A stretch of DNA of 64,000 nt, from assembly GCF_010365305.1 (NCBI RefSeq), contig NZ_CP048279.1, positions 744,001 through 808,000 of the forward strand. The letters are read 5' to 3'. The position numbers and the translations under genes were made by a program. The notes below the pieces were generated by a model. That model saw only the letters and a list, made by a program, of their open reading frames with translations. It searched no databases and was not told the origin of the DNA. This stretch comes from Staphylococcus sp. MI 10-1553. GTDB lineage: Bacteria > Bacillota > Bacilli > Staphylococcales > Staphylococcaceae. Positions 1-64,000 of this stretch are shown one piece after another (position 1 is the first letter of the stretch; every line of letters begins with the position of its first letter).

Positions 1-107
1 TGAAGTTTTCATACTATCCACTCATTTTAATTTTATGTGCGGTCATTTCAATTCATATTGGTATGTTTAGAAAGCAAAAAAACAATACTGTCGATGAACA
101 AGTATAA
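1..107 (+). CDS. C-terminal end of an unidentified membrane protein (partial)
   Basis: An open frame enters from the left edge and stops at TAA 105-107, giving about 34 residues. It has a hydrophobic stretch (YYPLILILCAVISI) followed by a basic and polar tail ending in DEQV. This looks like the last membrane helix and cytoplasmic tail of a transporter or permease. Too little remains to name the family. It is followed by a strong hairpin at 141-173, which fits a real gene end. Confidence 0.5.
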   Translation, partial: KFSYYPLILILCAVISIHIGMFRKQKNNTVDEQV

Positions 108-140
108 CGGTGCCATATCGGTGTAATGAGGTGTATAGCA

Positions 141-173
141 AGAGGCTGGGACATTATGTTTTCCCAGCCTCTT
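141..173. terminator. Bidirectional terminator with GGCTGGGA arms
   Basis: The arms AGAGGCTGGGA and TCCCAGCCTCT pair perfectly around a short loop and are followed by a T-rich tract. It lies between a rightward gene end and the 3' end of the leftward glycosylase gene, so it can serve both. The same GGCTGGGA core recurs in the clpB terminator and in the ends of the IS1182-family element. Confidence 0.8.
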
Positions 174-190
174 TCCTACTTTTTAAAACT

Positions 191-799
191 TTACCGCCAA
201 GTTTCCTCAATAGGCCACATCTCACTTTTTCGCCTATGTGATACATAAGGATTCCCTTTAACACTATAACGTAAATGGGCAGCTGTCCAATCGCCTTTAT
301 GCGGAATACCGATACGCGGTCCGACTTCGATTTCTCGTGGAAACTTCCGATTTTTCGTATCAATTTTTAAACGCCCTATATTCAACTGACTGCCATCAAT
401 AGAACGAGGAATTTGCATCGCAGCGGTTAACTTTCCAGGTCCATTCGTTAACGCATAACCTTGTCGACCTCGATTATGCTGCATCATTTCAATACCTGCT
501 TCAGGTTGAATGGCACGAATGAGCACACCTTCTGGAATGCCTTTTTCTTGTGTAACAAAATTGATGAGCAAGTGACGGTGCATGACATGTGCATAAATTG
601 TTCCGCCCTGTTGATAGAGTGATTCTACTTTCGGTGTGCGACGTCCTTGATAACCATGTGCAGCCTGATCTTTGAAACCTAAATATGCTTCTGTTTCGAC
701 AATATAGCCACTATAGGTCATTTCTGGTGTTTCATAAATCAATTGAACTCCAAGTAAGTTTTGAGCGGTTTGAATCGTCGGTGGATGAATAAAATCCAT
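191..799 (-). CDS. 3-methyladenine DNA glycosylase (AAG/MPG family)
   Basis: The 202-residue product belongs to the alkyladenine DNA glycosylase family, which removes alkylated purines in base excision repair. The family signatures are visible: VETEAY (about 34-39) with the glutamate that activates water, and NGPGKL (about 119-124). Length is normal. The ATG at 799 is preceded by GGAGG at good spacing. It is a single gene reading leftward, sharing a bidirectional terminator with the gene at the window edge. The family assignment is firm; substrate range is taken from the family. Confidence 0.93.
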
Positions 800-984
800 A
801 GTCGCCTCCGTTTAATTTAAGTATATGTTGCTATTTTACAGGAAATCTCTATTACATTCCACACACGTCATACGATGTAACTTGACGGAAAAACGATATA
901 AAAATTATTTATATAGTATAGCAATAAAAATTGAGTATGGTAGACTAGAAGAGAAATACAACTTATTTAAGGAGGTCATTGAAT

Positions 985-1665
985 TTGGAGACACCTAAAG
1001 TAGGATTTGTTGAAGCTTTTAAATTATTTTGGACAAACTATGTTAATTTTAAAGGGAGAAGTCGTCGGAGTGAGTATTGGTGGGTGATGTTATGGCACGT
1101 CATCATCATCGTCCCAGCGTTCATATTAGGCGTTATTTTATTATTCGTTCCAATTTTAGGTTGGATTATTTCAGTCATTTTGTTTATCGCGATTGGTTTA
1201 TATTCACTCGCAACAATTATTCCGAATCTTGCATTAACAGTGAGACGGTTTCATGATGTCGGTTTTTCTATGCTGATTCCGATTTTATCGTTCATTGTAG
1301 GTATTATTTACAATATCGCCAGTGCTTTCACACAGCAAGATACGTTATTCCAAGATGAATCGACATCGACTAAAGTGAGTATTGTGAGTGAATTTGCATT
1401 TATTCCGGACTGGATTGCATACACGTTAATGGCGATCAGTATCATTTTAAGCTTAGTGACGTTTATTGTTTGTTTATTGGATAGTAAAGAACAAGACAAT
1501 CAATACGGACCATCACCGAAATACGGTCGTCAATATGTAGGTCATCATCGAGATAATGGCGGTATGGCGTATCAACATGATAATCGCAATGACACAATGA
1601 CGCAACAAGATGAACTACGGGATATTGAAGAAACGGAAAAGAAAGACGATCCATATCGTTATTAA
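985..1665 (+). CDS. DUF805 family membrane protein
   Basis: This protein of about 226 residues has the DUF805 pattern. An N-terminal segment contains FKGRSRRSEYWWV, then come several hydrophobic helices, the NLALTVRRFHDVG motif (about 85-95), and a charged hydrophilic C-terminal tail. The function of the family is unknown. A TTG at 979 is possible, but it lies only 3 bases after the AAGGAGG ribosome site. The TTG at 985 has 9-base spacing, so that start is preferred. It is a single-gene unit ending in a strong terminator. Confidence 0.85.
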   Translation: METPKVGFVEAFKLFWTNYVNFKGRSRRSEYWWVMLWHVIIIVPAFILGVILLFVPILGWIISVILFIAIGLYSLATIIPNLALTVRRFHDVGFSMLIPILSFIVGIIYNIASAFTQQDTLFQDESTSTKVSIVSEFAFIPDWIAYTLMAISIILSLVTFIVCLLDSKEQDNQYGPSPKYGRQYVGHHRDNGGMAYQHDNRNDTMTQQDELRDIEETEKKDDPYRY

Positions 1666-1677
1666 TAAACGCAGTAT

Positions 1678-1716
1678 AAAGACTTTTGCAGTAATGATGC
1701 TGTAAAAGTCTTTTAT
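1678..1716 (+). terminator. Rho-independent terminator after the DUF805 gene
   Basis: A 14-bp stem begins AAAGACTTTTGCAG, has an 8-base loop, and is followed by a T-rich run. Confidence 0.85.
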
Positions 1717-1878
1717 TATATCGACGCATCCAATAAATAGTAAAAATTCATGATTAACTCGTCATATCGGTAATGGTTATGATGAGCGCGGAGATTCATT
1801 TAAAAGGGTAGGATTTTGAGTTATACATCCGTAGCTCTATTGGTTATATCGAGGTTTTGTAATTTAAATACGTCATTT

Positions 1879-1919
1879 TGACAAATATACTTGTCATTTT
1901 GTTGTGAATAAGATATATT
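1879..1919 (+). promoter_or_regulatory. Promoter of the ABC exporter with overlapping inverted repeat
   Basis: TTGTCA at 1891-1896 and TATATT at 1914-1919 are 17 bases apart, a good SigA-type promoter for the downstream natAB-like pair. TGACAA (1879-1884) and TTGTCA (1891-1896) form a perfect 6-bp inverted repeat that includes the -35 box, so a repressor could bind there. The regulator is not known. Confidence 0.5.
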
Positions 1920-1953
1920 CAATGTAAGCGTAAAAAAGAAGGAGTGTGCAGCG

Positions 1954-2853
1954 ATGTCATTGAAAATTGAGCAAGTCACGAAGAAATTTGGTCAATTTAC
2001 CGCAGTGAATCAGATTTCTTTTGAACTTGAAAAAGGGAAAATGTTAGGATTTTTAGGACGCAATGGGGCTGGTAAAACAACGACATTCCGTATGATTTTA
2101 GGATTGTCTGAGCCGACTGAAGGACGTATTACATATAACGGCCGCGTGATTGACCACACGATGTACGATCATATCGGCTATTTACCAGAAGAACGTGGTT
2201 TACATCCGAAATTGACAGTTACACAAGAGCTGACGTATTTAGCGACATTAAAAGGAATGGACAAAGCCGCGATTCGTAAGGCGATTGATTATTGGTTGGA
2301 ACGCTTTAAAATTACTGAAAATCGCGATAAAAAAATTGAAGCACTTTCAAAAGGGAATCAACAAAAAGTGCAATTGTTGGCGAGTATGTTGCATGAACCT
2401 GAACTGTTGATTTTAGACGAACCATTTAGTGGACTCGATCCAGTGAACGTCGAGTTGTTGAAGCAAGCGGTGAAAGATTTGAATGCGCAAGGGACAACAA
2501 TCATTTTTAGTTCGCACCGTATGGAACATATTGAAGAACTTTGTGATGCGGTGTGCATTTTAAATCGTGGTGAGATGGTCGTTCAAGGTGACATTCCATC
2601 TGTTAAAGAAAGTGTCGGCTATAAACGTGTCGTTGTGGATGCACCGTATGATTTATCAGAAGTGGCGTCGTTACCAGGTGTATTACATCATAAAGTCGTT
2701 AAAACAGAAAACTTCTTCACAGTGTCGGACGAAGCGGTGGCAGAAGCTATCTTTGAAGTTGTACAACAAAAAGGGTACGCGAAGAGATTTCAATTGATGG
2801 AACCGACCATGAATGAAATCTTTATCGAGAAAGTAGGTGATTTAGATGCGTAA
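1954..2853 (+). CDS. ABC transporter ATPase (NatA/YhaQ-like)
   Basis: The 299-residue protein is the ATPase of an ABC-2 type exporter. It carries Walker A GRNGAGKTT (35-43), the signature LSKGNQQ (131-137), Walker B LLILDEP (151-157) and the switch histidine in FSSHRMEHIEE. The C-terminal third is the extra domain found in NatA-type ATPases. It overlaps the permease gene by 8 bases, so the two are translationally coupled. Relatives include B. subtilis NatA (sodium extrusion) and YhaQ. The substrate here cannot be read from sequence. Confidence 0.9.
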   Translation: MSLKIEQVTKKFGQFTAVNQISFELEKGKMLGFLGRNGAGKTTTFRMILGLSEPTEGRITYNGRVIDHTMYDHIGYLPEERGLHPKLTVTQELTYLATLKGMDKAAIRKAIDYWLERFKITENRDKKIEALSKGNQQKVQLLASMLHEPELLILDEPFSGLDPVNVELLKQAVKDLNAQGTTIIFSSHRMEHIEELCDAVCILNRGEMVVQGDIPSVKESVGYKRVVVDAPYDLSEVASLPGVLHHKVVKTENFFTVSDEAVAEAIFEVVQQKGYAKRFQLMEPTMNEIFIEKVGDLDA

Positions 2854-4090
2854 GTTTGCTGCTACATTTAAATTGACGTATTTTAAAAAGTTAAAAGCAA
2901 GATCGTTTATTGTCTCAACCGTGATGATGATGTTGATTATTACAGGCGCAGCGAATTTCGATAAAATTATAAAGCTATTTGATGGTGGCAGTGAAAATGT
3001 CGCGATTGTGACGCAAGATACGGCATTGTACCAACAAGTAAAAGGGCAATTGTCGGCCATTAATAAAGATGTTCATTATGAAAAACTGTCAGAAAATGAG
3101 GCTAAAAAGCAGCTTAAGCAGGAAGAGATTGACCAGGCGTATGTGATTCATGAGGATAAGCAACATGCATTAACAGGTACGATTTTAAGTACATCGTCAC
3201 CTTCTGACAATGATAAAGGGACATTACAAGCCGTATTGACGCAACTTCAAACGCAAAAAATCGCACAAGATCTCGGCTTACAAGGGCGTGACTTACAAAG
3301 ATTACAAAGTCAAAGTCAAATCGACAATACGATTATTCAAAAATCAGGGCATGAAAATAGTAGTGCGTCTGAGGATGAGCAAGATTTCGCGAAAATTATT
3401 ACGATGATAGGCACATTTTTAATGTTCTTTATCGTCTTTAACTATGCCCAACAAATCGCTACAGAAGTGGCTACAGAAAAAACGTCACGTGTATCAGAAA
3501 TGATTATTACAAGTGTGAAACCGACGACACATATTATGGCAAAAATTGCAGGGGTATTAGCACTGGCATTCACACAAATCGTCATTTTAGTCCTAACTTT
3601 TGTCGCGAATTACTTTATTTTTGATTTGAAATCGATGTTCGGTTCAGTGAATTTATCGCTCACGCCACATCTGACAAGATTGATCGTTTTCGGTGTCATT
3701 TTCTTAATTTTGGGCATTTTAAGTTATGTTATTTTAGCAGCGATACTCGGTAATTTAACTGCCCGTATTGAAGATTTAGCACAATCGTTAATGCCGATGA
3801 CGTTCTTGATTATGGCAGCATTCTATGCAGGCTATTTTGGCTCATTCAATCCGGACAATGTTTTTATTAACATTATGAGTTATGTGCCGTTCTTTTCGCC
3901 ATTCGTGACTTTTTCAAGATTAGCGTTAACGACGACACCAACGTTTGAAGCGATTATTACAGTGATTATCCATGTTCTGCTCATCGGTGTATTACTCTTC
4001 CTTGCAGCGAAATCATATAAAAATGCAGTATTATCGTTTGAAAAAGGTTGGAAAAATGTATTAAAGCGCGCGTTTCAACGTGAACAGTAA
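2846..4090 (+). CDS. ABC-2 type transporter permease (NatB/YhaP-like)
   Basis: The 414-residue partner of the preceding ATPase has one N-terminal helix (about 20-38), a long soluble domain (about 40-175), then five or six C-terminal helices. This is the ABC2_membrane_3 layout of NatB and YhaP. The ATEVATEKTSRVSEMIITSV segment after the second helix is typical of the family. It starts inside the ATPase gene and ends at a strong terminator. Exporter function is well supported; the transported molecule is unknown. Confidence 0.88.
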   Translation: MRKFAATFKLTYFKKLKARSFIVSTVMMMLIITGAANFDKIIKLFDGGSENVAIVTQDTALYQQVKGQLSAINKDVHYEKLSENEAKKQLKQEEIDQAYVIHEDKQHALTGTILSTSSPSDNDKGTLQAVLTQLQTQKIAQDLGLQGRDLQRLQSQSQIDNTIIQKSGHENSSASEDEQDFAKIITMIGTFLMFFIVFNYAQQIATEVATEKTSRVSEMIITSVKPTTHIMAKIAGVLALAFTQIVILVLTFVANYFIFDLKSMFGSVNLSLTPHLTRLIVFGVIFLILGILSYVILAAILGNLTARIEDLAQSLMPMTFLIMAAFYAGYFGSFNPDNVFINIMSYVPFFSPFVTFSRLALTTTPTFEAIITVIIHVLLIGVLLFLAAKSYKNAVLSFEKGWKNVLKRAFQREQ

Positions 4091-4104
4091 AATTTGAAGT
4101 GATG

Positions 4105-4141
4105 AAAGACTATCGATGCAGCTTGTGTCGGTAGTCTTTTC
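4105..4141 (+). terminator. Terminator after the ABC exporter
   Basis: AAAGACTATCGA pairs with TCGGTAGTCTTT (one wobble) and is followed by T residues. Confidence 0.8.
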
Positions 4142-4241
4142 AATGGCTTGAAATAGGGTTTGCGTGACACAATAAGAAATTATTACCCACTTGTTTGTCG
4201 GAAACTGATACAATAGAGTAAAAGTAATATGAGGTGAAGAT

Positions 4242-4574
4242 GTGAACTTTTTATATTCCACAGCAATTTTTATCATAGCGGGGTTGTGTGAAATTGGCGG
4301 TGGGTATCTCATATGGCTATGGCTACGTGCGGATCGTCCATTTTGGCTTGGATGGATAGGGGGCATCGTATTGATTTTATACGGTATCGTTGCGACCTTC
4401 CAATCATTTCCTACTTTTGGACGTGTGTATGCAGCTTATGGCGGCGTTTTTATTGTCATGAGTCTATTATGGGCGTATTGGATTGATAAAGAGCCACCAG
4501 ATAAATTTGATATCATCGGCGGCGTGGTTTGTATCATAGGGGTTTTAATCATGGTGCTGCCGGCAAGAGGGTAA
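4242..4574 (+). CDS. YnfA family (UPF0060) small membrane protein
   Basis: The 110-residue protein has four predicted helices and the YnfA/UPF0060 signature [17 protein letters not shown] near the N terminus. It also has [13 protein letters not shown]-like [11 protein letters not shown] and a C-terminal glycine-rich helix. The family resembles small multidrug resistance proteins, but its role is not established. The GTG start at 4242 follows GAGGTG. galM begins 34 bases downstream without a terminator, so the two may share a transcript. Confidence 0.9.
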
Positions 4575-4608
4575 ACCTTGGGAGAGCGTAAAGGAGTAAA
4601 GAATCGCA

Positions 4609-5634
4609 ATGAATATTAACATTGAACAACAATCTAACGGAATTGAACTCATTAAGATTGAAAATAAGGAAAGTAAAATTGTTTTCATGAATTATGGTGC
4701 GCGCATTGTAAGTTGGAAAATTGGAGATAATAATATTGTACTTGGAAATGAAGTGGAAGCGGATGAATTTTATCCACACAATCCATTTTATTTCGGTGCA
4801 ACGGTCGGACGTTTTGGGGGACGTATTGCGAAAGGTCAATTTGAATTAAATGGTCAAACGTATCAATTAGAACAAAATGATGGTGATAATCATTTACATG
4901 GCGGATTACAAGGACTATCTGATCGCTTATTTGATTATGAAATCACTGAAAACGAAACAGAAGAAAATGTGCAAGTTCATTTTATGACAACAGTGAAGCA
5001 AGATGAAGATCATTACCCGGGAAATATAGATATTAAAGTCGTCTTTACGTATGATGCTTCGAAAACGTGGACAGTGGAATATTTTGCGGAGTCTGATGCG
5101 GATACATTGTTCAACCCAATGAACCACGTTTACTTTAATTTGAATCGTGACAACAAAGTCGTGGATAATCACGTCATTGCAAGTGAAAAATTACAGATGT
5201 TTCCGTTAGACGCGTCAGGCATGCCAGTGTTAGAGCCGATTGACTTAGCAGTGACAATGGGCAGTCATGAAATTGAACTTGCGACATTATTCGATACCGA
5301 AGATGCCCATATTCAAAAACAAGTCACAACACGCGGTGGACTCGATCATCCGTTTGAAGTGAAGGATGGCAAGATGACAATTTCAAACCGTGATTTAGTA
5401 TTACATGTTGAGACGGATACACCACAAATTGTGATGTACACATTAAATGATTCTGAAGATTGGAAAAGTCGTATGAATATTTTTAAACCACATTCGGGAA
5501 TTACTGTAGAAACACAAAGTGTACCGAACGATATTAATCTTTTCGGAGCATCTGCATATTCAGTGTTAAAAGCGCATACACCTTTTTACTCTAAAACAAG
5601 TTATCAAGTGGAATTAAAGCCAAAAGACGCATAA
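4609..5634 (+). CDS. galM: Aldose 1-epimerase
   Basis: The 341-residue protein matches galactose mutarotase, which interconverts the alpha and beta anomers of aldoses before the Leloir pathway. Visible landmarks are the substrate-binding GRFGGRI (68-74), NHLHGG with His95 and His97, NPMNHVYFNL with the catalytic histidine, and GITVETQ near the C terminus with the catalytic glutamate. The ATG at 4609 has AAAGGAG upstream. No other galactose gene is nearby. Confidence 0.92.
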   Translation: MNINIEQQSNGIELIKIENKESKIVFMNYGARIVSWKIGDNNIVLGNEVEADEFYPHNPFYFGATVGRFGGRIAKGQFELNGQTYQLEQNDGDNHLHGGLQGLSDRLFDYEITENETEENVQVHFMTTVKQDEDHYPGNIDIKVVFTYDASKTWTVEYFAESDADTLFNPMNHVYFNLNRDNKVVDNHVIASEKLQMFPLDASGMPVLEPIDLAVTMGSHEIELATLFDTEDAHIQKQVTTRGGLDHPFEVKDGKMTISNRDLVLHVETDTPQIVMYTLNDSEDWKSRMNIFKPHSGITVETQSVPNDINLFGASAYSVLKAHTPFYSKTSYQVELKPKDA

Positions 5635-5653
5635 TCACACTTAAAACATCAAT

Positions 5654-5695
5654 AAAAGAACAAGCTATCCATCATAGACAGCTTGTTCTTTTTTT
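5654..5695 (+). terminator. Terminator after galM
   Basis: AGAACAAGCT and AGCTTGTTCT form a strong stem followed by seven T residues. Confidence 0.85.
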
Positions 5696-5787
5696 ACTCA
5701 TTTTTACCTGCCTCTATGGAATGTGCAAACGACAAAGTCTCACTTTCGCCTTAAAAAGTGAAGCAACCGAGCCCATTCAATCAAACG

Positions 5788-6435
5788 TTACTGATTTAAC
5801 ATTTTTTCTAAAACACTTTTTCGTTTTTCTGTGAGATATGGGTTGTTGAGTGCAGATGCAATACGTTCTTTGTTTTTTCTGTCATTGTAATAAATGTCAT
5901 TCAATTCTTGCACAGATAAACGAGTTGATTCAGGTGCATGTTTGACTAACGATAAATGACTATTTGGAGAAACGAAACCTTCTTTAATCACACGGAAATA
6001 ACAGCCAGTTTTCCCTGATTTCGACATGTCTTTAACGAGTCTAGGGTAGCCATATTTGTTTTGAAGTTTCCAACAAGGCTCGCGTATTTCTGACACTTCG
6101 ATAATCGCTTCACCTAAACGATATTGATCACCGAAAAAGAGTTCAGTTTCATCAATAGCATATACAGTAATGTTCTCACCAAATAGCGCTGAATCAGGTA
6201 AGGGGTGAATCACGTCTTGCCACATTGCATAGTTCGATTTACTGTATAAACAAACCGCTTTGTCGGGACCTCCATGATCTTTGTACTCTTGCTCGTCTTC
6301 TACAAATCCAGTCCGAGAAAGCCACATTTTTTCTTGAATGGGCTTTTTATTCAAAGCACTTTCCATAGGACGTCTGTCTTCGTATTGCAATGATTCGATT
6401 TTGCCAGTCGATATCGCATAAATTGCATAATTCAT
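5788..6435 (-). CDS. MOSC domain protein (YiiM-like)
   Basis: The 215-residue protein is a stand-alone MOSC protein. The domain is also found at the C terminus of molybdenum cofactor sulfurases. SRTGFVEDEQEYKDHGGPDK carries the HGGPDKA motif near residue 58. FGENIT and EVSEIREPCWKL, with the conserved cysteine, lie in the middle. The C-terminal 50 residues resemble the 3-alpha extension of YiiM proteins. The frame opens at a GTG (6444) that lies inside the GGAGGG ribosome site, so the ATG at 6435 is the better start. The physiological substrate is uncertain; YiiM of E. coli reduces N-hydroxylated compounds. Confidence 0.87.
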   Translation of the reverse strand: MNYAIYAISTGKIESLQYEDRRPMESALNKKPIQEKMWLSRTGFVEDEQEYKDHGGPDKAVCLYSKSNYAMWQDVIHPLPDSALFGENITVYAIDETELFFGDQYRLGEAIIEVSEIREPCWKLQNKYGYPRLVKDMSKSGKTGCYFRVIKEGFVSPNSHLSLVKHAPESTRLSVQELNDIYYNDRKNKERIASALNNPYLTEKRKSVLEKMLNQ

Positions 6436-6560
6436 TGAAATCACCCTCCATCCTTATCTTACTGTAATTTTAGCGTAATTTGTTGCGTTCGTCATGGTTT
6501 TTCGGCGTAAATGTTGTACAATAATGTTAATATAATAAGTCATAATGAAGGAGTGGGCTC

Positions 6561-7256
6561 ATGAGTAATAAACAACTTAAACTAATGACGCTAGATGAAG
6601 CTGTCAGTCGTATTAAAGACGGCATGACGGTTGGGATTGGTACAGGCAGTACAGTAGAGTTACTTGTGCCTAAAATTGCGGAATTGATTCATGAAAAGGG
6701 GTACCAATTGATTGGCGTGTGCACATCAGAACGCACGGAAAATCAAGCGAAATCATTGAACATTCCGATTGCACATATTAACGACGTACAACATATTGAT
6801 ATCGCGATAGATGGTGCTGACGAAATCGATCCAAAACTAAACTTGATAAAAGGTGGAGGCGGTGCACTGTTCCGTGAAAAAGTCGTGGACACTTTTGCTG
6901 ACCGATTTATCGTCATTGCCGACCAATCGAAACGAGTTGATTATTTAGGTCAAACTTTTAAATTGCCAGTTGAAGTAGACCGCTTTAATTGGAAACAAGT
7001 GGCACAGTTCATCGAAAAAGAATATGATATTGAAGTGACACGTCGAATGGTGGAACATACGCCGTTTATTACAGATAACGGCAACTATATTTTAGATTGT
7101 GCTTTGAATCGAGAAATTGATCCGTATCAGGTGCATGAGTTTTTAATTCATCTTGTCGGTGTATTGGAGACGGGGTACTTTTTAGATACAGTAGAAGAAG
7201 CTATTGTAGGGACTGAACAAGGTGTGAAACTGATAAAGCTGTCAGATATTAAATAA
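6561..7256 (+). CDS. rpiA: Ribose-5-phosphate isomerase A
   Basis: The 231-residue enzyme interconverts ribose-5-phosphate and ribulose-5-phosphate in the pentose phosphate pathway. All RpiA signatures are present: GIGTGST (25-31) for phosphate binding, DGADEID (84-90) with the catalytic aspartates, and KGGGGALFREK (97-107) with the catalytic glutamate and lysine. An ATG with GGAGTG upstream sets the start. It stands alone and is followed by a strong terminator, beyond which the insertion elements begin. Confidence 0.95.
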   Translation: MSNKQLKLMTLDEAVSRIKDGMTVGIGTGSTVELLVPKIAELIHEKGYQLIGVCTSERTENQAKSLNIPIAHINDVQHIDIAIDGADEIDPKLNLIKGGGGALFREKVVDTFADRFIVIADQSKRVDYLGQTFKLPVEVDRFNWKQVAQFIEKEYDIEVTRRMVEHTPFITDNGNYILDCALNREIDPYQVHEFLIHLVGVLETGYFLDTVEEAIVGTEQGVKLIKLSDIK

Positions 7257-7280
7257 ATCATAAGAAAACATACTAAGATT

Positions 7281-7327
7281 AGCTGTGAAGAAATTTATGA
7301 CGATAGATTTCTTCACAGCTATTTTTT
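7281..7327 (+). terminator. Terminator after rpiA
   Basis: The stem AGCTGTGAAGAAAT / ATTTCTTCACAGCT has a 15-base loop and an AT6 tail. The chromosomal side of the IS110 insertion probably ends just after it. Confidence 0.85.
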
Positions 7328-7512
7328 ATAGTTGTAGAGAGAAGTAGATCGCGCAGTCCCTTGGATCTTTGAATCCGTAATGTAAACTGATCAGCTTTAC
7401 TCTCCTTTTGAAATTCGATTGAAGTATGTTGGGTTTTAGAAACCGTGTATAGGAAAATGAAATGAAAAAGGCTAAGTAAAGTTAAAATCTTCTCAATTCA
7501 ATAGAGAAAGGT
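7328..7512 (+). ncRNA. Candidate bridge-RNA region of the IS110 element
   Basis: Known IS110-group elements transcribe a structured guide (bridge) RNA from the non-coding left end upstream of the transposase. This gap has the right position and size. It holds small self-complementary segments: AGATC/GATCT about 7347-7370, and GTAAA/TTTAC around the palindrome CTGATCAG near 7380-7400. No covariance model was run and no donor or target loop was proven, so this is a positional prediction. Confidence 0.35.
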
Positions 7513-8721
7513 ATGATTTTTATTAACTGTTTAGGTATTGATATCAGTAAGTCAGAAAGTGTGGTCGCACATTATAAGGATGAAGTTTTCGTTAAAGAAT
7601 TGGTCATTCAAAATAATCAAAATGGCTATCGTTATCTTAAAAATGATATCAAGCATCTTGATTCCCTGTTTATCCTCTTTGAATCAACAGGTGTTTATTC
7701 AAGAGGTATGAAACACTTTTGTGAAATTCACAAAATAAATTACTTAGAAATGAACCCCCTAGAAGCCAAGTTTAAAACAAATTCGTTAAGATCATGGAAA
7801 ACAGATAAGTCAGACGCACATAAACTCGCACTTCTTGCCTTTAGAATGAAAGATTCAAAGGTACAACGTCATCCTGAAGAGATCTACTTTGAACTGAGAG
7901 AACGTGCGCGCTTTCACTTAGAAATGGAGATCAACCAAAATTGTCTCAAAGTTGAGTTAGTCGAAACACTACATCAAACATTTCCAGGGTTAGAAAAGTT
8001 ATTTACTAACAGATATTCAAAAATCGCATTAAATATAGCTAAAGCATTTCCTCATCCTGATTATGTAAGTATTTTGACTCATGATGAATTGGTGGAAAAA
8101 GTACTTCATTCAACTGATAAAGGCATTTCAATTAAAAAAGCGCACAAGTATGCCAAAAAATTAATTGAAATAAAGAATAATAGTTTTCCGAATGTGCGCA
8201 AGTCTTCTTTCCTCCTACAAAAAGTCCAATACTTATGCGACAAACTGCTTATTGGGATAGAAGAAATGAAAGCATTTAATCAGGAAATGATTGATTTAGC
8301 TAAAAATACAACTGAGTTTGAAAATATTATTTCAATTCCTGGCATCGGAGAACTCACAGCTACATTGCTTATTGGGGAACTTGGAGATATTAGAGAATTC
8401 AAAACAAATAAACAACTGAATGCATTTGTAGGCATTGATATTAAACGTTACCAATCAGGAACTTCAAAGAGTCGAGATACGATTAATAAAAGAGGAAATA
8501 AAAAAGCAAGGCGTTTATTGTATTTAATCACTATGAACATTCTTAGGGGAAGAAATCATTATCAAAGCCATATTGTGGATTATTATTATAAATTAAGAGA
8601 GCAGCCTCATGGGAAACCCCACAAGACTGCCGTAATAGCGAGTATCAATCGCTTATTAAAGACCATTCACTACTTGATAGTCAATGATAAATTATATGAT
8701 TATCAGAAAGCACCACACTAA
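7513..8721 (+). CDS. IS110-family transposase (DEDD recombinase)
   Basis: The 402-residue protein has the two-domain IS110 layout. The N-terminal RuvC-like domain contains GIDISK (Asp10), FESTG (Glu57) and TDKSDAHK (Asp98, Asp101), which supply the DEDD residues. The C-terminal Transposase_20 domain contains the helix-hairpin-helix-like SIPGIGELTA, the catalytic-serine candidate segment SGTSKSR, and NKRGNKKARRLLY. It is intact. The ATG at 7513 has an AGAAAGG ribosome site only two bases away, so translation may be weak, as is common for transposases. Confidence 0.93.
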   Translation: MIFINCLGIDISKSESVVAHYKDEVFVKELVIQNNQNGYRYLKNDIKHLDSLFILFESTGVYSRGMKHFCEIHKINYLEMNPLEAKFKTNSLRSWKTDKSDAHKLALLAFRMKDSKVQRHPEEIYFELRERARFHLEMEINQNCLKVELVETLHQTFPGLEKLFTNRYSKIALNIAKAFPHPDYVSILTHDELVEKVLHSTDKGISIKKAHKYAKKLIEIKNNSFPNVRKSSFLLQKVQYLCDKLLIGIEEMKAFNQEMIDLAKNTTEFENIISIPGIGELTATLLIGELGDIREFKTNKQLNAFVGIDIKRYQSGTSKSRDTINKRGNKKARRLLYLITMNILRGRNHYQSHIVDYYYKLREQPHGKPHKTAVIASINRLLKTIHYLIVNDKLYDYQKAPH

Positions 8722-8836
8722 CGAAACCACATAATCATATACATCATAACACCTTATTCAAAAAAGTAAAAATTGGACGGTCTAGTTCAGTAATGTCAAT
8801 TTCACTTATTGAACCCTTGACAAATCGTAGGAATAA

Positions 8837-10667
8837 GGGGCTGGGACGTAATTCCTGCCCTCTTCGCTAAAAAAGCTCTGATTAGATGTAAAAAAACATT
8901 TAATCAGAGCTTTTTTAGATATTATTTAAAAAAATAAAGCACTTCCTGTATAATTATTAATAACGACAAAAATAATAGACAGGGGTGCTTTATATGTATA
9001 AAAATTATAACATGTTTCAACTTACACTTCCAATAGAAACTGAGATGTCTTTTCCAGAAAATGATATTGTATTTATTATTAACAAACTTGTAGAATCTAT
9101 CCCCCAAGAAGCGTTTAATCCATATTATAGCCAAAGAGGTCCTTCATCATACCATCCAAAAATGATGTTAAAAATCATACTTTATAGTTATGCCCATTCT
9201 GTTTTTTCAGGACGAAGAATCGAGCATCTGTTAAAAGATAGTTGCCGAATGATGTGGCTTGCGCAAGGTCAAACGCCAACTTATAGAACCATCAATCGCT
9301 TTAGAGTGAACCCCCATATGATGGAATTTCTACATATTTTATTTGTCGGTTTAAGAGCACAGTTATTAGAAGATAAACTCATAACAGAGGATGTCATTTA
9401 TATTGATGGCACAAAAATAGAAGCAAATGCGAATAAGTACACATTCCAGTGGCTGGCTAATACGAAGCGTTTTAGTCAGTCTGTCATTGAAAAATCAACG
9501 GCTTTATATGAGCAACTCGTTTCTGAAGAGATTATTCCTGAAATCAAACGTGAATCTGGGCATGAATTAACAAGTGAAGAACTGAATCAAATAGAGACGC
9601 ATTTAGGTCATAAAAATGATGCGCTCACGTCTGAAATTGAAACGACTCAAGATGTAGAGACAAGAAAAACCCTTAGAAAAGAAAGAAGTAAGGTGAGACA
9701 AAGTAAGAAAGCCATCCAAGATTTTAAAGACCGTAAAATCAAATATGACAAGCAAATGGAAATTTATGGTGACAGAAAAAGTTATTCAAAGACCGACCAC
9801 GATGCGACCTTCATGAGAATGAAAGATGATCATATGAGAAACGGCCAATTGAAACCGGGTTATAACCTACAAATCGCAACCCATAATCAATTCGTTTTAG
9901 CTTTTGGTGTTTACAGTTATCCAGGTGATACAAGAACGCTCGAACCATTTTTAAAATCCATCCACAATTTATATGGTGACATTCCAGAGTATATTGTGGC
10001 AGATGCGGGTTACGGAAGTGAATACAACTATACCATGATACTCGATGAATTTGAGAAAACACCTTTAATCACTTATAGTATGTATCTCAAAGAGAAGCAG
10101 CGCAAATATAAAAACAATCCATTGATTACTGCTAACTGGGAATACCGTGAGATAGATGATTACTATATATGTCCTAACAAAAAGGAATTACATTTCCAAA
10201 GTTACAGAAAGAAAAGAGATGGATACGGTATTCAAAGAGATTTTAAATTATATGCATGTGAAGAGTGTGTGGGCTGTCCATTACGAAGTCAATGTATGAA
10301 GCAAAGTACGAACCCCAACACAAATAAACGCTTATTTAGAAATTTAACTTGGGACTATTTTAAAGCCTTCACAAATCAACAGCTTTCAGATCCAAAGACG
10401 AAACACATTTATCAAAAGAGAAAGATAGATGTTGAATCAACTTTTGGAAATCTGAAGGCTAATTTGGGTTTCCAAAGATTATCGGTTCGCACAAAATCAA
10501 AGGTTGAGTGTGAACTTGGCATCGCACTCATGGCAGTAAATATACGAAAACTAGCTAAAATAAGTGCTCGTTTTCGTTCGTTAATAAGAAAAAAGCCGTC
10601 AAATTCTAAAAAAATGAATTTTGACGTCTTTTTCTTAAAGGAGCTGAAGGTCTATGTCCCAGCCTTT
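8837..10667 (+). mobile_element. IS1182-family (IS1272-like) insertion sequence
   Basis: The left end holds GGCTGGGACGTA (from 8839). The right end, read on the minus strand, holds GGCTGGGACATA (outer end about 10664). These face each other as imperfect terminal inverted repeats about 1.83 kb apart, flanking one transposase gene. A perfect 16-bp hairpin follows the left end. Ends are placed from the repeat cores and may be off by a few bases. Confidence 0.7.
8869..8916. terminator. Hairpin/terminator inside the left end of the IS1182-type element
   Basis: AAAAAAGCTCTGATTA and TAATCAGAGCTTTTTT form a perfect 16-bp stem with a T6 tail just upstream of the transposase. It can stop transcription coming in from outside the element, a known way to keep transposase levels low. 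Confidence 0.7.
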
Positions 10668-10718
10668 ACTATAGGTATCATCAACGTTACAATCGCGCAT
10701 AGTATTGAACAACTATGA
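8994..10718 (+). CDS. IS1182-family DDE transposase
   Basis: The 574-residue transposase has an N-terminal DUF772-type segment (RGPSSYHPKMMLKIILYSYA) and a DDE core. The first Asp is in IYIDGTKIEANAN (about 138), the second in VADAGYGSE, and the Glu in DVESTFGN. The cysteine cluster CEECVGCPLRSQC lies between the last two. The ATG at 8994 has AGGGG at correct spacing; the GTG at 8985 overlaps that site. The frame continues about 50 bp past the presumed right inverted repeat, so the last 16 or so residues (TIGIINVT onward) would come from flanking DNA. The catalytic part looks intact. Confidence 0.9.
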   Translation: MYKNYNMFQLTLPIETEMSFPENDIVFIINKLVESIPQEAFNPYYSQRGPSSYHPKMMLKIILYSYAHSVFSGRRIEHLLKDSCRMMWLAQGQTPTYRTINRFRVNPHMMEFLHILFVGLRAQLLEDKLITEDVIYIDGTKIEANANKYTFQWLANTKRFSQSVIEKSTALYEQLVSEEIIPEIKRESGHELTSEELNQIETHLGHKNDALTSEIETTQDVETRKTLRKERSKVRQSKKAIQDFKDRKIKYDKQMEIYGDRKSYSKTDHDATFMRMKDDHMRNGQLKPGYNLQIATHNQFVLAFGVYSYPGDTRTLEPFLKSIHNLYGDIPEYIVADAGYGSEYNYTMILDEFEKTPLITYSMYLKEKQRKYKNNPLITANWEYREIDDYYICPNKKELHFQSYRKKRDGYGIQRDFKLYACEECVGCPLRSQCMKQSTNPNTNKRLFRNLTWDYFKAFTNQQLSDPKTKHIYQKRKIDVESTFGNLKANLGFQRLSVRTKSKVECELGIALMAVNIRKLAKISARFRSLIRKKPSNSKKMNFDVFFLKELKVYVPAFTIGIINVTIAHSIEQL

Positions 10719-10731
10719 CTTTATCATTTCA

Positions 10732-11661
10732 TTAACAGTGGATGAAATGCCCTAAAAAGTGTGCGGCCAACTTTGCTGTGCGTTGATCGATATCATACTT
10801 TGGATTTGTTTCTGCAATACTGATTGAAGTGACTTTGTCAGATTGTAAAATACGGCGACCAAGTTCTAAAACAATGTAAGGTGTGAGCCCAAGAACCGCA
10901 TTCGCACTGACACCAGGGGCATAAGCACTATCAATGACATCCATACAAATTGTGAATAAAATGACGTCATGTTCATTGATGAAATGATCGAGTTTATCTT
11001 TGACTGGCGGACATATTTGACCCATTAATTCTTCTGCAAGGACATATTGTGTATTTGTTTTGTCAGCGTAATCGAACAATGCTTGTGTATTGCTTGTACG
11101 TTGAATGCCTAATACGAAATAGTCTAAATGATCATCTTCAGTTAACATTTGATGAAAACTTGTCCCAGATGTAGAATAACCTTCCTGTCGATTGTCAAAA
11201 TGCGCATCGATGTTAATCACACCAATCGATTGCTCTGGATAAGCTTCACGGACACCGAGATATTGTGCGTACGCAATATCATGCCCTCCTCCTAGTAGAA
11301 ATGTGCGTTGATGATGACGTAATAATTGTGCGACATATTGACCATATGCTTGTTGAGAGGTGATTAAATCATCGGCCGAGTGTGTCCAGTTGCCATATTC
11401 GATAATGTTTAAATCTGTTGAAGCGGGCAAACCGGCAAATGCACTTTTAATCGCATCCGGACCTTCTTTTGCGCCCACACGACCTTTATTCAATCTCACA
11501 CCCTCATCGATTGCATATCCCAATAACGCAATGTCTCCATTTTGAGGCGCTTCATTTTCAAGATCGACAAATTGAACAGTTTGAAAATGACGAAATGCTT
11601 GGCGGTCTGTCTCACTGTCTAGACGACCTGTCCACAACTTTTGATTTGGTTTTTGATACAT
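10732..11661 (-). CDS. hutG: Formimidoylglutamase
   Basis: The 309-residue arginase-family enzyme hydrolyses N-formimino-glutamate to glutamate and formamide in histidine breakdown. The manganese ligands are visible: His127 in GGGHDIAYA, the DAHFD motif (152-156), and the aspartates of CMDVIDSAYAPG. The frame opens farther upstream, but the ATG at 11661 has an AAGGGG site and gives the normal N terminus (MYQKPNQKLWTGRLD). The other hut genes are not in the window, as in other staphylococci where hutG stands apart. Its 3' end lies 65 bp from the IS1182-type right end, with no terminator of its own in between. Confidence 0.93.
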   Translation of the reverse strand: MYQKPNQKLWTGRLDSETDRQAFRHFQTVQFVDLENEAPQNGDIALLGYAIDEGVRLNKGRVGAKEGPDAIKSAFAGLPASTDLNIIEYGNWTHSADDLITSQQAYGQYVAQLLRHHQRTFLLGGGHDIAYAQYLGVREAYPEQSIGVINIDAHFDNRQEGYSTSGTSFHQMLTEDDHLDYFVLGIQRTSNTQALFDYADKTNTQYVLAEELMGQICPPVKDKLDHFINEHDVILFTICMDVIDSAYAPGVSANAVLGLTPYIVLELGRRILQSDKVTSISIAETNPKYDIDQRTAKLAAHFLGHFIHC

Positions 11662-11753
11662 AAATCGGACCCCTTTCATATTCACTAACATATAGTGATA
11701 ACCCATGTGTCACTTCCATGCTACTATTTTTAAAACATAAATTCCAAGAAAAA

Positions 11754-11768
11754 AGTAAGCGCTTTAAC
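11754..11768 (-). promoter_or_regulatory. cre-like catabolite repression site upstream of hutG
   Basis: AGTAAGCGCTTTAAC is close to the CcpA operator consensus, with the central AAGCGCTT palindrome intact. It lies about 95 bp upstream of the hutG start. Histidine utilisation is under carbon catabolite repression in Bacillus, which fits. CcpA binding itself is inferred. Confidence 0.5.
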
Positions 11769-11944
11769 CAAGATGGAGAAATGAGGGACTATGATGACTT
11801 TCTTGAGCCTTGACATTATCACTTTCGCTTTCTTAACTAAGTTTGGTCGCAATGATATGATTTATTGTATAATTTTTATTCTTGAAAACTTTCAACAAAT
11901 CATCTCGCTTATATTACAATTCAATGATATTTCACAGCTACTAA

Positions 11945-11973
11945 TTTATTTCTATTCCATAAATGGTTATAAT
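11945..11973 (+). promoter_or_regulatory. Possible lyrA promoter
   Basis: TATAAT at 11968-11973 is preceded 17 bases upstream by the weak -35 TTTATT. A second TATAAT lies at 11868-11873 without a clear -35. The rest of the 429-bp gap between hutG and lyrA is AT-rich with no believable gene. Confidence 0.35.
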
Positions 11974-12090
11974 GTACCTTAGATTCTATGACTTGATATT
12001 CGTCCAACACACATTAGCAGTACGAACCTTAACTGGACCACCTCATGCATACGAACATTAATAGTGATTGTTTAATATGGAGGATTAATT

Positions 12091-12975
12091 ATGAATCGAA
12101 CGCGTATCTCTGGCTTTCAGTGGGCATTGACGATTTTTGTGTTTTTTATCTTATCCTATGCAACGCCTATCATATTACAGGATTTTCAAAAAGCGTCGGG
12201 ATTCAAATCATTTGTATTTTCTTTAAATTCATTGGGCCCATTTATCGCAGCAGTATTATGTATATTAATATTTAAAAATAAAAAAGAACAAGTCGCTGGT
12301 TTAAAACTCATAATCAATTTAAAAGTGGTTGAGCGATTGTTAATTGCCTTTACGTTACCACTCGTTATTTTTATGATTGGCATGTATAGTTTTAATACGT
12401 ATGCCGACAGCTTTATTTTATTACAGTCTAAAGATTTATCCGAAACGATCTGGACGATTTTAATAGGTCATATACTCATGGCATTTTTCATTGAATTTGG
12501 ATTTCGTTCTTATCTTTTAAACATGGTTGAAACCAAATTACCGCACTTTTTCTCAAATATTGTAGTCAGTGTGTTGTATTTAATTTGGGATGTCAATACG
12601 GCTTTCGGTATGCCTTACACGATGTACAGTGCCATTTACGTATTTGCATTTTCGATGATCGCAGGTGAATTAGTGCGTGGTACAGGTGGTCGTTCGATTT
12701 ACGTGGCAACATTGTTTCATGCAAGTATGACTTTCGCAAAAGTGTTCTTTTTCAGTGAAGAAATTGGGGATGTCTTCTCCATGAAAGTATTGGCTTATTC
12801 AACAGCAGGTGTCGCAATTGTCGTTGTTGTATTAGGTTTAATCATGCGATTATTCTCTCCTCGCAAAAAAGGGGAAGACGATGATACACCAATGTTAATG
12901 GATACGACGACAGAAGAAGATGAAGCAGAAACTGAGCAAGAAGTTGAAGAAGCACCAACAAAGGAAGAGAAATAG
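12091..12975 (+). CDS. lyrA: LyrA/SpdC, polytopic membrane protein of the CPBP fold
   Basis: The 294-residue protein matches staphylococcal LyrA (SpdC) over the whole membrane part ([40 protein letters not shown]). In S. aureus it works with the glucosaminidase SagB to set glycan strand length, influences lysostaphin resistance and protein A display, and interacts with WalK. The CPBP protease motif is degenerate: the first glutamate of EExxxR is Ile134 (IEFGFR, 134-139), while His210 remains, so it is unlikely to be a protease. The acidic C-terminal tail is only about 40 residues, against well over 100 in S. aureus. It lies next to hutG as in S. aureus. GGAGG precedes the ATG. Confidence 0.9.
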
Positions 12976-12984
12976 ATTTTTGAA

Positions 12985-13016
12985 GAACACCTCTTAATAT
13001 AGGGGTGTTTTTTGTT
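12985..13016 (+). terminator. Terminator after lyrA
   Basis: AACACCTC pairs with GGGGTGTT and is followed by a T6 run. Confidence 0.8.
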
Positions 13017-13091
13017 TTGGGTTTATGGCAAAGGTTGTTTCATATACAAAAGAGATGTGGATGATCTTAAAATTGCTACTATCATGCTTCC

Positions 13092-13340
13092 TTTCCCAGG
13101 GCTGAACCTTCAACTCAATTCGGCTTAATTAAAGTGTATACGAGATGGAAGCCGAATTGGATTTTCCGGTTCAGCTGATCCCGAAATTCACCAATACTTC
13201 CTTACAAATGTCACAGTAAAATCTAAGGCTCTAGAAACGAGAGTTCATAATGACAATGATTACAATTCAACAAGGAATGAAAGTGAGTCAATTAAAATAT
13301 ATCGAGTAAGATAAGCGAAAAATTTTATGTCATATCCCTT
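13092..13340 (-). repeat. Dispersed hairpin repeat, copy A (rearranged)
   Basis: This is a member of the same repeat family as 30466-30815 and 42940-43290. The main hairpin (CAATTCGGCTT 13116-13126 with AAGCCGAATTG 13149-13159) reads in the reverse orientation. The following flank (CTAGAAACGAGAG, about 13232, to TTTTATGTC, about 13335) reads in the forward orientation. The core therefore seems inverted within its flanks. The rest of the 12976-13461 gap shows nothing else except the addB promoter. Confidence 0.6.
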
Positions 13341-13402
13341 GTTTTCTGAGTCAAAAAGATGCAATGTACAACTGACTTTCATAGAGTATCAAGCGTGGTT
13401 AA

Positions 13403-13411
13403 TGCTATAAT
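13403..13411 (+). promoter_or_regulatory. Extended -10 promoter of addBA
   Basis: TGCTATAAT (TGnTATAAT, 13403-13411) is a consensus extended -10 about 50 bp upstream of the addB start. No good -35 is needed or seen. Confidence 0.55.
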
Positions 13412-13461
13412 ATACTTTAAATAATGAATGCCGATTTGTATTAAAGATAGGGGGGGATTCC

Positions 13462-16400
13462 ATGTTTCGAACATTTTTAGGTCGTGCTGGAACGGGCAAA
13501 AGCACACGCATGTTAGCAGAAATTAAAGACAAAATGAAGGCACAACCGATAGGGCATCCTATCATTATGATCACGCCGATGCAAGGGACGTATTTGTATG
13601 AACAAGCACTCGTCAAAGATGCCGCGTTGTTAGGGAGTGTACGTACAGAAGTGTTGCACTTTGAACGACTGGGTCATCGCATCATCCAAGAATTAGGTGG
13701 GGTGCATGAAAAACGTTTGTCGTCGATTGCCATTGAGATGATGATTTATGATATTTTACAAGAAGCACAAACAGAGTTGAAGTTGTACCGCTCACAAGTG
13801 GGTTATATGGGGTTTAGTACAAAAGTGCGGGAACAAATTCAAGATTTTGAAAAATATGCTGTGACCCCTGAGATGGTTTCGGAAATGGCTGCAGATGCAC
13901 ACCTTGAACCACGCACCCGTCATAAGTTGCATGACATTGGTTTGATTTATGAAAAATTGCAAGAACGTATGTCTTCGGAATATATTACTGGCGAAGCGAT
14001 GATGAATCGACTGGTCGCGCTTATTCCACAGTCGAAGTGGCTCAAACAAGCAGAAATATACATAGATGGATTTCATAATTTTTCTACTCAAGAATACCAA
14101 ATGATCGAAGCTTTAGTGAAACATGTGAAGTCCGTGACGGTGGCATTAACGACAAACGGTGATCAAGATGTATTAAGTATGTTCCGTAAGCCATCTGAGT
14201 CGTTACGTCATTTTGAAGAGATGGCTCAGCGTGTCGGCCAACCACTCGAACGGTTGTATTTCAATACACAGCAACGATTCAAAGCACAGTCATTAACCGT
14301 GTTAGAACAGCAGTTTGACGCATTACAACCTGAAAGTCACCATGCAGCAGACGATGGGATTCTCATACTAGAAGCATCGACGACACGTGAAGAGGTCAAT
14401 GAAGTGGCACGAGTGATTTTAAGAGATGTGCGTGAAAAGCAGTACCGTTATCAAGATATTGCAATTTTGTATCGTGATCCGTCATATGTCTATTTGTTAG
14501 ATGCGATTTTGCCACAATATGATATTCCGTACAATATTGACGTCAAAAAATCGATGACGCACCATCCGATTATGGAAATGTTGCGTACATTAATCGAAGT
14601 ACTACAAACAGAATGGCAGTTTGAACCGTTGATGCGCTTGTTGAAAACGAATGTCTTAACCCAAACGATTCCAGATAGTGCGTATTTAGTCCATTTGTTG
14701 GAAAACTTTGCGATAGAGCGGGGGATTTATGGCAAACGTTGGCTCGACCCGCAATATTTTGAACTGAATCAATTCCGTAAAATGGGCATCCGACCGACCG
14801 ATCCACTGACGGAAGAAGAGACAGCTACATTTGAACGTGTGATTGATTTAAAAACAAAAGTGTTTAATCAATTGTTGAAATTTGAAGAAAAGTTAGCACA
14901 AGGTTCAAATGCCAAAGCTTTTGCGACGTATTTTTATGAAACGATGGAAGATTTTGAACTGCCCAATCAGTTGATGACGCAGCGTGATATGTTAGATGAG
15001 CAAGGTGAACATGAAGCCGCCGAAGAAATCGACCAAATTTGGAACGGGTTTATTCGAGTGTTGGATGATGTCGTGACCGTGTTTGGTGAACGTGACATGA
15101 CGTTAACACGCTTTTTAGAAGTGTTAGATGTTGGTTTGAACGAACTCGAATTTTCAATGATTCCACAAACGTTAGACCAAGTGACGATTGGGACGATGGA
15201 CTTAGCGAAAGTGGAAAATAAAAAGCATGTTTATATGATTGGGATGAACGACGGAATCATGCCCCAAGCGATTAACGGTTCTGGCTTGATTTCAGATAAT
15301 GAAAAGAAAGATTTTGAAACATATGCGGGAGTGCAGTTGAGCCCGACATCCGATATTTTACAAATGGATGAAGCATTCGTCTGCTATTTTGCAATGACAC
15401 GTGCGACAGAAGCGGTGACGTTTTCATACAGTTTGATGGATGCGAATGGTGCAGAACGAGAAAAAAGTCCGTTTTTACATGATATCCGTCAAATGTTTCG
15501 TAACTTAGACATCATCCAATTAACACACCAACACGCACGTGACACGTTATCCCTTATCGAACATTCACATCAAACGAAAGTACATCTGTTTGAAGCATTT
15601 AAAACATGGTTAGATGAAGGATTGATTTCGGATACGTGGTTTACGACTTATGCAGTGATGGCACAGTATCCACAGCTTAACGACGGCCTGACACATTTGA
15701 AATCAGCACTCACATACAATAACGATACAGTACAATTGGATGCAGATTTGACGACGCAGCTATACGGTAAAGCGATTCATGCGAGTGTGTCCCGTTTTGA
15801 AGGGTATCAAAGTTGTCCATTTAAACATTATACGTCGCACGGTTTGAGACTGAATGAACGTACGAAATATCAACTTCAAAATTTTGACTTAGGGACAATT
15901 TTCCATGATGTTTTGAAATATATTGCTGAAAAGGTTGAAGGGCGTTTCAACCAATTAACTGAGCTTCAAATTGCGGAATTGACGAATGACGCATTAGAAA
16001 CATTGTTACCACATGTACAGTTTAATTTGTTGAATTCAACGTCGTATTATCGTTATTTATCACAACGCATCGGTGCAATTGTACAAGCGACACTATATGC
16101 GATGAAGTATCAAACGTCGCATTCACAATTTAAGCCGATCGCATTTGAAAAGTCGTTCCGTAAATCACCGAAAGATGCATCAGAACTAAAAGCAGAAACG
16201 TTGTATACATCACAAGGCATGCCAATCTATATTCGTGGCCAAATTGACCGTATCGATACGTACCAAAAGGATAATAAAAGTTTCGTCAATATTATCGATT
16301 ACAAATCATCATCTTCAAGCGCGTCACTTGATTTAGTGAAAGTGTATTACGGCTTGCAGATGCAAATGATGACCTATATGGATATCGCGCTTCAAAACAA

Positions 16401-16926
16401 AGAACGTTTAGGTTTAGTGGAAGAAGTGAAACCAGGCGGCTTTTTATACATGTACGTGCATCAATATAGAGATGAAAAGCGTGCGTGGAATGATATCGAA
16501 GCAGCCAAATTAGATGAAGCCTTTTTGAAATCGTATCAATTACAAGGATTGCTCAACAATGATGTAGATGTGTTAGAAGCGTATGATGAACGATTAACAG
16601 CTGGCTTTAAATCCGACATCGTGCCACTCGGTATGAAAAAAGATGGTAGTTTAAATGCGACGAGTAAAGTGGCGGATGAACAAACAATTTATAAACTGAT
16701 TCAACATAATAAGCAAAACTTTGTGGATATCGCGAGTCGTATAATGGATGGACATAACGAAGTAGCGCCAATGCAATACCGCAACCATTTACCGTGTCAA
16801 TACTGTCAATATCAAGCCGTTTGTCACGTAGATAGTATGATTGATAGTCCGAAATATCGTCGGGTGGATGAAAAAATTAAGCCACTTGAAATACTTGCGG
16901 CAGAAGAAGAGGAGGATGAAATATGA
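13462..16926 (+). CDS. addB: ATP-dependent helicase/nuclease subunit B (AddB/RexB)
   Basis: The 1154-residue protein is one half of the AddAB (RexAB) helicase-nuclease, which processes double-strand breaks and loads RecA at Chi sites. It has Walker [10 protein letters not shown] at the N terminus, an inactivated helicase-like body, and a C-terminal RecB-type nuclease with QIDRIDTY and NIIDYKSS. The iron-sulfur cysteines are all present: Cys785 (SCPFKH) and Cys1112, Cys1115, Cys1121 ([10 protein letters not shown]). The ATG follows a long G-rich ribosome site. It overlaps addA by 4 bases (ATGA), ensuring matched amounts. Confidence 0.96.
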
Positions 16927-19900
16927 TTCCAACAAAACCTGAACATGTACAATGGACCGATGCACAGTGGGAAAGTATATACGCAAAAGGTCAAGATGTA
17001 CTTGTAGCAGCAGCGGCTGGTTCTGGTAAAACGGCAGTTCTCGTTGAACGCATTATTCAGCGTATTTTACGTGATGACATTGATGTCGACCGTTTACTCG
17101 TTGTGACGTTTACGAACTTGAGTGCACGCGAAATGAAACATCGTGTCGAAGCCCGTATCCAACAAGCCGCCATTGAAGATCCTTCCAATCAACATTTAAA
17201 AAATCAACGGACGAAAATTCATCAAGCACAAATTTCAACATTGCATAGCTTTTGTTTGCGTCTCATTCAGCAACATTATGATGTGTTGGACATTGATCCT
17301 AACTTTAGAACTGCGAGTGAAGTTGAAAATGTCTTGTTGCTAGAAGAAGTGATTGATGACGTGTTTGAAAAGCATTACGACCGTTTGGATCCAACATTTG
17401 TGACGTTGACCGAGCATATTTCGACGGATAGAGATGATGCCGCATTACGTTTAATGGTTAAAAATCTATATTATTTCAGTATCGCAAACCCTGATCCGAT
17501 TGGCTGGTTACATGCGTTAGATCAACCTTATTTGGAGCGTCATTTGCAACAGCATTATTTAGATATTTTAAACAAATATGTCCGTTTATATTTAGAAGCA
17601 GCACAAAATGCGATAGAAGAAGCGTATCATCAATTCGAACTAGTAGGAGATTTTCCTAAGCACATTGATTTTATCGAGGGTCACCGCCAATTTTTGCGCC
17701 GACTATTAAGTGAACAGCCCATCGATAAAACAGCATTGGCGACGTATCAACTCGGTCGTATCCCACCTAAACCGAAAGCTGTGAAAGAAGATCCGATGCT
17801 TGATGCGGCTTATGAAAACTTTAAAGCGTATTATGAGCAATTTAAAGACCATCTCAATGCAGTGAAATCCTCATTCGTTGGGCGTGATGATGAGACACTG
17901 CTTGAGGAATTGCAACACCTTGCCCCGCGCGTGAACTATTTGTCAACTTTAACGGAAGATGTCATTCATGCATTGAGTCGTGCGAAAAGAGCGCGCAACA
18001 TCTTGGACTTTTCAGATTATGAACATTTTGCGTTACAAATTTTACGAGATGAACAGGGTGAACCGTCAGAAATTGCTACGTTATATCGTGAACGTTTTGA
18101 AGAAATATTAGTCGACGAATATCAAGATACGAACCGTGTGCAAGAAAGTATTATTGGAAGTATTAAACGAGGGGACGAATCAAACGGAAATTTATTTATG
18201 GTGGGCGACGTGAAACAGTCCATTTATAAATTTAGACAAGCGGATCCGAGTTTGTTTATCGAAAAATATCAACGTTTTAACCAACCAGACCAGTCGAGTG
18301 GTTGGCGTATTGATTTATCGCAAAACTTCCGTTCTCGCAAAGAAGTGCTTTCGACGACGAACTATTTGTTTGATCATATGATGGACGCTGAAGTGGGGGA
18401 AATTGAGTACGATGCAGCCGCAAAACTTTATTACGGTGCACCGTATGATGAGGTCGATATCCCTGTGCAGTTCAATGTACTCATGGTCGATAAAGACCGA
18501 GAGATGACTGCGAGTGAACAAGAGGCGTATTTTATTGCGCAACAAGTACAGACGATTTTAGAGTCCCAAAAAGTGTATGATCCGAAAACAGGTGCGTATC
18601 GTCCGGCACAATATAAAGATATCGTCATCCTTGAAAGAAGTTACAGTAATGCAAGGCTCATTCAACAAGCGTTTAAAGAGCAAGATATCCCGCTATTTGT
18701 GAACAGTAAGCAAGGTTATTTTGAACAAACAGAAATTCGATTAATGTTGTCATTTTTACGTACGATTGATAACCCACTACAAGATATTTATTTAGTCGGC
18801 TTAATGCGTTCGGTCATTTATCAATTTACAGAAGATGAACTGGCTAAGATTCGTATTGTGTCACCGCAAGATAACTATTTTTATCAATCAATTCAACATT
18901 ACATAGAAGATGAAGCGGCGGACCCTGCGATTGTGGCAAAGTTAAAGACATTTTTAAATGATTTAGCGCGTTACCAAGACTACAGCCAACATCATCCAGT
19001 GTACCAACTCATCGACAAACTGTTTAATGATCATTACATTATTCAATATTTTAGTGCACTTGTAGGTGGCCGTGGCCGTCGTGCGAATTTACATGGTCTG
19101 TTTAATAAAGCTGTCGATTTTGAAAATTCTAGCTTCCGCGGTTTGTTTCAATTTATTCGATTTATCGACCAAATGATTGAACGTGGTAAAGACTTTGGTG
19201 AAGAAAATGTCATCGGTCCAAATGATAATGTGGTGCGTATGATGACGATTCATAGTAGTAAAGGTCTTGAATTTCCATTTGTCATTTATTCAGGGTTAAC
19301 ACGCGACTTTAATAAAAATGATTTAGGAAAACCTGTCGTCCTGAATCAACACGCAGGTCTCGGTTTACAATATTATGATGAGGCACAAGGGTTATTTTAT
19401 CCATCGCTCATTTCTATGAGTATCGATTTGATCAATCAAAAAGAGTTCATCTCTGAAGAAATGAGATTGATTTATGTTGCTTTAACACGTGCAAAAGAAC
19501 AACTTTATTTAATTGGGACGTCCAAAAAAGCAGAAGAACTTGATATGATGGCCGCTGCTACAATTACTGATGAAAAATTAGCAGCCATTGACCGATTTAA
19601 TGCGAAAAATCCATTTCAACTGATGTATAGTATTTTGAGTAAACATCAGAACACGAATATTCAACGCCATCAACGTTTTGAAGCGGATGTTGAGGTTTTG
19701 GATGCAGCTGTAAAGCCACGCCTTCAATTACAACACATGGATGCAAGAGACGTGTTACCAACAGAACAAGATTTGGCCACATCTCAAGGTCACGCGATTG
19801 AAACGTTAGAGGCGCGACTTGCTGCGACACCATTGGACGATGAACTCGCGCAACGTGTGATGGAACAATTGTTGTATGTTTATCCATATCAACAAGCTGT

Positions 19901-20567
19901 ACAACAAGCTTCAAAGCAATCTGTGTCAGAGCTCAAACGTCAACTCGATACAGAACAGGCCGATACGAACTATGAGCGTGTCCGCCAATATCGTTTAGGT
20001 GTGGCCACGTATGAACGTCCGCAGTTTTTACAAGAACAACAACATACTGCAGCAGAAGTAGGGACATTGATGCATACGGTTATGCAACATTTGCCATTTA
20101 AAGAAGCCGGATTAACAGATCAAGCGTTAAATGACTACATTGAATCATTGGTCAAGCGTTCAATCATTCGTGCACATGATATCAATGTTATCGCGATTGA
20201 AGAAATTAAACGTTTCGTTCAAAGTGATTTGTATTATCGTATTGCGAAAAGTAACGAAGTGTATACCGAATTGCCGTTTGTCGTGAATCAACATCAAGTC
20301 GAACATACACCAGATACGACAGATGCATCTATTATTCAAGGGATGATTGACCTGGTTTTTAAAGAAAACGGTCATTACTACTTTGTGGACTATAAAACAG
20401 ATGCACTCATTCGTCGTAAAGGGATGTCTGATGAAGAGTTGGAAAGACAATTGAAAGAGAAATATCGTATACAAATGCAATATTATCAACGCGCTTTAGA
20501 AACCATTTTGAAATGCCCAGTGAACGGCTATTTGTACTTCTTTAAATATGGCGAACTCGCGATTTAA
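16923..20567 (+). CDS. addA: ATP-dependent helicase/nuclease subunit A (AddA/RexA)
   Basis: The 1214-residue subunit supplies the 3'-5' UvrD-type helicase and one nuclease of AddAB. Walker [10 protein letters not shown] lies near residues 32-40. [13 protein letters not shown] is motif Ia, VDEYQDTN is Walker [16 protein letters not shown] is motif III, and [11 protein letters not shown] and [11 protein letters not shown] are motifs V and VI. The C-terminal nuclease core is [10 protein letters not shown] then YFVDYKTD. Length is normal for staphylococci. It starts inside the addB stop region. Confidence 0.96.
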
Positions 20568-20586
20568 ACACGTTAACTTCAAAAAT

Positions 20587-20616
20587 TTGTGATTTGTCTA
20601 AATTTTTCGTTATAAT
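20587..20616 (+). promoter_or_regulatory. Promoter of the FAH-family gene
   Basis: TTGTGA (20587-20592) and TATAAT (20611-20616) are 18 bases apart. It lies just after addA, so the hydrolase gene has its own promoter. Confidence 0.5.
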
Positions 20617-20649
20617 ATGACTAAGATATACGTTAGGAGCTGATTATGA

Positions 20650-21555
20650 ATGAAATTCCTATCATTCAAACATAAAGGTGAAACTTCATATGGAGTGAAG
20701 GTAAAAAGAGAAGAAGCGGCTTGGGATTTAAAGCAAGTCTTCGCAAATTTTGGAGAAGGTGATTTCCATCCAAAAACATTGCTCGAAGGATTACAACAAA
20801 ACCAAACATTAGACTTTCAAGAGCACGTACGTAAAGCAGTCGTTGCTGCAGAAAACAGTGGAAACGGTGATGCGTATAAAGTGAAATTTGAAGATATCGA
20901 ATTTTTACCGCCAGTGACACCTACGAATAACGTCATTGCATTTGGACGTAATTTTAAAGAACATGCAGAAGAGTTAAAGCATGAAGTGGATCGTTTATAT
21001 GTGTTTACGAAAGCAGCTTCGTCATTAACAGGTGATGAAAGTACAATTCCGAACCACCAAGACATTACAGATGCTTTAGATTATGAAGGCGAACTTGGTG
21101 TAGTGATTGGTAAATCGGGCGAAAAAATTCCAAAAGGTTTAGCGTTGGATTATGTATATGGTTATACAATTATTAACGACATCACAGACCGTAATGCACA
21201 AAAAGCGCATGACCAAGCATTCTTGTCTAAAAGTTTAACAGGGGGCTGCCCAATGGGTCCTTACATCGTGACAAAAGATGAACTCCCTACACCTGAAAAC
21301 GTAAATATCGTCACAAAGGTGAACAATGAAATTCGTCAAGACGGCAATACTTCACAAATGATTTTAAAAATTGATGAGTTGATTGAAGAAATTTCAAAAT
21401 ATGTAGCGTTACATCCAGGAGATATTATTGCGACGGGTACACCAGCAGGCGTCGGTGCCGGTATGAATCCACCGAAGTTTTTACAGCCTGGTGATGAAGT
21501 GAAAGTAACGATTGATAATATTGGAACGTTAACAAACTTTATTGCGAAAGATTAA
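20650..21555 (+). CDS. Fumarylacetoacetate hydrolase family protein (YisK-like)
   Basis: The 301-residue protein has a short N-terminal domain and a C-terminal FAH domain starting near residue 95 ([15 protein letters not shown]). The metal-binding acids are in [12 protein letters not shown], and [13 protein letters not shown] and [16 protein letters not shown] are typical. Relatives such as YisK decarboxylate oxaloacetate or cleave acylpyruvates; the substrate here is unknown. An out-of-frame ATG at 20646 precedes the true ATG at 20650, which follows AGGAG. The location after addAB is conserved in staphylococci. Confidence 0.88.
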
Positions 21556-21563
21556 TATGAAAT

Positions 21564-21600
21564 GAGCATCAAGTGATTTTGCGCTTGGTGCTTTCTTATT
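21564..21600 (+). terminator. Terminator after the FAH-family gene
   Basis: AGCATCAAG pairs with CTTGGTGCT, followed by a T-rich tail. Confidence 0.75.
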
Positions 21601-21656
21601 GATGTCGTGGGGGTTTATAAATTGCTGAACGATTCTTTGGAGCTTTTAGTGAATCA

Positions 21657-21988
21657 ACTTTATTGATTGCTATTTTGGGTTCGCGTTCCTAGGCGCCTCA
21701 CTTCAACTAACCAACGTTTTGATTTTAGTGTTACATTTGTAGTGGAAGCGTTGGTTGTTTTTTAGTTTGGGCTCTATGCCTCAGGAGTCTCGCCCAGATT
21801 TGCAATCAAATAAAGTATCGATATTGAGTAGGAAAAGAATCGTTCTTGTAGTTATAAGAAGTGCGTCAATTTGAATAGTGGTGCGCAAATCATATGATGC
21901 GTCGATATTCATTTTCTGCATAATGATATGTGGTATGGAGTAAAGAGGGTTAAGGAGAAATTACTTTATTGATTGCTATCTTGGGACG
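21657..21988. repeat. Pair of 24-bp direct repeats framing repeat copy D
   Basis: ACTTTATTGATTGCTAT followed by (T/C)TTGGG occurs at 21657 and again at 21963, 306 bp apart, with one mismatch over about 24 bases. The first copy lies immediately left of the short hairpin repeat at 21684-21796. A near-palindromic partner of the second copy (AATAAAGTAA, about 22033) lies 60 bp farther on. The rest of the 671-bp gap has no convincing gene. Confidence 0.55.
21684..21796 (-). repeat. Dispersed hairpin repeat, copy D (short form)
   Basis: CGTTCCTAGG at one end and CCTCAGGAGTCTCG at the other are the same end sequences as in copies B and C, here only 113 bp apart. The conserved CTTCAACT and GGAAG elements frame a hairpin whose arms (AACCAACG 21709-21716, CGTTGGTT 21749-21756) differ from the AATTCGG arms of the other copies but still pair. 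Confidence 0.6.
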
Positions 21989-22226
21989 CTTTCTGAGAGC
22001 AGTCCCTGGTAAGTCCACGAATCCGAGTTGGTAATAAAGTAAACGAAGAAAGCATTGCGGGATGAAAAATTTTTAACTCTCCCCAAAGCTTGTCATCAAA
22101 ATGTTGCTGTTTGCTATGATAATTTTCAAAAGTGTTTGGATTAACAATAATTAGGTAATTAAAATGTGTAGAAGGCTATATTATGTTATGATTGGAAAGA
22201 TGCGCAACATAAGGAGGTTACCAAAC

Positions 22227-22616
22227 ATGTTTTTAATCAACGTGCATATTGTAAGTTGGATTGTTCTTTTGATTTTGTTTTATGCGACGTATGAAAATTA
22301 TTCAAACAAGCAAGGTCCGACGCCATTATTTAAGTCACTCCATATGGCAACACGATTATTTATGCTTTTCGTTTTAATTACAGGTTTTTGGCTTGCGATC
22401 AAAGCTTTTTCAGCTACGGGTGTGAGTCATATGTTAATGACTTTGAAACTGCTAGCGGGTATTGCAGTCATTGGTTTAATTGAAGTGACTTTAGCGCGTA
22501 AGAAGAAAAAAGCGCCAAGTCGAGGTGTCTTTATTGCTACTTTAGTTGTTGTTATTGTTACCATTATTTTAGGCGCAATTTTACCATGGGGTCCGATTAC
22601 TGATTTATTCCGTTAA
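22227..22616 (+). CDS. UPF0344 family membrane protein (YisL-like)
   Basis: The 129-residue protein has four hydrophobic helices and the UPF0344/DUF1516 pattern (NVHIVSWIVLLILF near the N terminus, MATRLFMLFVLITGFWL, and MLMTLKLLAGI). Function is unknown. The frame opens at 22164, but AAGGAGG at 22211-22217 sits correctly before the ATG at 22227. The gene faces cdr, and a strong terminator lies between them. Confidence 0.88.
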   Translation: MFLINVHIVSWIVLLILFYATYENYSNKQGPTPLFKSLHMATRLFMLFVLITGFWLAIKAFSATGVSHMLMTLKLLAGIAVIGLIEVTLARKKKKAPSRGVFIATLVVVIVTIILGAILPWGPITDLFR

Positions 22617-22681
22617 GCAAGGGTTCACACGTTTGAAATGTGAATCATTCATAAAAGTACAACCGTTCATACAAAACAAAT

Positions 22682-22721
22682 AAAAGTGAAGGATGCGCCA
22701 TTGATGCTCCTTCGCTTTTTT
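22682..22721. terminator. Bidirectional terminator between the UPF0344 gene and cdr
   Basis: AAAAGTGAAGGATGC pairs with GATGCTCCTTCGCTTTT (small imperfection), with A and T runs on the two sides. A smaller hairpin (GGTTCACA/TGTGAATC) lies at about 22622-22648. Confidence 0.75.
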
Positions 22722-22726
22722 CTATA

Positions 22727-24052
22727 TTATAGATTTCGTGTTTTATAACCTAACATATTAATTAAATCTTTAGGATGTGCAAATGGTGGCGCATAAGCAA
22801 CTTCAAATTCTGTTAATTCGTCAATTGTTGTTTGATGCATTAATGCCATAGATAGAACGTCAATACGTTTGTCGACATCTTTTTGACCTACTGCAGCGAC
22901 TCTTAAAATGCGGCGTGTCTCTTTATCAAAATACGCTCTTAAATGGACTTTGCTATTATCAGGGTAATAACTCGCGTGTGTATTAAGATTCACTTCTACC
23001 ATTTGATAATCAAAGTTTTTCAATTCTTGCGGTGAGATACCTGTACTTGCTAATGTGTAATCGAAAAATTTAACGATATTGGCACCGACGTAACCTTTAA
23101 ATCTAACTTCTGGATGACCTGCAATTTGTTCAGCAACGACACTTGCACCGCGATGTGCACCCCAAGCGAGTGGTACATGTGCAGGCAGGTCAACGTGACG
23201 ATAAAAGCTTGTGACAATATCGCCAACCGCATAAATGTTTGGAATATTCGTTTCAAATTTGTCATTGACTGGAATATAGCCCTTTGCGTCAAGTTGCACA
23301 CCAGAATTTTGGATGAACTCTGAATTTGGTTGTACACCGACGCCTGCAATAATCATGTCATAATCTTCAACTACACCTGACTTAAATGTTACCGTATGAC
23401 CGTCAATGGACTGAATCTCCTCATTTAAGCGATACGGAATACTGTATGCATTCAGCGCATCGAAAATGACACTGTTCATATCTTGATCCATCAATTTATT
23501 CACTGCTTCAGAACGATGGATTAATGTCGGATGTAGGCCGCGATGGTGCATATTTTCTACCATTTCAAGGCTGACGTATCCCGCTCCGACAATTAAAACG
23601 CTTTGTACATTGTTTTTGCGAATATATGTATCGATTTGGTCAGTATCGTCCATATTGCGCAATGTGAAAAGGTGAGGAACGTCAAAGTTAAGGTGGCTTG
23701 CACGTGCACCTGGACTGAGCACTAAAATATCATAAGGGTCTTCAAATGTTTCGCCAGTCAGATGATTTTTCACGGTTACTGTTTGATTTTTGACATCTAG
23801 TTTAAGTACTTCGTATTTCACTTTGACATCAATATTCTTTTTCGCCTTAAAGTTTTCTGGTGTTGCTGATAAAATGTCATCTCGTTCTTCTACAACATTT
23901 CCCAGGTAATAAGGTAAACCACAATTTGCGAAACTCATAAAACTATCTTTTTCATATACAGTAATACGGCTTTCATTGTCTAAACGTCGAATTTGGCTGG
24001 CACTTGTTGCACCACCCGCGACTGCACCGACGACAATAATATGTTTTGTCAT
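22727..24052 (-). CDS. cdr: Coenzyme A disulfide reductase
   Basis: The 441-residue flavoprotein reduces CoA disulfide with NADPH. CoA is a major low-molecular-weight thiol in staphylococci. It has the FAD-binding [12 protein letters not shown] (9-20), the single active cysteine Cys44 in [10 protein letters not shown], the NADPH-binding VGAGYVSLE, the second FAD motif NIYAVGDI, and a C-terminal tyrosine-containing [10 protein letters not shown] segment. The frame opens upstream, but the ATG at 24052 follows GAAGGAG. It lies 29 bases after a HAD phosphatase gene and is probably cotranscribed with it. Confidence 0.94.
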
Positions 24053-24081
24053 TGTAACTACTCCTTCTTCCAACAGTTGTG

Positions 24082-24906
24082 TTATTTCTCTTTAGGCATA
24101 TTTAAGTTAAAGAAACGATTTAAATAAATTCCGATACCGTCTTCATTATTCGACAGTGTTGTTTCTTTTGCGACATGTTTGAGCTCATCAATCGCATTTC
24201 CCATCGCAATACCATGTTTCGCATATTTAATCATTTCTAAATCATTATCTTCATCGCCAAATGCAATAATATGGTCATGCTCGATTTGTAGACAATCTTT
24301 CACAATATCGATACCGACTGCTTTACTGATGCCCTTTTTGACAATTTCAATGACTGGGAAAGGGGCCCCCCAACGACGATGTTCGATATTTTCAGCATAG
24401 AAGCGTGTCAACACTTGTTTCACACGTGGAATCATCATTTCTTCCGCTTCAATTAATAGTGATGTTGGATCTTCATTTAAGTTTTCGCGTAAATCGCCAA
24501 CTTTTGTCACTGGATTTCCCATGCTAAAACCTTCAAAAAGATGTGGGTCAGGTTGATCTAAAAAGACGCAATCTTTCACTTCAGCAATCATATTTTTCAC
24601 TTGCATTTTTTTCAAAGTTTCAATAATGCTCGTCGCAAGTCCTTCATCTAAACGATGGTGTTGCACTGAGAATGTCTCATCATGGGGATGATGTACAAAC
24701 GCACCATTAAAGTTAACGATAGGCGTTTTTAATCCAAGTTGATCGTAATAACGCTGACTTGCACGATAAGGTCGACCCGTTGCAATAATGACGGCATGCC
24801 CTTTTTGTTGTAGTGCTTTTAACACACGAAATGTATATTCTGGAATCTCCTTTTCATCATTTAAAAGTGTTCCATCTAAATCTAAACAAATTAAATGTTG
24901 TTTCAT
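24082..24906 (-). CDS. Cof-type HAD-IIB family phosphatase
   Basis: The 274-residue protein has the HAD motifs of the Cof subfamily: DLDGTLLN (9-16) with the nucleophile Asp, IIATGRPY, the conserved lysine in [10 protein letters not shown], and [14 protein letters not shown]. The large cap domain between motifs is type IIB. These enzymes dephosphorylate sugar phosphates, flavin precursors or pyridoxal phosphate; the substrate cannot be told. It is the first gene of a two-gene unit with cdr. Confidence 0.9.
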
Positions 24907-24957
24907 TCATACTCTCCTTAGTACCAAGTTTCAGTGTATACATATCATAGCATTTTA

Positions 24958-24986
24958 TTGTCGAAAAGTGGGGATTTTGATATATT
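24958..24986 (+). promoter_or_regulatory. Promoter of sufT
   Basis: TTGTCG (24958-24963) and TATATT (24981-24986) are separated by 17 bases. Confidence 0.55.
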
Positions 24987-25019
24987 GTTACTAGTAATAA
25001 CATAAAAGAGGTGATACGG

Positions 25020-25328
25020 ATGGAAGAGGCACTGAAAGATAGTATTTTAGGCGCGCTTGAAAATGTCATTGACCCTGAGTTAGGGATTGATATTGTCAAT
25101 TTAGGGCTTGTTTATAAAGTTGATTTAGATGATGATGGTTTATGTACTGTAGAAATGACACTCACTTCAATTGGTTGTCCATTAGGGCCACAAATTGTTG
25201 ACCAAGTTAAAACAGTATTAGCAGAACTTCCAGAAATTCAAGATACCGAAGTGAACATCGTTTGGAATCCACCATGGAATAAAGATATGATGTCACGTTA
25301 TGCTAAAATTGCGTTAGGTATCAGCTAA
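25020..25328 (+). CDS. sufT: SufT, iron-sulfur cluster assembly/maturation factor
   Basis: The 102-residue MIP18/DUF59 protein has the hallmark VIDPELGIDIVNLGLVY near the N terminus and the conserved cysteine in TSIGCPLGPQI. In S. aureus, SufT is an accessory factor for maturing Fe-S proteins under high demand. A GTG at 25011 overlaps the GAGGTG ribosome site, so the ATG at 25020 (8-base spacing) is chosen; it also gives the length known for S. aureus. It is monocistronic with its own promoter and terminator. Confidence 0.92.
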   Translation: MEEALKDSILGALENVIDPELGIDIVNLGLVYKVDLDDDGLCTVEMTLTSIGCPLGPQIVDQVKTVLAELPEIQDTEVNIVWNPPWNKDMMSRYAKIALGIS

Positions 25329-25345
25329 TATTTTTGAAGTAGTTA

Positions 25346-25393
25346 AAGGGGCTTTCTCAATTGTGAATTCAATTTTGAAAGTCTTTTTTTTAC
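25346..25393 (+). terminator. Terminator after sufT
   Basis: CTTTCTCAATTG pairs with CAATTTTGAAAG (two mismatches), followed by TCT8. Confidence 0.7.
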
Positions 25394-25602
25394 CTATGAA
25401 CAGGACGCAATCTTACTGCTCCCCCGCATAACTCCTTGAAGTTACAGGTCAATAGCATCGTTTGAAGTATAGCTACCACAATGTAAAAAATTTTAGATGC
25501 TCAATAAAACGTTTACATAAATTTCGCGAATACAATTGCACGAATGAAAACAAAAGTATACAATATATAATCAATACATTAAATTTGGAAAGAATGATGT
25601 TT

Positions 25603-27441
25603 GTGTGGAACTATAATCAACGAGACAGAAAACCTATAAGTCCGCGATACATGCCTGGGTTAGACGGTATTAGAGCGGTTGCAGTCATCGCAATCATTAT
25701 CTATCATCTCAATCCACAATGGTTGTCGGGTGGCTTTCTAGGGGTAGATACATTTTTTGTGATTTCTGGTTATTTAATTACGAGTTTGTTATTAACGGAG
25801 TATCATCATACGGGAAAAATTGAATTGACATCATTTTGGCTAAGACGTGTTAAACGACTAATTCCTGCAGTGCTCTTTTTAGTCATGGGCGTACTTGTGC
25901 TTACCTTAGTTTTCATGCCAACGGAAATTCAAAAAGTACGTGCGGATAGTATTGCGGCAATATTTTATGTGTCGAATTGGTGGTACATTATGCAAAATGT
26001 CGATTACTTTGAACAATTTGCAGTACAACCATTAAAACATCTATGGTCATTAGCAATAGAAGAGCAGTTTTATCTCGTGTTTCCGATTGTATTACTTGGT
26101 TTGTTAAGCTTTATGCGTCGTCTGAAATCGATACGCATCACATTTTTAATATTACTCGTCATCTCCATGATCACGATGATGGTGTTATACGTACCGAACG
26201 AAAATGTTGCACGTGTTTATTTTGGTACTGATACACGGATACAAACATTATTGATGGGGGTATTGCTTGCACTTGTTTGGCCACCTTTTCAATTAAAAGC
26301 GAAAGTGAACCGCAAGATGCGCATGATGATCGATACTGCTGGCGTAATCGGTTTGGCTATTTTATTTATATGTTTCAAATTCGTATCTGAAACGAATAGT
26401 ATTTTGTATTACGGAGGATTTTTTCTCATTTCAGCGGTCACATTATTAGTTATCGCAAGTAGTGTTCATCCTTCAGGGTATTTTGCGAAGTTTTTAGGCA
26501 ACAAAGTTTTTACCTTTATCGGTAGCCGATCGTATAGTTTATATTTATGGCATTATCCGATTATCGTATTGATTCACCATCAGTTCGTGCAAGGTCAAAT
26601 TCCACCTTTAGTTTATGTCGTTGAAATTTTATTGATGGTGCTCATGGCGGAGTTTTCTTACAAATCTATCGAACAGCCGTTTAGAAAAGAAGGATTTAAC
26701 ATTTTCGCCTTTAATCATTTGAAAAATTGGCGTTCACAAAAAGTTTTGCGGACATGGTTAGTGATTATTTTACTCATTCCAACGTTACTCGTAATGGTGG
26801 GGGTCTTTAACCGTTTCACCAAAAATAATAGTACGCAAGTGACAGAAGTGAATACCGAAGAAATTGATAAACTGATTACCCAACCACTGCCGTTACCACA
26901 ACTTGAAATTGATGGCTTTGTCGTGAAAGGGAATAAGCAGAAATATGCATCATGGAAACCGTTATTGATTGGTGATTCCGTGATGGTAGACATTGGCGAC
27001 TACTTTAAATCATTTGTGCCTAAAGCAGACATTAATGGTAAAGTGGGACGTAACTTAGTAGAAGCGATACCTCTTGCGAAACAGCAATATCAAAGCTATC
27101 GTGATAAAAATGATATTGTCGTCCTTGAATTAGGGACAAATGGTGATTTTACAGAAGAACAGTTGAACAGTTTGCTAGAACAATTCGGCAAGGCAGATAT
27201 TTATGTCGTGAATACGCGCGTCCCACGTTCTTATGAATCACATGTGAATGCAGTGTTAGCGAAAGCAGCGAAAAAACGAGCGAATGTGACGTTAGTCGAT
27301 TGGTATAGCCGTTCTGAAAATCATACAGAATATTTTGCGCCGGATGGCATTCATTTAGAGCCACCAGGTGTGCGTGCATTAACGAACAGCATTATTCAAA
27401 CGATTGAAAAAAATCACAGTACGAAGAAAAAGAATAAGTAA
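25603..27441 (+). CDS. OatA-like membrane O-acetyltransferase
   Basis: About 612 residues. The N-terminal Acyltransferase_3 domain has roughly 10-11 helices (PGLDGIRAVAVIAIIIYH, GGFLGVDTFFVISGYLIT, LKHLWSLAIEEQFYLVFP). It is followed by an extracytoplasmic SGNH domain with LLIGDSVMVDIG (Ser), ELGTNG (Asn) and DGIHLEP (Asp, His). This is the layout of OatA, which O-acetylates peptidoglycan and gives lysozyme resistance. This locus, between sufT and clpB, carries an OatA paralogue in S. aureus too, so the exact acceptor is uncertain. The frame opens at 25462. GGAAAGA at 25588-25594 favours GTG 25603 over the two ATGs at 25594 and 25597. Confidence 0.87.
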   Translation: MWNYNQRDRKPISPRYMPGLDGIRAVAVIAIIIYHLNPQWLSGGFLGVDTFFVISGYLITSLLLTEYHHTGKIELTSFWLRRVKRLIPAVLFLVMGVLVLTLVFMPTEIQKVRADSIAAIFYVSNWWYIMQNVDYFEQFAVQPLKHLWSLAIEEQFYLVFPIVLLGLLSFMRRLKSIRITFLILLVISMITMMVLYVPNENVARVYFGTDTRIQTLLMGVLLALVWPPFQLKAKVNRKMRMMIDTAGVIGLAILFICFKFVSETNSILYYGGFFLISAVTLLVIASSVHPSGYFAKFLGNKVFTFIGSRSYSLYLWHYPIIVLIHHQFVQGQIPPLVYVVEILLMVLMAEFSYKSIEQPFRKEGFNIFAFNHLKNWRSQKVLRTWLVIILLIPTLLVMVGVFNRFTKNNSTQVTEVNTEEIDKLITQPLPLPQLEIDGFVVKGNKQKYASWKPLLIGDSVMVDIGDYFKSFVPKADINGKVGRNLVEAIPLAKQQYQSYRDKNDIVVLELGTNGDFTEEQLNSLLEQFGKADIYVVNTRVPRSYESHVNAVLAKAAKKRANVTLVDWYSRSENHTEYFAPDGIHLEPPGVRALTNSIIQTIEKNHSTKKKNK

Positions 27442-27446
27442 CAAAA

Positions 27447-27486
27447 AGAGGGTTATGTCTTGAAAAAGATGTAGCCTTATTTTTTG
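27447..27486 (+). terminator. Terminator after the OatA-like gene
   Basis: AGGGTTATGTCTT pairs with AAGATGTAGCCTT through a GAAA loop with a few wobble pairs, followed by a T6 run. Confidence 0.65.
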
Positions 27487-27535
27487 ATTAAAATGGATGT
27501 GATTGGGTTAAATATATGAGGGAGAATTAAAAAAT

Positions 27536-27614
27536 AGTCAAAAAAAGTCAAAGTTATCGATTGATTTTTAGTAAATGTGGACTTATAATAGAGTTAAGGT
27601 CAAAGAAAGTCAAA
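27536..27614 (+). promoter_or_regulatory. clpB promoter with two CtsR operators
   Basis: AGTCAAA-AAA-AGTCAAA (27536-27552) and GGTCAAA-GAA-AGTCAAA (27598-27614) match the CtsR heptamer direct repeat. Between them lie TTGATT (27561-27566) and TATAAT (27584-27589), 17 bases apart. The second operator therefore covers the start point and the first sits just upstream of -35. A third, inverted heptamer (TTTGACC, 27620-27626) follows. This predicts heat-inducible expression under CtsR. Confidence 0.88.
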
Positions 27615-27651
27615 GTCAATTTGACCTATTCCAATAAAGGAGTGAGACATT

Positions 27652-30276
27652 TTGGACATTAATCAAATGACACATGCGATTCAAAATGCACTTCAAAAAG
27701 CAATTGAACATGCGAAAACATACAAATTAACAAATGTAGAAGTAGAGGCTGTTTTAAAAGCAGTACTCGAAGCACCAGAAAGCTTATTTCACAGTATTTT
27801 AGAACGTGCAAACATTGATACGCATGCTTTAAACCAAGCATATGAAGACAAGTTAAAAAATTATCCAACAGTGAAAGGTGACAACGTCCAATATGGGCAA
27901 TATATGTCGCCTCAAATGAACAATTTATTCGTTAAAGCTGAAAATTACATGCAAGCATATGACGATCAATATATTTCGATGGAACATGTTTTACGTGCGG
28001 CCATCGATGTTGATGAAACGACGAAACGATTTGTTGACGGTAAAAAAGATATCATCATTGAAATTATTAAAAAGATAAGAGGAGGGAATCATGTGACTAC
28101 ACAAAATCCTGAAGTAAACTACGAAGCATTAGCAAAATATGGTCGTGACCTCGTTGAAGAAGTTCGTAAAGGCAACATGGACCCTGTCATTGGTCGTGAT
28201 GAAGAAATTCGTAATACGATTCGCATTTTAAGTCGTAAAACGAAAAACAACCCTGTTCTTATTGGTGAACCAGGTGTCGGTAAAACGGCGATTGTTGAAG
28301 GATTGGCACAACGTATCGTGAAAAGAGATGTGCCCGATTCATTGCTCGACAAGACAGTGTTTGAATTAGACTTAAGTGCGCTCGTTGCAGGTGCGAAATA
28401 CCGTGGTGAATTTGAAGAACGACTCAAAGCGGTATTGAAAGAAGTCAAAGAATCAGAAGGTCGTATTTTACTCTTTATAGATGAAATTCATATGTTAGTC
28501 GGTGCAGGTAAAACGGACGGTGCGATGGATGCCGGCAACATGTTGAAACCCATGTTAGCAAGAGGTGAACTTCACTGTATTGGTGCGACAACATTAAATG
28601 AGTATCGTGAATACATCGAAAAAGATTCTGCGTTAGAGCGTCGTTTCCAAAAAGTTGCAGTTGCGGAGCCGACTGTTGAAGATACAATTTCTATTTTAAG
28701 AGGCTTGAAAGAACGTTATGAAGTCCACCATGGTGTGCGTATTCAAGACCGTGCACTCGTTGCGGCAGCGGAATTGTCAGATCGCTATATTACAGACCGA
28801 TTCTTACCGGATAAAGCGATTGATTTAGTCGATCAAGCTTCAGCAACCATTCGAACAGAAATGGGCTCTAATCCAACTGAACTCGACCAAGCGAATCGTC
28901 GTGTGATGCAGTTAGAAATTGAAGAAAATGCATTGAAAAAAGAGTCTGATGAAGCAAGTCGTATTCGTTTGAAAGAATTACAAGAAGAATTAGCTGAAGA
29001 AAAAGAAAAACAAGCGGCATTGCAAGCACGTGTGGAAAATGAAAAAGAAAAAATTGCAAAAGTCCAAAAAAAACGTGCAGAACTTGATGAAAGTCGTAAA
29101 GCGTTAGAAGATGCAGAAAACAACTATGACCTTGAAAAAGCAGCGATTCTTCAACACGGTAAAATTCCAGAATTAGAAAAAGAATTAAAAGCGTTAGAAG
29201 CGGCATTCCAAGAAGAAAAAGGCACAGACTCAGACCGCATTATTCGTGAAGTCGTGACAGACGAAGAAATCGGTGAAATCGTCAGTCAATGGACAGGCAT
29301 TCCTGTGTCAAAACTTGTCGAAACTGAACGTGAAAAATTATTACACTTATCCGATATTTTACATGAGCGTGTCGTAGGTCAAGATCGTGCGGTAGATTTA
29401 GTAGCGGATGCGGTTGTACGCGCTAGAGCAGGAATTAAAGACCCCAATCGTCCTATTGGCTCATTTCTATTTTTAGGGCCAACAGGGGTCGGTAAAACAG
29501 AACTAGCGAAATCATTAGCGTCATCATTGTTTGATTCTGAAAAACATATGATTCGCATTGATATGAGTGAATATATGGAAAAACACGCTGTCTCTCGTTT
29601 AATCGGGGCGCCTCCAGGTTATGTGGGTCATGATGAAGGCGGTCAATTAACAGAAGCAGTGAGACGTAACCCATATTCAGTCATTTTGTTAGACGAAGTG
29701 GAAAAAGCACATACAGATGTCTTTAACGTATTACTTCAAATTTTAGATGAAGGTCGTTTAACAGATTCAAAAGGACGTAGCGTTGATTTCAAAAACACAA
29801 TTATCATTATGACAAGTAATATCGGCTCACAAATTTTACTTGAAAATGTGAAAGATAGTGGCAAGATTGATGATGCGACAGAAAAAGCAGTCATGAACAG
29901 TTTGAATGCATACTTTAAACCTGAAATATTAAACCGTATGGACGATATCGTATTGTTCAAACCATTAACAATGGATGATATGCAAATGATTGTCGATAAA
30001 ATCTTGATTAACTTGAACATGCGCTTAATGGATCAACGTATTACATTAGAAATTTCAGATGAAGCGGCAAAATGGATGGCTGAAACAGCTTACGAACCAC
30101 AGTTTGGTGCACGTCCACTTAAACGCTTTGTACAACGACATGTCGAAACACCACTTGCACGTATGATGATCAAAGAAAACTTACCAGAAGGCACAATCGT
30201 ATACGGCGATTTGAAAGATGGGGACATTCATTTTGAAGTAGAAAAACCGCAAAGTGTAGACAGTGAAAACGAATAG
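27652..30276 (+). CDS. clpB: ATP-dependent disaggregase ClpB
   Basis: The 874-residue Hsp100 chaperone resolubilises protein aggregates with DnaK. It has an N domain (1-145), a first AAA+ module with Walker [10 protein letters not shown] (205-213) and Walker [10 protein letters not shown], the long coiled middle domain (about 410-530), and a second module with GPTGVGKTE (609-617) and [11 protein letters not shown]. There is no ClpP-binding tripeptide loop. Translation starts at TTG 27652 after AAGGAG. A strong internal site (GAGGAGGG, 28079-28086) precedes an in-frame GTG at residue 148, as expected for the short ClpB form. Confidence 0.97.
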
Positions 30277-30285
30277 ATTATAGAT

Positions 30286-30322
30286 TGAGGCTGGGAGACA
30301 ATTGAGTTCTTCCAGCCTTTTA
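30286..30322 (+). terminator. Terminator after clpB
   Basis: AGGCTGG (30288-30294) pairs with CCAGCCT (30312-30318), followed by TTTT. It shares the GGCTGGGA core with the terminator at 141-173. Confidence 0.75.
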
Positions 30323-30465
30323 TGATCAAAGAAAGTTGTAATCGTGAAGCAAATAATGAACATAGGGTATATGGGACTAAAAAATTTTGATACTTGTCAT
30401 GTTCCTTATTCATAAATTTGTCCGCATTGATTCATTGTCTTTGAAATTCAATTGCCCAAATGGAC

Positions 30466-30815
30466 GAGACTCCTGAGGAAAAAGTAAAAAACAATATCAC
30501 GTCTAATCACTTTGATAGTGGTTACTGTTTATCGCAGTAGCTGTCTGACTTCTCAAAAGCATACGCATTGAGAAGTCAGACACTTTGTGTGTAGGCAGTA
30601 CTACGAAATCTTTGTGACACATGAGATTTCTGTACTGCGCCCAAAATCCAATTCGGCTTCCATCTAGTGAACCTTTCAATCAAGCCAAATTAAGTTGGAG
30701 GATCAGCCCCTAGGAAACGAGAGTCTATGATGGCAATTGTGAGCATTTAATAAGGTTATTAATGAGGGCGATTTGATTAAAATATATCAATCAAGACAAG
30801 CAATAATTTTTATGG
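30466..30815 (+). repeat. Dispersed hairpin repeat, copy B
   Basis: A long copy of the family. It runs from GAGACTCCTGAGG (30466) through three hairpins to CCCCTAGGAAACG (about 30708-30719) and a weaker shared flank ending near TTTTTATGG. The hairpins are GACTTCTCAA/TTGAGAAGTC at 30547-30577, GAAATCT/AGATTTC at about 30604-30630, and CAATTCGGCTT with a decayed AAGCCAAATT at 30649-30691. A stretch of about 69 bp is nearly identical to copy C. Apart from this repeat and the sapS promoter, the 30277-30947 gap has nothing recognisable. Confidence 0.7.
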
Positions 30816-30858
30816 TGCTTCTTTTCAATGTCATAAATATAAAAAATTAATAGAAATA

Positions 30859-30887
30859 TTGAGATTTACTAAAAAAGGTTTTAATAT
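30859..30887 (+). promoter_or_regulatory. Promoter of the sapS-like gene
   Basis: TTGAGA (30859-30864) and TAATAT (30882-30887) are 17 bases apart, about 60 bp upstream of the start codon. Confidence 0.55.
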
Positions 30888-30947
30888 AGATGTGTGAATT
30901 TAACTATCAGCCCAATTCGCACATTATACATAGAAAAGGTGAAGAAC

Positions 30948-31853
30948 TTGAATAAATGGACAAAAGCATCAGCAGCACTTTTAGCATTAGGCATCGTTTC
31001 TTCTAGCGTATCGACTGCAACATACGCTTCAGGTAGTGGCGCAGTTAAAACTGAGCAAACAGAAAAGCACGAAATAAAAGCGAAAGATAAGGCAGCGCAA
31101 ACGTTAGGTCAACAAAACATCATGAGTGTGGCTTGGTATCAAAACTCAGCAGAAGCCAAAGCATTGTATGCACAAGGTTATAACGCAGCGAAAGAAACTT
31201 TAAGTAAAAAGATTAAAAATCATCACGGTGGTAAAAAATTAGCCATCGTCCTTGATATTGATGAAACAGTGCTCGATAACTCACCGTATCAAGCAACGAA
31301 TGCATTAAAAGGTCAATCTTTCCCAGAAGGTTGGCATGAATGGGTACAATCTGCACAAGCAAAACCTGTTTATGGCGCGAGATCATTCTTGAAATATGCA
31401 GATCGTCATGATGTTGAAATCTTTTATGTATCAGACCGTTCACATGAAAAAGATTTAGACGCGACAATTAAAAACTTAAGAAATGAAAAATTGCCACAAG
31501 CCGATAAAAAGCATGTGTTGCTGAAAAAAGAAGGGGAAAAAGGAAAAACTGAACGTCGCGATAAAGTACGTACAGATTACAATTTAGTCATGTTATTTGG
31601 CGACAACTTACTTGATTTTGATGAGCCTAAACAACCGACAGCGAAATCACGTGAAGCACTTGTGAAGCAACATGAAGATGATTTCGGTAGCAAGTACATC
31701 ATTTTCCCTAACCCAATGTACGGTAGTTGGGAAGCGACATTATATGACAATAACTACGGCTTAGAAAACAATAAAAAAATTCAAAGTCGTGAACAGTCAT
31801 TACGTTATTTCGATGCGAAAACTAATAAAGTACAATCGTACGAAATGAAGTAA
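30948..31853 (+). CDS. sapS: Secreted class C acid phosphatase (SapS-like, e(P4) family)
   Basis: The 301-residue protein has a signal peptide (cleavage predicted after ATYA, about residue 27) and an acid phosphatase/HAD domain. The nucleophile motif is DIDETVLDN (103-111), with NIMSVAWYQNSAEAKALY before it, YVSDR in the middle and MLFGDNLLDF later. It matches staphylococcal SapS along its length. The frame opens at 30894, but the TTG at 30948 follows AAAGGTGAA and gives the N-terminal MNKW of a signal peptide. It is probably exported and releases phosphate from organic monoesters. No lipobox is seen. Confidence 0.88.
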   Translation: MNKWTKASAALLALGIVSSSVSTATYASGSGAVKTEQTEKHEIKAKDKAAQTLGQQNIMSVAWYQNSAEAKALYAQGYNAAKETLSKKIKNHHGGKKLAIVLDIDETVLDNSPYQATNALKGQSFPEGWHEWVQSAQAKPVYGARSFLKYADRHDVEIFYVSDRSHEKDLDATIKNLRNEKLPQADKKHVLLKKEGEKGKTERRDKVRTDYNLVMLFGDNLLDFDEPKQPTAKSREALVKQHEDDFGSKYIIFPNPMYGSWEATLYDNNYGLENNKKIQSREQSLRYFDAKTNKVQSYEMK

Positions 31854-31870
31854 ATTCTACTAAAACCTTA

Positions 31871-31910
31871 AAAAACTGATGAGGCCATATTAAAGTCTCG
31901 TCAGTTTTTT
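31871..31910 (+). terminator. Terminator after sapS
   Basis: AAAACTGATGAG pairs with CTCGTCAGTTTT (one wobble), followed by T residues. Confidence 0.85.
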
Positions 31911-32015
31911 ACGTATGGGCAAGTGCTTTGAAATACGTGTGGAATATGTAAAAAAGGCTAGAAATTGAACAAAAATTCTGTCCAACATCCAACCTTTTCA
32001 AAATGGCATACGATG

Positions 32016-32213
32016 TCAAATCTCATTCGTATCTTGTGATTGCTTCGGTGGTGTCGTTGCAACATCTAACAATGCAAGTGCAATCACTATAATGACAGCG
32101 ACAAACAATGGCGTCACAACATTTAGTGGACCGCCACCACTCAAGCTATTTAAAACGAAATTAATCATTTCTATAAGTAAAACAGCCCAAATCAATGTGA
32201 TGAAGTATTTCAT
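32016..32213 (-). CDS. YjzD family (DUF2929) small membrane protein
   Basis: The 65-residue protein has two hydrophobic helices (ITLIWAVLLIEMINFVLNSL and LFVAVIIVIALALLDV) around a GGGPLN turn. This is the DUF2929/YjzD pattern, also found beside fabH in Bacillus. Function is unknown. The ATG at 32213 has GGAGG upstream. It is divergent from fabH. Confidence 0.85.
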   Translation of the reverse strand: MKYFITLIWAVLLIEMINFVLNSLSGGGPLNVVTPLFVAVIIVIALALLDVATTPPKQSQDTNEI

Positions 32214-32291
32214 TGTATATTGCCTCCATTTAACTGATAATTCTATTATAGTATGCTTGAGATGTTTTGTATACCATCCCTAGCATGTCAC

Positions 32292-32336
32292 TTGTCTTTT
32301 TTTGTGACTATATGTTAAATTAATACCTGGTATTAA
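32292..32336 (+). promoter_or_regulatory. fabH-fabF promoter with FapR operator
   Basis: TTGTCT (32292-32297) and TTAAAT (32315-32320) are 17 bases apart. TTAATACCTGGTATTAA (32320-32336) is a perfect 17-bp palindrome matching the FapR box and overlaps the end of the -10. FapR represses fatty-acid and phospholipid synthesis genes and is released by malonyl-CoA or malonyl-ACP. The fapR gene is not in the window. Confidence 0.85.
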
Positions 32337-32362
32337 AAATTTTAAAAGAAGGTGTTCAAACC

Positions 32363-33304
32363 ATGAATGTAGGTATTAAAGGATTTGGTGCATATGCCCC
32401 AGATCGAGTTGTCGATAATGCATATTTTGAATCATACCTAGATACATCTGACGAATGGATTTCACAAATGACTGGGATTAAAGAACGTAGATGGGCAGAT
32501 GAGAATCAAGATACATCTGATTTAGCGTATGAAGCAAGTATTCGTGCGATTGAAGATGCAGGTATCGATGCACAAGACATAGACATGGTTATTGTTGCAA
32601 CATCTACTGGAGATCATCGTTTTCCAACAGTGGCAAATATGTTACAACAGCGACTAGGACTCGGTAAAGTTGCATCTATGGATCAATTAGCCGCATGTTC
32701 TGGATTTATGTACGGTATCGTTACAGCACGTTCATTTGTATTATCAGGTGAATATCAAAATGTGCTCGTAGTGGGTGCAGATAAACTTTCAAAAATTACA
32801 GATTTAAATGACCGTTCAACTGCTATTTTGTTTGGAGACGGTGCAGGTGCAGTGATTATTGGCGAAGTATCTGAAAATCGTGGTATTCTGAGCTATGAGT
32901 TAGGTTCAGATGGTGTTGGTGGCAAATACCTTTACCAAGATCAAGAAACAAACTTTATTCGTATGAATGGCCGCGAAGTTTTCAAATTTGCGGTACGTGT
33001 GATGGGTGAATCGTCACAACGTGCAGTTGAAAAAGCGAATTTAGGCCCAGATGACATTAATATGTTTATTCCACACCAAGCGAATATCCGTATTATGGAA
33101 TCCGCGCGTCAACGATTAAATTTACCAAAAGAAAAAATGAGTGTTTCAGTGGATAAATTTGGTAACACATCAGCAGCTTCTATCCCGCTCAGTGTCAAAC
33201 AAGAACTAGAAAATGGACGTATTAAAGACGATGATGTCGTTGTTTTTGTAGGCTTCGGTGGCGGACTTACTTGGGGCTCAATCGTCATCAGATGGGGTAA
33301 ATAA
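32363..33304 (+). CDS. fabH: Beta-ketoacyl-ACP synthase III
   Basis: The 313-residue enzyme starts type II fatty-acid synthesis by condensing an acyl-CoA primer with malonyl-ACP. The catalytic triad is in place: Cys112 (AACSGF), His238 (PHQANIR) and Asn268 (FGNTSAAS). Length equals that of S. aureus FabH. The ATG has AGAAGG upstream. It forms an operon with fabF 18 bases downstream under a FapR box. Confidence 0.97.
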
Positions 33305-33322
33305 ATAGAGGAGGAAATGAAT

Positions 33323-34567
33323 ATGACAAAAAAACAGCGTGTTGTAGTGACAGGTCTTGGTGGCTTATCACCAATCGGAAATGATGTCCCGTCAATGTGG
33401 GAAAATGCATTAAATGGTGTGAATGGTATTGATAAAATTACTAGAATCGATACAGAACCTTATCAAGTGCACATTGGTGGAGAACTAAAAGATTTTAATG
33501 TTGAAGACTTTATTCCTAAAAAAGAAGCACGTAAAATGGCGCGCTTTACACAATATGCCGTTGTAGCGTCACGTGAAGCGTTAACAGATTCAGGACTTAC
33601 AATTGATGAAACGAATGCGAATCGTGTCGGCGTATGGATTGGTTCAGGCATCGGTGGTATGGAAACATTTGAACAAGCATATGATCAATTGAAAGCCAAA
33701 GGACCACGTCGCGTTAGTCCTTTCTTCGTACCGATGTTAATTCCAGATATGGCATCAGGACAAGTGTCAATTGATACAGGTGCGAAAGGGCCAAACGGTG
33801 CAACAGTTACAGCATGTGCGACTGCAACGAACTCTATTGGTGAAGCATTTAAAATTATCGAACGTGGCGATGCAGACGTGATGATTGCAGGGGGAACAGA
33901 AGCCCCAATCACACATATGTCTATTGCAGGATTTAGTGCGAGCCGTGCGTTAACTACAAATGGTGACATCGAAACAGCATGTCGTCCATTCCAAGAAGGT
34001 CGTGACGGTTTTGTCATGGGTGAAGGTGCAGGGATTTTAATTTTAGAATCATTAGAATCTGCACAAGCACGTGGCGCGAAAATTTATGCTGAACTTGTCG
34101 GATACGGTGCTACAGGTGATGCGTATCATATTACTGCGCCAGGTCCAGAAGGTGAAGGTGGTTCTCGTGCGATGGAAGCTGCGATTAAAGATGCAGGTAT
34201 CCAACCGAGCGATATTCAGTACTTAAATGCACACGGGACAAGTACACCAGTAGGCGACTTATCTGAAATTCAAGCGGTTAAAAATACGTTTGGTGAAGCA
34301 GCGTATCACCTTAAAATTAGTTCTACAAAATCAATGACAGGTCACTTATTAGGTGCAACAGGTGGTGTCGAAGCGATTTTCTCTATTTTATCTATCCGTG
34401 ATAGTAAAATCGCACCGACCATCCATGCAAATTCACCAGATCCAGAAATTGATTTAGACATTACACCAAATGTTGCGGTGGATCATGACATCGAATATGC
34501 GATGAGCAACAGTTTAGGTTTTGGTGGACATAACGCTGTATTAATTTTCAAGAAATATAGTGAATAG
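33323..34567 (+). CDS. fabF: Beta-ketoacyl-ACP synthase II
   Basis: The 414-residue elongation enzyme carries the Cys-His-His triad: cysteine in [13 protein letters not shown] (about 165), histidines in [11 protein letters not shown] and [10 protein letters not shown], plus the conserved [10 protein letters not shown] near the C terminus. The ATG at 33317 is too close to the GAGGAGGA ribosome site. ATG 33323 has 8-base spacing and gives the S. aureus length. It is second in the fabHF operon and is the condensing enzyme targeted by platensimycin-type inhibitors. Confidence 0.97.
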
Positions 34568-34581
34568 AGCGATTAAAAATG

Positions 34582-34625
34582 AGCGATGATGCTTTCTATG
34601 ATGATAGAGGGTGTCATCGCTTTAT
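34582..34625. terminator. Terminator between fabF and the MFS pseudogene
   Basis: AGCGATGA pairs with TCATCGCT across an imperfect inner stem, followed by TTTATT. It overlaps the 3' end of the leftward pseudogene. Confidence 0.65.
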
Positions 34626-35799
34626 TCATGTATGTAACTTTTTCTAAAAAACAGCACGACGATGAATGCGATAATAGAACAAACGACATAGACGATACCA
34701 TAGTGAAGCGGTACGAACAACCCGAATAAGACACACGATAAAGGTGTCAAACCGAAAACGATACTTTGTGTTAATGAAAATACGCGTGATTTGAAATTTT
34801 CTTCAATCATTTGATGCATCATCATTTGAAATGTAATAATATTCAGCGACACTGAACAGCCTAACAAAACGTTACTGAGCAATATCAAACTGTAGACGAG
34901 CATAGGATTTGTGAGTAAAAAGTATGTAGACGCAACAATCAATAAGGATAAAGCTTGTAATAACATAGAGATGACATATAAATTTTTAATGTGGCTATTG
35001 ATTTTAAACATCGTGATAACGAGCGACGAAAGTACAATAGCACCTCCAAGTACACCTTCAGCCATACCTAAAAGTTTTGACGAGTAATGGAGTTGGTTCA
35101 CAATGACGATAGGGAATCCGACAATGAGGGCATTACATAAGAAATTCATACATAAACTCGTGATGATGATCATCTTTAATGGATGATGGTGAAATAAGTA
35201 TGTCATGCCTTCTAACAAACCTTTTGAAAATGATGTTGCTTTAGGATGTACAGTTGGATTTTTAAATGTTAAAAAGAGCAATAAAATCAAGCCAATGCGC
35301 TCTGTAGCCGCATTGATGAACGCGAGTGTATTGATTTTGATGATTGCAACGATGAATCCGCCTAAAATGGGTGTGATGAGTAATGAAGCGGTTTGAATGG
35401 TTTGCCTTATCGATACCATTTTTTCTAAGTAAAGGCCCCGTGATAAACTTAAAATTGGACGAAATCGTTATTTTAACCATCGCATCAACAAAAACTAAAA
35501 TAATCATCACTGTAAAGATACTAGAGATGTCGTTGTGATGGAGACATGCAAATAAAAATAAAGACATACTGCTTAAAAGTTGACCGAATAGCAGTATTTT
35601 TTATTGGAATGTCGATCAATTAAATTGCCTAACAATGGGCTAGTAAGTACAGTAATGATAGATAGAACAGCAAGATAACTCCCGAAAATTGAGCCCGAAT
35701 CCGTAATTGTTAAAATGTAGAAGCCACAAGCAAATGTAAAAATAGCAGAAAAAATGTTGATATCGTTTCAAAACATAACAGTATGATTGAGTTTTTCAT
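34622..35799 (-). pseudogene. MFS transporter, broken by three frameshifts
   Basis: Conceptual translation from the ATG at 35799 (AGGGGGG upstream) runs as a normal major facilitator: MKNSIILLCFETISTFF, then a SPLLGNLIDRHSNKK loop between helices 2 and 3, and a 265-residue C-terminal half that is open (34622-35419). Three shifts are needed, at 35749-35754, 35597-35602 and 35419-35424, and each falls on a run of exactly six A or T. The family resembles EntS/MefA-type exporters. If the shifts are real, only a C-terminal fragment could be made. Confidence 0.8.
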
Positions 35800-35887
35800 G
35801 CAATCCCCCCTAGTCATTAATTATAATACATACAAAAAAATGAAGGCCTTTACTTTTTCGAAAATTCTAATAAAAATATTTTTGACT

Positions 35888-35927
35888 AAAAAAAGACGAG
35901 GCCATCTCAAAATTCCCTCGTCTTTTT
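35888..35927. terminator. Strong hairpin without an obvious gene
   Basis: AAAAAGACGAGG pairs perfectly with CCTCGTCTTTTT through a 14-base loop. No intact gene ends here on either strand, so it may be a relic of a lost gene or belong to an unseen small RNA. Confidence 0.6.
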
Positions 35928-36293
35928 GGGTTTTGCTATTGTTAAAGTCATTTTCATTTCTCTGAATAGTTATACAGCACTGTTTGTATTAGAAGCACAT
36001 TTGGATGGTTACATGAGGCTCTACTTTGGAAATGAAATGGTAAAAAGTCACTATATAATAGTAGAAAGTCGTCACAAATATTCCATTTATGAAGTACCCT
36101 GCTGTTGTTGTCATATTGCTACAAATCTATCATCACAAGGCATCATGCATGTGAGCTGAGTTCTAAATAGAGCATTCGAACTGACAATGGATAAATAACT
36201 TAAAAGTGATAAAGGATGTCGGCGATATTTCGGAATTATCAGACTTCATACACACGCTAAACAAACATTTGTGCATAAGAGATACACATCATT
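35928..36293. other. Intergenic stretch with no supported gene
   Basis: Short open frames exist (for example 35926-36159) but have no ribosome site, atypical composition and no recognisable motif. Together with the frameshifted transporter this looks like a decaying segment between fabF and the DUF3899 gene. Confidence 0.5.
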
Positions 36294-36671
36294 TTAAATT
36301 AAATATGCAATGATAATCGCTAATAAAAAGTAGACGAGCTGCATGATTAAAGCAGGTTTAATCCACGGTGATACAAAATGGTGTGCTTTTTTAGGTTCTT
36401 TAGGGTTAAAAAATTCGTCGTCTTCTAAACGTGAACGATTTTTTTTGCGCATCATTTGGTAACGGAACTTTCTAAAACCATAGCTTGTCACATCGAGTAT
36501 CCCTTCTTGCACGATTAACAGTGTGAACAATAAAATGCCGACTAAAATAGATACGGTGAAAAAGATGTTCAACAACTGGGTGAAAGAATGTGTCGAGAAC
36601 AGCCAAATGATCAAGCTTGCGATAGGTGTTAATAAGATATAGATTAACGCATTGTTGTTTAAGTATTTCAT
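36294..36671 (-). CDS. DUF3899 domain membrane protein
   Basis: The 125-residue protein has two N-terminal helices, a basic and acidic cytoplasmic loop (RKFRYQMMRKKNRSRLEDDEFF), and a C-terminal helix. The GILDVTSYGFRKFRYQM core is typical of DUF3899 proteins. Function is unknown. It reads leftward, divergent from the opp operon. Confidence 0.8.
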   Translation of the reverse strand: MKYLNNNALIYILLTPIASLIIWLFSTHSFTQLLNIFFTVSILVGILLFTLLIVQEGILDVTSYGFRKFRYQMMRKKNRSRLEDDEFFNPKEPKKAHHFVSPWIKPALIMQLVYFLLAIIIAYLI

Positions 36672-36825
36672 CGTTTCAGTCCTTTTTTGTATTTACTCCC
36701 ATATTGTAACGGAAACAGCTCAATTTGACATCTTATTTTTAGTTCATTAAAAATTTATACCCTGTCTAAAGAGTAGGTATAAAGCTAAAATATCTAAAAC
36801 TTTATTGAGGTAAATCAAAATGTTA

Positions 36826-36876
36826 TTGATTAAATTTTATGAAAAGTTTATAATGGCATTAATATTTCTGAAAATT
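36826..36876 (+). promoter_or_regulatory. opp operon promoter with CodY box
   Basis: TTGATT (36826-36831) and TATAAT (36849-36854) are 17 bases apart. Just after the expected start point, ATATTTCTGAAAATT (36862-36876) matches the CodY consensus AATTTTCWGAAAATT at 13 of 15 positions. This predicts repression when branched-chain amino acids and GTP are plentiful, in line with CodY control of opp in S. aureus. Confidence 0.8.
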
Positions 36877-36916
36877 TAGAAGGGAATGTTAATTAGCATG
36901 TAGGGGGTAAAAATCA

Positions 36917-37843
36917 ATGCTTAGATATACGTTAAAGCGTTTGCTGTATATGGTCATTTCTCTATTCATCATTGTTACCATCACATTTTTCTTGATGAAA
37001 TTAATGCCAGGTTCACCATTTAACGATGAAAAGTTAAGTGAACAACAAAAGACCATTTTGAATGAGAAATATGGATTAAATGATCCACTACCTGTTCAGT
37101 ACGGCAACTATATGAAAAATGTTGTAAAAGGAGATTTTGGTAATTCATTCCAATACGACAACCAACCTGTTTGGGATCTCATTAAACCGAGATTAGTACC
37201 GTCGTTTCAAATGGGCTTATTTGCGATGGTCATTGGTGTCATTTTAGGGGTGATACTCGGGGTTATCGCAGCGACCCGACAAAACACATGGGTAGATTAT
37301 CTCGCCACCTTTATATCGGTTATCGCCATTTCGGTACCGTCATTCGTATTAGCAGTATTATTACAATACGTGTTCGCGGTGCGTTTACAATGGTTTCCAG
37401 TAGCGGGTTGGGAAGGCGTATCTACGGCAATCTTACCATCACTCGCATTATCAGCAGTTGTTTTAGCAACAGTGGCACGATATATTCGAGCGGAAATGAT
37501 TGAAGTGTTGAGTTCTGATTATATATTACTTGCTCGAGCAAAAGGGAATTCGACAGCAAGAGTATTATTCGGGCACGCGTTACGAAATGCACTGATTCCA
37601 GTTGTCACTATTCTTGTACCAATGTTAGCGAGTATTTTAACTGGGACATTAACGATTGAAAATATCTTCGGTGTACCAGGACTTGGTGACCAGTTTGTGC
37701 GTTCGATTACAACAAATGACTTCTCAGTGATTATGGCGATTACATTATTATTCAGTACGTTGTTTATCGCTTCAATTTTCATTGTGGACGTCCTTTACGG
37801 TTTAATTGATCCACGAATTCGCTTGCAAGGAGGTAAAAAATAA
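36917..37843 (+). CDS. oppB: Oligopeptide ABC transporter permease OppB
   Basis: The 308-residue permease has one N-terminal helix followed by the TM block typical of OppB/DppB. The MLRYTLKRLLYMVISL start, KLMPGSPFNDE, the EAA loop (YILLARAKGNSTARVLFGHALRNALIP, about 200-226) and ENIFGVPGLGDQFV are present. It pairs with OppC to form the channel. The oppC start overlaps its stop codon (TAATG). It is first in a five-gene operon resembling S. aureus opp3. Confidence 0.94.
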   Translation: MLRYTLKRLLYMVISLFIIVTITFFLMKLMPGSPFNDEKLSEQQKTILNEKYGLNDPLPVQYGNYMKNVVKGDFGNSFQYDNQPVWDLIKPRLVPSFQMGLFAMVIGVILGVILGVIAATRQNTWVDYLATFISVIAISVPSFVLAVLLQYVFAVRLQWFPVAGWEGVSTAILPSLALSAVVLATVARYIRAEMIEVLSSDYILLARAKGNSTARVLFGHALRNALIPVVTILVPMLASILTGTLTIENIFGVPGLGDQFVRSITTNDFSVIMAITLLFSTLFIASIFIVDVLYGLIDPRIRLQGGKK

Positions 37844-38904
37844 TGTCAAATCAAGAACGTCATTTACCACAAGATGATCATTCAGGCGCGACAGTTGCGC
37901 AAACCTCTGGAATGATGCACGAAGATTTTATTCGTACAGGTGCACCGGATAGTGGAGAACAAGAATTTCAACGTGAAGGTCGCACATTTTGGCAAGATGC
38001 TTGGGCACAATTAAAGCGTAATAAACTTGCTGTAGTTGGGATGATAGGTCTTGTGATTATCATCTTATTTGCTTTGATTGGGCCGTTATTAAACGGGCAT
38101 GACTTTGCAGAACAAGATGTACAACGCCGTAACTTACCGGCGAAAATTGCAGTATTAGATAAAGTGCCATTTCTACCGTTTGATGGACAAGGTGTAGATG
38201 GTAATGCCTATGAAAAAGCACACGTGACAGAAAACTTCTGGTTTGGTACGGACCAACTCGGACGTGATTTATGGACACGTACATGGCAAGGGACGCAAGT
38301 ATCACTCTTTATTGGTCTTGTTGCCGCGTTATTAGATATCTTTATTGGTGTGATTTACGGTGCGATTTCCGGCTATTTCGGTGGTCGCGTTGATGATATT
38401 ATGCAACGTATTATCGAAATTATTTCTTCAATCCCAACGCTAATTGTCGTGATTTTGTTCGTCTTAATTTTTGAACCATCAATTTGGACAATTATTTTAG
38501 CGATGACAATTACAGGTTGGATTGGGATGAGCCGTGTTGTACGTGGAGAATTCTTAAAATTAAAAAATCAAGAGTTCGTATTAGCATCACGTACATTAGG
38601 ATCATCGAATTTAAAACTGATTTTTAAACATATTTTACCGAATACGTTAGGTGCGATTATTGTTACGTCAATGTTTACTGTGCCGAACGCGATTTTCTTT
38701 GAAGCATTTTTAAGCTTTATCGGAATTGGGGTACCTGCACCAAGAACTTCTTTAGGTTCGCTTGTAAATGATGGCCGTGCGATGTTATTAATCCATCCAC
38801 ATGAGTTGTTTATTCCAGCGGTCGTATTAAGTTTATTAATTCTATTTTTCTATCTCTTTAGTGATGGGCTACGCGATGCATTTGACCCTAAGATGCGTAA
38901 ATAA
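37843..38904 (+). CDS. oppC: Oligopeptide ABC transporter permease OppC
   Basis: The 353-residue second channel subunit has a hydrophilic N terminus of about 65 residues, then FWQDAWAQLKRNKLAVVG before helix 1. FGTDQLGRDLWTR and the EAA loop (FVLASRTLGSSNLKLIFKHILPN) are OppC landmarks. It overlaps oppB by one base and is 14 bases from oppD. Length is normal for the family. Confidence 0.94.
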   Translation: MSNQERHLPQDDHSGATVAQTSGMMHEDFIRTGAPDSGEQEFQREGRTFWQDAWAQLKRNKLAVVGMIGLVIIILFALIGPLLNGHDFAEQDVQRRNLPAKIAVLDKVPFLPFDGQGVDGNAYEKAHVTENFWFGTDQLGRDLWTRTWQGTQVSLFIGLVAALLDIFIGVIYGAISGYFGGRVDDIMQRIIEIISSIPTLIVVILFVLIFEPSIWTIILAMTITGWIGMSRVVRGEFLKLKNQEFVLASRTLGSSNLKLIFKHILPNTLGAIIVTSMFTVPNAIFFEAFLSFIGIGVPAPRTSLGSLVNDGRAMLLIHPHELFIPAVVLSLLILFFYLFSDGLRDAFDPKMRK

Positions 38905-38918
38905 AGGAGGAATGTACA

Positions 38919-39998
38919 ATGTCTGAGCGTGTATTAGAAATCAATGACTTGCATGTATCCTTCGATATTGAAGCAGGGGAAGTGCAAGCAGTTAGAGGCG
39001 TTGATTTGTACTTGGATAAAGGTGAAACATTGGCCATCGTTGGAGAGTCAGGTTCAGGGAAATCTGTCACAACGAAAGCAATCACGAAATTATTCCAAGG
39101 GCAAACAGGTCGCATTAAAAACGGCAGTATTATTTTTAACGGAGAAGATTTAACACAAAAATCGGAAAAGGAACTCATGAAATTACGTGGGAAAGAAATT
39201 TCAATGATTTTCCAAGATCCGATGACATCACTGAACCCAACGATGAAAATTGGGAAACAAGTGATGGAACCGATTATTCGTCATATCGGCTTAAGTAAAG
39301 CTGAAGCGAAAAAACGTGCAGTCGAGTTGTTAAAACTCGTTGGCTTAAAACGTGTTGAAGAGCGCTTCAATGCATATCCCCATCAATTTTCAGGAGGTCA
39401 ACGTCAACGTATCGTTATTGCGATGGCATTGGCATGTGAACCGAAAATTTTAATTGCCGATGAACCGACAACGGCACTTGATGTAACGATGCAAGCACAA
39501 ATTTTAGACTTGATGAAAGAGCTTCAACAAAAAATTGATACGTCTATTATTTTTATCACGCACGATTTAGGTGTGGTGGCGAATGTGGCAGATCGTGTCG
39601 CAGTGATGTACGGCGGTCAAATGATTGAAACAGGCGATGTCAACGAAATTTTCTATGATCCAAAACATCCATACACATGGGGCTTACTCTCATCTATGCC
39701 AGATTTAGAAATGGCGGATGACACAGCATTGTTAGCTATCCCAGGTTCACCACCTGATTTAACACGTCCACCTAAAGGAGATGCCTTTGCGGCGCGTAGT
39801 GATTATGCTTTGGCGATTGATTTCAAAGAGGCGCCCCCATGGTTTAAAGTGTCACCAACACATTTTGTTCGTTCATGGTTGTTAGATGAGCGTGCACCTG
39901 AAGTTGAACCGCCAGAAATGGTAAAGCGTAAGCAGCGTCCAATGCCGAATAACTTTGCCAAACCAGAACGCGTAGAAAGGGTGTCGTTTAATGAATGA
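38919..39998 (+). CDS. oppD: Oligopeptide ABC transporter ATPase OppD
   Basis: The 359-residue ATPase has Walker A GESGSGKSV (near 41-49), Q-loop MIFQDPMTSLNP, signature FSGGQRQRI, Walker B ILIADEPTTALD and H-loop ITHD. The C-terminal oligopeptide extension has HPYTWGLLSSMPD. The usual Fe-S-like cysteine cluster of some OppD proteins is not obvious in this extension, where the region reads RPPKGDAFAARSDYAL. It overlaps oppF by 8 bases. Confidence 0.94.
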   Translation: MSERVLEINDLHVSFDIEAGEVQAVRGVDLYLDKGETLAIVGESGSGKSVTTKAITKLFQGQTGRIKNGSIIFNGEDLTQKSEKELMKLRGKEISMIFQDPMTSLNPTMKIGKQVMEPIIRHIGLSKAEAKKRAVELLKLVGLKRVEERFNAYPHQFSGGQRQRIVIAMALACEPKILIADEPTTALDVTMQAQILDLMKELQQKIDTSIIFITHDLGVVANVADRVAVMYGGQMIETGDVNEIFYDPKHPYTWGLLSSMPDLEMADDTALLAIPGSPPDLTRPPKGDAFAARSDYALAIDFKEAPPWFKVSPTHFVRSWLLDERAPEVEPPEMVKRKQRPMPNNFAKPERVERVSFNE

Positions 39999-40932
39999 AA
40001 AAGAAGTATTAGTTGAAGTGAAAAATTTGAAGCAATATTTCAATCAAGGCAAACGCAATGAAGTTCGTGCGATTGAAGATATTTCTTTTAAAATTTTTAA
40101 AGGAGAAACTTTCGGACTTGTAGGCGAATCAGGTTCTGGTAAATCGACAACAGGTAAAGCGATTATCAAGTTGAACGATGTCACAGATGGACAGGTGCTT
40201 TACGAAGGGGTTAATATTCAAGAAATTAAAAAGCGTAAAGATTTATTGCAGTTTAATAAAAAGATTCAAATGATTTTCCAAGATCCATACGCATCATTGA
40301 ATCCACGTTTAAAAGTAATGGATATTGTTGCGGAAGGGATTGATATTCACGGTTTAGCGAAAGACCGAAAAGATCGTAAAAAGCGTGTCTATGACTTGTT
40401 AGAAACTGTAGGGTTAAGAAAAAGTCACGCTAATCGTTATCCGCACGAATTCTCAGGGGGGCAACGTCAACGTATCGGGATTGCCCGTGCATTAGCGGTG
40501 GAACCTGAGTTTATTATTGCAGACGAACCGATTTCAGCATTAGACGTATCGATTCAAGCACAAGTCGTCAACTTAATGCAAAAATTACAACGTGAACGCA
40601 ATATCACATTTTTGTTTATTGCTCATGATTTATCAATGGTGAAATACATCTCGGACCGAATTGCTGTCATGCATCTTGGACGAATTGTAGAACTTGGACC
40701 TGCTGATGAAATCTATCACAATCCGATTCACCCTTATACGAAGTCTTTATTATCTGCTGTCCCACAACCTGATCCAGAAAGTGAACGTACAAGAACACGT
40801 GTCGCATATGAAGAGGATCATACGAAAAATGATCACCGTCGATTAGTGGAGTGCGCGAAAGATCATTATGTGTTTGCGACAGAAGAAGAATTGAAACAAT
40901 ATCAAACGGAACACCAATCAGTCGGTGTATAA
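39991..40932 (+). CDS. oppF: Oligopeptide ABC transporter ATPase OppF
   Basis: The 313-residue second ATPase has Walker A GESGSGKST, Q-loop MIFQDPYASLNP, signature FSGGQRQRI, Walker B IIADEPISALD and IAHDLSMV. The HPYTKSLLSAVPQPDP extension is typical of OppF. It forms the ATPase heterodimer with OppD. It starts inside oppD and ends 22 bases before the oppA start. Confidence 0.94.
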   Translation: MNEKEVLVEVKNLKQYFNQGKRNEVRAIEDISFKIFKGETFGLVGESGSGKSTTGKAIIKLNDVTDGQVLYEGVNIQEIKKRKDLLQFNKKIQMIFQDPYASLNPRLKVMDIVAEGIDIHGLAKDRKDRKKRVYDLLETVGLRKSHANRYPHEFSGGQRQRIGIARALAVEPEFIIADEPISALDVSIQAQVVNLMQKLQRERNITFLFIAHDLSMVKYISDRIAVMHLGRIVELGPADEIYHNPIHPYTKSLLSAVPQPDPESERTRTRVAYEEDHTKNDHRRLVECAKDHYVFATEEELKQYQTEHQSVGV

Positions 40933-40954
40933 AGACGGGAAGGGGGAATCACAA

Positions 40955-42619
40955 TTGAAAAAGCAGCATAGATTAAAATTATTCATCACATCTGTTTTAT
41001 CAGTACTCGTATTAGCAGCATGTGGTAACAATGGTGGGATTTATAGTGACGAAGGACAAGTATTTCGTAAAGTGATTGCGCAAGATATGTCCTCACTCGA
41101 TACAGCTAAAGTAACAGACTCAGTAAGCTTCGATAAATTTAATCAAGTCTATGAAGGGTTGTATACTTTAGATAAAAATGATAATGCAGTACCGGGTGTC
41201 GCGAAAGGTCAACCGAAAATTTCTGACGATGGCAAAACGTGGACGATTGAACTGCGTAAAAATGCGAAATGGTCGAACGGAGATCCTGTGACAGCACACG
41301 ATTTCGTCTTCTCATGGCGTCGTGTGCTAGATCCAGATACAGCTTCAGAGTATGCGTATATTATGTATGACTTGAAAAATGCTGAACAAATTAACATGGG
41401 TAAAAAGAAACCTTCAGAACTCGGTGTGAAGGCGCTAGACGACTATACTTTACAATTTGAATTGGAAAAACCGATTCCATATTATAAAGAAATGTTAGCG
41501 TTCGGTACGTTTTTACCTCAAAATGAAAAAGTCGTGAAAAAATTTGGTGATCGCTACGGTACAACAGCTGAAAAAGCGGTTTATAATGGTCCATTTAAAG
41601 TGAAACAATGGGCAGTAGAAGATAAAATTTTATTAGTTAAAAATGACAAGTATTGGGATAAAGATGTCGTCAAACTTGATAAAATTAACTATAAAGTGTT
41701 AAAAGACGGTCAAGCAGGTGCGTCACTGTACGATACAGAATCCGTCGATGATACGACGATTTCATCAGAGCAGGTGGATAAATATAAAGGAACACCAGCA
41801 TTACAAAAACGTTTACTTGCGGCGACATTCTATTTGAAACTCAACCAAGATAAAGTGCCAGCATTTAAAAATAAAGATATGCGTCTTGCGTTGGCAAAAG
41901 CGGTCGATAAAAAAGCTTACGTTGATGCAGTACTCAACAATGGTTCTGCGCCAAGTGATGGCTTTACATCAAAACAAACAGCCAAAGATCCAAATGGCGA
42001 AGATTATACTGATCAAATTAAATCACCATTAAAGTACAATCCAGATGAAGCAAAAGCACACTTTGAAAATGCGAAAAAAGCTTTAGGTCAAAGCGAATTC
42101 ACGTTTAAAATGAATACAGATGATACACCAGCGAACAAAATTTCCGCTGAATTTATTAAAGCGCAAATTGAGAAAAACTTGCCAGGTGTTACAATTAAAA
42201 TTCAACAGTTACCATTTAAACAACGTGTTGCACGTGAACAAAGCGGCAACTACGATATTTCTATCTCAGGTTGGGGTCCAGACTATCCTGATGCGATGAC
42301 ATATTTATACATTATGACTACAGGTAACGCATCAAACAACACAGGTTGGAGTAATAAAGAATATGATCAAAAAATTAAAGATGCGAACGGGCCGTTGTTA
42401 AGTGACGTTAAAAAGCGTAACCAAACATTAGTAGACGCTGAAGAATTATTATTAGCTGAAGCACCTATCGCACCAATTTATCAAAAAGGTGAAGCGCATT
42501 TAACGAACCCACAAGTGAAAAATCTTTACTATCATAACTTCGCTGGGGATACAACATTGAAATACGCTTATATCGATAAGAGTATTGATAGAGAAACAGG
42601 TAAGAAGAAAGAAAAGTAG
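40955..42619 (+). CDS. oppA: Peptide-binding lipoprotein OppA
   Basis: The 554-residue extracellular binding protein belongs to the SBP_bac_5 family. The lipobox LVLAAC with Cys23 marks lipid anchoring. WTIELRKNAKWSNGDPVTAHDFVFSW is the family signature region (about 90-115). The frame opens at 40925, but the TTG at 40955 follows AAGGGGG and gives a proper signal peptide (MKKQHRLKLFITS). It is the last gene of the operon and is followed by a strong terminator. It would deliver oligopeptides to OppBCDF. Confidence 0.94.
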   Translation: MKKQHRLKLFITSVLSVLVLAACGNNGGIYSDEGQVFRKVIAQDMSSLDTAKVTDSVSFDKFNQVYEGLYTLDKNDNAVPGVAKGQPKISDDGKTWTIELRKNAKWSNGDPVTAHDFVFSWRRVLDPDTASEYAYIMYDLKNAEQINMGKKKPSELGVKALDDYTLQFELEKPIPYYKEMLAFGTFLPQNEKVVKKFGDRYGTTAEKAVYNGPFKVKQWAVEDKILLVKNDKYWDKDVVKLDKINYKVLKDGQAGASLYDTESVDDTTISSEQVDKYKGTPALQKRLLAATFYLKLNQDKVPAFKNKDMRLALAKAVDKKAYVDAVLNNGSAPSDGFTSKQTAKDPNGEDYTDQIKSPLKYNPDEAKAHFENAKKALGQSEFTFKMNTDDTPANKISAEFIKAQIEKNLPGVTIKIQQLPFKQRVAREQSGNYDISISGWGPDYPDAMTYLYIMTTGNASNNTGWSNKEYDQKIKDANGPLLSDVKKRNQTLVDAEELLLAEAPIAPIYQKGEAHLTNPQVKNLYYHNFAGDTTLKYAYIDKSIDRETGKKKEK

Positions 42620-42634
42620 TCTAAAGAACAAACT

Positions 42635-42685
42635 AAAAAGTGTGTTATTGTTTAGGTTCATCCTATGCAGTAACACGCTTTTTTG
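42635..42685 (+). terminator. Terminator of the opp operon
   Basis: AAAAAGTGTGTTA pairs with TAACACGCTTTTT (one wobble) around a long loop, with T6 after it. Confidence 0.8.
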
Positions 42686-42939
42686 TGGTGATAAGTTGCG
42701 AGTGGTGTAAAAGAAGAACACAGACAAAAACTGTTGAGGACAAACTAGTACGAATCAAAAGGCAAAGCAACAAACCTGAGATGAATTAAAAATTGGACAT
42801 CAGCAAATCTTATTGGATGATAAAGTGAGGAATAAAGAGAAGAGGTGAGGTGGAAAAGCGGATTAACAAATAAATGGAAGTATACGAAATGGCGCATTGT
42901 CAAAAATAAAGCAGTTGCAAGTTAGATAGCGCCCGGGTT

Positions 42940-43290
42940 GAGACTCCTGAGGGAATGAGTGCATACTGTTAACAGTCACGTCTTTACTTTGATAGTAGTT
43001 GCTGTTTATCGCAGTAGCTGTCTGACTTCTCAATACTTATGCTTTTGAGAAGTCTAGTCAGCCTTGCGGGGGTAGTACTACGAAATCTTTGTGACACATG
43101 AGATTTCTGTACTGCGCCCAAAATCCAATTCGGCTTCCATCTCATGTATGCTTCAATCAAGCCGAATTGAGTTGAAGGGCCAGCCCCTAGGAACGCGAAG
43201 CCATGATGGCAATCAAAAACACAAATCATAAGGAGGGCAAATTAAACAAAATACTGCATCAATAGCATCAAAAATTTTTATGTCCCATCT
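42940..43290 (+). repeat. Dispersed hairpin repeat, copy C
   Basis: A long copy running from GAGACTCCTGAGG (42940) to CCCCTAGGAACG (about 43184-43195), plus a weaker flank ending TTTTTATGTCCCAT. Its three hairpins have intact arms: GACTTCTCAA/TTGAGAAGTC (43024-43054), GAAATCT/AGATTTC (about 43081-43107), and CAATTCGGCTT/AAGCCGAATTG (43126-43169). The core is 256 bp here and 254 bp in copy B. Nothing else is recognisable between oppA and trpS (42686-43367). Confidence 0.7.
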
Positions 43291-43367
43291 CCTAGTCAGC
43301 CTTGCAACTTTACTTTTCTAAAATAATTATGAAGTATCCAAACTATTATGGAATTAAGTCATGCAAT

Positions 43368-44396
<1,029 letters not shown>

Positions 44397-44398
44397 TT

Positions 44399-44426
44399 AT
44401 TGTAACAGTATTTTCATCGTTTGTAA
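44399..44426 (-). promoter_or_regulatory. Promoter of trpS
   Basis: On the minus strand TTACAA (44426-44421) and TACAAT (44404-44399) are 16 bases apart, about 40 bp upstream of the start codon. Confidence 0.45.
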
Positions 44427-44539
44427 GTTATGATATGATGAACGTAATGAATGGATTGACAAAACTACTACTAAAGTCTGATTATTGAAATCATTGCATT
44501 ATTTTGCATTTTTCTCATTTAATTTTAATGTTTTAGGTG

Positions 44540-44545
44540 TATAAT
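44540..44545 (+). promoter_or_regulatory. Possible spx promoter (-10)
   Basis: A TATAAT at 44540-44545 lies about 125 bp upstream of spx, with only a weak TTTAAT-like -35. In Firmicutes spx usually has several promoters; others could lie in the rest of this gap (44427-44668). Confidence 0.35.
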
Positions 44546-44668
44546 AGTAACATAGCGTTAGAAACGAAAACGTAAAGATTTGAATTGTTTTAACACATAT
44601 TGAGCAGTTAATCTTGAAACGTTAAATTACAATGAATTCATTTTCATTAAATTAGGAGAGTGAGATGT

Positions 44669-45064
44669 ATGGTAACATTATTTACTTCACCAAGTTGCAC
44701 ATCTTGCCGTAAAGCGAAAGCATGGTTACAAGAACATGACATTCCGTATACGGAGCGAAATATTTTTTCTGAACATTTAACTTTAGATGAAATTAAACAA
44801 ATTTTAAAAATGACTGAAGATGGAACGGACGAAATTATCTCAACACGTTCTAAAACTTACCAAAAATTAAACGTGGATATTGATGCCTTACCTCTTCAAG
44901 ATTTATATGCGATTATTCAAAATAATCCTGGCATTTTACGTCGACCTATCATATTAGATGATAAACGGTTACAAGTGGGCTATAACGAAGATGAAATTCG
45001 TCGTTTCTTACCACGTAAAGTACGTACGTTCCAATTACAAGAAGCGCAACGTATGGTTGATTAA
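44669..45064 (+). CDS. spx: Transcriptional regulator Spx
   Basis: The 131-residue ArsC-fold protein binds the RNA polymerase alpha subunit and activates thiol-stress genes. The redox switch CTSC (Cys10, Cys13) and the [20 protein letters not shown] segment are conserved. The GTG at 44660 lies in the ribosome site TAGGAGAG, so ATG 44669 is chosen; it gives the standard length. Its degradation adaptor YjbH is encoded about 8 kb downstream. Confidence 0.96.
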
Positions 45065-45091
45065 GCTTTCATCGTAATGAAGTCATATATT

Positions 45092-45126
45092 AAAGGACTA
45101 GAACTTTTGACGTTCTGGTCCTTTTT
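45092..45126 (+). terminator. Terminator after spx
   Basis: AAAGGACTAGAAC pairs with GTTCTGGTCCTTT (one wobble), followed by T residues. Confidence 0.85.
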
Positions 45127-45279
45127 CTGTTTTTACCCATGCGGCGATCACGCTATAATGCTTACAATTAAAATGACTTGCTCCATAGACATTGTCATTG
45201 TACAGTTGAGGTATAAAATGAAGATGTTAAATGAACATGTCATAGGGGAGTTACAAAAAATGGTGTGATAAACAGATTG

Positions 45280-45288
45280 TGTTATACT
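45280..45288 (+). promoter_or_regulatory. Extended -10 promoter of mecA
   Basis: TGTTATACT (45280-45288) fits TGnTATAAT with one change. It lies about 110 bp upstream of mecA in a 335-bp gap that otherwise holds only the spx terminator. Confidence 0.4.
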
Positions 45289-45399
45289 TAATATATGGTA
45301 TTCTTGAAAGATTGTATGATACAGACAAATAGATTGAGTTTTTGGAAGTTGTTTAATACAATAGGATTACTATTCATCGACTGTAAGGAGTGAGATGAT

Positions 45400-46098
45400 A
45401 TGAGAATAGAACGAATTGATGACATGACAGTGAAGCTTTTTATTACGTATACAGATATAGAAGCACGTGGATTCAAACGTGAAGATCTTTGGACGAACCG
45501 TAAACGCGGAGAAGAATTTTTCTGGTCAGTAATGGAAGAAGTCAACGAAGAAGAAGATTTTGTAGTTGAAGGGCCATTGTGGATTCAAGTACATGCCTTC
45601 GAAAAAGGTGTCGAAGTAACCATTTCAAAATCTAAAAATGATGATTTAATGCAAATGTCTGAAGAAGATAGCGCCTTTGATGAATTTGATAGTCAACTTA
45701 ATGAATTGTTGTCACAGTCGTTGAAAGATGAAGAAACTGATGACCATAAAGATACAGAACAGTCATATCGTAAGCGCTCAGGCAAAAATCGTACAACGAC
45801 ACGAACAGCAATCTTTAGGTTTGAAGATTTAGAAGATGTGATTGCTTATGCACATCGAAATGACCAACGTCTCACAGAATTTGAAGACTTACTTTATATG
45901 TTAGATGACACGTATTACTATATCGTTCATTTTGATGATACTGTTGCAGAAGAACACATTCATGATTATTATGGACAAATTTTAGAATTTACTGCACCAA
46001 GTGATAAAACAGAATTTTACTTGAATGATTACGGTAAAATTGTAATGAGTCATAACGTGGTAGAACAAGTGAAACGTTATTTCCCTGAAGCAGAATAA
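45400..46098 (+). CDS. mecA: Adaptor protein MecA
   Basis: The 232-residue ClpC adaptor (not the methicillin-resistance gene of the same name) has the conserved N-terminal domain MRIERIDDMTVKLFITY...EARGFKREDLWTNR. An acidic, variable linker (about 85-130) and the C-terminal ClpC-binding domain (FEDLEDVIAYAHR, FEDLLYMLDDTYYYIVHF, ARY-like VKRYFPE) follow. AAGGAG precedes the ATG. In Bacillus it targets ComK and Spo0A-related proteins; in staphylococci it contributes to ClpC function. Confidence 0.95.
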   Translation: MRIERIDDMTVKLFITYTDIEARGFKREDLWTNRKRGEEFFWSVMEEVNEEEDFVVEGPLWIQVHAFEKGVEVTISKSKNDDLMQMSEEDSAFDEFDSQLNELLSQSLKDEETDDHKDTEQSYRKRSGKNRTTTRTAIFRFEDLEDVIAYAHRNDQRLTEFEDLLYMLDDTYYYIVHFDDTVAEEHIHDYYGQILEFTAPSDKTEFYLNDYGKIVMSHNVVEQVKRYFPEAE

Positions 46099-46116
46099 AT
46101 TGAATATCAAATAAAT

Positions 46117-46157
46117 CAAAAAGAGATCAAGTGTGATTATGGCTTGGTCTCTTTTTG
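46117..46157 (+). terminator. Terminator after mecA
   Basis: AAAAAGAGATCAAG pairs with CTTGGTCTCTTTTT. A diverged second copy of this sequence lies at 48848-48890, on the far side of the protease/LPXTG islet. Confidence 0.85.
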
Positions 46158-46595
46158 TTTTTAGCTTTTCGTTAGCAATACTTTTTATACATATTAGAAG
46201 AGGGCGATGGGGCAGTTTCTCTACAATGACGTAAGAATGTAGTCAGAAATTATCTTGCTTTGGCTTAGTTCACGATTAATGACGTGGTACCAAATGATAT
46301 TTAATTATATTATTTGGTAAGTTGTCATCTATCCCAAGTGTAAAATAATTCACCTATTTTGTTATTCCTGTTTATCATCTTTATTTTTCTATTAAGTAGT
46401 GAAATTATTCCTGTTTATTTTCTTTGTGAAATATGCCAAAGTCTAAATTTTCTTGTCGACTCAATCAGGATATTGGTTTCGTGTAAGTGAAGAATAAATA
46501 GATGTTTTTGAGATAATATTGTGTATATTTTTTATAGTGTTTTCTAGAAAAGACACTTTCATATACAAGTTAATTTAATAATATTAAAATTACTG
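46158..46595. other. AT-rich intergenic region upstream of the protease
   Basis: No gene was found. TTATTCCTGTTTAT is repeated exactly at 46362-46375 and 46405-46418 (43 bp apart). AATATTAA (46580-46587) and TTAATATT (46600-46607) form an inverted repeat reaching into the -35 of the protease promoter. These may be regulator sites, though chance is possible in DNA this AT-rich. Confidence 0.4.
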
Positions 46596-46624
46596 TTGAT
46601 TAATATTTAATTTATGTATATATT
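46596..46624 (+). promoter_or_regulatory. Promoter of the protease/LPXTG pair
   Basis: TTGATT (46596-46601) and TATATT (46619-46624) are exactly 17 bases apart, 27 bp upstream of the GTG start. Confidence 0.6.
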
Positions 46625-46651
46625 TATATAAAAGGGGTTGAGGAGGATAAG

Positions 46652-48013
46652 GTGAAAAAGGTAACAAAACTTGTTTTTATTGTATTATTTCTTAGTATGT
46701 ATACTCCGTCATATGTAAATGCAGAAGAATTCATAGCTGATGATGGAATTATTGAGTCACAAGCTACTGATATTTCTGCTATGCCAGGAGATATATTACC
46801 AATGCCTAGTACAGAAGCATCAACACAAAGTAAAGTTAATTTTAATAATACCGATAACTACGGAGATTTTTTTCCTCATGTCGAAAGTGTTATTGGTACT
46901 GACGAAAGGAAGAAAGTCTCTTCATTTACTTCGTCTCCTATTAAAGAGAATGTCGCTATAAAAGTTGAATGGAAGAATTCAGAGGGAAATTACGAAGGAT
47001 ATGTTGCATCTGGTGTAATGGTTAGTAAAGATACTGTGCTAACTGCAGCTCATGTTGTATATGATGAGGGAAGAAAAAAGATTGCAGAAAGAATAACTGT
47101 ATACAGTGGGTTATATGGAAATATCATTCGAGGTTCTGCAAAAGGTATAAAAACGTATGTACTTAAAGGTTATACCAGTACACTAGATAGTAAATATGAT
47201 TTAGCGGCTATAAAACTAGATACAAATTTAGGTAGTTTAACAGGTTCTTTGGGTATAACATCTACTATTGCTTTAGGGGATAAAATTGCAACAGCAGGTT
47301 ATCCTGATGATAAGACCGATCGAACAAACAGTAATGATTTAAAATATTATATGTGGCGATCTACTGGTAAAATAATAAATTTGGATAAATATAGAGTTTA
47401 TTATGATGCTGATACATCTGGAGGACAAAGTGGTAGTGGTGTATGGGATGTTAAAAGCAACAAGCTTGTGGCAATTCATACAAACGGAGGTAAAACATTT
47501 AATTTTGGAACAAGGATTACTCCACAATATCTAGATTATATAAAATATTGGATTGGGACACCTGTGGCTCATACTTATAACAAAAATGTTTCTATTTCAA
47601 AAGAAGGTCAAAAATTGTGGGGAGATCTTCAATTTTTAAAAGTAAAATCTGAAACCAAAGGTAAACTTGGGAAAGTGTATAATGCTAAATATTACTATAA
47701 TCATCCAAATGGTAATAAATACCTTTCTTTATACAATAAAGATGGCACTTGGGCAGGATATAGCAATATGAATCATTCAGTCAATGTTACTGCTGTTTCT
47801 TATAACAAAAAAGTAGTAATTACTAAGAAGAAATATGATTTATGGAATAGTTTTTATTTCGATTCAAAAAAAGGGAAAAGTGATGCATATGTTAACAAAC
47901 CGGTTATTGCTAAATATATTTACACATTAGGAAATGGTAGACAATATTATTCTTTATACTCAATTAAAAGTGATAAATGGTTAGGCTATGTTAATGTTAA
48001 TGCTACAAAATAG
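46652..48013 (+). CDS. Secreted S1B-type serine protease with two GW-like C-terminal modules
   Basis: The 453-residue protein has a signal peptide (cleavage after YVNA, about residue 24), a variable propeptide-like stretch (25-95), and a V8/exfoliatin-type chymotrypsin fold. The triad is His134 (VLTAAHVV), Asp183 (SKYDLAAIKL) and Ser260 (GGQSGSG). Residues about 310-453 contain two repeats of roughly 70 residues (YLSLYNKDGTWAGYSNMN and YYSLYSIKSDKWLGYVNVN) like GW modules that bind lipoteichoic acid. Codon use (many ATA and AGA) and AT content differ from the neighbours, suggesting transfer. GTG start after GGAGGA. The next gene begins 18 bases later. Substrate specificity is unknown. Confidence 0.82.
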   Translation: MKKVTKLVFIVLFLSMYTPSYVNAEEFIADDGIIESQATDISAMPGDILPMPSTEASTQSKVNFNNTDNYGDFFPHVESVIGTDERKKVSSFTSSPIKENVAIKVEWKNSEGNYEGYVASGVMVSKDTVLTAAHVVYDEGRKKIAERITVYSGLYGNIIRGSAKGIKTYVLKGYTSTLDSKYDLAAIKLDTNLGSLTGSLGITSTIALGDKIATAGYPDDKTDRTNSNDLKYYMWRSTGKIINLDKYRVYYDADTSGGQSGSGVWDVKSNKLVAIHTNGGKTFNFGTRITPQYLDYIKYWIGTPVAHTYNKNVSISKEGQKLWGDLQFLKVKSETKGKLGKVYNAKYYYNHPNGNKYLSLYNKDGTWAGYSNMNHSVNVTAVSYNKKVVITKKKYDLWNSFYFDSKKGKSDAYVNKPVIAKYIYTLGNGRQYYSLYSIKSDKWLGYVNVNATK

Positions 48014-48031
48014 AAAATGGAGGTCTTTTTA

Positions 48032-48694
48032 ATGAAGAAAACAATTGCAGTACTTGGTCTGGGGCTATTAGCAACATTTTTTGTAAGTAACGAATCTTAT
48101 GCCGCAGAAACGATTCAAAACAATACGTCATCAAGTGAAACGAATCAAAATTCAGATCAGGCACCGTTAGATCATTATATTCGAAAAGCGGATGGCACAC
48201 TGGTTGAACCGAACGTGTACCCACATAAAGATTATGTAGAGAATGAAGGACCTTTACCAGAGTTTAAATTTCGAGTTGACTCTAAGAAAGATTCATCTGA
48301 TTCAAATCAAGAGCCATTAGATCATTATATTCGAAAAGCGGATGGTACGCTTGTTGAACCGAATGTATATCCACACAAAGATTATGTCGAAAATGAAGGG
48401 CCTTTACCAGAGTTTAAATTTATGTATGCTGACAAACAAAATCATCATGACCAACAGAGTAAAAACAACAAGGATAAGCAGCGTGCAAATAACAGTGACA
48501 AAAAGCATAATGATCAGCCGAGTCATCCAAAAGCAGTCACGCCAGCTGCGCAACATGATAAAGCAGTAACTTCAAACGCTACTGTAAAAGAATTACCAAA
48601 CACAGGTGAATCTGATAAAACAAGTCAATTACCCATCGTATTATCATTGTTATCTGTGGGAGTTTTAGTTTTATTAAAAGCGAGAAATAAATAA
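48032..48694 (+). CDS. LPXTG-anchored surface protein with two 50-residue repeats
   Basis: The 220-residue protein has a signal peptide (cleavage near SYAA, residue 25) and two almost identical repeat units (EPLDHYIRKADGTLVEP then NVYPHKDYVENEGPLPEFKF). A basic, Asn/Lys/His-rich spacer follows. The sorting signal is LPNTG (188-192), hydrophobic helix and KARNK tail. Sortase A should attach it to peptidoglycan. The ATG at 48032 follows TGGAGG; the frame opens earlier at 48017. It lies directly after the protease gene and probably shares its transcript. The repeat was not recognised as a known domain. Confidence 0.85.
   Translation: MKKTIAVLGLGLLATFFVSNESYAAETIQNNTSSSETNQNSDQAPLDHYIRKADGTLVEPNVYPHKDYVENEGPLPEFKFRVDSKKDSSDSNQEPLDHYIRKADGTLVEPNVYPHKDYVENEGPLPEFKFMYADKQNHHDQQSKNNKDKQRANNSDKKHNDQPSHPKAVTPAAQHDKAVTSNATVKELPNTGESDKTSQLPIVLSLLSVGVLVLLKARNK
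48161..48421 (+). repeat. Two-copy in-frame tandem repeat (150-bp period)
   Basis: The units at about 48161-48271 and 48311-48421 encode the same 37-residue stretch, differing mainly at silent positions, and are separated by a 39-bp linker. Silent drift with conserved protein suggests selection on the repeat rather than a fresh duplication. Confidence 0.8.
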
Positions 48695-48712
48695 AATATA
48701 GACGCTTACATG

Positions 48713-48757
48713 AAAGAAAGGGATGACCCTATTTGCGTAGGGTTTTCTCTTTTTATT
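48713..48757 (+). terminator. Terminator after the LPXTG gene
   Basis: ACCCTA pairs with TAGGGT, extended by AAAG with CTTT, and is followed by T5. Confidence 0.65.
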
Positions 48758-48847
48758 TTAACTATTCATATGGCATGGTTGTAGTGTCAGATTATCATGT
48801 TATACATATTGCTGCGTAAGTCGAGGCCAACTGGGAAACATATAGAT

Positions 48848-48890
48848 AAAAATGAGGTCAAGAGGTGTGTATCGCTTGGTCTTTTTATTT
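48848..48890 (+). repeat. Diverged second copy of the mecA terminator
   Basis: AGGTCAAG pairs with CTTGGTCT, followed by T5. The sequence aligns with 46117-46160 (GAG(A/G)TCAAG, then GCTTGGTCT) at roughly three quarters identity, in the same orientation. Confidence 0.55.
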
Positions 48891-48960
48891 GCGAAAAAAT
48901 TTACCTTATCCCAAAGTAATTCTACAAACTTAAACGTGTAATAGGATGAGGTGAAAAGAG

Positions 48961-49926
48961 ATGTTAACAGCTTATAATGCGCAATCGCAACAAATTTTAG
49001 CAACGCACGCACGTAAGGAAGAAGTGTATCATTGTCCAATCTGTAAAGAAGTATTGATTTTAAAGCAAGGGGTGCGGAAAGGTGCTCATTTTGCGCATTA
49101 TCGGCATTCAATGGGGCATGTACATTTAAAAGGAGAGTCTGTTCAGCACGCACGATGTAAAGCTGCTTTGTATGAACAACTTTGTGAAATCGATTCGGAA
49201 ACACAATTGGAGCCTTATATTAAAAGCATTACACAAATTCCAGATATTATTTTTGGAGTATGGGCTATTGAGGTTCAACTGAGTTCCATTGCGATAAAGA
49301 CGATGAGAGCACGGACAGAAGGATTACAAAGAGAGGGATATCACGTTTTATGGTTAGCGGAAAAACCTCAAATAAAAAAGGGACTTTATGTGTTATCACA
49401 ACTGCAACAACAATGTATCATCCCTTCTATAAAAACGTTATATTGTATGGATACAACATCATGTGAGCTGTTCAGATTGTCCCACATCATGCCGATCACT
49501 GCCAAAACCTTTCATGGACAATTGACGCCGCTTTCTATTCAAGAATTTAGCCGCGCATTACAACAGGAACCTCAGTATGATGTGATTGTCAGAAAGCTGT
49601 CGACATCTCAAATTTTGAAATACATTCAGCAATGTCGGCGTCAAAACAGTGTGTTAGAGCCTACGCTGTCATTGATGTATCAAATGCGCATGTCGGACAA
49701 ACAAGTTACGAAAATTACAGGCTTTCTATTTCCGGAACAAATTTACATCCATACGCATCCAGTGTTATGGCAACTGTACATATTGAAATGTCTTCAAGCA
49801 GGTATACCGAGTCATTCACTGTTGTTAAAGCAATTGAAGTTTCGTCATTTTGCAGTAGAGGAATGCGATTGTCAACAGATCATCAACCGAATCGTACAGC
49901 GTTATTTAAAACTTCTCAATTTTTAG
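48961..49926 (+). CDS. coiA: Competence protein CoiA
   Basis: The 321-residue CoiA-like protein has an N-terminal zinc-binding-type segment (HCPICKEVLIL, then GAHFAHYRH) and a PD-(D/E)XK nuclease-like domain (PDIIFGVWAIEVQLSS). The helical C-terminal half carries several paired cysteines and histidines. CoiA is needed for transformation in streptococci and is in the staphylococcal SigH/ComK competence set. Here it sits between the islet and pepF; in S. aureus it directly follows mecA. A weak GAGGTG site precedes the ATG. Confidence 0.88.
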   Translation: MLTAYNAQSQQILATHARKEEVYHCPICKEVLILKQGVRKGAHFAHYRHSMGHVHLKGESVQHARCKAALYEQLCEIDSETQLEPYIKSITQIPDIIFGVWAIEVQLSSIAIKTMRARTEGLQREGYHVLWLAEKPQIKKGLYVLSQLQQQCIIPSIKTLYCMDTTSCELFRLSHIMPITAKTFHGQLTPLSIQEFSRALQQEPQYDVIVRKLSTSQILKYIQQCRRQNSVLEPTLSLMYQMRMSDKQVTKITGFLFPEQIYIHTHPVLWQLYILKCLQAGIPSHSLLLKQLKFRHFAVEECDCQQIINRIVQRYLKLLNF

Positions 49927-49999
49927 GTATATAGGGTGCATTATTTTGAGAAAAATGAGAAAATAGGAGTGTTACATACATCACGAGGAGGAATTTATA

Positions 50000-51808
50000 A
50001 TGAGCCAGCAATTAACAAGAGAACAACAAGAACAAAAGTATCCAGAATATTCATGGGACCTCACGACGATTTTCGAAAGTGATGAGGCTTGGGAAGCAGC
50101 GTTTAAAACAGTTGAAAGCTATCTTGGCAAAGAAGAGCAATTCAAAGGCCATTTAGGTGATGATGCGGAAACATTGTATCAAGCCCTTTCATTAGAAGAT
50201 GAAATTGAAACAGAACTTGAATCAGTTTATGTATATGCACATTTAAAGCAAGACCAAGACACAGCGAATGACAAATACACAGGTTTTGAAGCGCGGGCAC
50301 ATCAATTAGCCATTAAATTAAGTTCGGCTTGGAGTTTCTTAGTACCAGAATTACTTCAAATCGATGAAAAAACAATCGAATCTTACGTTGCTGAACATGA
50401 AGGATTAAAACGTTTCGAATTTGATTTGAACTTAATTAACCAAAAACGTCCGCACGTCTTAGATGCAGAAAAAGAAAAATTATTAACTGAAGCGCAAGAT
50501 GCGTTGTCTACACCGAGCAATGTGTTCAGTATGTTTGATAATGCCGACTTAACATTTGATGATGTCACAGACAAAGACGGTGAAAAGCATGCATTGACAC
50601 AAGGTTCATACATCAAATATTTAGAGTCAGATGATCGTATTTTACGTCAATCAGCTTATGAAAACATGTATAAAGCCTATGGTAGCTATAACAATACATT
50701 GGCGGCAACATTAGCAGGTGAAGTGAAGAAACATGTGTTTAATGCACGTTCTCACAACTATAAGAGTGCAAGAGCGCAAGCATTAGGTAACAACCATATT
50801 CCTGAAGAGGTTTACGACAATCTCGTGAAAACAGTTCATGAATACTTGCCACTGTTACATCGTTACACAAAATTAAGAAAAGAATTGCTCGGTGTCGATG
50901 ATTTGAAAATGTACGATATGTATACGCCAATGGTTAAAGATATCAAATTTGAAATGCCTTATGACGAAGCGGTTGAATGGATGTTAAAAGGTCTTGAACC
51001 GATGGGCGAAGAATATTTAAATGTTATTAAAGAAGGTTTGAATAACAGATGGGTCGACGTTTATGAAAACAAAGGTAAACGCTCAGGTGCTTATTCATCA
51101 GGTTCACACAAAACAAATCCATTCATTTTATTAAACTGGTCTGACACAGTATCTGACTTGTATACGTTAGTACACGAATTCGGTCATTCAGCGCACAGCT
51201 ATTTCAGTCGTAAAAACCAACCATCAAATATGAGCGGTTATTCTATTTTCGTGGCTGAAGTGGCATCAACATGTAATGAAGCGTTATTAAGCCACTACAT
51301 GGAGCAGAATTTAGATGACAAGCGTCGTTTACTCTTACTCAACCAAGAATTAGAACGTTTCCGTGCAACATTATTCCGTCAGACAATGTTTGCAGAATTT
51401 GAACATAAAATTCATCAAATTGAAGAAGCAGGGGAGCCATTAACTGCAACACGTATGAACGAAGAATATGCCGCATTAAACCGTCAATATTTTGGTGATA
51501 CTGTTGAAACAGATGATTATATTAGTAAAGAATGGTCACGCATTCCACATTTCTATATGAACTATTACGTCTATCAATATGCGACGGGTTATAGTGCAGC
51601 ACAAAGTTTAAGTCATCAAATTTTAACAGAAGGTGCACCTGCTGTTGAACGTTACATTAATGAATTTTTGAAAAAAGGAAGTTCAAATTATCCGATCGAA
51701 ATCTTGAAAAATGCTGGTGTCGATATGACAACACCAGGTCCAATTGAGGATGCATGTAAAGTGTTTGAACAAAAATTAGACGCTTTTGAAAAATTAATGA
51801 AAGCTTGA
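50000..51808 (+). CDS. pepF: Oligoendopeptidase F
   Basis: The 602-residue M3B metallopeptidase has the zinc motif HEFGH (392-396) in LVHEFGHSAHSYFSR and the downstream glutamate in FVAEVASTCNEALL. It cleaves peptides of about 7-17 residues in the cytoplasm and so may process peptides imported by Opp. GAGGAGG precedes the ATG. The coiA-pepF pair is a conserved staphylococcal arrangement. Confidence 0.94.
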   Translation: MSQQLTREQQEQKYPEYSWDLTTIFESDEAWEAAFKTVESYLGKEEQFKGHLGDDAETLYQALSLEDEIETELESVYVYAHLKQDQDTANDKYTGFEARAHQLAIKLSSAWSFLVPELLQIDEKTIESYVAEHEGLKRFEFDLNLINQKRPHVLDAEKEKLLTEAQDALSTPSNVFSMFDNADLTFDDVTDKDGEKHALTQGSYIKYLESDDRILRQSAYENMYKAYGSYNNTLAATLAGEVKKHVFNARSHNYKSARAQALGNNHIPEEVYDNLVKTVHEYLPLLHRYTKLRKELLGVDDLKMYDMYTPMVKDIKFEMPYDEAVEWMLKGLEPMGEEYLNVIKEGLNNRWVDVYENKGKRSGAYSSGSHKTNPFILLNWSDTVSDLYTLVHEFGHSAHSYFSRKNQPSNMSGYSIFVAEVASTCNEALLSHYMEQNLDDKRRLLLLNQELERFRATLFRQTMFAEFEHKIHQIEEAGEPLTATRMNEEYAALNRQYFGDTVETDDYISKEWSRIPHFYMNYYVYQYATGYSAAQSLSHQILTEGAPAVERYINEFLKKGSSNYPIEILKNAGVDMTTPGPIEDACKVFEQKLDAFEKLMKA

Positions 51809-51872
51809 GGATGCTGAATCCGTTTACAATATGTCAGTTTTGTGAAAGTTTTAATTTCTGGGTTTAAATGGG

Positions 51873-51901
51873 TTGAAACAACATCACACACGTGATATAT
51901 T
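51873..51901 (+). promoter_or_regulatory. Promoter of RsaE
   Basis: TTGAAA (51873-51878) and TATATT (51896-51901) are 17 bases apart. The spacer contains the inverted repeat ATCAC-ACAC-GTGAT (51883-51896), a possible regulator site. RsaE in S. aureus answers to the respiratory regulator SrrAB. Confidence 0.7.
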
Positions 51902-51909
51902 ATGAACAT

Positions 51910-52007
51910 GAAATTAATCACATTACAAACATACCCCTTTGTTTGAAGTGAAAAATTTCTCCCATCCCCTTTGTTTAGCGCCGTGTCAAAACACGGCGTT
52001 TTTTTTT
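51910..52007 (+). ncRNA. rsaE: Small regulatory RNA RsaE (RoxS)
   Basis: The sequence after the promoter matches RsaE as known from S. aureus. It starts GAAATTAATCACAT, carries the two CCCCTTTGTTT blocks and the single-stranded TCTCCCATCCCC segment that pairs with ribosome sites of target mRNAs, and ends in the terminator GCCGTGT/ACACGGC plus T9. About 98 nt. It lies downstream of pepF, its expected place. RsaE adjusts central carbon, amino-acid and respiratory metabolism. Confidence 0.9.
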
Positions 52008-52009
52008 AC

Positions 52010-52530
52010 TTAATTTTTCTGTTTATTAAAAATCATCCCTACAATTGTGACACCCAAAATGATTGATATTCCACTTAACCAACAAAATATTCCGTTTATA
52101 GCCTTCTCGTTTTATCATATCAGAAGCATGCGATATAAAAATGTGTATGAGAAGTCATTCAAAGTTAACCATATTAAATAAATTGACTAAAAAGCCTCTA
52201 AAGGTATGTTATCGTTATCTTCTCTATTAAATCACTTTGCTGTAAAAGAAGTACAAAGCGTTTTAAATACTTTTCAATCAAGTTTATAAAATGGATTAAA
52301 AAAACTCCGAACTTGAGTAGTCATATCACCACACAGATTCGGGGCTTTCCTATTAATGTTGGGTGGAGCATTAAAAAGAGGGAAGCACATTCCTTTTTCG
52401 AACATGAGCATTTCAAAATTTTTAGATCCGCTCAAGTCGTAGGAGGGCTTAGGTCGTTGTAAATGATTTATTACTTGCGATAAGTAGAAACCTCAAAATA
52501 AGACATGTGCTCACCATTCAAAAATAACGT
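52010..52530. other. Intergenic region between RsaE and yjbH
   Basis: No supported gene. On the minus strand about 52040-52110, a hydrophobic frame (GIFCWLSGISIILGV...IFNKQKN) without a start codon suggests the remnant of a small membrane protein. A weak hairpin (CCGAA/TTCGG) lies near 52308-52345. Confidence 0.4.
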
Positions 52531-52565
52531 AAAAAAGAGGTCCCCCACAAACGAGATACCTCTTT
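52531..52565 (-). terminator. Terminator of the yjbI-yjbH unit
   Basis: Read leftward, AAAGAGGT pairs with ACCTCTTT and is followed by T6. The stem overlaps the yjbH stop codon. Confidence 0.75.
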
Positions 52566-53352
52566 ACATCATCGACTTCCAAAATTCACCGTCTGGATAA
52601 TTCAATTTTCTTACTTTCTGTTGCAACATTAATTTCTTTAACTCTTTCTGCAACGTTTTCTCTGGCCATTCATAAATAGTGAGTAACTCTTCCTCAGTCA
52701 CCAATTGCTTTTGTTGAATATACTCGCATAATTTAGGTGGTAAGCTTTTTTCTATAGGTGATCCCATCATTTCGTTAATGATATACGTATAAATATGGTA
52801 CGGGTAAAGCCCTTCCACTTTTAACCCCTCAGCTTGAATATCCTCATTAAAAAATACTAAAGAAGGGGCCTGTTCGACTTCCATTTCTCGTGCGATATGG
52901 AGGTCGACTTTCAAACTCTCACGTAATTGCCCATTTTTTAAATCGTCAAGGTAAACATCATAATCCAGTCCAGCATTAATAATACATTTTGCTATCATGT
53001 CCTCTGTCACAATATCGCGCTTCGGTATAATTTCATTTTGAATGAGATGCATAAAACGATGCGCACGTGCACGCCCTTGTAACTCCGCTGCTTTAAAGGC
53101 GAGTGCAATATTGTCTCGATCTGATGTACTTTGTGCCTGACATTTCGTGAGTATCCGCAATGATGGGTTTAAAATATGACGAATACGGATATATTGATGA
53201 TATTCAATTCTTAACTTTGACAAAACGGCAGATAGTTTAAAACTGTCTTTGTCAAATGGATCAAAAAAAGAATATATTTCAATCTTACTAACAGGTGAAA
53301 GATTTGAATCTTCACGACAAGTATTTACAATAGCTCTCAATTCTTTCGTCAT
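52564..53352 (-). CDS. yjbH: ClpXP adaptor protein SpxH (YjbH)
   Basis: The 262-residue protein matches staphylococcal YjbH (SPVSKIEIYSFFDPF near the N terminus, IRIRHILNPSLRILTKCQAQS, REMEVEQAPSLVFF, EGLYPYHIYTYIINE). It has a DsbA-like fold and presents Spx to ClpXP for degradation, so its loss raises Spx and alters beta-lactam and thiol-stress tolerance. The N-terminal thioredoxin-type CxxC is absent, as in relatives. It follows yjbI by 16 bases in one unit. Confidence 0.94.
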   Translation of the reverse strand: MTKELRAIVNTCREDSNLSPVSKIEIYSFFDPFDKDSFKLSAVLSKLRIEYHQYIRIRHILNPSLRILTKCQAQSTSDRDNIALAFKAAELQGRARAHRFMHLIQNEIIPKRDIVTEDMIAKCIINAGLDYDVYLDDLKNGQLRESLKVDLHIAREMEVEQAPSLVFFNEDIQAEGLKVEGLYPYHIYTYIINEMMGSPIEKSLPPKLCEYIQQKQLVTEEELLTIYEWPEKTLQKELKKLMLQQKVRKLNYPDGEFWKSMM

Positions 53353-53368
53353 GTTATTTCACCTACAA

Positions 53369-53740
53369 TTAATTTTCTATATTGACCATGTGATTTGCTG
53401 TTAGACGTAATCTTTCGTACAAATAATCGCCCGCACCGTGAGAAAGTTGGGCGTGCGTGATTGCAGTATACATATTTTCAAGCCAAGCCTCTTTCGCTTT
53501 GTCGTCGATAGGAAAAGGCATATGGCGCATTCTTAACATAGGGTGACCGTGTTCTTGGGTATACAAGTCGGGTCCTCCTAAAAATTGTGTTAAAAACTGT
53601 TTTTGTTTACGTGCTGTTTCTGCAAAATCACCTGGGAACAAATGATTCATACGATTATCTTGTTCTACAAGGCTATAGAAGTGATCAATGAGCTGATAGA
53701 GCTTTTCTTGTCCAATCACTTCATAAGGCGTTTGTGTCAT
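53369..53740 (-). CDS. yjbI: Truncated haemoglobin (group II, YjbI)
   Basis: The 123-residue globin has the group II truncated haemoglobin pattern: FYSLVEQDNRMNHLFPGD, the distal-site FLTQFLGGPDLYT, and the proximal histidine in HPMLRMRHMPF. It binds heme and oxygen or oxidants. It sits directly upstream of yjbH as in other Bacillales. In B. subtilis YjbI protects against oxidative damage. GCGGTGAT precedes the ATG. Confidence 0.92.
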   Translation of the reverse strand: MTQTPYEVIGQEKLYQLIDHFYSLVEQDNRMNHLFPGDFAETARKQKQFLTQFLGGPDLYTQEHGHPMLRMRHMPFPIDDKAKEAWLENMYTAITHAQLSHGAGDYLYERLRLTANHMVNIEN

Positions 53741-54088
53741 TTATATCACCGCTCATATGACTTATTATATATAAATCATAACATGAATTTTTACATTTCA
53801 AAGCAAAAACACTTACATACAAGATGTTTCGTTTTGGCAGCTGTACTTATTAAGATTTTCGGCAAAAAATAAAGGTGTAACATGACGGTTTTTGAATGTA
53901 CAAAAATCGCCACCTGTATGAACTAAGCGTCACTAAATAGATTGAGAGTAAACAAAGTCGTGCTAATTAAAGTCGCGCATTACTTTGCTCTCAAACCCAC
54001 CTTCAAAATGTTATTTTTATTATTTTACAGTTTATGAAATAAGAGTTAAAGAAAAATGCATGGTTTGCTATAAAGCTTTTAAGTTTTT
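53741..54088. other. Intergenic region between yjbI and the CYTH gene
   Basis: AT-rich, with a small inverted repeat (CGGTTTTTG/CAAAAATCG, about 53885-53910). It should hold the yjbI promoter. No gene or recognisable RNA seen. Confidence 0.4.
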
Positions 54089-54670
54089 TCACTGATGTTC
54101 GCGTTGATATTCGAAAAAGCGTTGAACTTTATTTTTCGGGACAACGGGTGACAACTTGAGCTGTGCCAATAAACTGTTAAAAGCTTGTTGACCGGCTTCG
54201 AAATCACGCACTTCAAATTCGAGCTCATAATCTTCAGTGCCTAAGTAAAGACTATGGTCAAGTACGAGTAATCCTTCGTCTGTCTGAGTTTCTAATCGAT
54301 ACGTCGTTAAAGCACCTAAAATTTTTAGTTCATCTAATTGAACATGCCGCTGTTGAAGTACTTCACGTATTTCGTCATCGACATCAGAAGGGTTGAGTGT
54401 CATATTTTCTGCTGGTTGAATGTGGAAGTGCGCATTATATTCTAACAAGCCGACTGTGTCAGGGACTTTTAATGTGAGTTCAAAAGTACCGTCAGCTTTT
54501 TCACGGATGCGCAATGCCATTTTTTGAGATTGTATTTGAAAATCAGCCGTATCGATATAGTAATTGACTTGTTTAAAAGGGGTCTGATCTTTAAAATATT
54601 GTGCTTTGATAGATGTATAACTGTTTGCGTCCAATAATTGTTTAAATTCTATTTCACGTTCGATTGCCAA
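54089..54670 (-). CDS. CYTH domain protein (YjbK-like)
   Basis: The 193-residue triphosphate tunnel fold protein begins with the ExExK signature (EREIEFK). Alternating charged strands follow (MALRIREKADGTFELTLKVP, YELEFEV), as in CYTH proteins that hydrolyse triphosphates. GTG 54679 lies within the AAGGAG ribosome site. TTG 54670 has 8-base spacing and gives the family N terminus (MAIEREIEF). It is divergent from the UPF0738-relQ-nadK unit, as in other staphylococci. Confidence 0.88.
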   Translation of the reverse strand: MAIEREIEFKQLLDANSYTSIKAQYFKDQTPFKQVNYYIDTADFQIQSQKMALRIREKADGTFELTLKVPDTVGLLEYNAHFHIQPAENMTLNPSDVDDEIREVLQQRHVQLDELKILGALTTYRLETQTDEGLLVLDHSLYLGTEDYELEFEVRDFEAGQQAFNSLLAQLKLSPVVPKNKVQRFFEYQREHQ

Positions 54671-54800
54671 TAAAATCACTCCTTATGCCATATTATGCCG
54701 AATTGATACTTGATTGAAAAGTATTTAGAATAGGGTAGAGTTCACCGATGAGAGTGCGCGTGAATTGTGTTAAAATATTATGTGATGAGGAGGAAAGTAT

Positions 54801-55148
54801 ATGCGTATTTATGTCAACGAAGTAAAAATTCAAGATAACCGTATTTTATGCTATACGGATCAACCTACAGAAGGTCTAACAGAAGTCGGACAAATGCTTG
54901 CCGATAGTGACCGTCATGCTTTTGTTTATTTATTAGACGATGGCGCTTCATTCTCATACTTATTGTTTGTAGAAGAAACTTGGTCAATGCTTCACGAACA
55001 TCGAGATAAAGAGATAGTCATTAATGATTCCTTAATGCTCACAAAGTTTTCTGAGGAATTAGATTACCTGCTCGATAATATAAAAGGTAATTCAAACTAT
55101 GGGAAAGAATTTGTGTCTGCTGTTGAAGAAACATTTGAACTCAAATGA
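54801..55148 (+). CDS. UPF0738 family protein
   Basis: This 115-residue soluble acidic protein of unknown function matches staphylococcal UPF0738 over its length ([54 protein letters not shown]). It has GAGGAGG upstream of the ATG. It begins the relQ-nadK-pseudouridine synthase cluster, 16 bases before relQ, suggesting co-expression with the alarmone synthetase. Confidence 0.88.
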
Positions 55149-55164
55149 AGCGGAGTGAGTTAAG

Positions 55165-55803
55165 ATGAACCAATGGGAAATTTTTCTAGCACCTTATCAA
55201 CAAGCCATAGATGAATTAAAAGTGAAATTAAAAGGTTTGCGCAAACAATATCAAGTGAATGAACATAATTCACCGATTGAATTTGTCACGGGTCGCGTCA
55301 AACCGATTTCGAGTATTGTTGATAAGGCGAATAAAAGGGGGATTGCATTCGATTGTCTGCGTGAAGAAATGTATGATATCGCAGGACTTCGAATGATGTG
55401 TCAATTTGTGGATGATATTGATATTGTCGTCGAGCTATTGCGTCAACGAAAAGATTTCAAAGTGATTGAAGAGCGCGACTACATTAGTAATACGAAACAA
55501 AGTGGTTACCGTTCATACCACGTAATTATCGATTATCCTATTGAAACGTTAGATGGGACGAAATCGATACTCGCTGAAATTCAAATTCGAACACTTGCAA
55601 TGAACTTCTGGGCGACGATTGAACATACATTGCGTTATAAATATGATGGAGACTATCCACCAGAAATTCAAACGAGACTCGAACGTGCCGCTGAAGCCGC
55701 TTTTCTCTTAGATGAAGAAATGTCTGAGATCAAAGAAGAAATTCAAGAGGCACAAAAGTATTATTCTAAAAAGCGTGCCAGCAAGCATGATCATGATGAT
55801 TGA
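55165..55803 (+). CDS. relQ: Small alarmone synthetase RelQ
   Basis: The 212-residue single-domain (p)ppGpp synthetase has no hydrolase or regulatory domain. Synthetase motifs are visible: VTGRVKPISSIVDKANKRG (about 42-58), YDIAGLRMMCQF, GYRSYHVIIDYPI, and EIQIRTLAMNFWATIEH (catalytic Glu). In S. aureus RelQ is induced by cell-wall stress. It is followed 11 bases later by nadK. Confidence 0.95.
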   Translation: MNQWEIFLAPYQQAIDELKVKLKGLRKQYQVNEHNSPIEFVTGRVKPISSIVDKANKRGIAFDCLREEMYDIAGLRMMCQFVDDIDIVVELLRQRKDFKVIEERDYISNTKQSGYRSYHVIIDYPIETLDGTKSILAEIQIRTLAMNFWATIEHTLRYKYDGDYPPEIQTRLERAAEAAFLLDEEMSEIKEEIQEAQKYYSKKRASKHDHDD

Positions 55804-55814
55804 GGTGTGTATAA

Positions 55815-56624
55815 ATGCGTTACGTTATTTTATCTAAGGGAGATCCTAAATCAGAAGCATTGAAGCATAAAATGATGTGTCACATGCAAGACTTTAATAT
55901 GATAGAGGATGCTGAAAACCCTGAAATTGTTATTTCTGTCGGTGGTGATGGGACTTTGCTTCAAGCATTCCACCATTATAGCCATATGTTGTCACGTTGC
56001 GCATTTGTCGGGATACATACAGGGCATCTTGGTTTTTATGCAGACTGGCTCCCTCATGAAGTTGAAAAGCTGGTCATCGCGATTAATAAAGCAGAGTTTC
56101 AAGTGATTGAATACCCGTTGTTAGAAGTGATTGTCCGTTATAATGATGAGGGATATGAAACGCGTTATCTTGCATTAAATGAAGCAACGATGAAAACTGA
56201 AAATGGCAGTACGTTAGTCGTAGATATTGATATTCGTGGCCAACATTTTGAACGTTTTAGAGGTGACGGGCTTTGTGTCTCTACGCCATCAGGTTCGACG
56301 GCCTATAACAAAGCATTAGGTGGAGCACTCATTCATCCGTCATTAGAAGCGATTCAGTTGACTGAGATTGCGTCTATTAATAATAGAGTGTTCCGCACAG
56401 TCGGATCACCGCTCGTATTGCCTAAACACCATACATGTCATGTAAAACCTGTTAATCACGGTACGATTTTGTCGACTGTCGACCATATTAGTGTCAAACA
56501 TAAAAATGTGAACGCTGTCCAATACCGCGTCGCCAATGAAAAAGTACGATTTGCACGGTTTAGACCTTTCCCATTTTGGAAACGTGTGCATGACTCGTTC
56601 ATTTCTAGCGGTGAATCATTGTGA
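55815..56624 (+). CDS. nadK: NAD kinase
   Basis: The 269-residue enzyme makes NADP from NAD. GGDGT (43-47) is the phosphate-binding motif. [14 protein letters not shown], the sugar-binding [24 protein letters not shown], and the C-terminal domain are conserved. The ATG follows TGAGGTG. The next gene starts within its stop codon (GTGA overlap). Confidence 0.95.
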
Positions 56625-57475
56625 TTTTTAAATATCATGTGACAGAATCGACAACGTTAAAGACATTTTTATATGAGCAACAATTTTCAAAAAAGACGTT
56701 GAGCGCCATTAAACAAGATGGCGCTCTCCTTGTTAACGGCACGGCACGTACGGTACGCCACCTTTTGCATGTCGGTGATATATTGGAAGTGCATTTGCCG
56801 ACAGAGATACCTAGTTCGTATCTTGAGCCTTACGATGTGCCTTTAAATATTTTATATGAGGATACGTGGTTGTTGATTGTGGCCAAGCCGAGCCATCAAA
56901 ATACTGCACCTTCACGTGAACATCCACATGAAAGTTTGGTCGAGCAAGCGTTAGCCCGTATGCAAAAGTGTGGCGAACGAGGGATTCCGCATATTGTAAC
57001 ACGTCTGGATCGCAATACAATGGGCATCGTCATTATCGCAAAATCACGTCATATGCATCATCTTATGAATCAATGTGAAATTGAGAAGTATTATGAATGT
57101 ATTTGTGAAGGCGTCTTAACGGAACAAGGCGTAGTTGATCAACCGATTGCAAGAGCGTCAGATAGTATTATTAATCGAATCGTCTCTGAAAATGGGAAAC
57201 GAGCGCGAACAATTTATTGGCCGCTCAAAAATTTCAAGACTTATACATGGTGCCGTGTTAAACTTGAAACGGGTAGAACACATCAGATTCGTGTGCACTT
57301 TCAATGGTTAGGGGCGCCATTAGTGGGCGATACATTATATGGACACGCACATCATACGTATCAAACCCAATTATTAAAATGTGCGGAGGTCAGGTTTGTA
57401 CATCCATTGACTCAGGAAAAACTGACAATCAAGAGTGAACAGCCTCACTTCGAACAATTTTTAACCACTTTGTAG
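56621..57475 (+). CDS. RluA-family pseudouridine synthase
   Basis: The 284-residue enzyme has an S4-like N-terminal part and the RluA catalytic core with Asp130 in [23 protein letters not shown] is the conserved basic motif. Relatives (RluD, YjbO) modify 23S rRNA or tRNA; the exact site is not clear. The GTG start overlaps the nadK stop by 4 bases, so expression is coupled. Confidence 0.9.
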
Positions 57476-57503
57476 ATTTACAGGAACGATGGAGGTGGCA
57501 AAC

Positions 57504-58889
57504 GTGGTGAACGACAATGAACAAATCTTGTTAGATGACGAAGAAATGTTCAACAAAGCTTTGTTAGATGATTTCATCGCGAAAGGGGATATCGACGGCT
57601 TTCGTGAAGAGTTTTTAGCATTGCACTCATATGAACAAAGCGAATATTTCGAAGTAAGTGACGATGATGTCCGTCAAAAAATGTATCGATTTTTATCACC
57701 AGAAGAAGTTTCGGAGTTCTTTGAGAATTTAGAGATTGATGAGGAAGATTACGAAGCATTATTTGAAACGATGAATGCGACCTATGCAAGTCAAGTGCTC
57801 GAGCAAATGTCTTACGATAATGCGGTCGATATTTTAAACCAGCTTTCGAAAAAGAAAATTGCGAGTTTATTAATGTTGATGAACCGCGAAGAAGCAAAAG
57901 AAATTAAAGCATTACTCCATTATGACGAGGATACAGCCGGCGGTATCATGACGACGGAGTATATTTCACTCACGATTAATACACCGGTACATGAAGCGTT
58001 AATGCGTGTGAAGGATCAAGCGCCAGACGCCGAAACGATTTATGTGATTTTCGTAGTGGATGAGGATAAAAAACTGGTCGGGGTTATTTCATTAAGAGAT
58101 TTAATTATAGCTGAAAATGACGCGTACATTGAAGATATTATGAGTGAACGTGTCATTAGTGCGAATGTCGCTGATGACCAAGAAGATGTTGCGCAAACGA
58201 TGAGAGACTATGACTTTATCGCCATGCCGGTTGTAGATTATCAAAATCATCTGTTAGGGATTATTACGATTGACGATATCGTCGACGTTATGGATGAAGA
58301 GGCAAGTGAAGACTACTCTCGTTTAGCCGGGGTATCTGATATTGACTCTACTGATGATACGATATTCCAAACCGCCTTAAAACGTTTGCCATGGCTACTG
58401 ATTTTGACTGTATTAGGTATGATTACGGCATCAATTTTAGGCTCATTTGAAGAAACGTTAGAAAAAGTGGCCCTATTAGCTGCATTTATTCCAATTATTA
58501 GCGGGATGTCCGGAAATTCAGGCACCCAGTCGCTTGCCGTATCTGTCCGTAACATTTCAACAGGTGATATTAAAGAAAAAAGTAAAATTAAGCTCGCATT
58601 ACGTGAATCAGGCAGTGGCTTTTTGACAGGGATTACATGTGCGGTAAGTTTAAGTTTTATTATCATATTGTTGTACGGCCAACCTTACCTTGCATTGATT
58701 GTAGGGACAAGTCTGACAATCGCGATGACTGTAGGGACAACGATTGGTTCTGTCATTCCACTTGTGATCAATCGTTTAGGTATTGACCCTGCTGTTGCGA
58801 GTGGTCCGTTTATTACAACGATTAATGATATTGTCAGTATGTTGATTTATTTCGGATTAGCTACGACTTTTATGTCATATTTAACTTGA
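57504..58889 (+). CDS. mgtE: Magnesium transporter MgtE
   Basis: The protein of about 461 residues has the MgtE layout: an acidic helical N domain (to about 130), two CBS domains (about 140-260, with TPVHEALMRVKDQAP and DDIVDVMDEE), a connecting helix, and five transmembrane helices with SGNSGTQSLAVSVR. Magnesium bound between N and CBS domains closes the channel. The frame opens at ATG 57489 inside the ribosome site GGAGGTGG; GTG 57504 has better spacing. cpaA follows 10 bases later. Confidence 0.93.
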   Translation: MVNDNEQILLDDEEMFNKALLDDFIAKGDIDGFREEFLALHSYEQSEYFEVSDDDVRQKMYRFLSPEEVSEFFENLEIDEEDYEALFETMNATYASQVLEQMSYDNAVDILNQLSKKKIASLLMLMNREEAKEIKALLHYDEDTAGGIMTTEYISLTINTPVHEALMRVKDQAPDAETIYVIFVVDEDKKLVGVISLRDLIIAENDAYIEDIMSERVISANVADDQEDVAQTMRDYDFIAMPVVDYQNHLLGIITIDDIVDVMDEEASEDYSRLAGVSDIDSTDDTIFQTALKRLPWLLILTVLGMITASILGSFEETLEKVALLAAFIPIISGMSGNSGTQSLAVSVRNISTGDIKEKSKIKLALRESGSGFLTGITCAVSLSFIIILLYGQPYLALIVGTSLTIAMTVGTTIGSVIPLVINRLGIDPAVASGPFITTINDIVSMLIYFGLATTFMSYLT

Positions 58890-58899
58890 GGGGGTACCC

Positions 58900-60738
58900 A
58901 TGGAATTTGTATCGCTTGTCGTCGTCATAGTGGCTGCTATGATTACACCGATTTTGATTCATAGGTTGAAAATATCGTTTTTACCTGTTGTGGTCGCCGA
59001 AATTTTAATGGGGATCATCATCGGAAATTCGTTTTTAAACCTCGTACATCGTGATGAAATGTTGAATATCCTGTCAACATTAGGGTTTATATTTTTAATG
59101 TTTTTAAGTGGCTTGGAAATTGACTTTTCAGCATTTAAAAAGGATAAAGGTAAAAAGAAAAAGGATGAGGAAAAGCAACAAAGTCCAAGTCATTTTAAAC
59201 TCGCATTGAGTGTGTTTATGCTGATTATGATTTTGTCGATTATACTTGCGTACGCATTTCAATGGATGGGCTTAATTGACGATGTGCTGTTAATGATTAT
59301 TATCATTTCAACGATTTCGTTAGGTGTGGTTGTGCCGACGTTGAAAGAAATGAACTTAATGCGTACGACGATCGGTCAATTAATTTTGTTAGTTGCAGTA
59401 TTAGCCGACTTAGCAACGATGCTTTTACTTACTGTTTATGGTGCGTTACATGCTTCAGGTGGCGGCACTATTTGGTTGATCGGTATTTTAGTCGTCTTTA
59501 CGATTGTGTTCTATTTCTTAGGCGGCTTGTTCAAAAAAGCACCATTTTTAGAAAAGTTGATGGCTGGAACGACACAAATTGGGATTCGAGCTGTTTTTGC
59601 GCTCATCATCTTACTTGTTGCGTTGGCTGAGGGTGTCGGTGCGGAACATATTTTAGGTGCCTTTTTAGCCGGTGTAGTCGTGTCATTACTCGGACCAACG
59701 CAAGACTTGGTTGAAAAGCTCGACTCATTTGGATATGGCTTTTTTATCCCGATTTTCTTTATTATGGTCGGTGTGGATTTGGACATTCCATCGTTAATTA
59801 GCGATCCTAAAGTATTAGTCATTATTCCAGTGCTTATCATTGCATTTATCATTTCTAAATTAATTCCTGTTATGTTGTTGAAAAAATGGTTTGATATGAA
59901 GACAACGATTGCGTCTGCATTTTTATTAACTTCGACACTGTCACTTGTCATTGCAGCGGCAAAAATCGCTGAAAAACTTGGCACGATTAGTGAAGAAATT
60001 TCAGGTATTTTGATTTTAAGTGCGGTCATTACATGTGTATTTGTGCCGATTGTCTTTAAGAAATTAATTCCTATTCCTGATGAAATGCAACGTTCAATTA
60101 AAGTGGCTATGATTGGGAAAAACCAATTGTCAATTCCGATTGCACAGGGATTGCGATCACAGTTATATGAAATTTCATTGTACTATCGAAAAGATTTATC
60201 AGATCATCGCGTATTGTCAGATGATATTACGATGATTGAAATTACAGATTACCATTCTGATATATTGGAACGGTTAGGTTTGTATGATAGTGATATTGTC
60301 GTATGTTCAACTAACGATGATGAAATTAACCGTCATGTTGCATTAATAGCTAAAGAACACGGTGTCGAACGCGTTATTTGTCGTCTCGAAACGAATGACG
60401 AATCTCAAGAACTCAGCAGCCAAGGTATCGAACTGTTCAGTAACTTCCAAAGTAACCAAATTTTATTAAAAGGTATGATTGAGACACCAAACATGCTGAA
60501 CTTATTGAGTAACGTCGAGACATCATTATATGAAATTGGTATGTACAATTACGCTTTCGACCATATGCAACTCCGTCATTTCCCATTTGGCGGCGATATT
60601 ATCTTTGTCCGTATTATTCGAAATAATGAATCGATCGTGCCTCACGGGGATACACAACTCCAATATGGTGACCGATTGATTGTGACAGGTACGAAAGAAT
60701 ACGTCGATCAACTGAAAATAGAATTAGAAATGTTTTAA
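58900..60738 (+). CDS. cpaA: CPA2 cation/proton antiporter CpaA with RCK domain
   Basis: The 612-residue protein has a KefB-type antiporter domain with about 12-13 helices (to about 390; LGFIFLMFLSGLEIDF is the first signature, and AEGVGAEHILGAFLAG the second). RCK_N (about 400-515) and RCK_C (about 530-612) follow. In S. aureus the RCK_C domain of CpaA binds c-di-AMP, linking potassium/sodium balance to that messenger. It lies 10 bases after mgtE, so magnesium and monovalent cation transport are co-expressed. Confidence 0.92.
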   Translation: MEFVSLVVVIVAAMITPILIHRLKISFLPVVVAEILMGIIIGNSFLNLVHRDEMLNILSTLGFIFLMFLSGLEIDFSAFKKDKGKKKKDEEKQQSPSHFKLALSVFMLIMILSIILAYAFQWMGLIDDVLLMIIIISTISLGVVVPTLKEMNLMRTTIGQLILLVAVLADLATMLLLTVYGALHASGGGTIWLIGILVVFTIVFYFLGGLFKKAPFLEKLMAGTTQIGIRAVFALIILLVALAEGVGAEHILGAFLAGVVVSLLGPTQDLVEKLDSFGYGFFIPIFFIMVGVDLDIPSLISDPKVLVIIPVLIIAFIISKLIPVMLLKKWFDMKTTIASAFLLTSTLSLVIAAAKIAEKLGTISEEISGILILSAVITCVFVPIVFKKLIPIPDEMQRSIKVAMIGKNQLSIPIAQGLRSQLYEISLYYRKDLSDHRVLSDDITMIEITDYHSDILERLGLYDSDIVVCSTNDDEINRHVALIAKEHGVERVICRLETNDESQELSSQGIELFSNFQSNQILLKGMIETPNMLNLLSNVETSLYEIGMYNYAFDHMQLRHFPFGGDIIFVRIIRNNESIVPHGDTQLQYGDRLIVTGTKEYVDQLKIELEMF

Positions 60739-60746
60739 CTGAACTC

Positions 60747-60797
60747 AGACACAGTTTTGAAATATTGAAGTCATCTATTTCAAGGCTGTGTCTCTTT
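60747..60797 (+). terminator. Terminator after cpaA
   Basis: AGACACAG pairs with CTGTGTCT, with a continuing inner stem (TTGAAATA/TATTTCAA), followed by a T/C-rich tail. Confidence 0.75.
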
Positions 60798-60824
60798 CTC
60801 CAAAAGGGAAATACTTTTCAAAAT

Positions 60825-60841
60825 TTAGTACCAGATGTTAA
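60825..60841 (+). promoter_or_regulatory. FapR operator upstream of fabI
   Basis: TTAGTACCAGATGTTAA is close to the FapR box TTAGTACC(N)GATACTAA, with the left half exact. It lies 43 bp upstream of the fabI start. With the box at fabH it places both fatty-acid loci of the window in the FapR regulon. Confidence 0.82.
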
Positions 60842-60884
60842 AATTAATTTAATCATGTTATTAAACGTAAAGGAGCAATCTACA

Positions 60885-61655
60885 GTGATGAATCTTGAAG
60901 GTAAAACTTTTGTAATTATGGGTATCGCAAACAAGCGTAGTATTGGTTTCGGTGTAGCAAAAGTATTAGACCAATTAGGCGCAAAATTAGTTTTTACATA
61001 CAGAAAAGAAAGAAGTTTTAATGAATTAGATAAGCTTATCGATCAACTCAACCAATCTGAAAAGCATGTGTACCAAATCGATGTACAAAGTGATGAAGAG
61101 GTTGTCAACGGCTTTGAAAAAATGGGTCAAGAAGTTGGCAAAATTGATGGTGTATTCCATTCTATCGCATTTGCACGTGTAGAAGAATTAAGAGGTCGTT
61201 TCTCAGATACATCACGTGATGGTTTCTTACTTGCACAAGACATCAGTGCGTATTCATTAACGATTGTTGCACGTGAAGCCCGTAAAATTATGAATGAAGC
61301 GGGTAGTATCGTGACATCATCATACATTGGCGGCGAATTTGCAGTACCGAACTACAATGTGATGGGTGTCGCAAAAGCAAGTCTTGAAGCATCTGTGAAA
61401 TATTTAGCGGCAGACTTAGGCCAAGATAACATCCGTGTGAATTCGATTTCTGCAGGGCCAATCCGTACATTAAGTGCACGAGGCGTTGGAGGCTTCACTA
61501 GCATCTTAAAAGAAATTGAAGAACGCGCACCTTTAAGACGTAATGTCGATCAAGAAGAAGTAGGAAAAACAGCTGCATACTTATTAAGTGATTTTTCTTC
61601 TGGCGTTACAGGGGAAAATATTCACGTTGACGCAGGTTACCACGCGATTCGATAA
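60885..61655 (+). CDS. fabI: Enoyl-ACP reductase FabI
   Basis: The 256-residue short-chain dehydrogenase performs the last step of each fatty-acid elongation cycle and is the triclosan target. It has the cofactor motif GIANKRSIGFG (13-23), Ala95, Tyr147, and the catalytic Tyr157 and Lys164 (YNVMGVAK), numbered as in S. aureus. The frame opens at 60765. GTG 60885 (AAGGAG, 9-base spacing) gives exactly the S. aureus length, while ATG 60888 is one codon later. It is monocistronic. Confidence 0.96.
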   Translation: MMNLEGKTFVIMGIANKRSIGFGVAKVLDQLGAKLVFTYRKERSFNELDKLIDQLNQSEKHVYQIDVQSDEEVVNGFEKMGQEVGKIDGVFHSIAFARVEELRGRFSDTSRDGFLLAQDISAYSLTIVAREARKIMNEAGSIVTSSYIGGEFAVPNYNVMGVAKASLEASVKYLAADLGQDNIRVNSISAGPIRTLSARGVGGFTSILKEIEERAPLRRNVDQEEVGKTAAYLLSDFSSGVTGENIHVDAGYHAIR

Positions 61656-61663
61656 AATGGATA

Positions 61664-61702
61664 AAAAAGACACCCATCTGATTTGGAAAGGGTGTCTTTT
61701 TT
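61664..61702 (+). terminator. Terminator after fabI
   Basis: AAAAAGACACCC pairs perfectly with GGGTGTCTTTTT and is followed by T residues. Confidence 0.85.
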
Positions 61703-61744
61703 GATAGTTTGACTATGGAGTGATCAGAGTCACTAACACAGAAC

Positions 61745-61855
61745 AAAAAATAACCATCTCTAACTTTGACAGGTGAGATGGTTATTTTTTACCATTATAA
61801 CTATAGTCACCGTCTTTTTAACGGTCTCACTGAGGCAATGCACATCATGTGTGTT
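61745..61855 (-). ncRNA. Orphan SprF-like antitoxin RNA
   Basis: This sequence is a near copy of the antisense RNA region at 62284-62393 and reads leftward. The promoter is TTGTCG (61889-61884) and TATAAA (61865-61860), 18 bases apart. The RNA would contain the GGCAA.../...TTGCC hairpin and the ACCGT/ACGGT hairpin, ending in the terminator at 61745-61790. No toxin frame is present on the opposite strand here, so it appears to be an antitoxin gene without its partner. Confidence 0.6.
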
Positions 61856-62055
61856 GCCTTTTATACTTATAACATAGCACATGCGACAATTTTTGTCTAT
61901 GATCGAGATGTTTCTTATATCTCAAATTTTTTATTTCGAGATATAGGGGTGAAAAGATGAAAAAGTGATCATACAATGTGTCGATTCCATTGTTTTTTCA
62001 ACAATTCACCCTCACTTTTTAATAAATTAAATAAAAGTGTTTAGAAATATAATTG

Positions 62056-62084
62056 TAGACAAAGTAAAGTGGTGCCCATAAAAT
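62056..62084 (+). promoter_or_regulatory. Promoter of the SprG-like toxin mRNA
   Basis: TAGACA (62056-62061) and TAAAAT (62079-62084) are 17 bases apart, about 100 bp upstream of the toxin start. Confidence 0.55.
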
Positions 62085-62143
62085 AAAAGTGTGAGAAAGT
62101 TAGATGGATGGTGGCTATCTCGGTATAAAGAGAGGTGATGCGT

Positions 62144-62188
62144 ATGAGCGTATTATCAAAATCTTTAGAAAGGAGAAGCCTCGAATGA
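62144..62188 (+). CDS. 14-residue leader peptide overlapping the toxin start
   Basis: ATG 62144 follows GAGGTGA and encodes MSVLSKSLERRSLE, ending at a TGA that overlaps the toxin ATG-ATG. In S. aureus SprG1 a related stretch (KSLERR) is fused in frame to the toxin as a longer form. Here it is in a different frame and ends at the toxin start, so it may act as a coupling leader. Confidence 0.45.
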   Translation: MSVLSKSLERRSLE

Positions 62189-62292
62189 TGAGTGTAACAG
62201 ACACACTATTGCTGATGTTTGCTTTCGGTAATCTTATCGTAGCATTAATCAGTTTAGTCGTGTTTATCGCTATCAATGTTCAAAAAAAATAA
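62185..62292 (+). CDS. SprG-like type I toxin (holin-like membrane peptide)
   Basis: The 35-residue peptide MMSVTDTLLLMFAFGNLIV... ends in NVQKK. It has one hydrophobic helix followed by a short basic end, as in the SprG/TxpA/BsrG-type holin-like toxins (Hol_Tox family). GAAAGGAG (62168-62175) sits 9 bases before ATG 62185. A longer frame from 62104 exists but lacks a ribosome site. Such peptides insert in the membrane and stop growth when not silenced. The 3' end runs into the shared terminator with the antisense RNA. Confidence 0.75.
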   Translation: MMSVTDTLLLMFAFGNLIVALISLVVFIAINVQKK

Positions 62293-62393
62293 CCATCTCT
62301 AACTTTGACAGGTTAGATGGTTATTTTTTAACCAAACAATGAAGTCACCGTCTTTTTAACGGTCTCACTGAGGCAATGCACATCATGTGTGTT
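62284..62393 (-). ncRNA. SprF-like antisense antitoxin RNA
   Basis: On the minus strand TTGCCG (62427-62422) and TATAAA (62403-62398) are 18 bases apart and would start an RNA near 62391. It folds two hairpins (GGCAA/TTGCC around 62372-62396; ACCGT/ACGGT around 62347-62363) and ends at the terminator AACCATCT/AGATGGTT (62291-62322), which is also the toxin mRNA end. Convergent 3' overlap is the SprG/SprF arrangement. Confidence 0.65.
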
Positions 62394-62565
62394 GCCTTTT
62401 ATACTTATAACATAGCACATACGGCAATTTTTGTCTATTGTATTTTTTATGATGTTTCTGAAGTCAAATAAAGGAGATGTCTTAGATAGCAAGCTTCAAA
62501 CCATATAAAATGAATAAACTGTGAATCGTTTGCAGATGATACAATGCCTTGGTGTCACCATACAT
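62394..62565. other. Spacer after the toxin-antitoxin locus
   Basis: Contains the antitoxin promoter at its left end and then AT-rich DNA without a supported gene. Confidence 0.4.
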
Positions 62566-62606
62566 AAAAAACATGCTAACCCTAATGTTGAAGTCAGCAT
62601 GTCTAT
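62566..62606 (-). terminator. Terminator of the AI-2E family gene
   Basis: Read leftward, ACATGCTGAC pairs with GTTAGCATGT (one mismatch) and is followed by T6. Confidence 0.75.
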
Positions 62607-62613
62607 TTATCAA

Positions 62614-63711
62614 TTAAAGCATCCCTTTATCATTGACGTCACTGTGGGCTTTAAGCATAATTTGATGACGGTATTTGAACACGTTACGTACGACTGTTTT
62701 AAGTACAGCATAAAGTGGTACTGCGACTAAAATCAATGTAAAGCCACCTAAACTACCTGAAGCTAAAATGACAATGATAATCGTGAGTGGGTGAATGTTT
62801 AATGATTTACCCATAACGTTGGGTGTAATGACATTACCTTCTAGTTGTTGAGCGATTAAAGTAATGACACAGACCCAAATGAATGTGGTTGGACTTTGAA
62901 TTAAGCCTAAAATACCAGCTGGTAAGAACGCCATCCAAGGTCCTAAAAATGGAATCATGTTCGCTACAATCGCAAACATCACTAAGAGCATTGTGTACTC
63001 TAAACCGATAATCGAATAACCAATATATAAAATAGCCCCAAGAATTAAACTTACTGTCACTTGACCTTGAATGTAAGACATCAGCGTTTGGTTTAAATCT
63101 TTTAATAAGTTAACGATGAAAATTTTACGTTCGCCATTAAAAATATTTGCGACGGCTGGAATAAAACGTTCGTGGTCTTTTAACATATAAATCAAGAAGA
63201 ATGGCACTAAAATCAACAAGAACAATGTCGACACAATACTTGAAATAATGTTAAGAGAGTTAGACAACAGATCCGAAGCCATTTGACTTGAATAAGAGAC
63301 GATGTCGTTAACTTTTTCTGTCACTTGATCAGGTAAACGATCGCGTTGGTCGAGTGCAAAATTAATTAAACGTTCAGTTTCACGTTGAATAAATGGAATT
63401 TGATGGATTAAATTCTCGATTTGAGTGGCAATAACCGGTCCAATCACACCAATAACTGCCGCCATCATTGCTGTTAATGCGAGTAAGATAATCGTAATGC
63501 TTGCCCATCTCGGTAGATGACGTTTCTCGAGCATTTTCTGGAATGGCAAACAGATGTAAAATAAAAAACCACTCAGCAATAAAGGTAATATAATTGATTG
63601 AATAATAATAATGATTGGCATAAATATGTGGTTAACATCTAAAAATAATTTGATGATTAAAAATAAAAGTAGTAGTGCTACACCTGTTCGGAACCACACT
63701 TTATTTGTCAT
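62614..63711 (-). CDS. AI-2E family transporter (PerM/YdiK-type membrane protein)
   Basis: The 365-residue protein has about eight helices in the AI-2E transporter pattern. There are paired helices at the N terminus, a soluble insert (about 105-150, IENLIHQIPFIQRETERLINF), and the conserved C-terminal block VANMIPFLGPWMAFLPAGILG, with QQLEGNVITPNVMGKSLNIHPLTII. The substrate is not known; the autoinducer-2 name comes from one E. coli member, and others act as sodium/proton antiporters. The ATG at 63711 follows AAGGAGG. Confidence 0.88.
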   Translation of the reverse strand: MTNKVWFRTGVALLLLFLIIKLFLDVNHIFMPIIIIIQSIILPLLLSGFLFYICLPFQKMLEKRHLPRWASITIILLALTAMMAAVIGVIGPVIATQIENLIHQIPFIQRETERLINFALDQRDRLPDQVTEKVNDIVSYSSQMASDLLSNSLNIISSIVSTLFLLILVPFFLIYMLKDHERFIPAVANIFNGERKIFIVNLLKDLNQTLMSYIQGQVTVSLILGAILYIGYSIIGLEYTMLLVMFAIVANMIPFLGPWMAFLPAGILGLIQSPTTFIWVCVITLIAQQLEGNVITPNVMGKSLNIHPLTIIIVILASGSLGGFTLILVAVPLYAVLKTVVRNVFKYRHQIMLKAHSDVNDKGML

Positions 63712-63928
63712 ACATTGTTTCCTCCTTCTATAAGAACATTGATTACAGTATATCCCAATCGGAATCGCATTAAAAGAAAAAATTTAATCAATACTAGAAT
63801 AATTTTCATTTTTGCGTGGTGTATTGTCGTTAAAAAAGAGTTGCGCGGAACTTTTTAACTGTGTATACTTATATCATATTTATCAGAAAATTTTAAAAAT
63901 GGATACATAGGAAAAAGGGGGAATGCTT

Positions 63929-64000
63929 ATGTTAGAAACGATTGTGGGATGGCTCAATGATATTGTTTGGAGTAAGCCATTAGTTTATGGTCTCTTACTG
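63929..64000 (+). CDS. Alanine/glycine:cation symporter (AGCS), N-terminal part
   Basis: The frame MLETIVGWLNDIVWSK continues past the right edge. The start resembles AGCS/AlsT sodium:alanine symporters, which begin with a short amphipathic segment before helix 1. The ATG at 63929 follows AAGGGGG. Only 24 residues are visible, so the call rests on this N terminus and on conserved gene order near fabI. Confidence 0.65.
   Translation, partial: MLETIVGWLNDIVWSKPLVYGLLL

Follow-up and report, generated by a model that had tools for sequence, protein, structure and literature searches.

What are the two intergenic regions, more than 12 kb apart, that share a hairpin-rich core in the 64,000-nt stretch of the Staphylococcus sp. 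MI 10-1553 genome analysed here (the window), and is it their structure that selection maintains? A sequence-only reading had taken them for copies (B and C) of a family of dispersed intergenic repeats. The family is real: a genome-wide search yielded 98 loci, so further copies do exist. The core, estimated at 254-256 bp, is indeed 254 bp long in copy C (42940-43193). Copy B opens with GAGACTCCTGAGG at 30466 and carries CCCCTAGGAA at 30707-30716, therefore its core (30466-30716) comes to 251 bp. The two copies match with an E value of 5.3e-65 and 86% identity over positions 32-251 of the query. The protein adjoining copy B is 96% identical to its counterparts in S. intermedius and S. cornubiensis, and 91% identical to that of S. 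pseudintermedius; judged by sequence comparison, the MI 10-1553 genome is a member of the S. intermedius group.

In the MFE prediction copy B forms a single nested fold of about 447 bp (approximately 30373-30819, plus strand), with z-scores of -3.8 on the plus and -3.4 on the minus strand, and none of 100 shuffled sequences folded as low on either strand. The weaker flank of about 100 bp noticed earlier around the core does exist, it consists, in fact, of the outer stems of this fold. From left to right, all on the plus strand, the left arm of the outer stem P0 (AATTGCCC...ATGGAC, 30450-30465), which pairs with 30723-30738 in the fold, is followed by the left frame (GAGACTCCTGAGGAA, 30466-30480, one mismatch to the frame motif), the hairpins HP1 (GTTACTG/CAGTAGC, 30521-30541), HP2 (GACTTCTCAA/TTGAGAAGTC, 30547-30577), HP3 (GCAGTAC..GAAATCT/AGATTTC..GTACTGC, 30595-30638) and HP4 (CAATTCGGCTT/AAGCCAAATTA, 30649-30692), the right frame (CCCCTAGGAAACGA, 30707-30720) and the right arm of P0 (GTCTATGATGGCAATTG, 30723-30739). 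Three hairpins had been counted originally; there are four, the additional one being the small HP1 ahead of HP2. A promoter scan at copy B gave no excess (4 found vs 2.9 expected).

The window contains further members. Copy C, also of the long form, extends on the plus strand from its left frame to its right end (TTTTTATGTCCCATCTCC) over 42940-43300, between opp and trpS; its left flank and its right part differ in origin. Copy D (approximately 21681-21791, minus strand) is a short form made up of the frame and one hairpin, and the degenerate copy A (about 13085-13330, plus strand) has a centre that is inverted relative to its own right frame and right shell. In the whole genome the 23-nt HP2 arm was found at 69 sites with at most three mismatches and the 15-nt frame at 81 sites with at most two, and the reversed-pattern control was 0 in both searches. 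Combined, they define the 98 loci: 51 have both motifs, 29 only the frame and 18 only HP2. The closest copies are 97% identical, the median identity is 81% (501 full-length pairs). No match was found among 72,556 plasmid and 50,697 phage records. At one locus (L133) two frame copies lie 293 bp apart (365665 and 365958) with identical flanks; here a degenerate element has been duplicated in tandem.

The anatomy was deduced from an alignment of 30 copies, from which one locus (L018) was left out, and then from that of the 98 loci. The constant part is the frame, GAGACTCCTGAGGGA ... CCCCTAGGAACGCGA, in which CTCC-T-(G)-AGGG and CCC-T-A-GG form a stem with the G bulged out, next to a fixed internal loop of GAGAC opposite AACGCGA. 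A kink-turn, judged by eye, does not fit this loop. The frame is flanked by stems whose arms vary from copy to copy while their complementarity is kept. The outermost stem (GGGACATAAAAATTTTTGATGC and its complement) is present in part of the copies only, and inside it comes a second stem, AACTTGCCCTC/GAGGGCAAGTT. P0 consists of GATTG.../...CAATC and a variable part, and is followed inwards by the left frame, the interior, the right frame and the mirror arms. The interior is modular, with either one hairpin or three extra ones. In the short form (18 of 76 copies, 99-111 bp from frame to frame) it comprises stem P2 and HP4; in most of the remaining copies (244-262 bp) HP1, HP2 and HP3 replace the left arm of P2.

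The loci occupy a characteristic position relative to genes, as estimated from crude ORFs of at least 90 aa without the use of annotation. More than half (54/98) are flanked by convergent genes, a share to be compared with 28 of 160 wide gaps in a 500-kb background taken from genome G074, and 5/98 lie between divergent genes, vs 35/160 in the same background. The right-hand gene faces the element at 85 of the 98 loci, at a median distance of 120 bp, and codirectional gene pairs show an orientation bias of 31 vs 8. Little or nothing of this bias is seen in G074 (9 vs 8 codirectional pairs) or in 13 loci of other Bacilli. Eight of the 98 cores overlap an ORF of at least 90 aa. The copies show no replichore bias.

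Is the fold selected? The arms of HP2 are indeed the same in both copies and the loops are not, which had been read as a sign of selection on structure. The argument itself fails: identical arms prove nothing, because no pair of HP1, HP2 or HP3 changed on both sides in the 29 aligned copies. The conclusion nevertheless holds in substance, since compensated changes were found in the stems around the frame and within it and in HP4. In the swap test the left arm of one copy was paired with the right arm of another in 2000 permutations; 22 of the 98 loci had no recognisable left or right frame, which left 76 for the swap and P1 tests and 74 for the P0b pair counts. P0 (0-24 nt from the frame) reached -15.5 kcal/mol with its own arms and -10.25 with swapped ones (sd 0.33), and the outer flanks (30-60 nt from the frame) -12.1 vs -8.1 (sd 0.38), both with 0/2000 permutations as low. 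HP4 (89 copies, nine loci excluded) gave -9.1 vs -5.3, again 0/2000. For P2 the result was 1/2000 in the 18 short copies, and its pairing was absent from 56 long copies (-4.03 observed, -4.33 permuted), therefore P2 belongs to the short form. In P1, T-A/C-G and C-G/T-A replacements are coupled within the genome with p values of 1.7e-5 and 8.5e-5, which, the copies being related, express an upper confidence. Between clades the same stem has A-T in all 12 Staphylococcus copies vs C-G in 14 of 17 copies of other Bacilli.

Those latter copies came from a wider search. A likeness to repeats of other Bacillales had been suspected, and it is genuine. Of 299 sampled Bacilli genomes, 101 contain the pattern GACTCCTGMGGGA and 31, spread over 11 families, have it in at least five copies; the reversed control gave at most one match per genome. 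Single matches include chance occurrences; that of locus L250 is presumably a 16S rRNA-like sequence. Loci of other families nest in the same manner (GTTGATTGgagcggaaggtgcGAGACTCCTGCGGGA...CCCCGCGGAAAGCGAagcatcctggagttccAATCAAC), and P0b pairing exceeds permutation in 17 such copies (1/2000) as well as, in an offset register, in 12 copies of other staphylococci (0/2000).

Among the loci scanned one Rfam family, tsr24 (RF02577), covers the frame, with 302 bits in other staphylococci. Its model, aligned to a frame locus (L296), shows the same internal loop and bulge. It resembles the MI 10-1553 repeats in the succession of P0, internal loop and P1 with a bulged G in the structure line of the model, and differs in that Rfam describes a single sRNA of S. 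aureus, not a repeat or the end of an IS. The tsr24 cut-off was exceeded in at least 28 of 61 Staphylococcus genomes, many of them with several copies; these counts are lower bounds, based on the best 29 candidates scored per genome, as are the counts for copies B and C from a first look (best 40). None of the copies in the window reached the tsr24 gathering score, and the MI 10-1553 genome has a single match (E 7.5e-4) among the matches listed. At gathering score, Rfam 15 detected nothing in eight Bacilli frame loci and only RsaE and rli28 in the window, both away from the repeats; at a lax threshold copy B gave only a chance miRNA match. The first of the two, RsaE/RoxS (RF01820, 90 bits), lies at 51908-52003. 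The rli28 match (62072-62258) falls in the spacer of a tandem duplication of about 540 bp (61745-62438; 96-nt and 47-nt blocks, two copies each, 98% identical), where G074 has a frame element. Another repetition, two 122-nt direct repeats that are 88% identical and 150 nt apart, was seen at 48150-48421 within the ORF 48017-48694. In other staphylococci an HP2/HP3-like module (L292, L299, L294) matches Rfam S35 (srn_0335) at 30-43 bits, the gathering cut-off being 69. Two loci (L295 and L299, in G020 and G067) have extra hairpins of about 60 nt within the internal loop or hairpin of the frame, i.e. one repeat inserted in the hairpin of another; we take these to be STAR-associated repeats.

A link of the frame to IS1182 emerged from two genomes with at least 17 (G064) and at least nine (G060) tsr24 matches of identical score. 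All 20 fetched copies were identical far past the frame, because each is the end of an IS of about 1.9 kb that encodes an IS1182 transposase of 559 aa (453 bits against a cut-off of 270). In Staphylococcus, 68 of 114 tsr24 matches lie within about 600 bp of an IS1182 transposase, vs two in the shifted control, the matches and the selected transposase places both being among the matches listed. In other Bacilli 16 of 121 frames adjoin such a transposase (shifted controls 0, 0 and 0), the 121 coming from ten of the 12 genomes searched for IS1182, with at most 13 per genome among the matches listed. In all 16 the transposase is on the left of the frame and antisense to it, so that the frame is just upstream of the transposase gene; in G276 this neighbourhood was found for all six frames among the matches listed. 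No transposase lies close to any of the other 105 listed frames; among the matches listed, six of the ten genomes lack this neighbourhood entirely. No IS1182 match was found in three frame-rich Bacilli (G125, G247 and G330) or in five Staphylococcus genomes with at least five frames. Over 61 Staphylococcus genomes the number of frames correlates weakly with that of IS1182 matches (rho 0.36, p 0.004), about equally to its correlation with the unrelated Y1 transposase (rho 0.38), and the association of presence and absence is not significant (25:5 vs 23:8). The repeats and autonomous IS1182 elements have a block of sequence and structure in common, as expected of an IS1182 derivative.

That the repeats were 'not a known IS' had been stated from the sequence. 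This is right for MI 10-1553, where transposase sequence or remnants were found at 0 of the 98 loci; it does not extend to other Bacilli, in which the frame belongs to IS1182-family ISs. The window itself contains an IS1182-family IS (8837-10664, plus strand; ends GGCTGGGACGTA...TATGTCCCAGCC, terminal motif GGCTGGGACRTA) with a transposase match at 8994-10661 in one open frame, apparently intact. The genome has eight intact IS1182 transposase genes among the matches listed, this one and seven outside the window, with 53-55% identity to that of G064. The frame is absent from the IS1182 copy of the window, which is a candidate source of transposase acting in trans. Ends of the GGGACATAA type occur on part of the MI 10-1553 copies: TTTATGTCCCA was found on the right in 24 of 76 copies, TGGGACATAAA on the left in 20 and both in 13 (wrong-side controls 2 and 1). 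A recognisable IS1182-like end is missing from about two thirds of the copies. Unlike members of the IS1182 family, the MI 10-1553 repeats possess the long-form hairpins HP1-HP3 and lack a transposase.

Comparison of orthologous sites showed that the elements come and go. At clpB, the site of copy B, no element is present in S. intermedius, S. pseudintermedius, S. coagulans or G074, and S. cornubiensis has a short element there whose interior differs. The site between opp and trpS is occupied by a long element in MI 10-1553 and S. pseudintermedius, and both G074 and S. cornubiensis carry a short one; four outgroup loci have no element there and a compact terminator instead. Nineteen MI 10-1553 loci could be located within a 500-kb part of G074; by the patterns used, the frame was present there at nine and absent at ten of them. 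Two sites of the window that are empty in MI 10-1553 carry elements in G074. Compact hairpins were seen at empty sites, in G074 at L161 (-14.3) and L205 and in MI 10-1553 opposite a G074 element (-19.1). Replacement of a hairpin by the element fits three site comparisons and the opp-trpS outgroups. It does not fit clpB, where the terminator persists beside the insert and was therefore not replaced; the junctions are known more coarsely than to one base. At shared sites the G074 copy was closest to its MI 10-1553 orthologue in just two of ten comparisons, therefore modules have been exchanged among copies.

A conserved frame that adjoins the IS1182 transposase gene in other Bacilli makes the repeats probably a transposase-less relative of these ISs. 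We consider it probable, with considerable room for doubt, that they derive, as solo and MITE-like elements, from the end region of IS1182-family ISs. The frame would be the structured stretch between the outer inverted repeat of the IS and its transposase gene, antisense to that gene, and in the S. intermedius group it may have multiplied alone, acquired the extra hairpins of the long form, given here as 251-262 bp between the frames, and kept swapping modules to this day. The most economical account is a MITE-like IS1182 end moved, now or formerly, in trans by the hairpin-replacing reaction proposed for IS1272. According to PMC5678879, IS1272 (a member of the IS1182 family) replaces inverted repeats without target duplication, and hairpin sites serve as its targets; the repeats would likely have spread by the same structure-dependent transposition. 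A terminator, the usual target in this account, would lose its hairpin to the element, whose own arms would then stand in its place. Selection on the fold, with loop and bulge conserved and stems varying in a matched fashion, would follow if the IS1182 transposase that may move the MI 10-1553 copies reads folded DNA. The strong orientation bias in MI 10-1553 is not explained by an IS1182 origin, and we count it against this interpretation, together with the missing frame in the IS1182 copy of the window, the weak correlation with IS1182 matches, the many frames and copies that lack an IS1182 neighbour or end, and the surviving terminator at clpB.

The main rival is a host function adopted by the ISs: an RNA or terminator element, similar to tsr24, useful to the host in termination or in the protection of 3' ends, and captured by ISs, whose transposase gene it would protect from read-through. 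It would account for the position after genes and the enrichment between convergent genes, for the listing of the relative tsr24 as an sRNA, for the place of the frame, which separates the IS end from the transposase gene and could usefully block read-through there, and for the terminator-like hairpins counted on the two sides among 76 loci (minus strand 35 left and 22 right, plus strand 22 left and 6 right). An element kept for its service to the host should, however, be more stable than the nine to ten division over the 19 loci placed in G074, and its G074 copy should be nearest its orthologue more often than in two of ten cases. Folding of the whole element shows no strand preference either (minus lower in 32/76). 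Among pairs, P0b leans to the minus strand (48 A-C vs 22 G-U, in related copies), HP1-HP4 lean to the opposite one (64 G-U vs 40 A-C), and P1 pairs are mixed. On balance we regard a host origin as unlikely, yet worth keeping in mind.

Template switching is a mechanism that operates in hairpins and corrects quasi-palindromes, and it could have matched the arms of long hairpins in place of selection on the fold. The match of arms as far as 30-60 nt from the frame and the inverted interior of copy A, as expected of hairpin-driven rearrangement, would agree with this. A blind correction should, however, close the mismatched loop GAGAC/AACGCGA and the bulged G, and both have been retained, in the copies as well as across families of the class, which makes it doubtful that template switching is the whole story; as the sole cause of the matched arms it appears distinctly improbable. 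It is very hard to believe that a Y1 (RAYT/IS200-type) transposase mobilises these repeats in the manner of REP elements, in spite of 13 Y1_Tnp matches in MI 10-1553 and the weak correlation with frame number (p 0.003), because Y1_Tnp matches are lacking from eight of 19 Staphylococcus genomes rich in frames, the matches in G074, G015 and G065 are broken or partial, and the constant neighbour of the frame elsewhere is IS1182. Five of the 13 matches are equal in score, which represents an IS200-type expansion.

By description the repeats resemble BOX, REP and bcr-type bacterial repeats, which are modular, hairpin-forming and intergenic. The STAR motif TNTGTTGNGGCCC was found on neither strand of the 98 loci. 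STAR elements are likewise dispersed intergenic repeats of staphylococci; they differ in that S. pseudintermedius is reported to have none (PMC3532100). The stem-loop families Bhal-1, Sta-1, Sta-3 and Sta-4 of Petrillo et al. 2008 (74-136 bp, 24-46 copies; PMC2267715), compared by description only, are similar in being intergenic stem-loop repeats, in B. halodurans and S. aureus. The literature covered, a partial selection, yielded no description of the present family, which does not prove that there is none.

A broader generalization of the IS1182 reading is possible, and we put it forward tentatively, as something we would sooner doubt than assert: the mobile unit may be the fold and not the sequence, an IS1182-type transposase recognising the folded frame and exchanging it for gene-end hairpins across Bacilli, with tsr24 as one such IS end. 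Even without that generalization, one probable origin, the ends of IS1182-family elements, can be assigned to an annotated sRNA family and to a class-wide intergenic repeat. Hairpin-replacing transposition, hitherto argued from IS1272 in S. aureus, could be tested on hundreds of natural insertions, and should the fold be what the transposase recognises, the copies would offer ready variants for studying how it reads structure. The ends of genes in these bacteria would be, in part, remodelled by mobile DNA.
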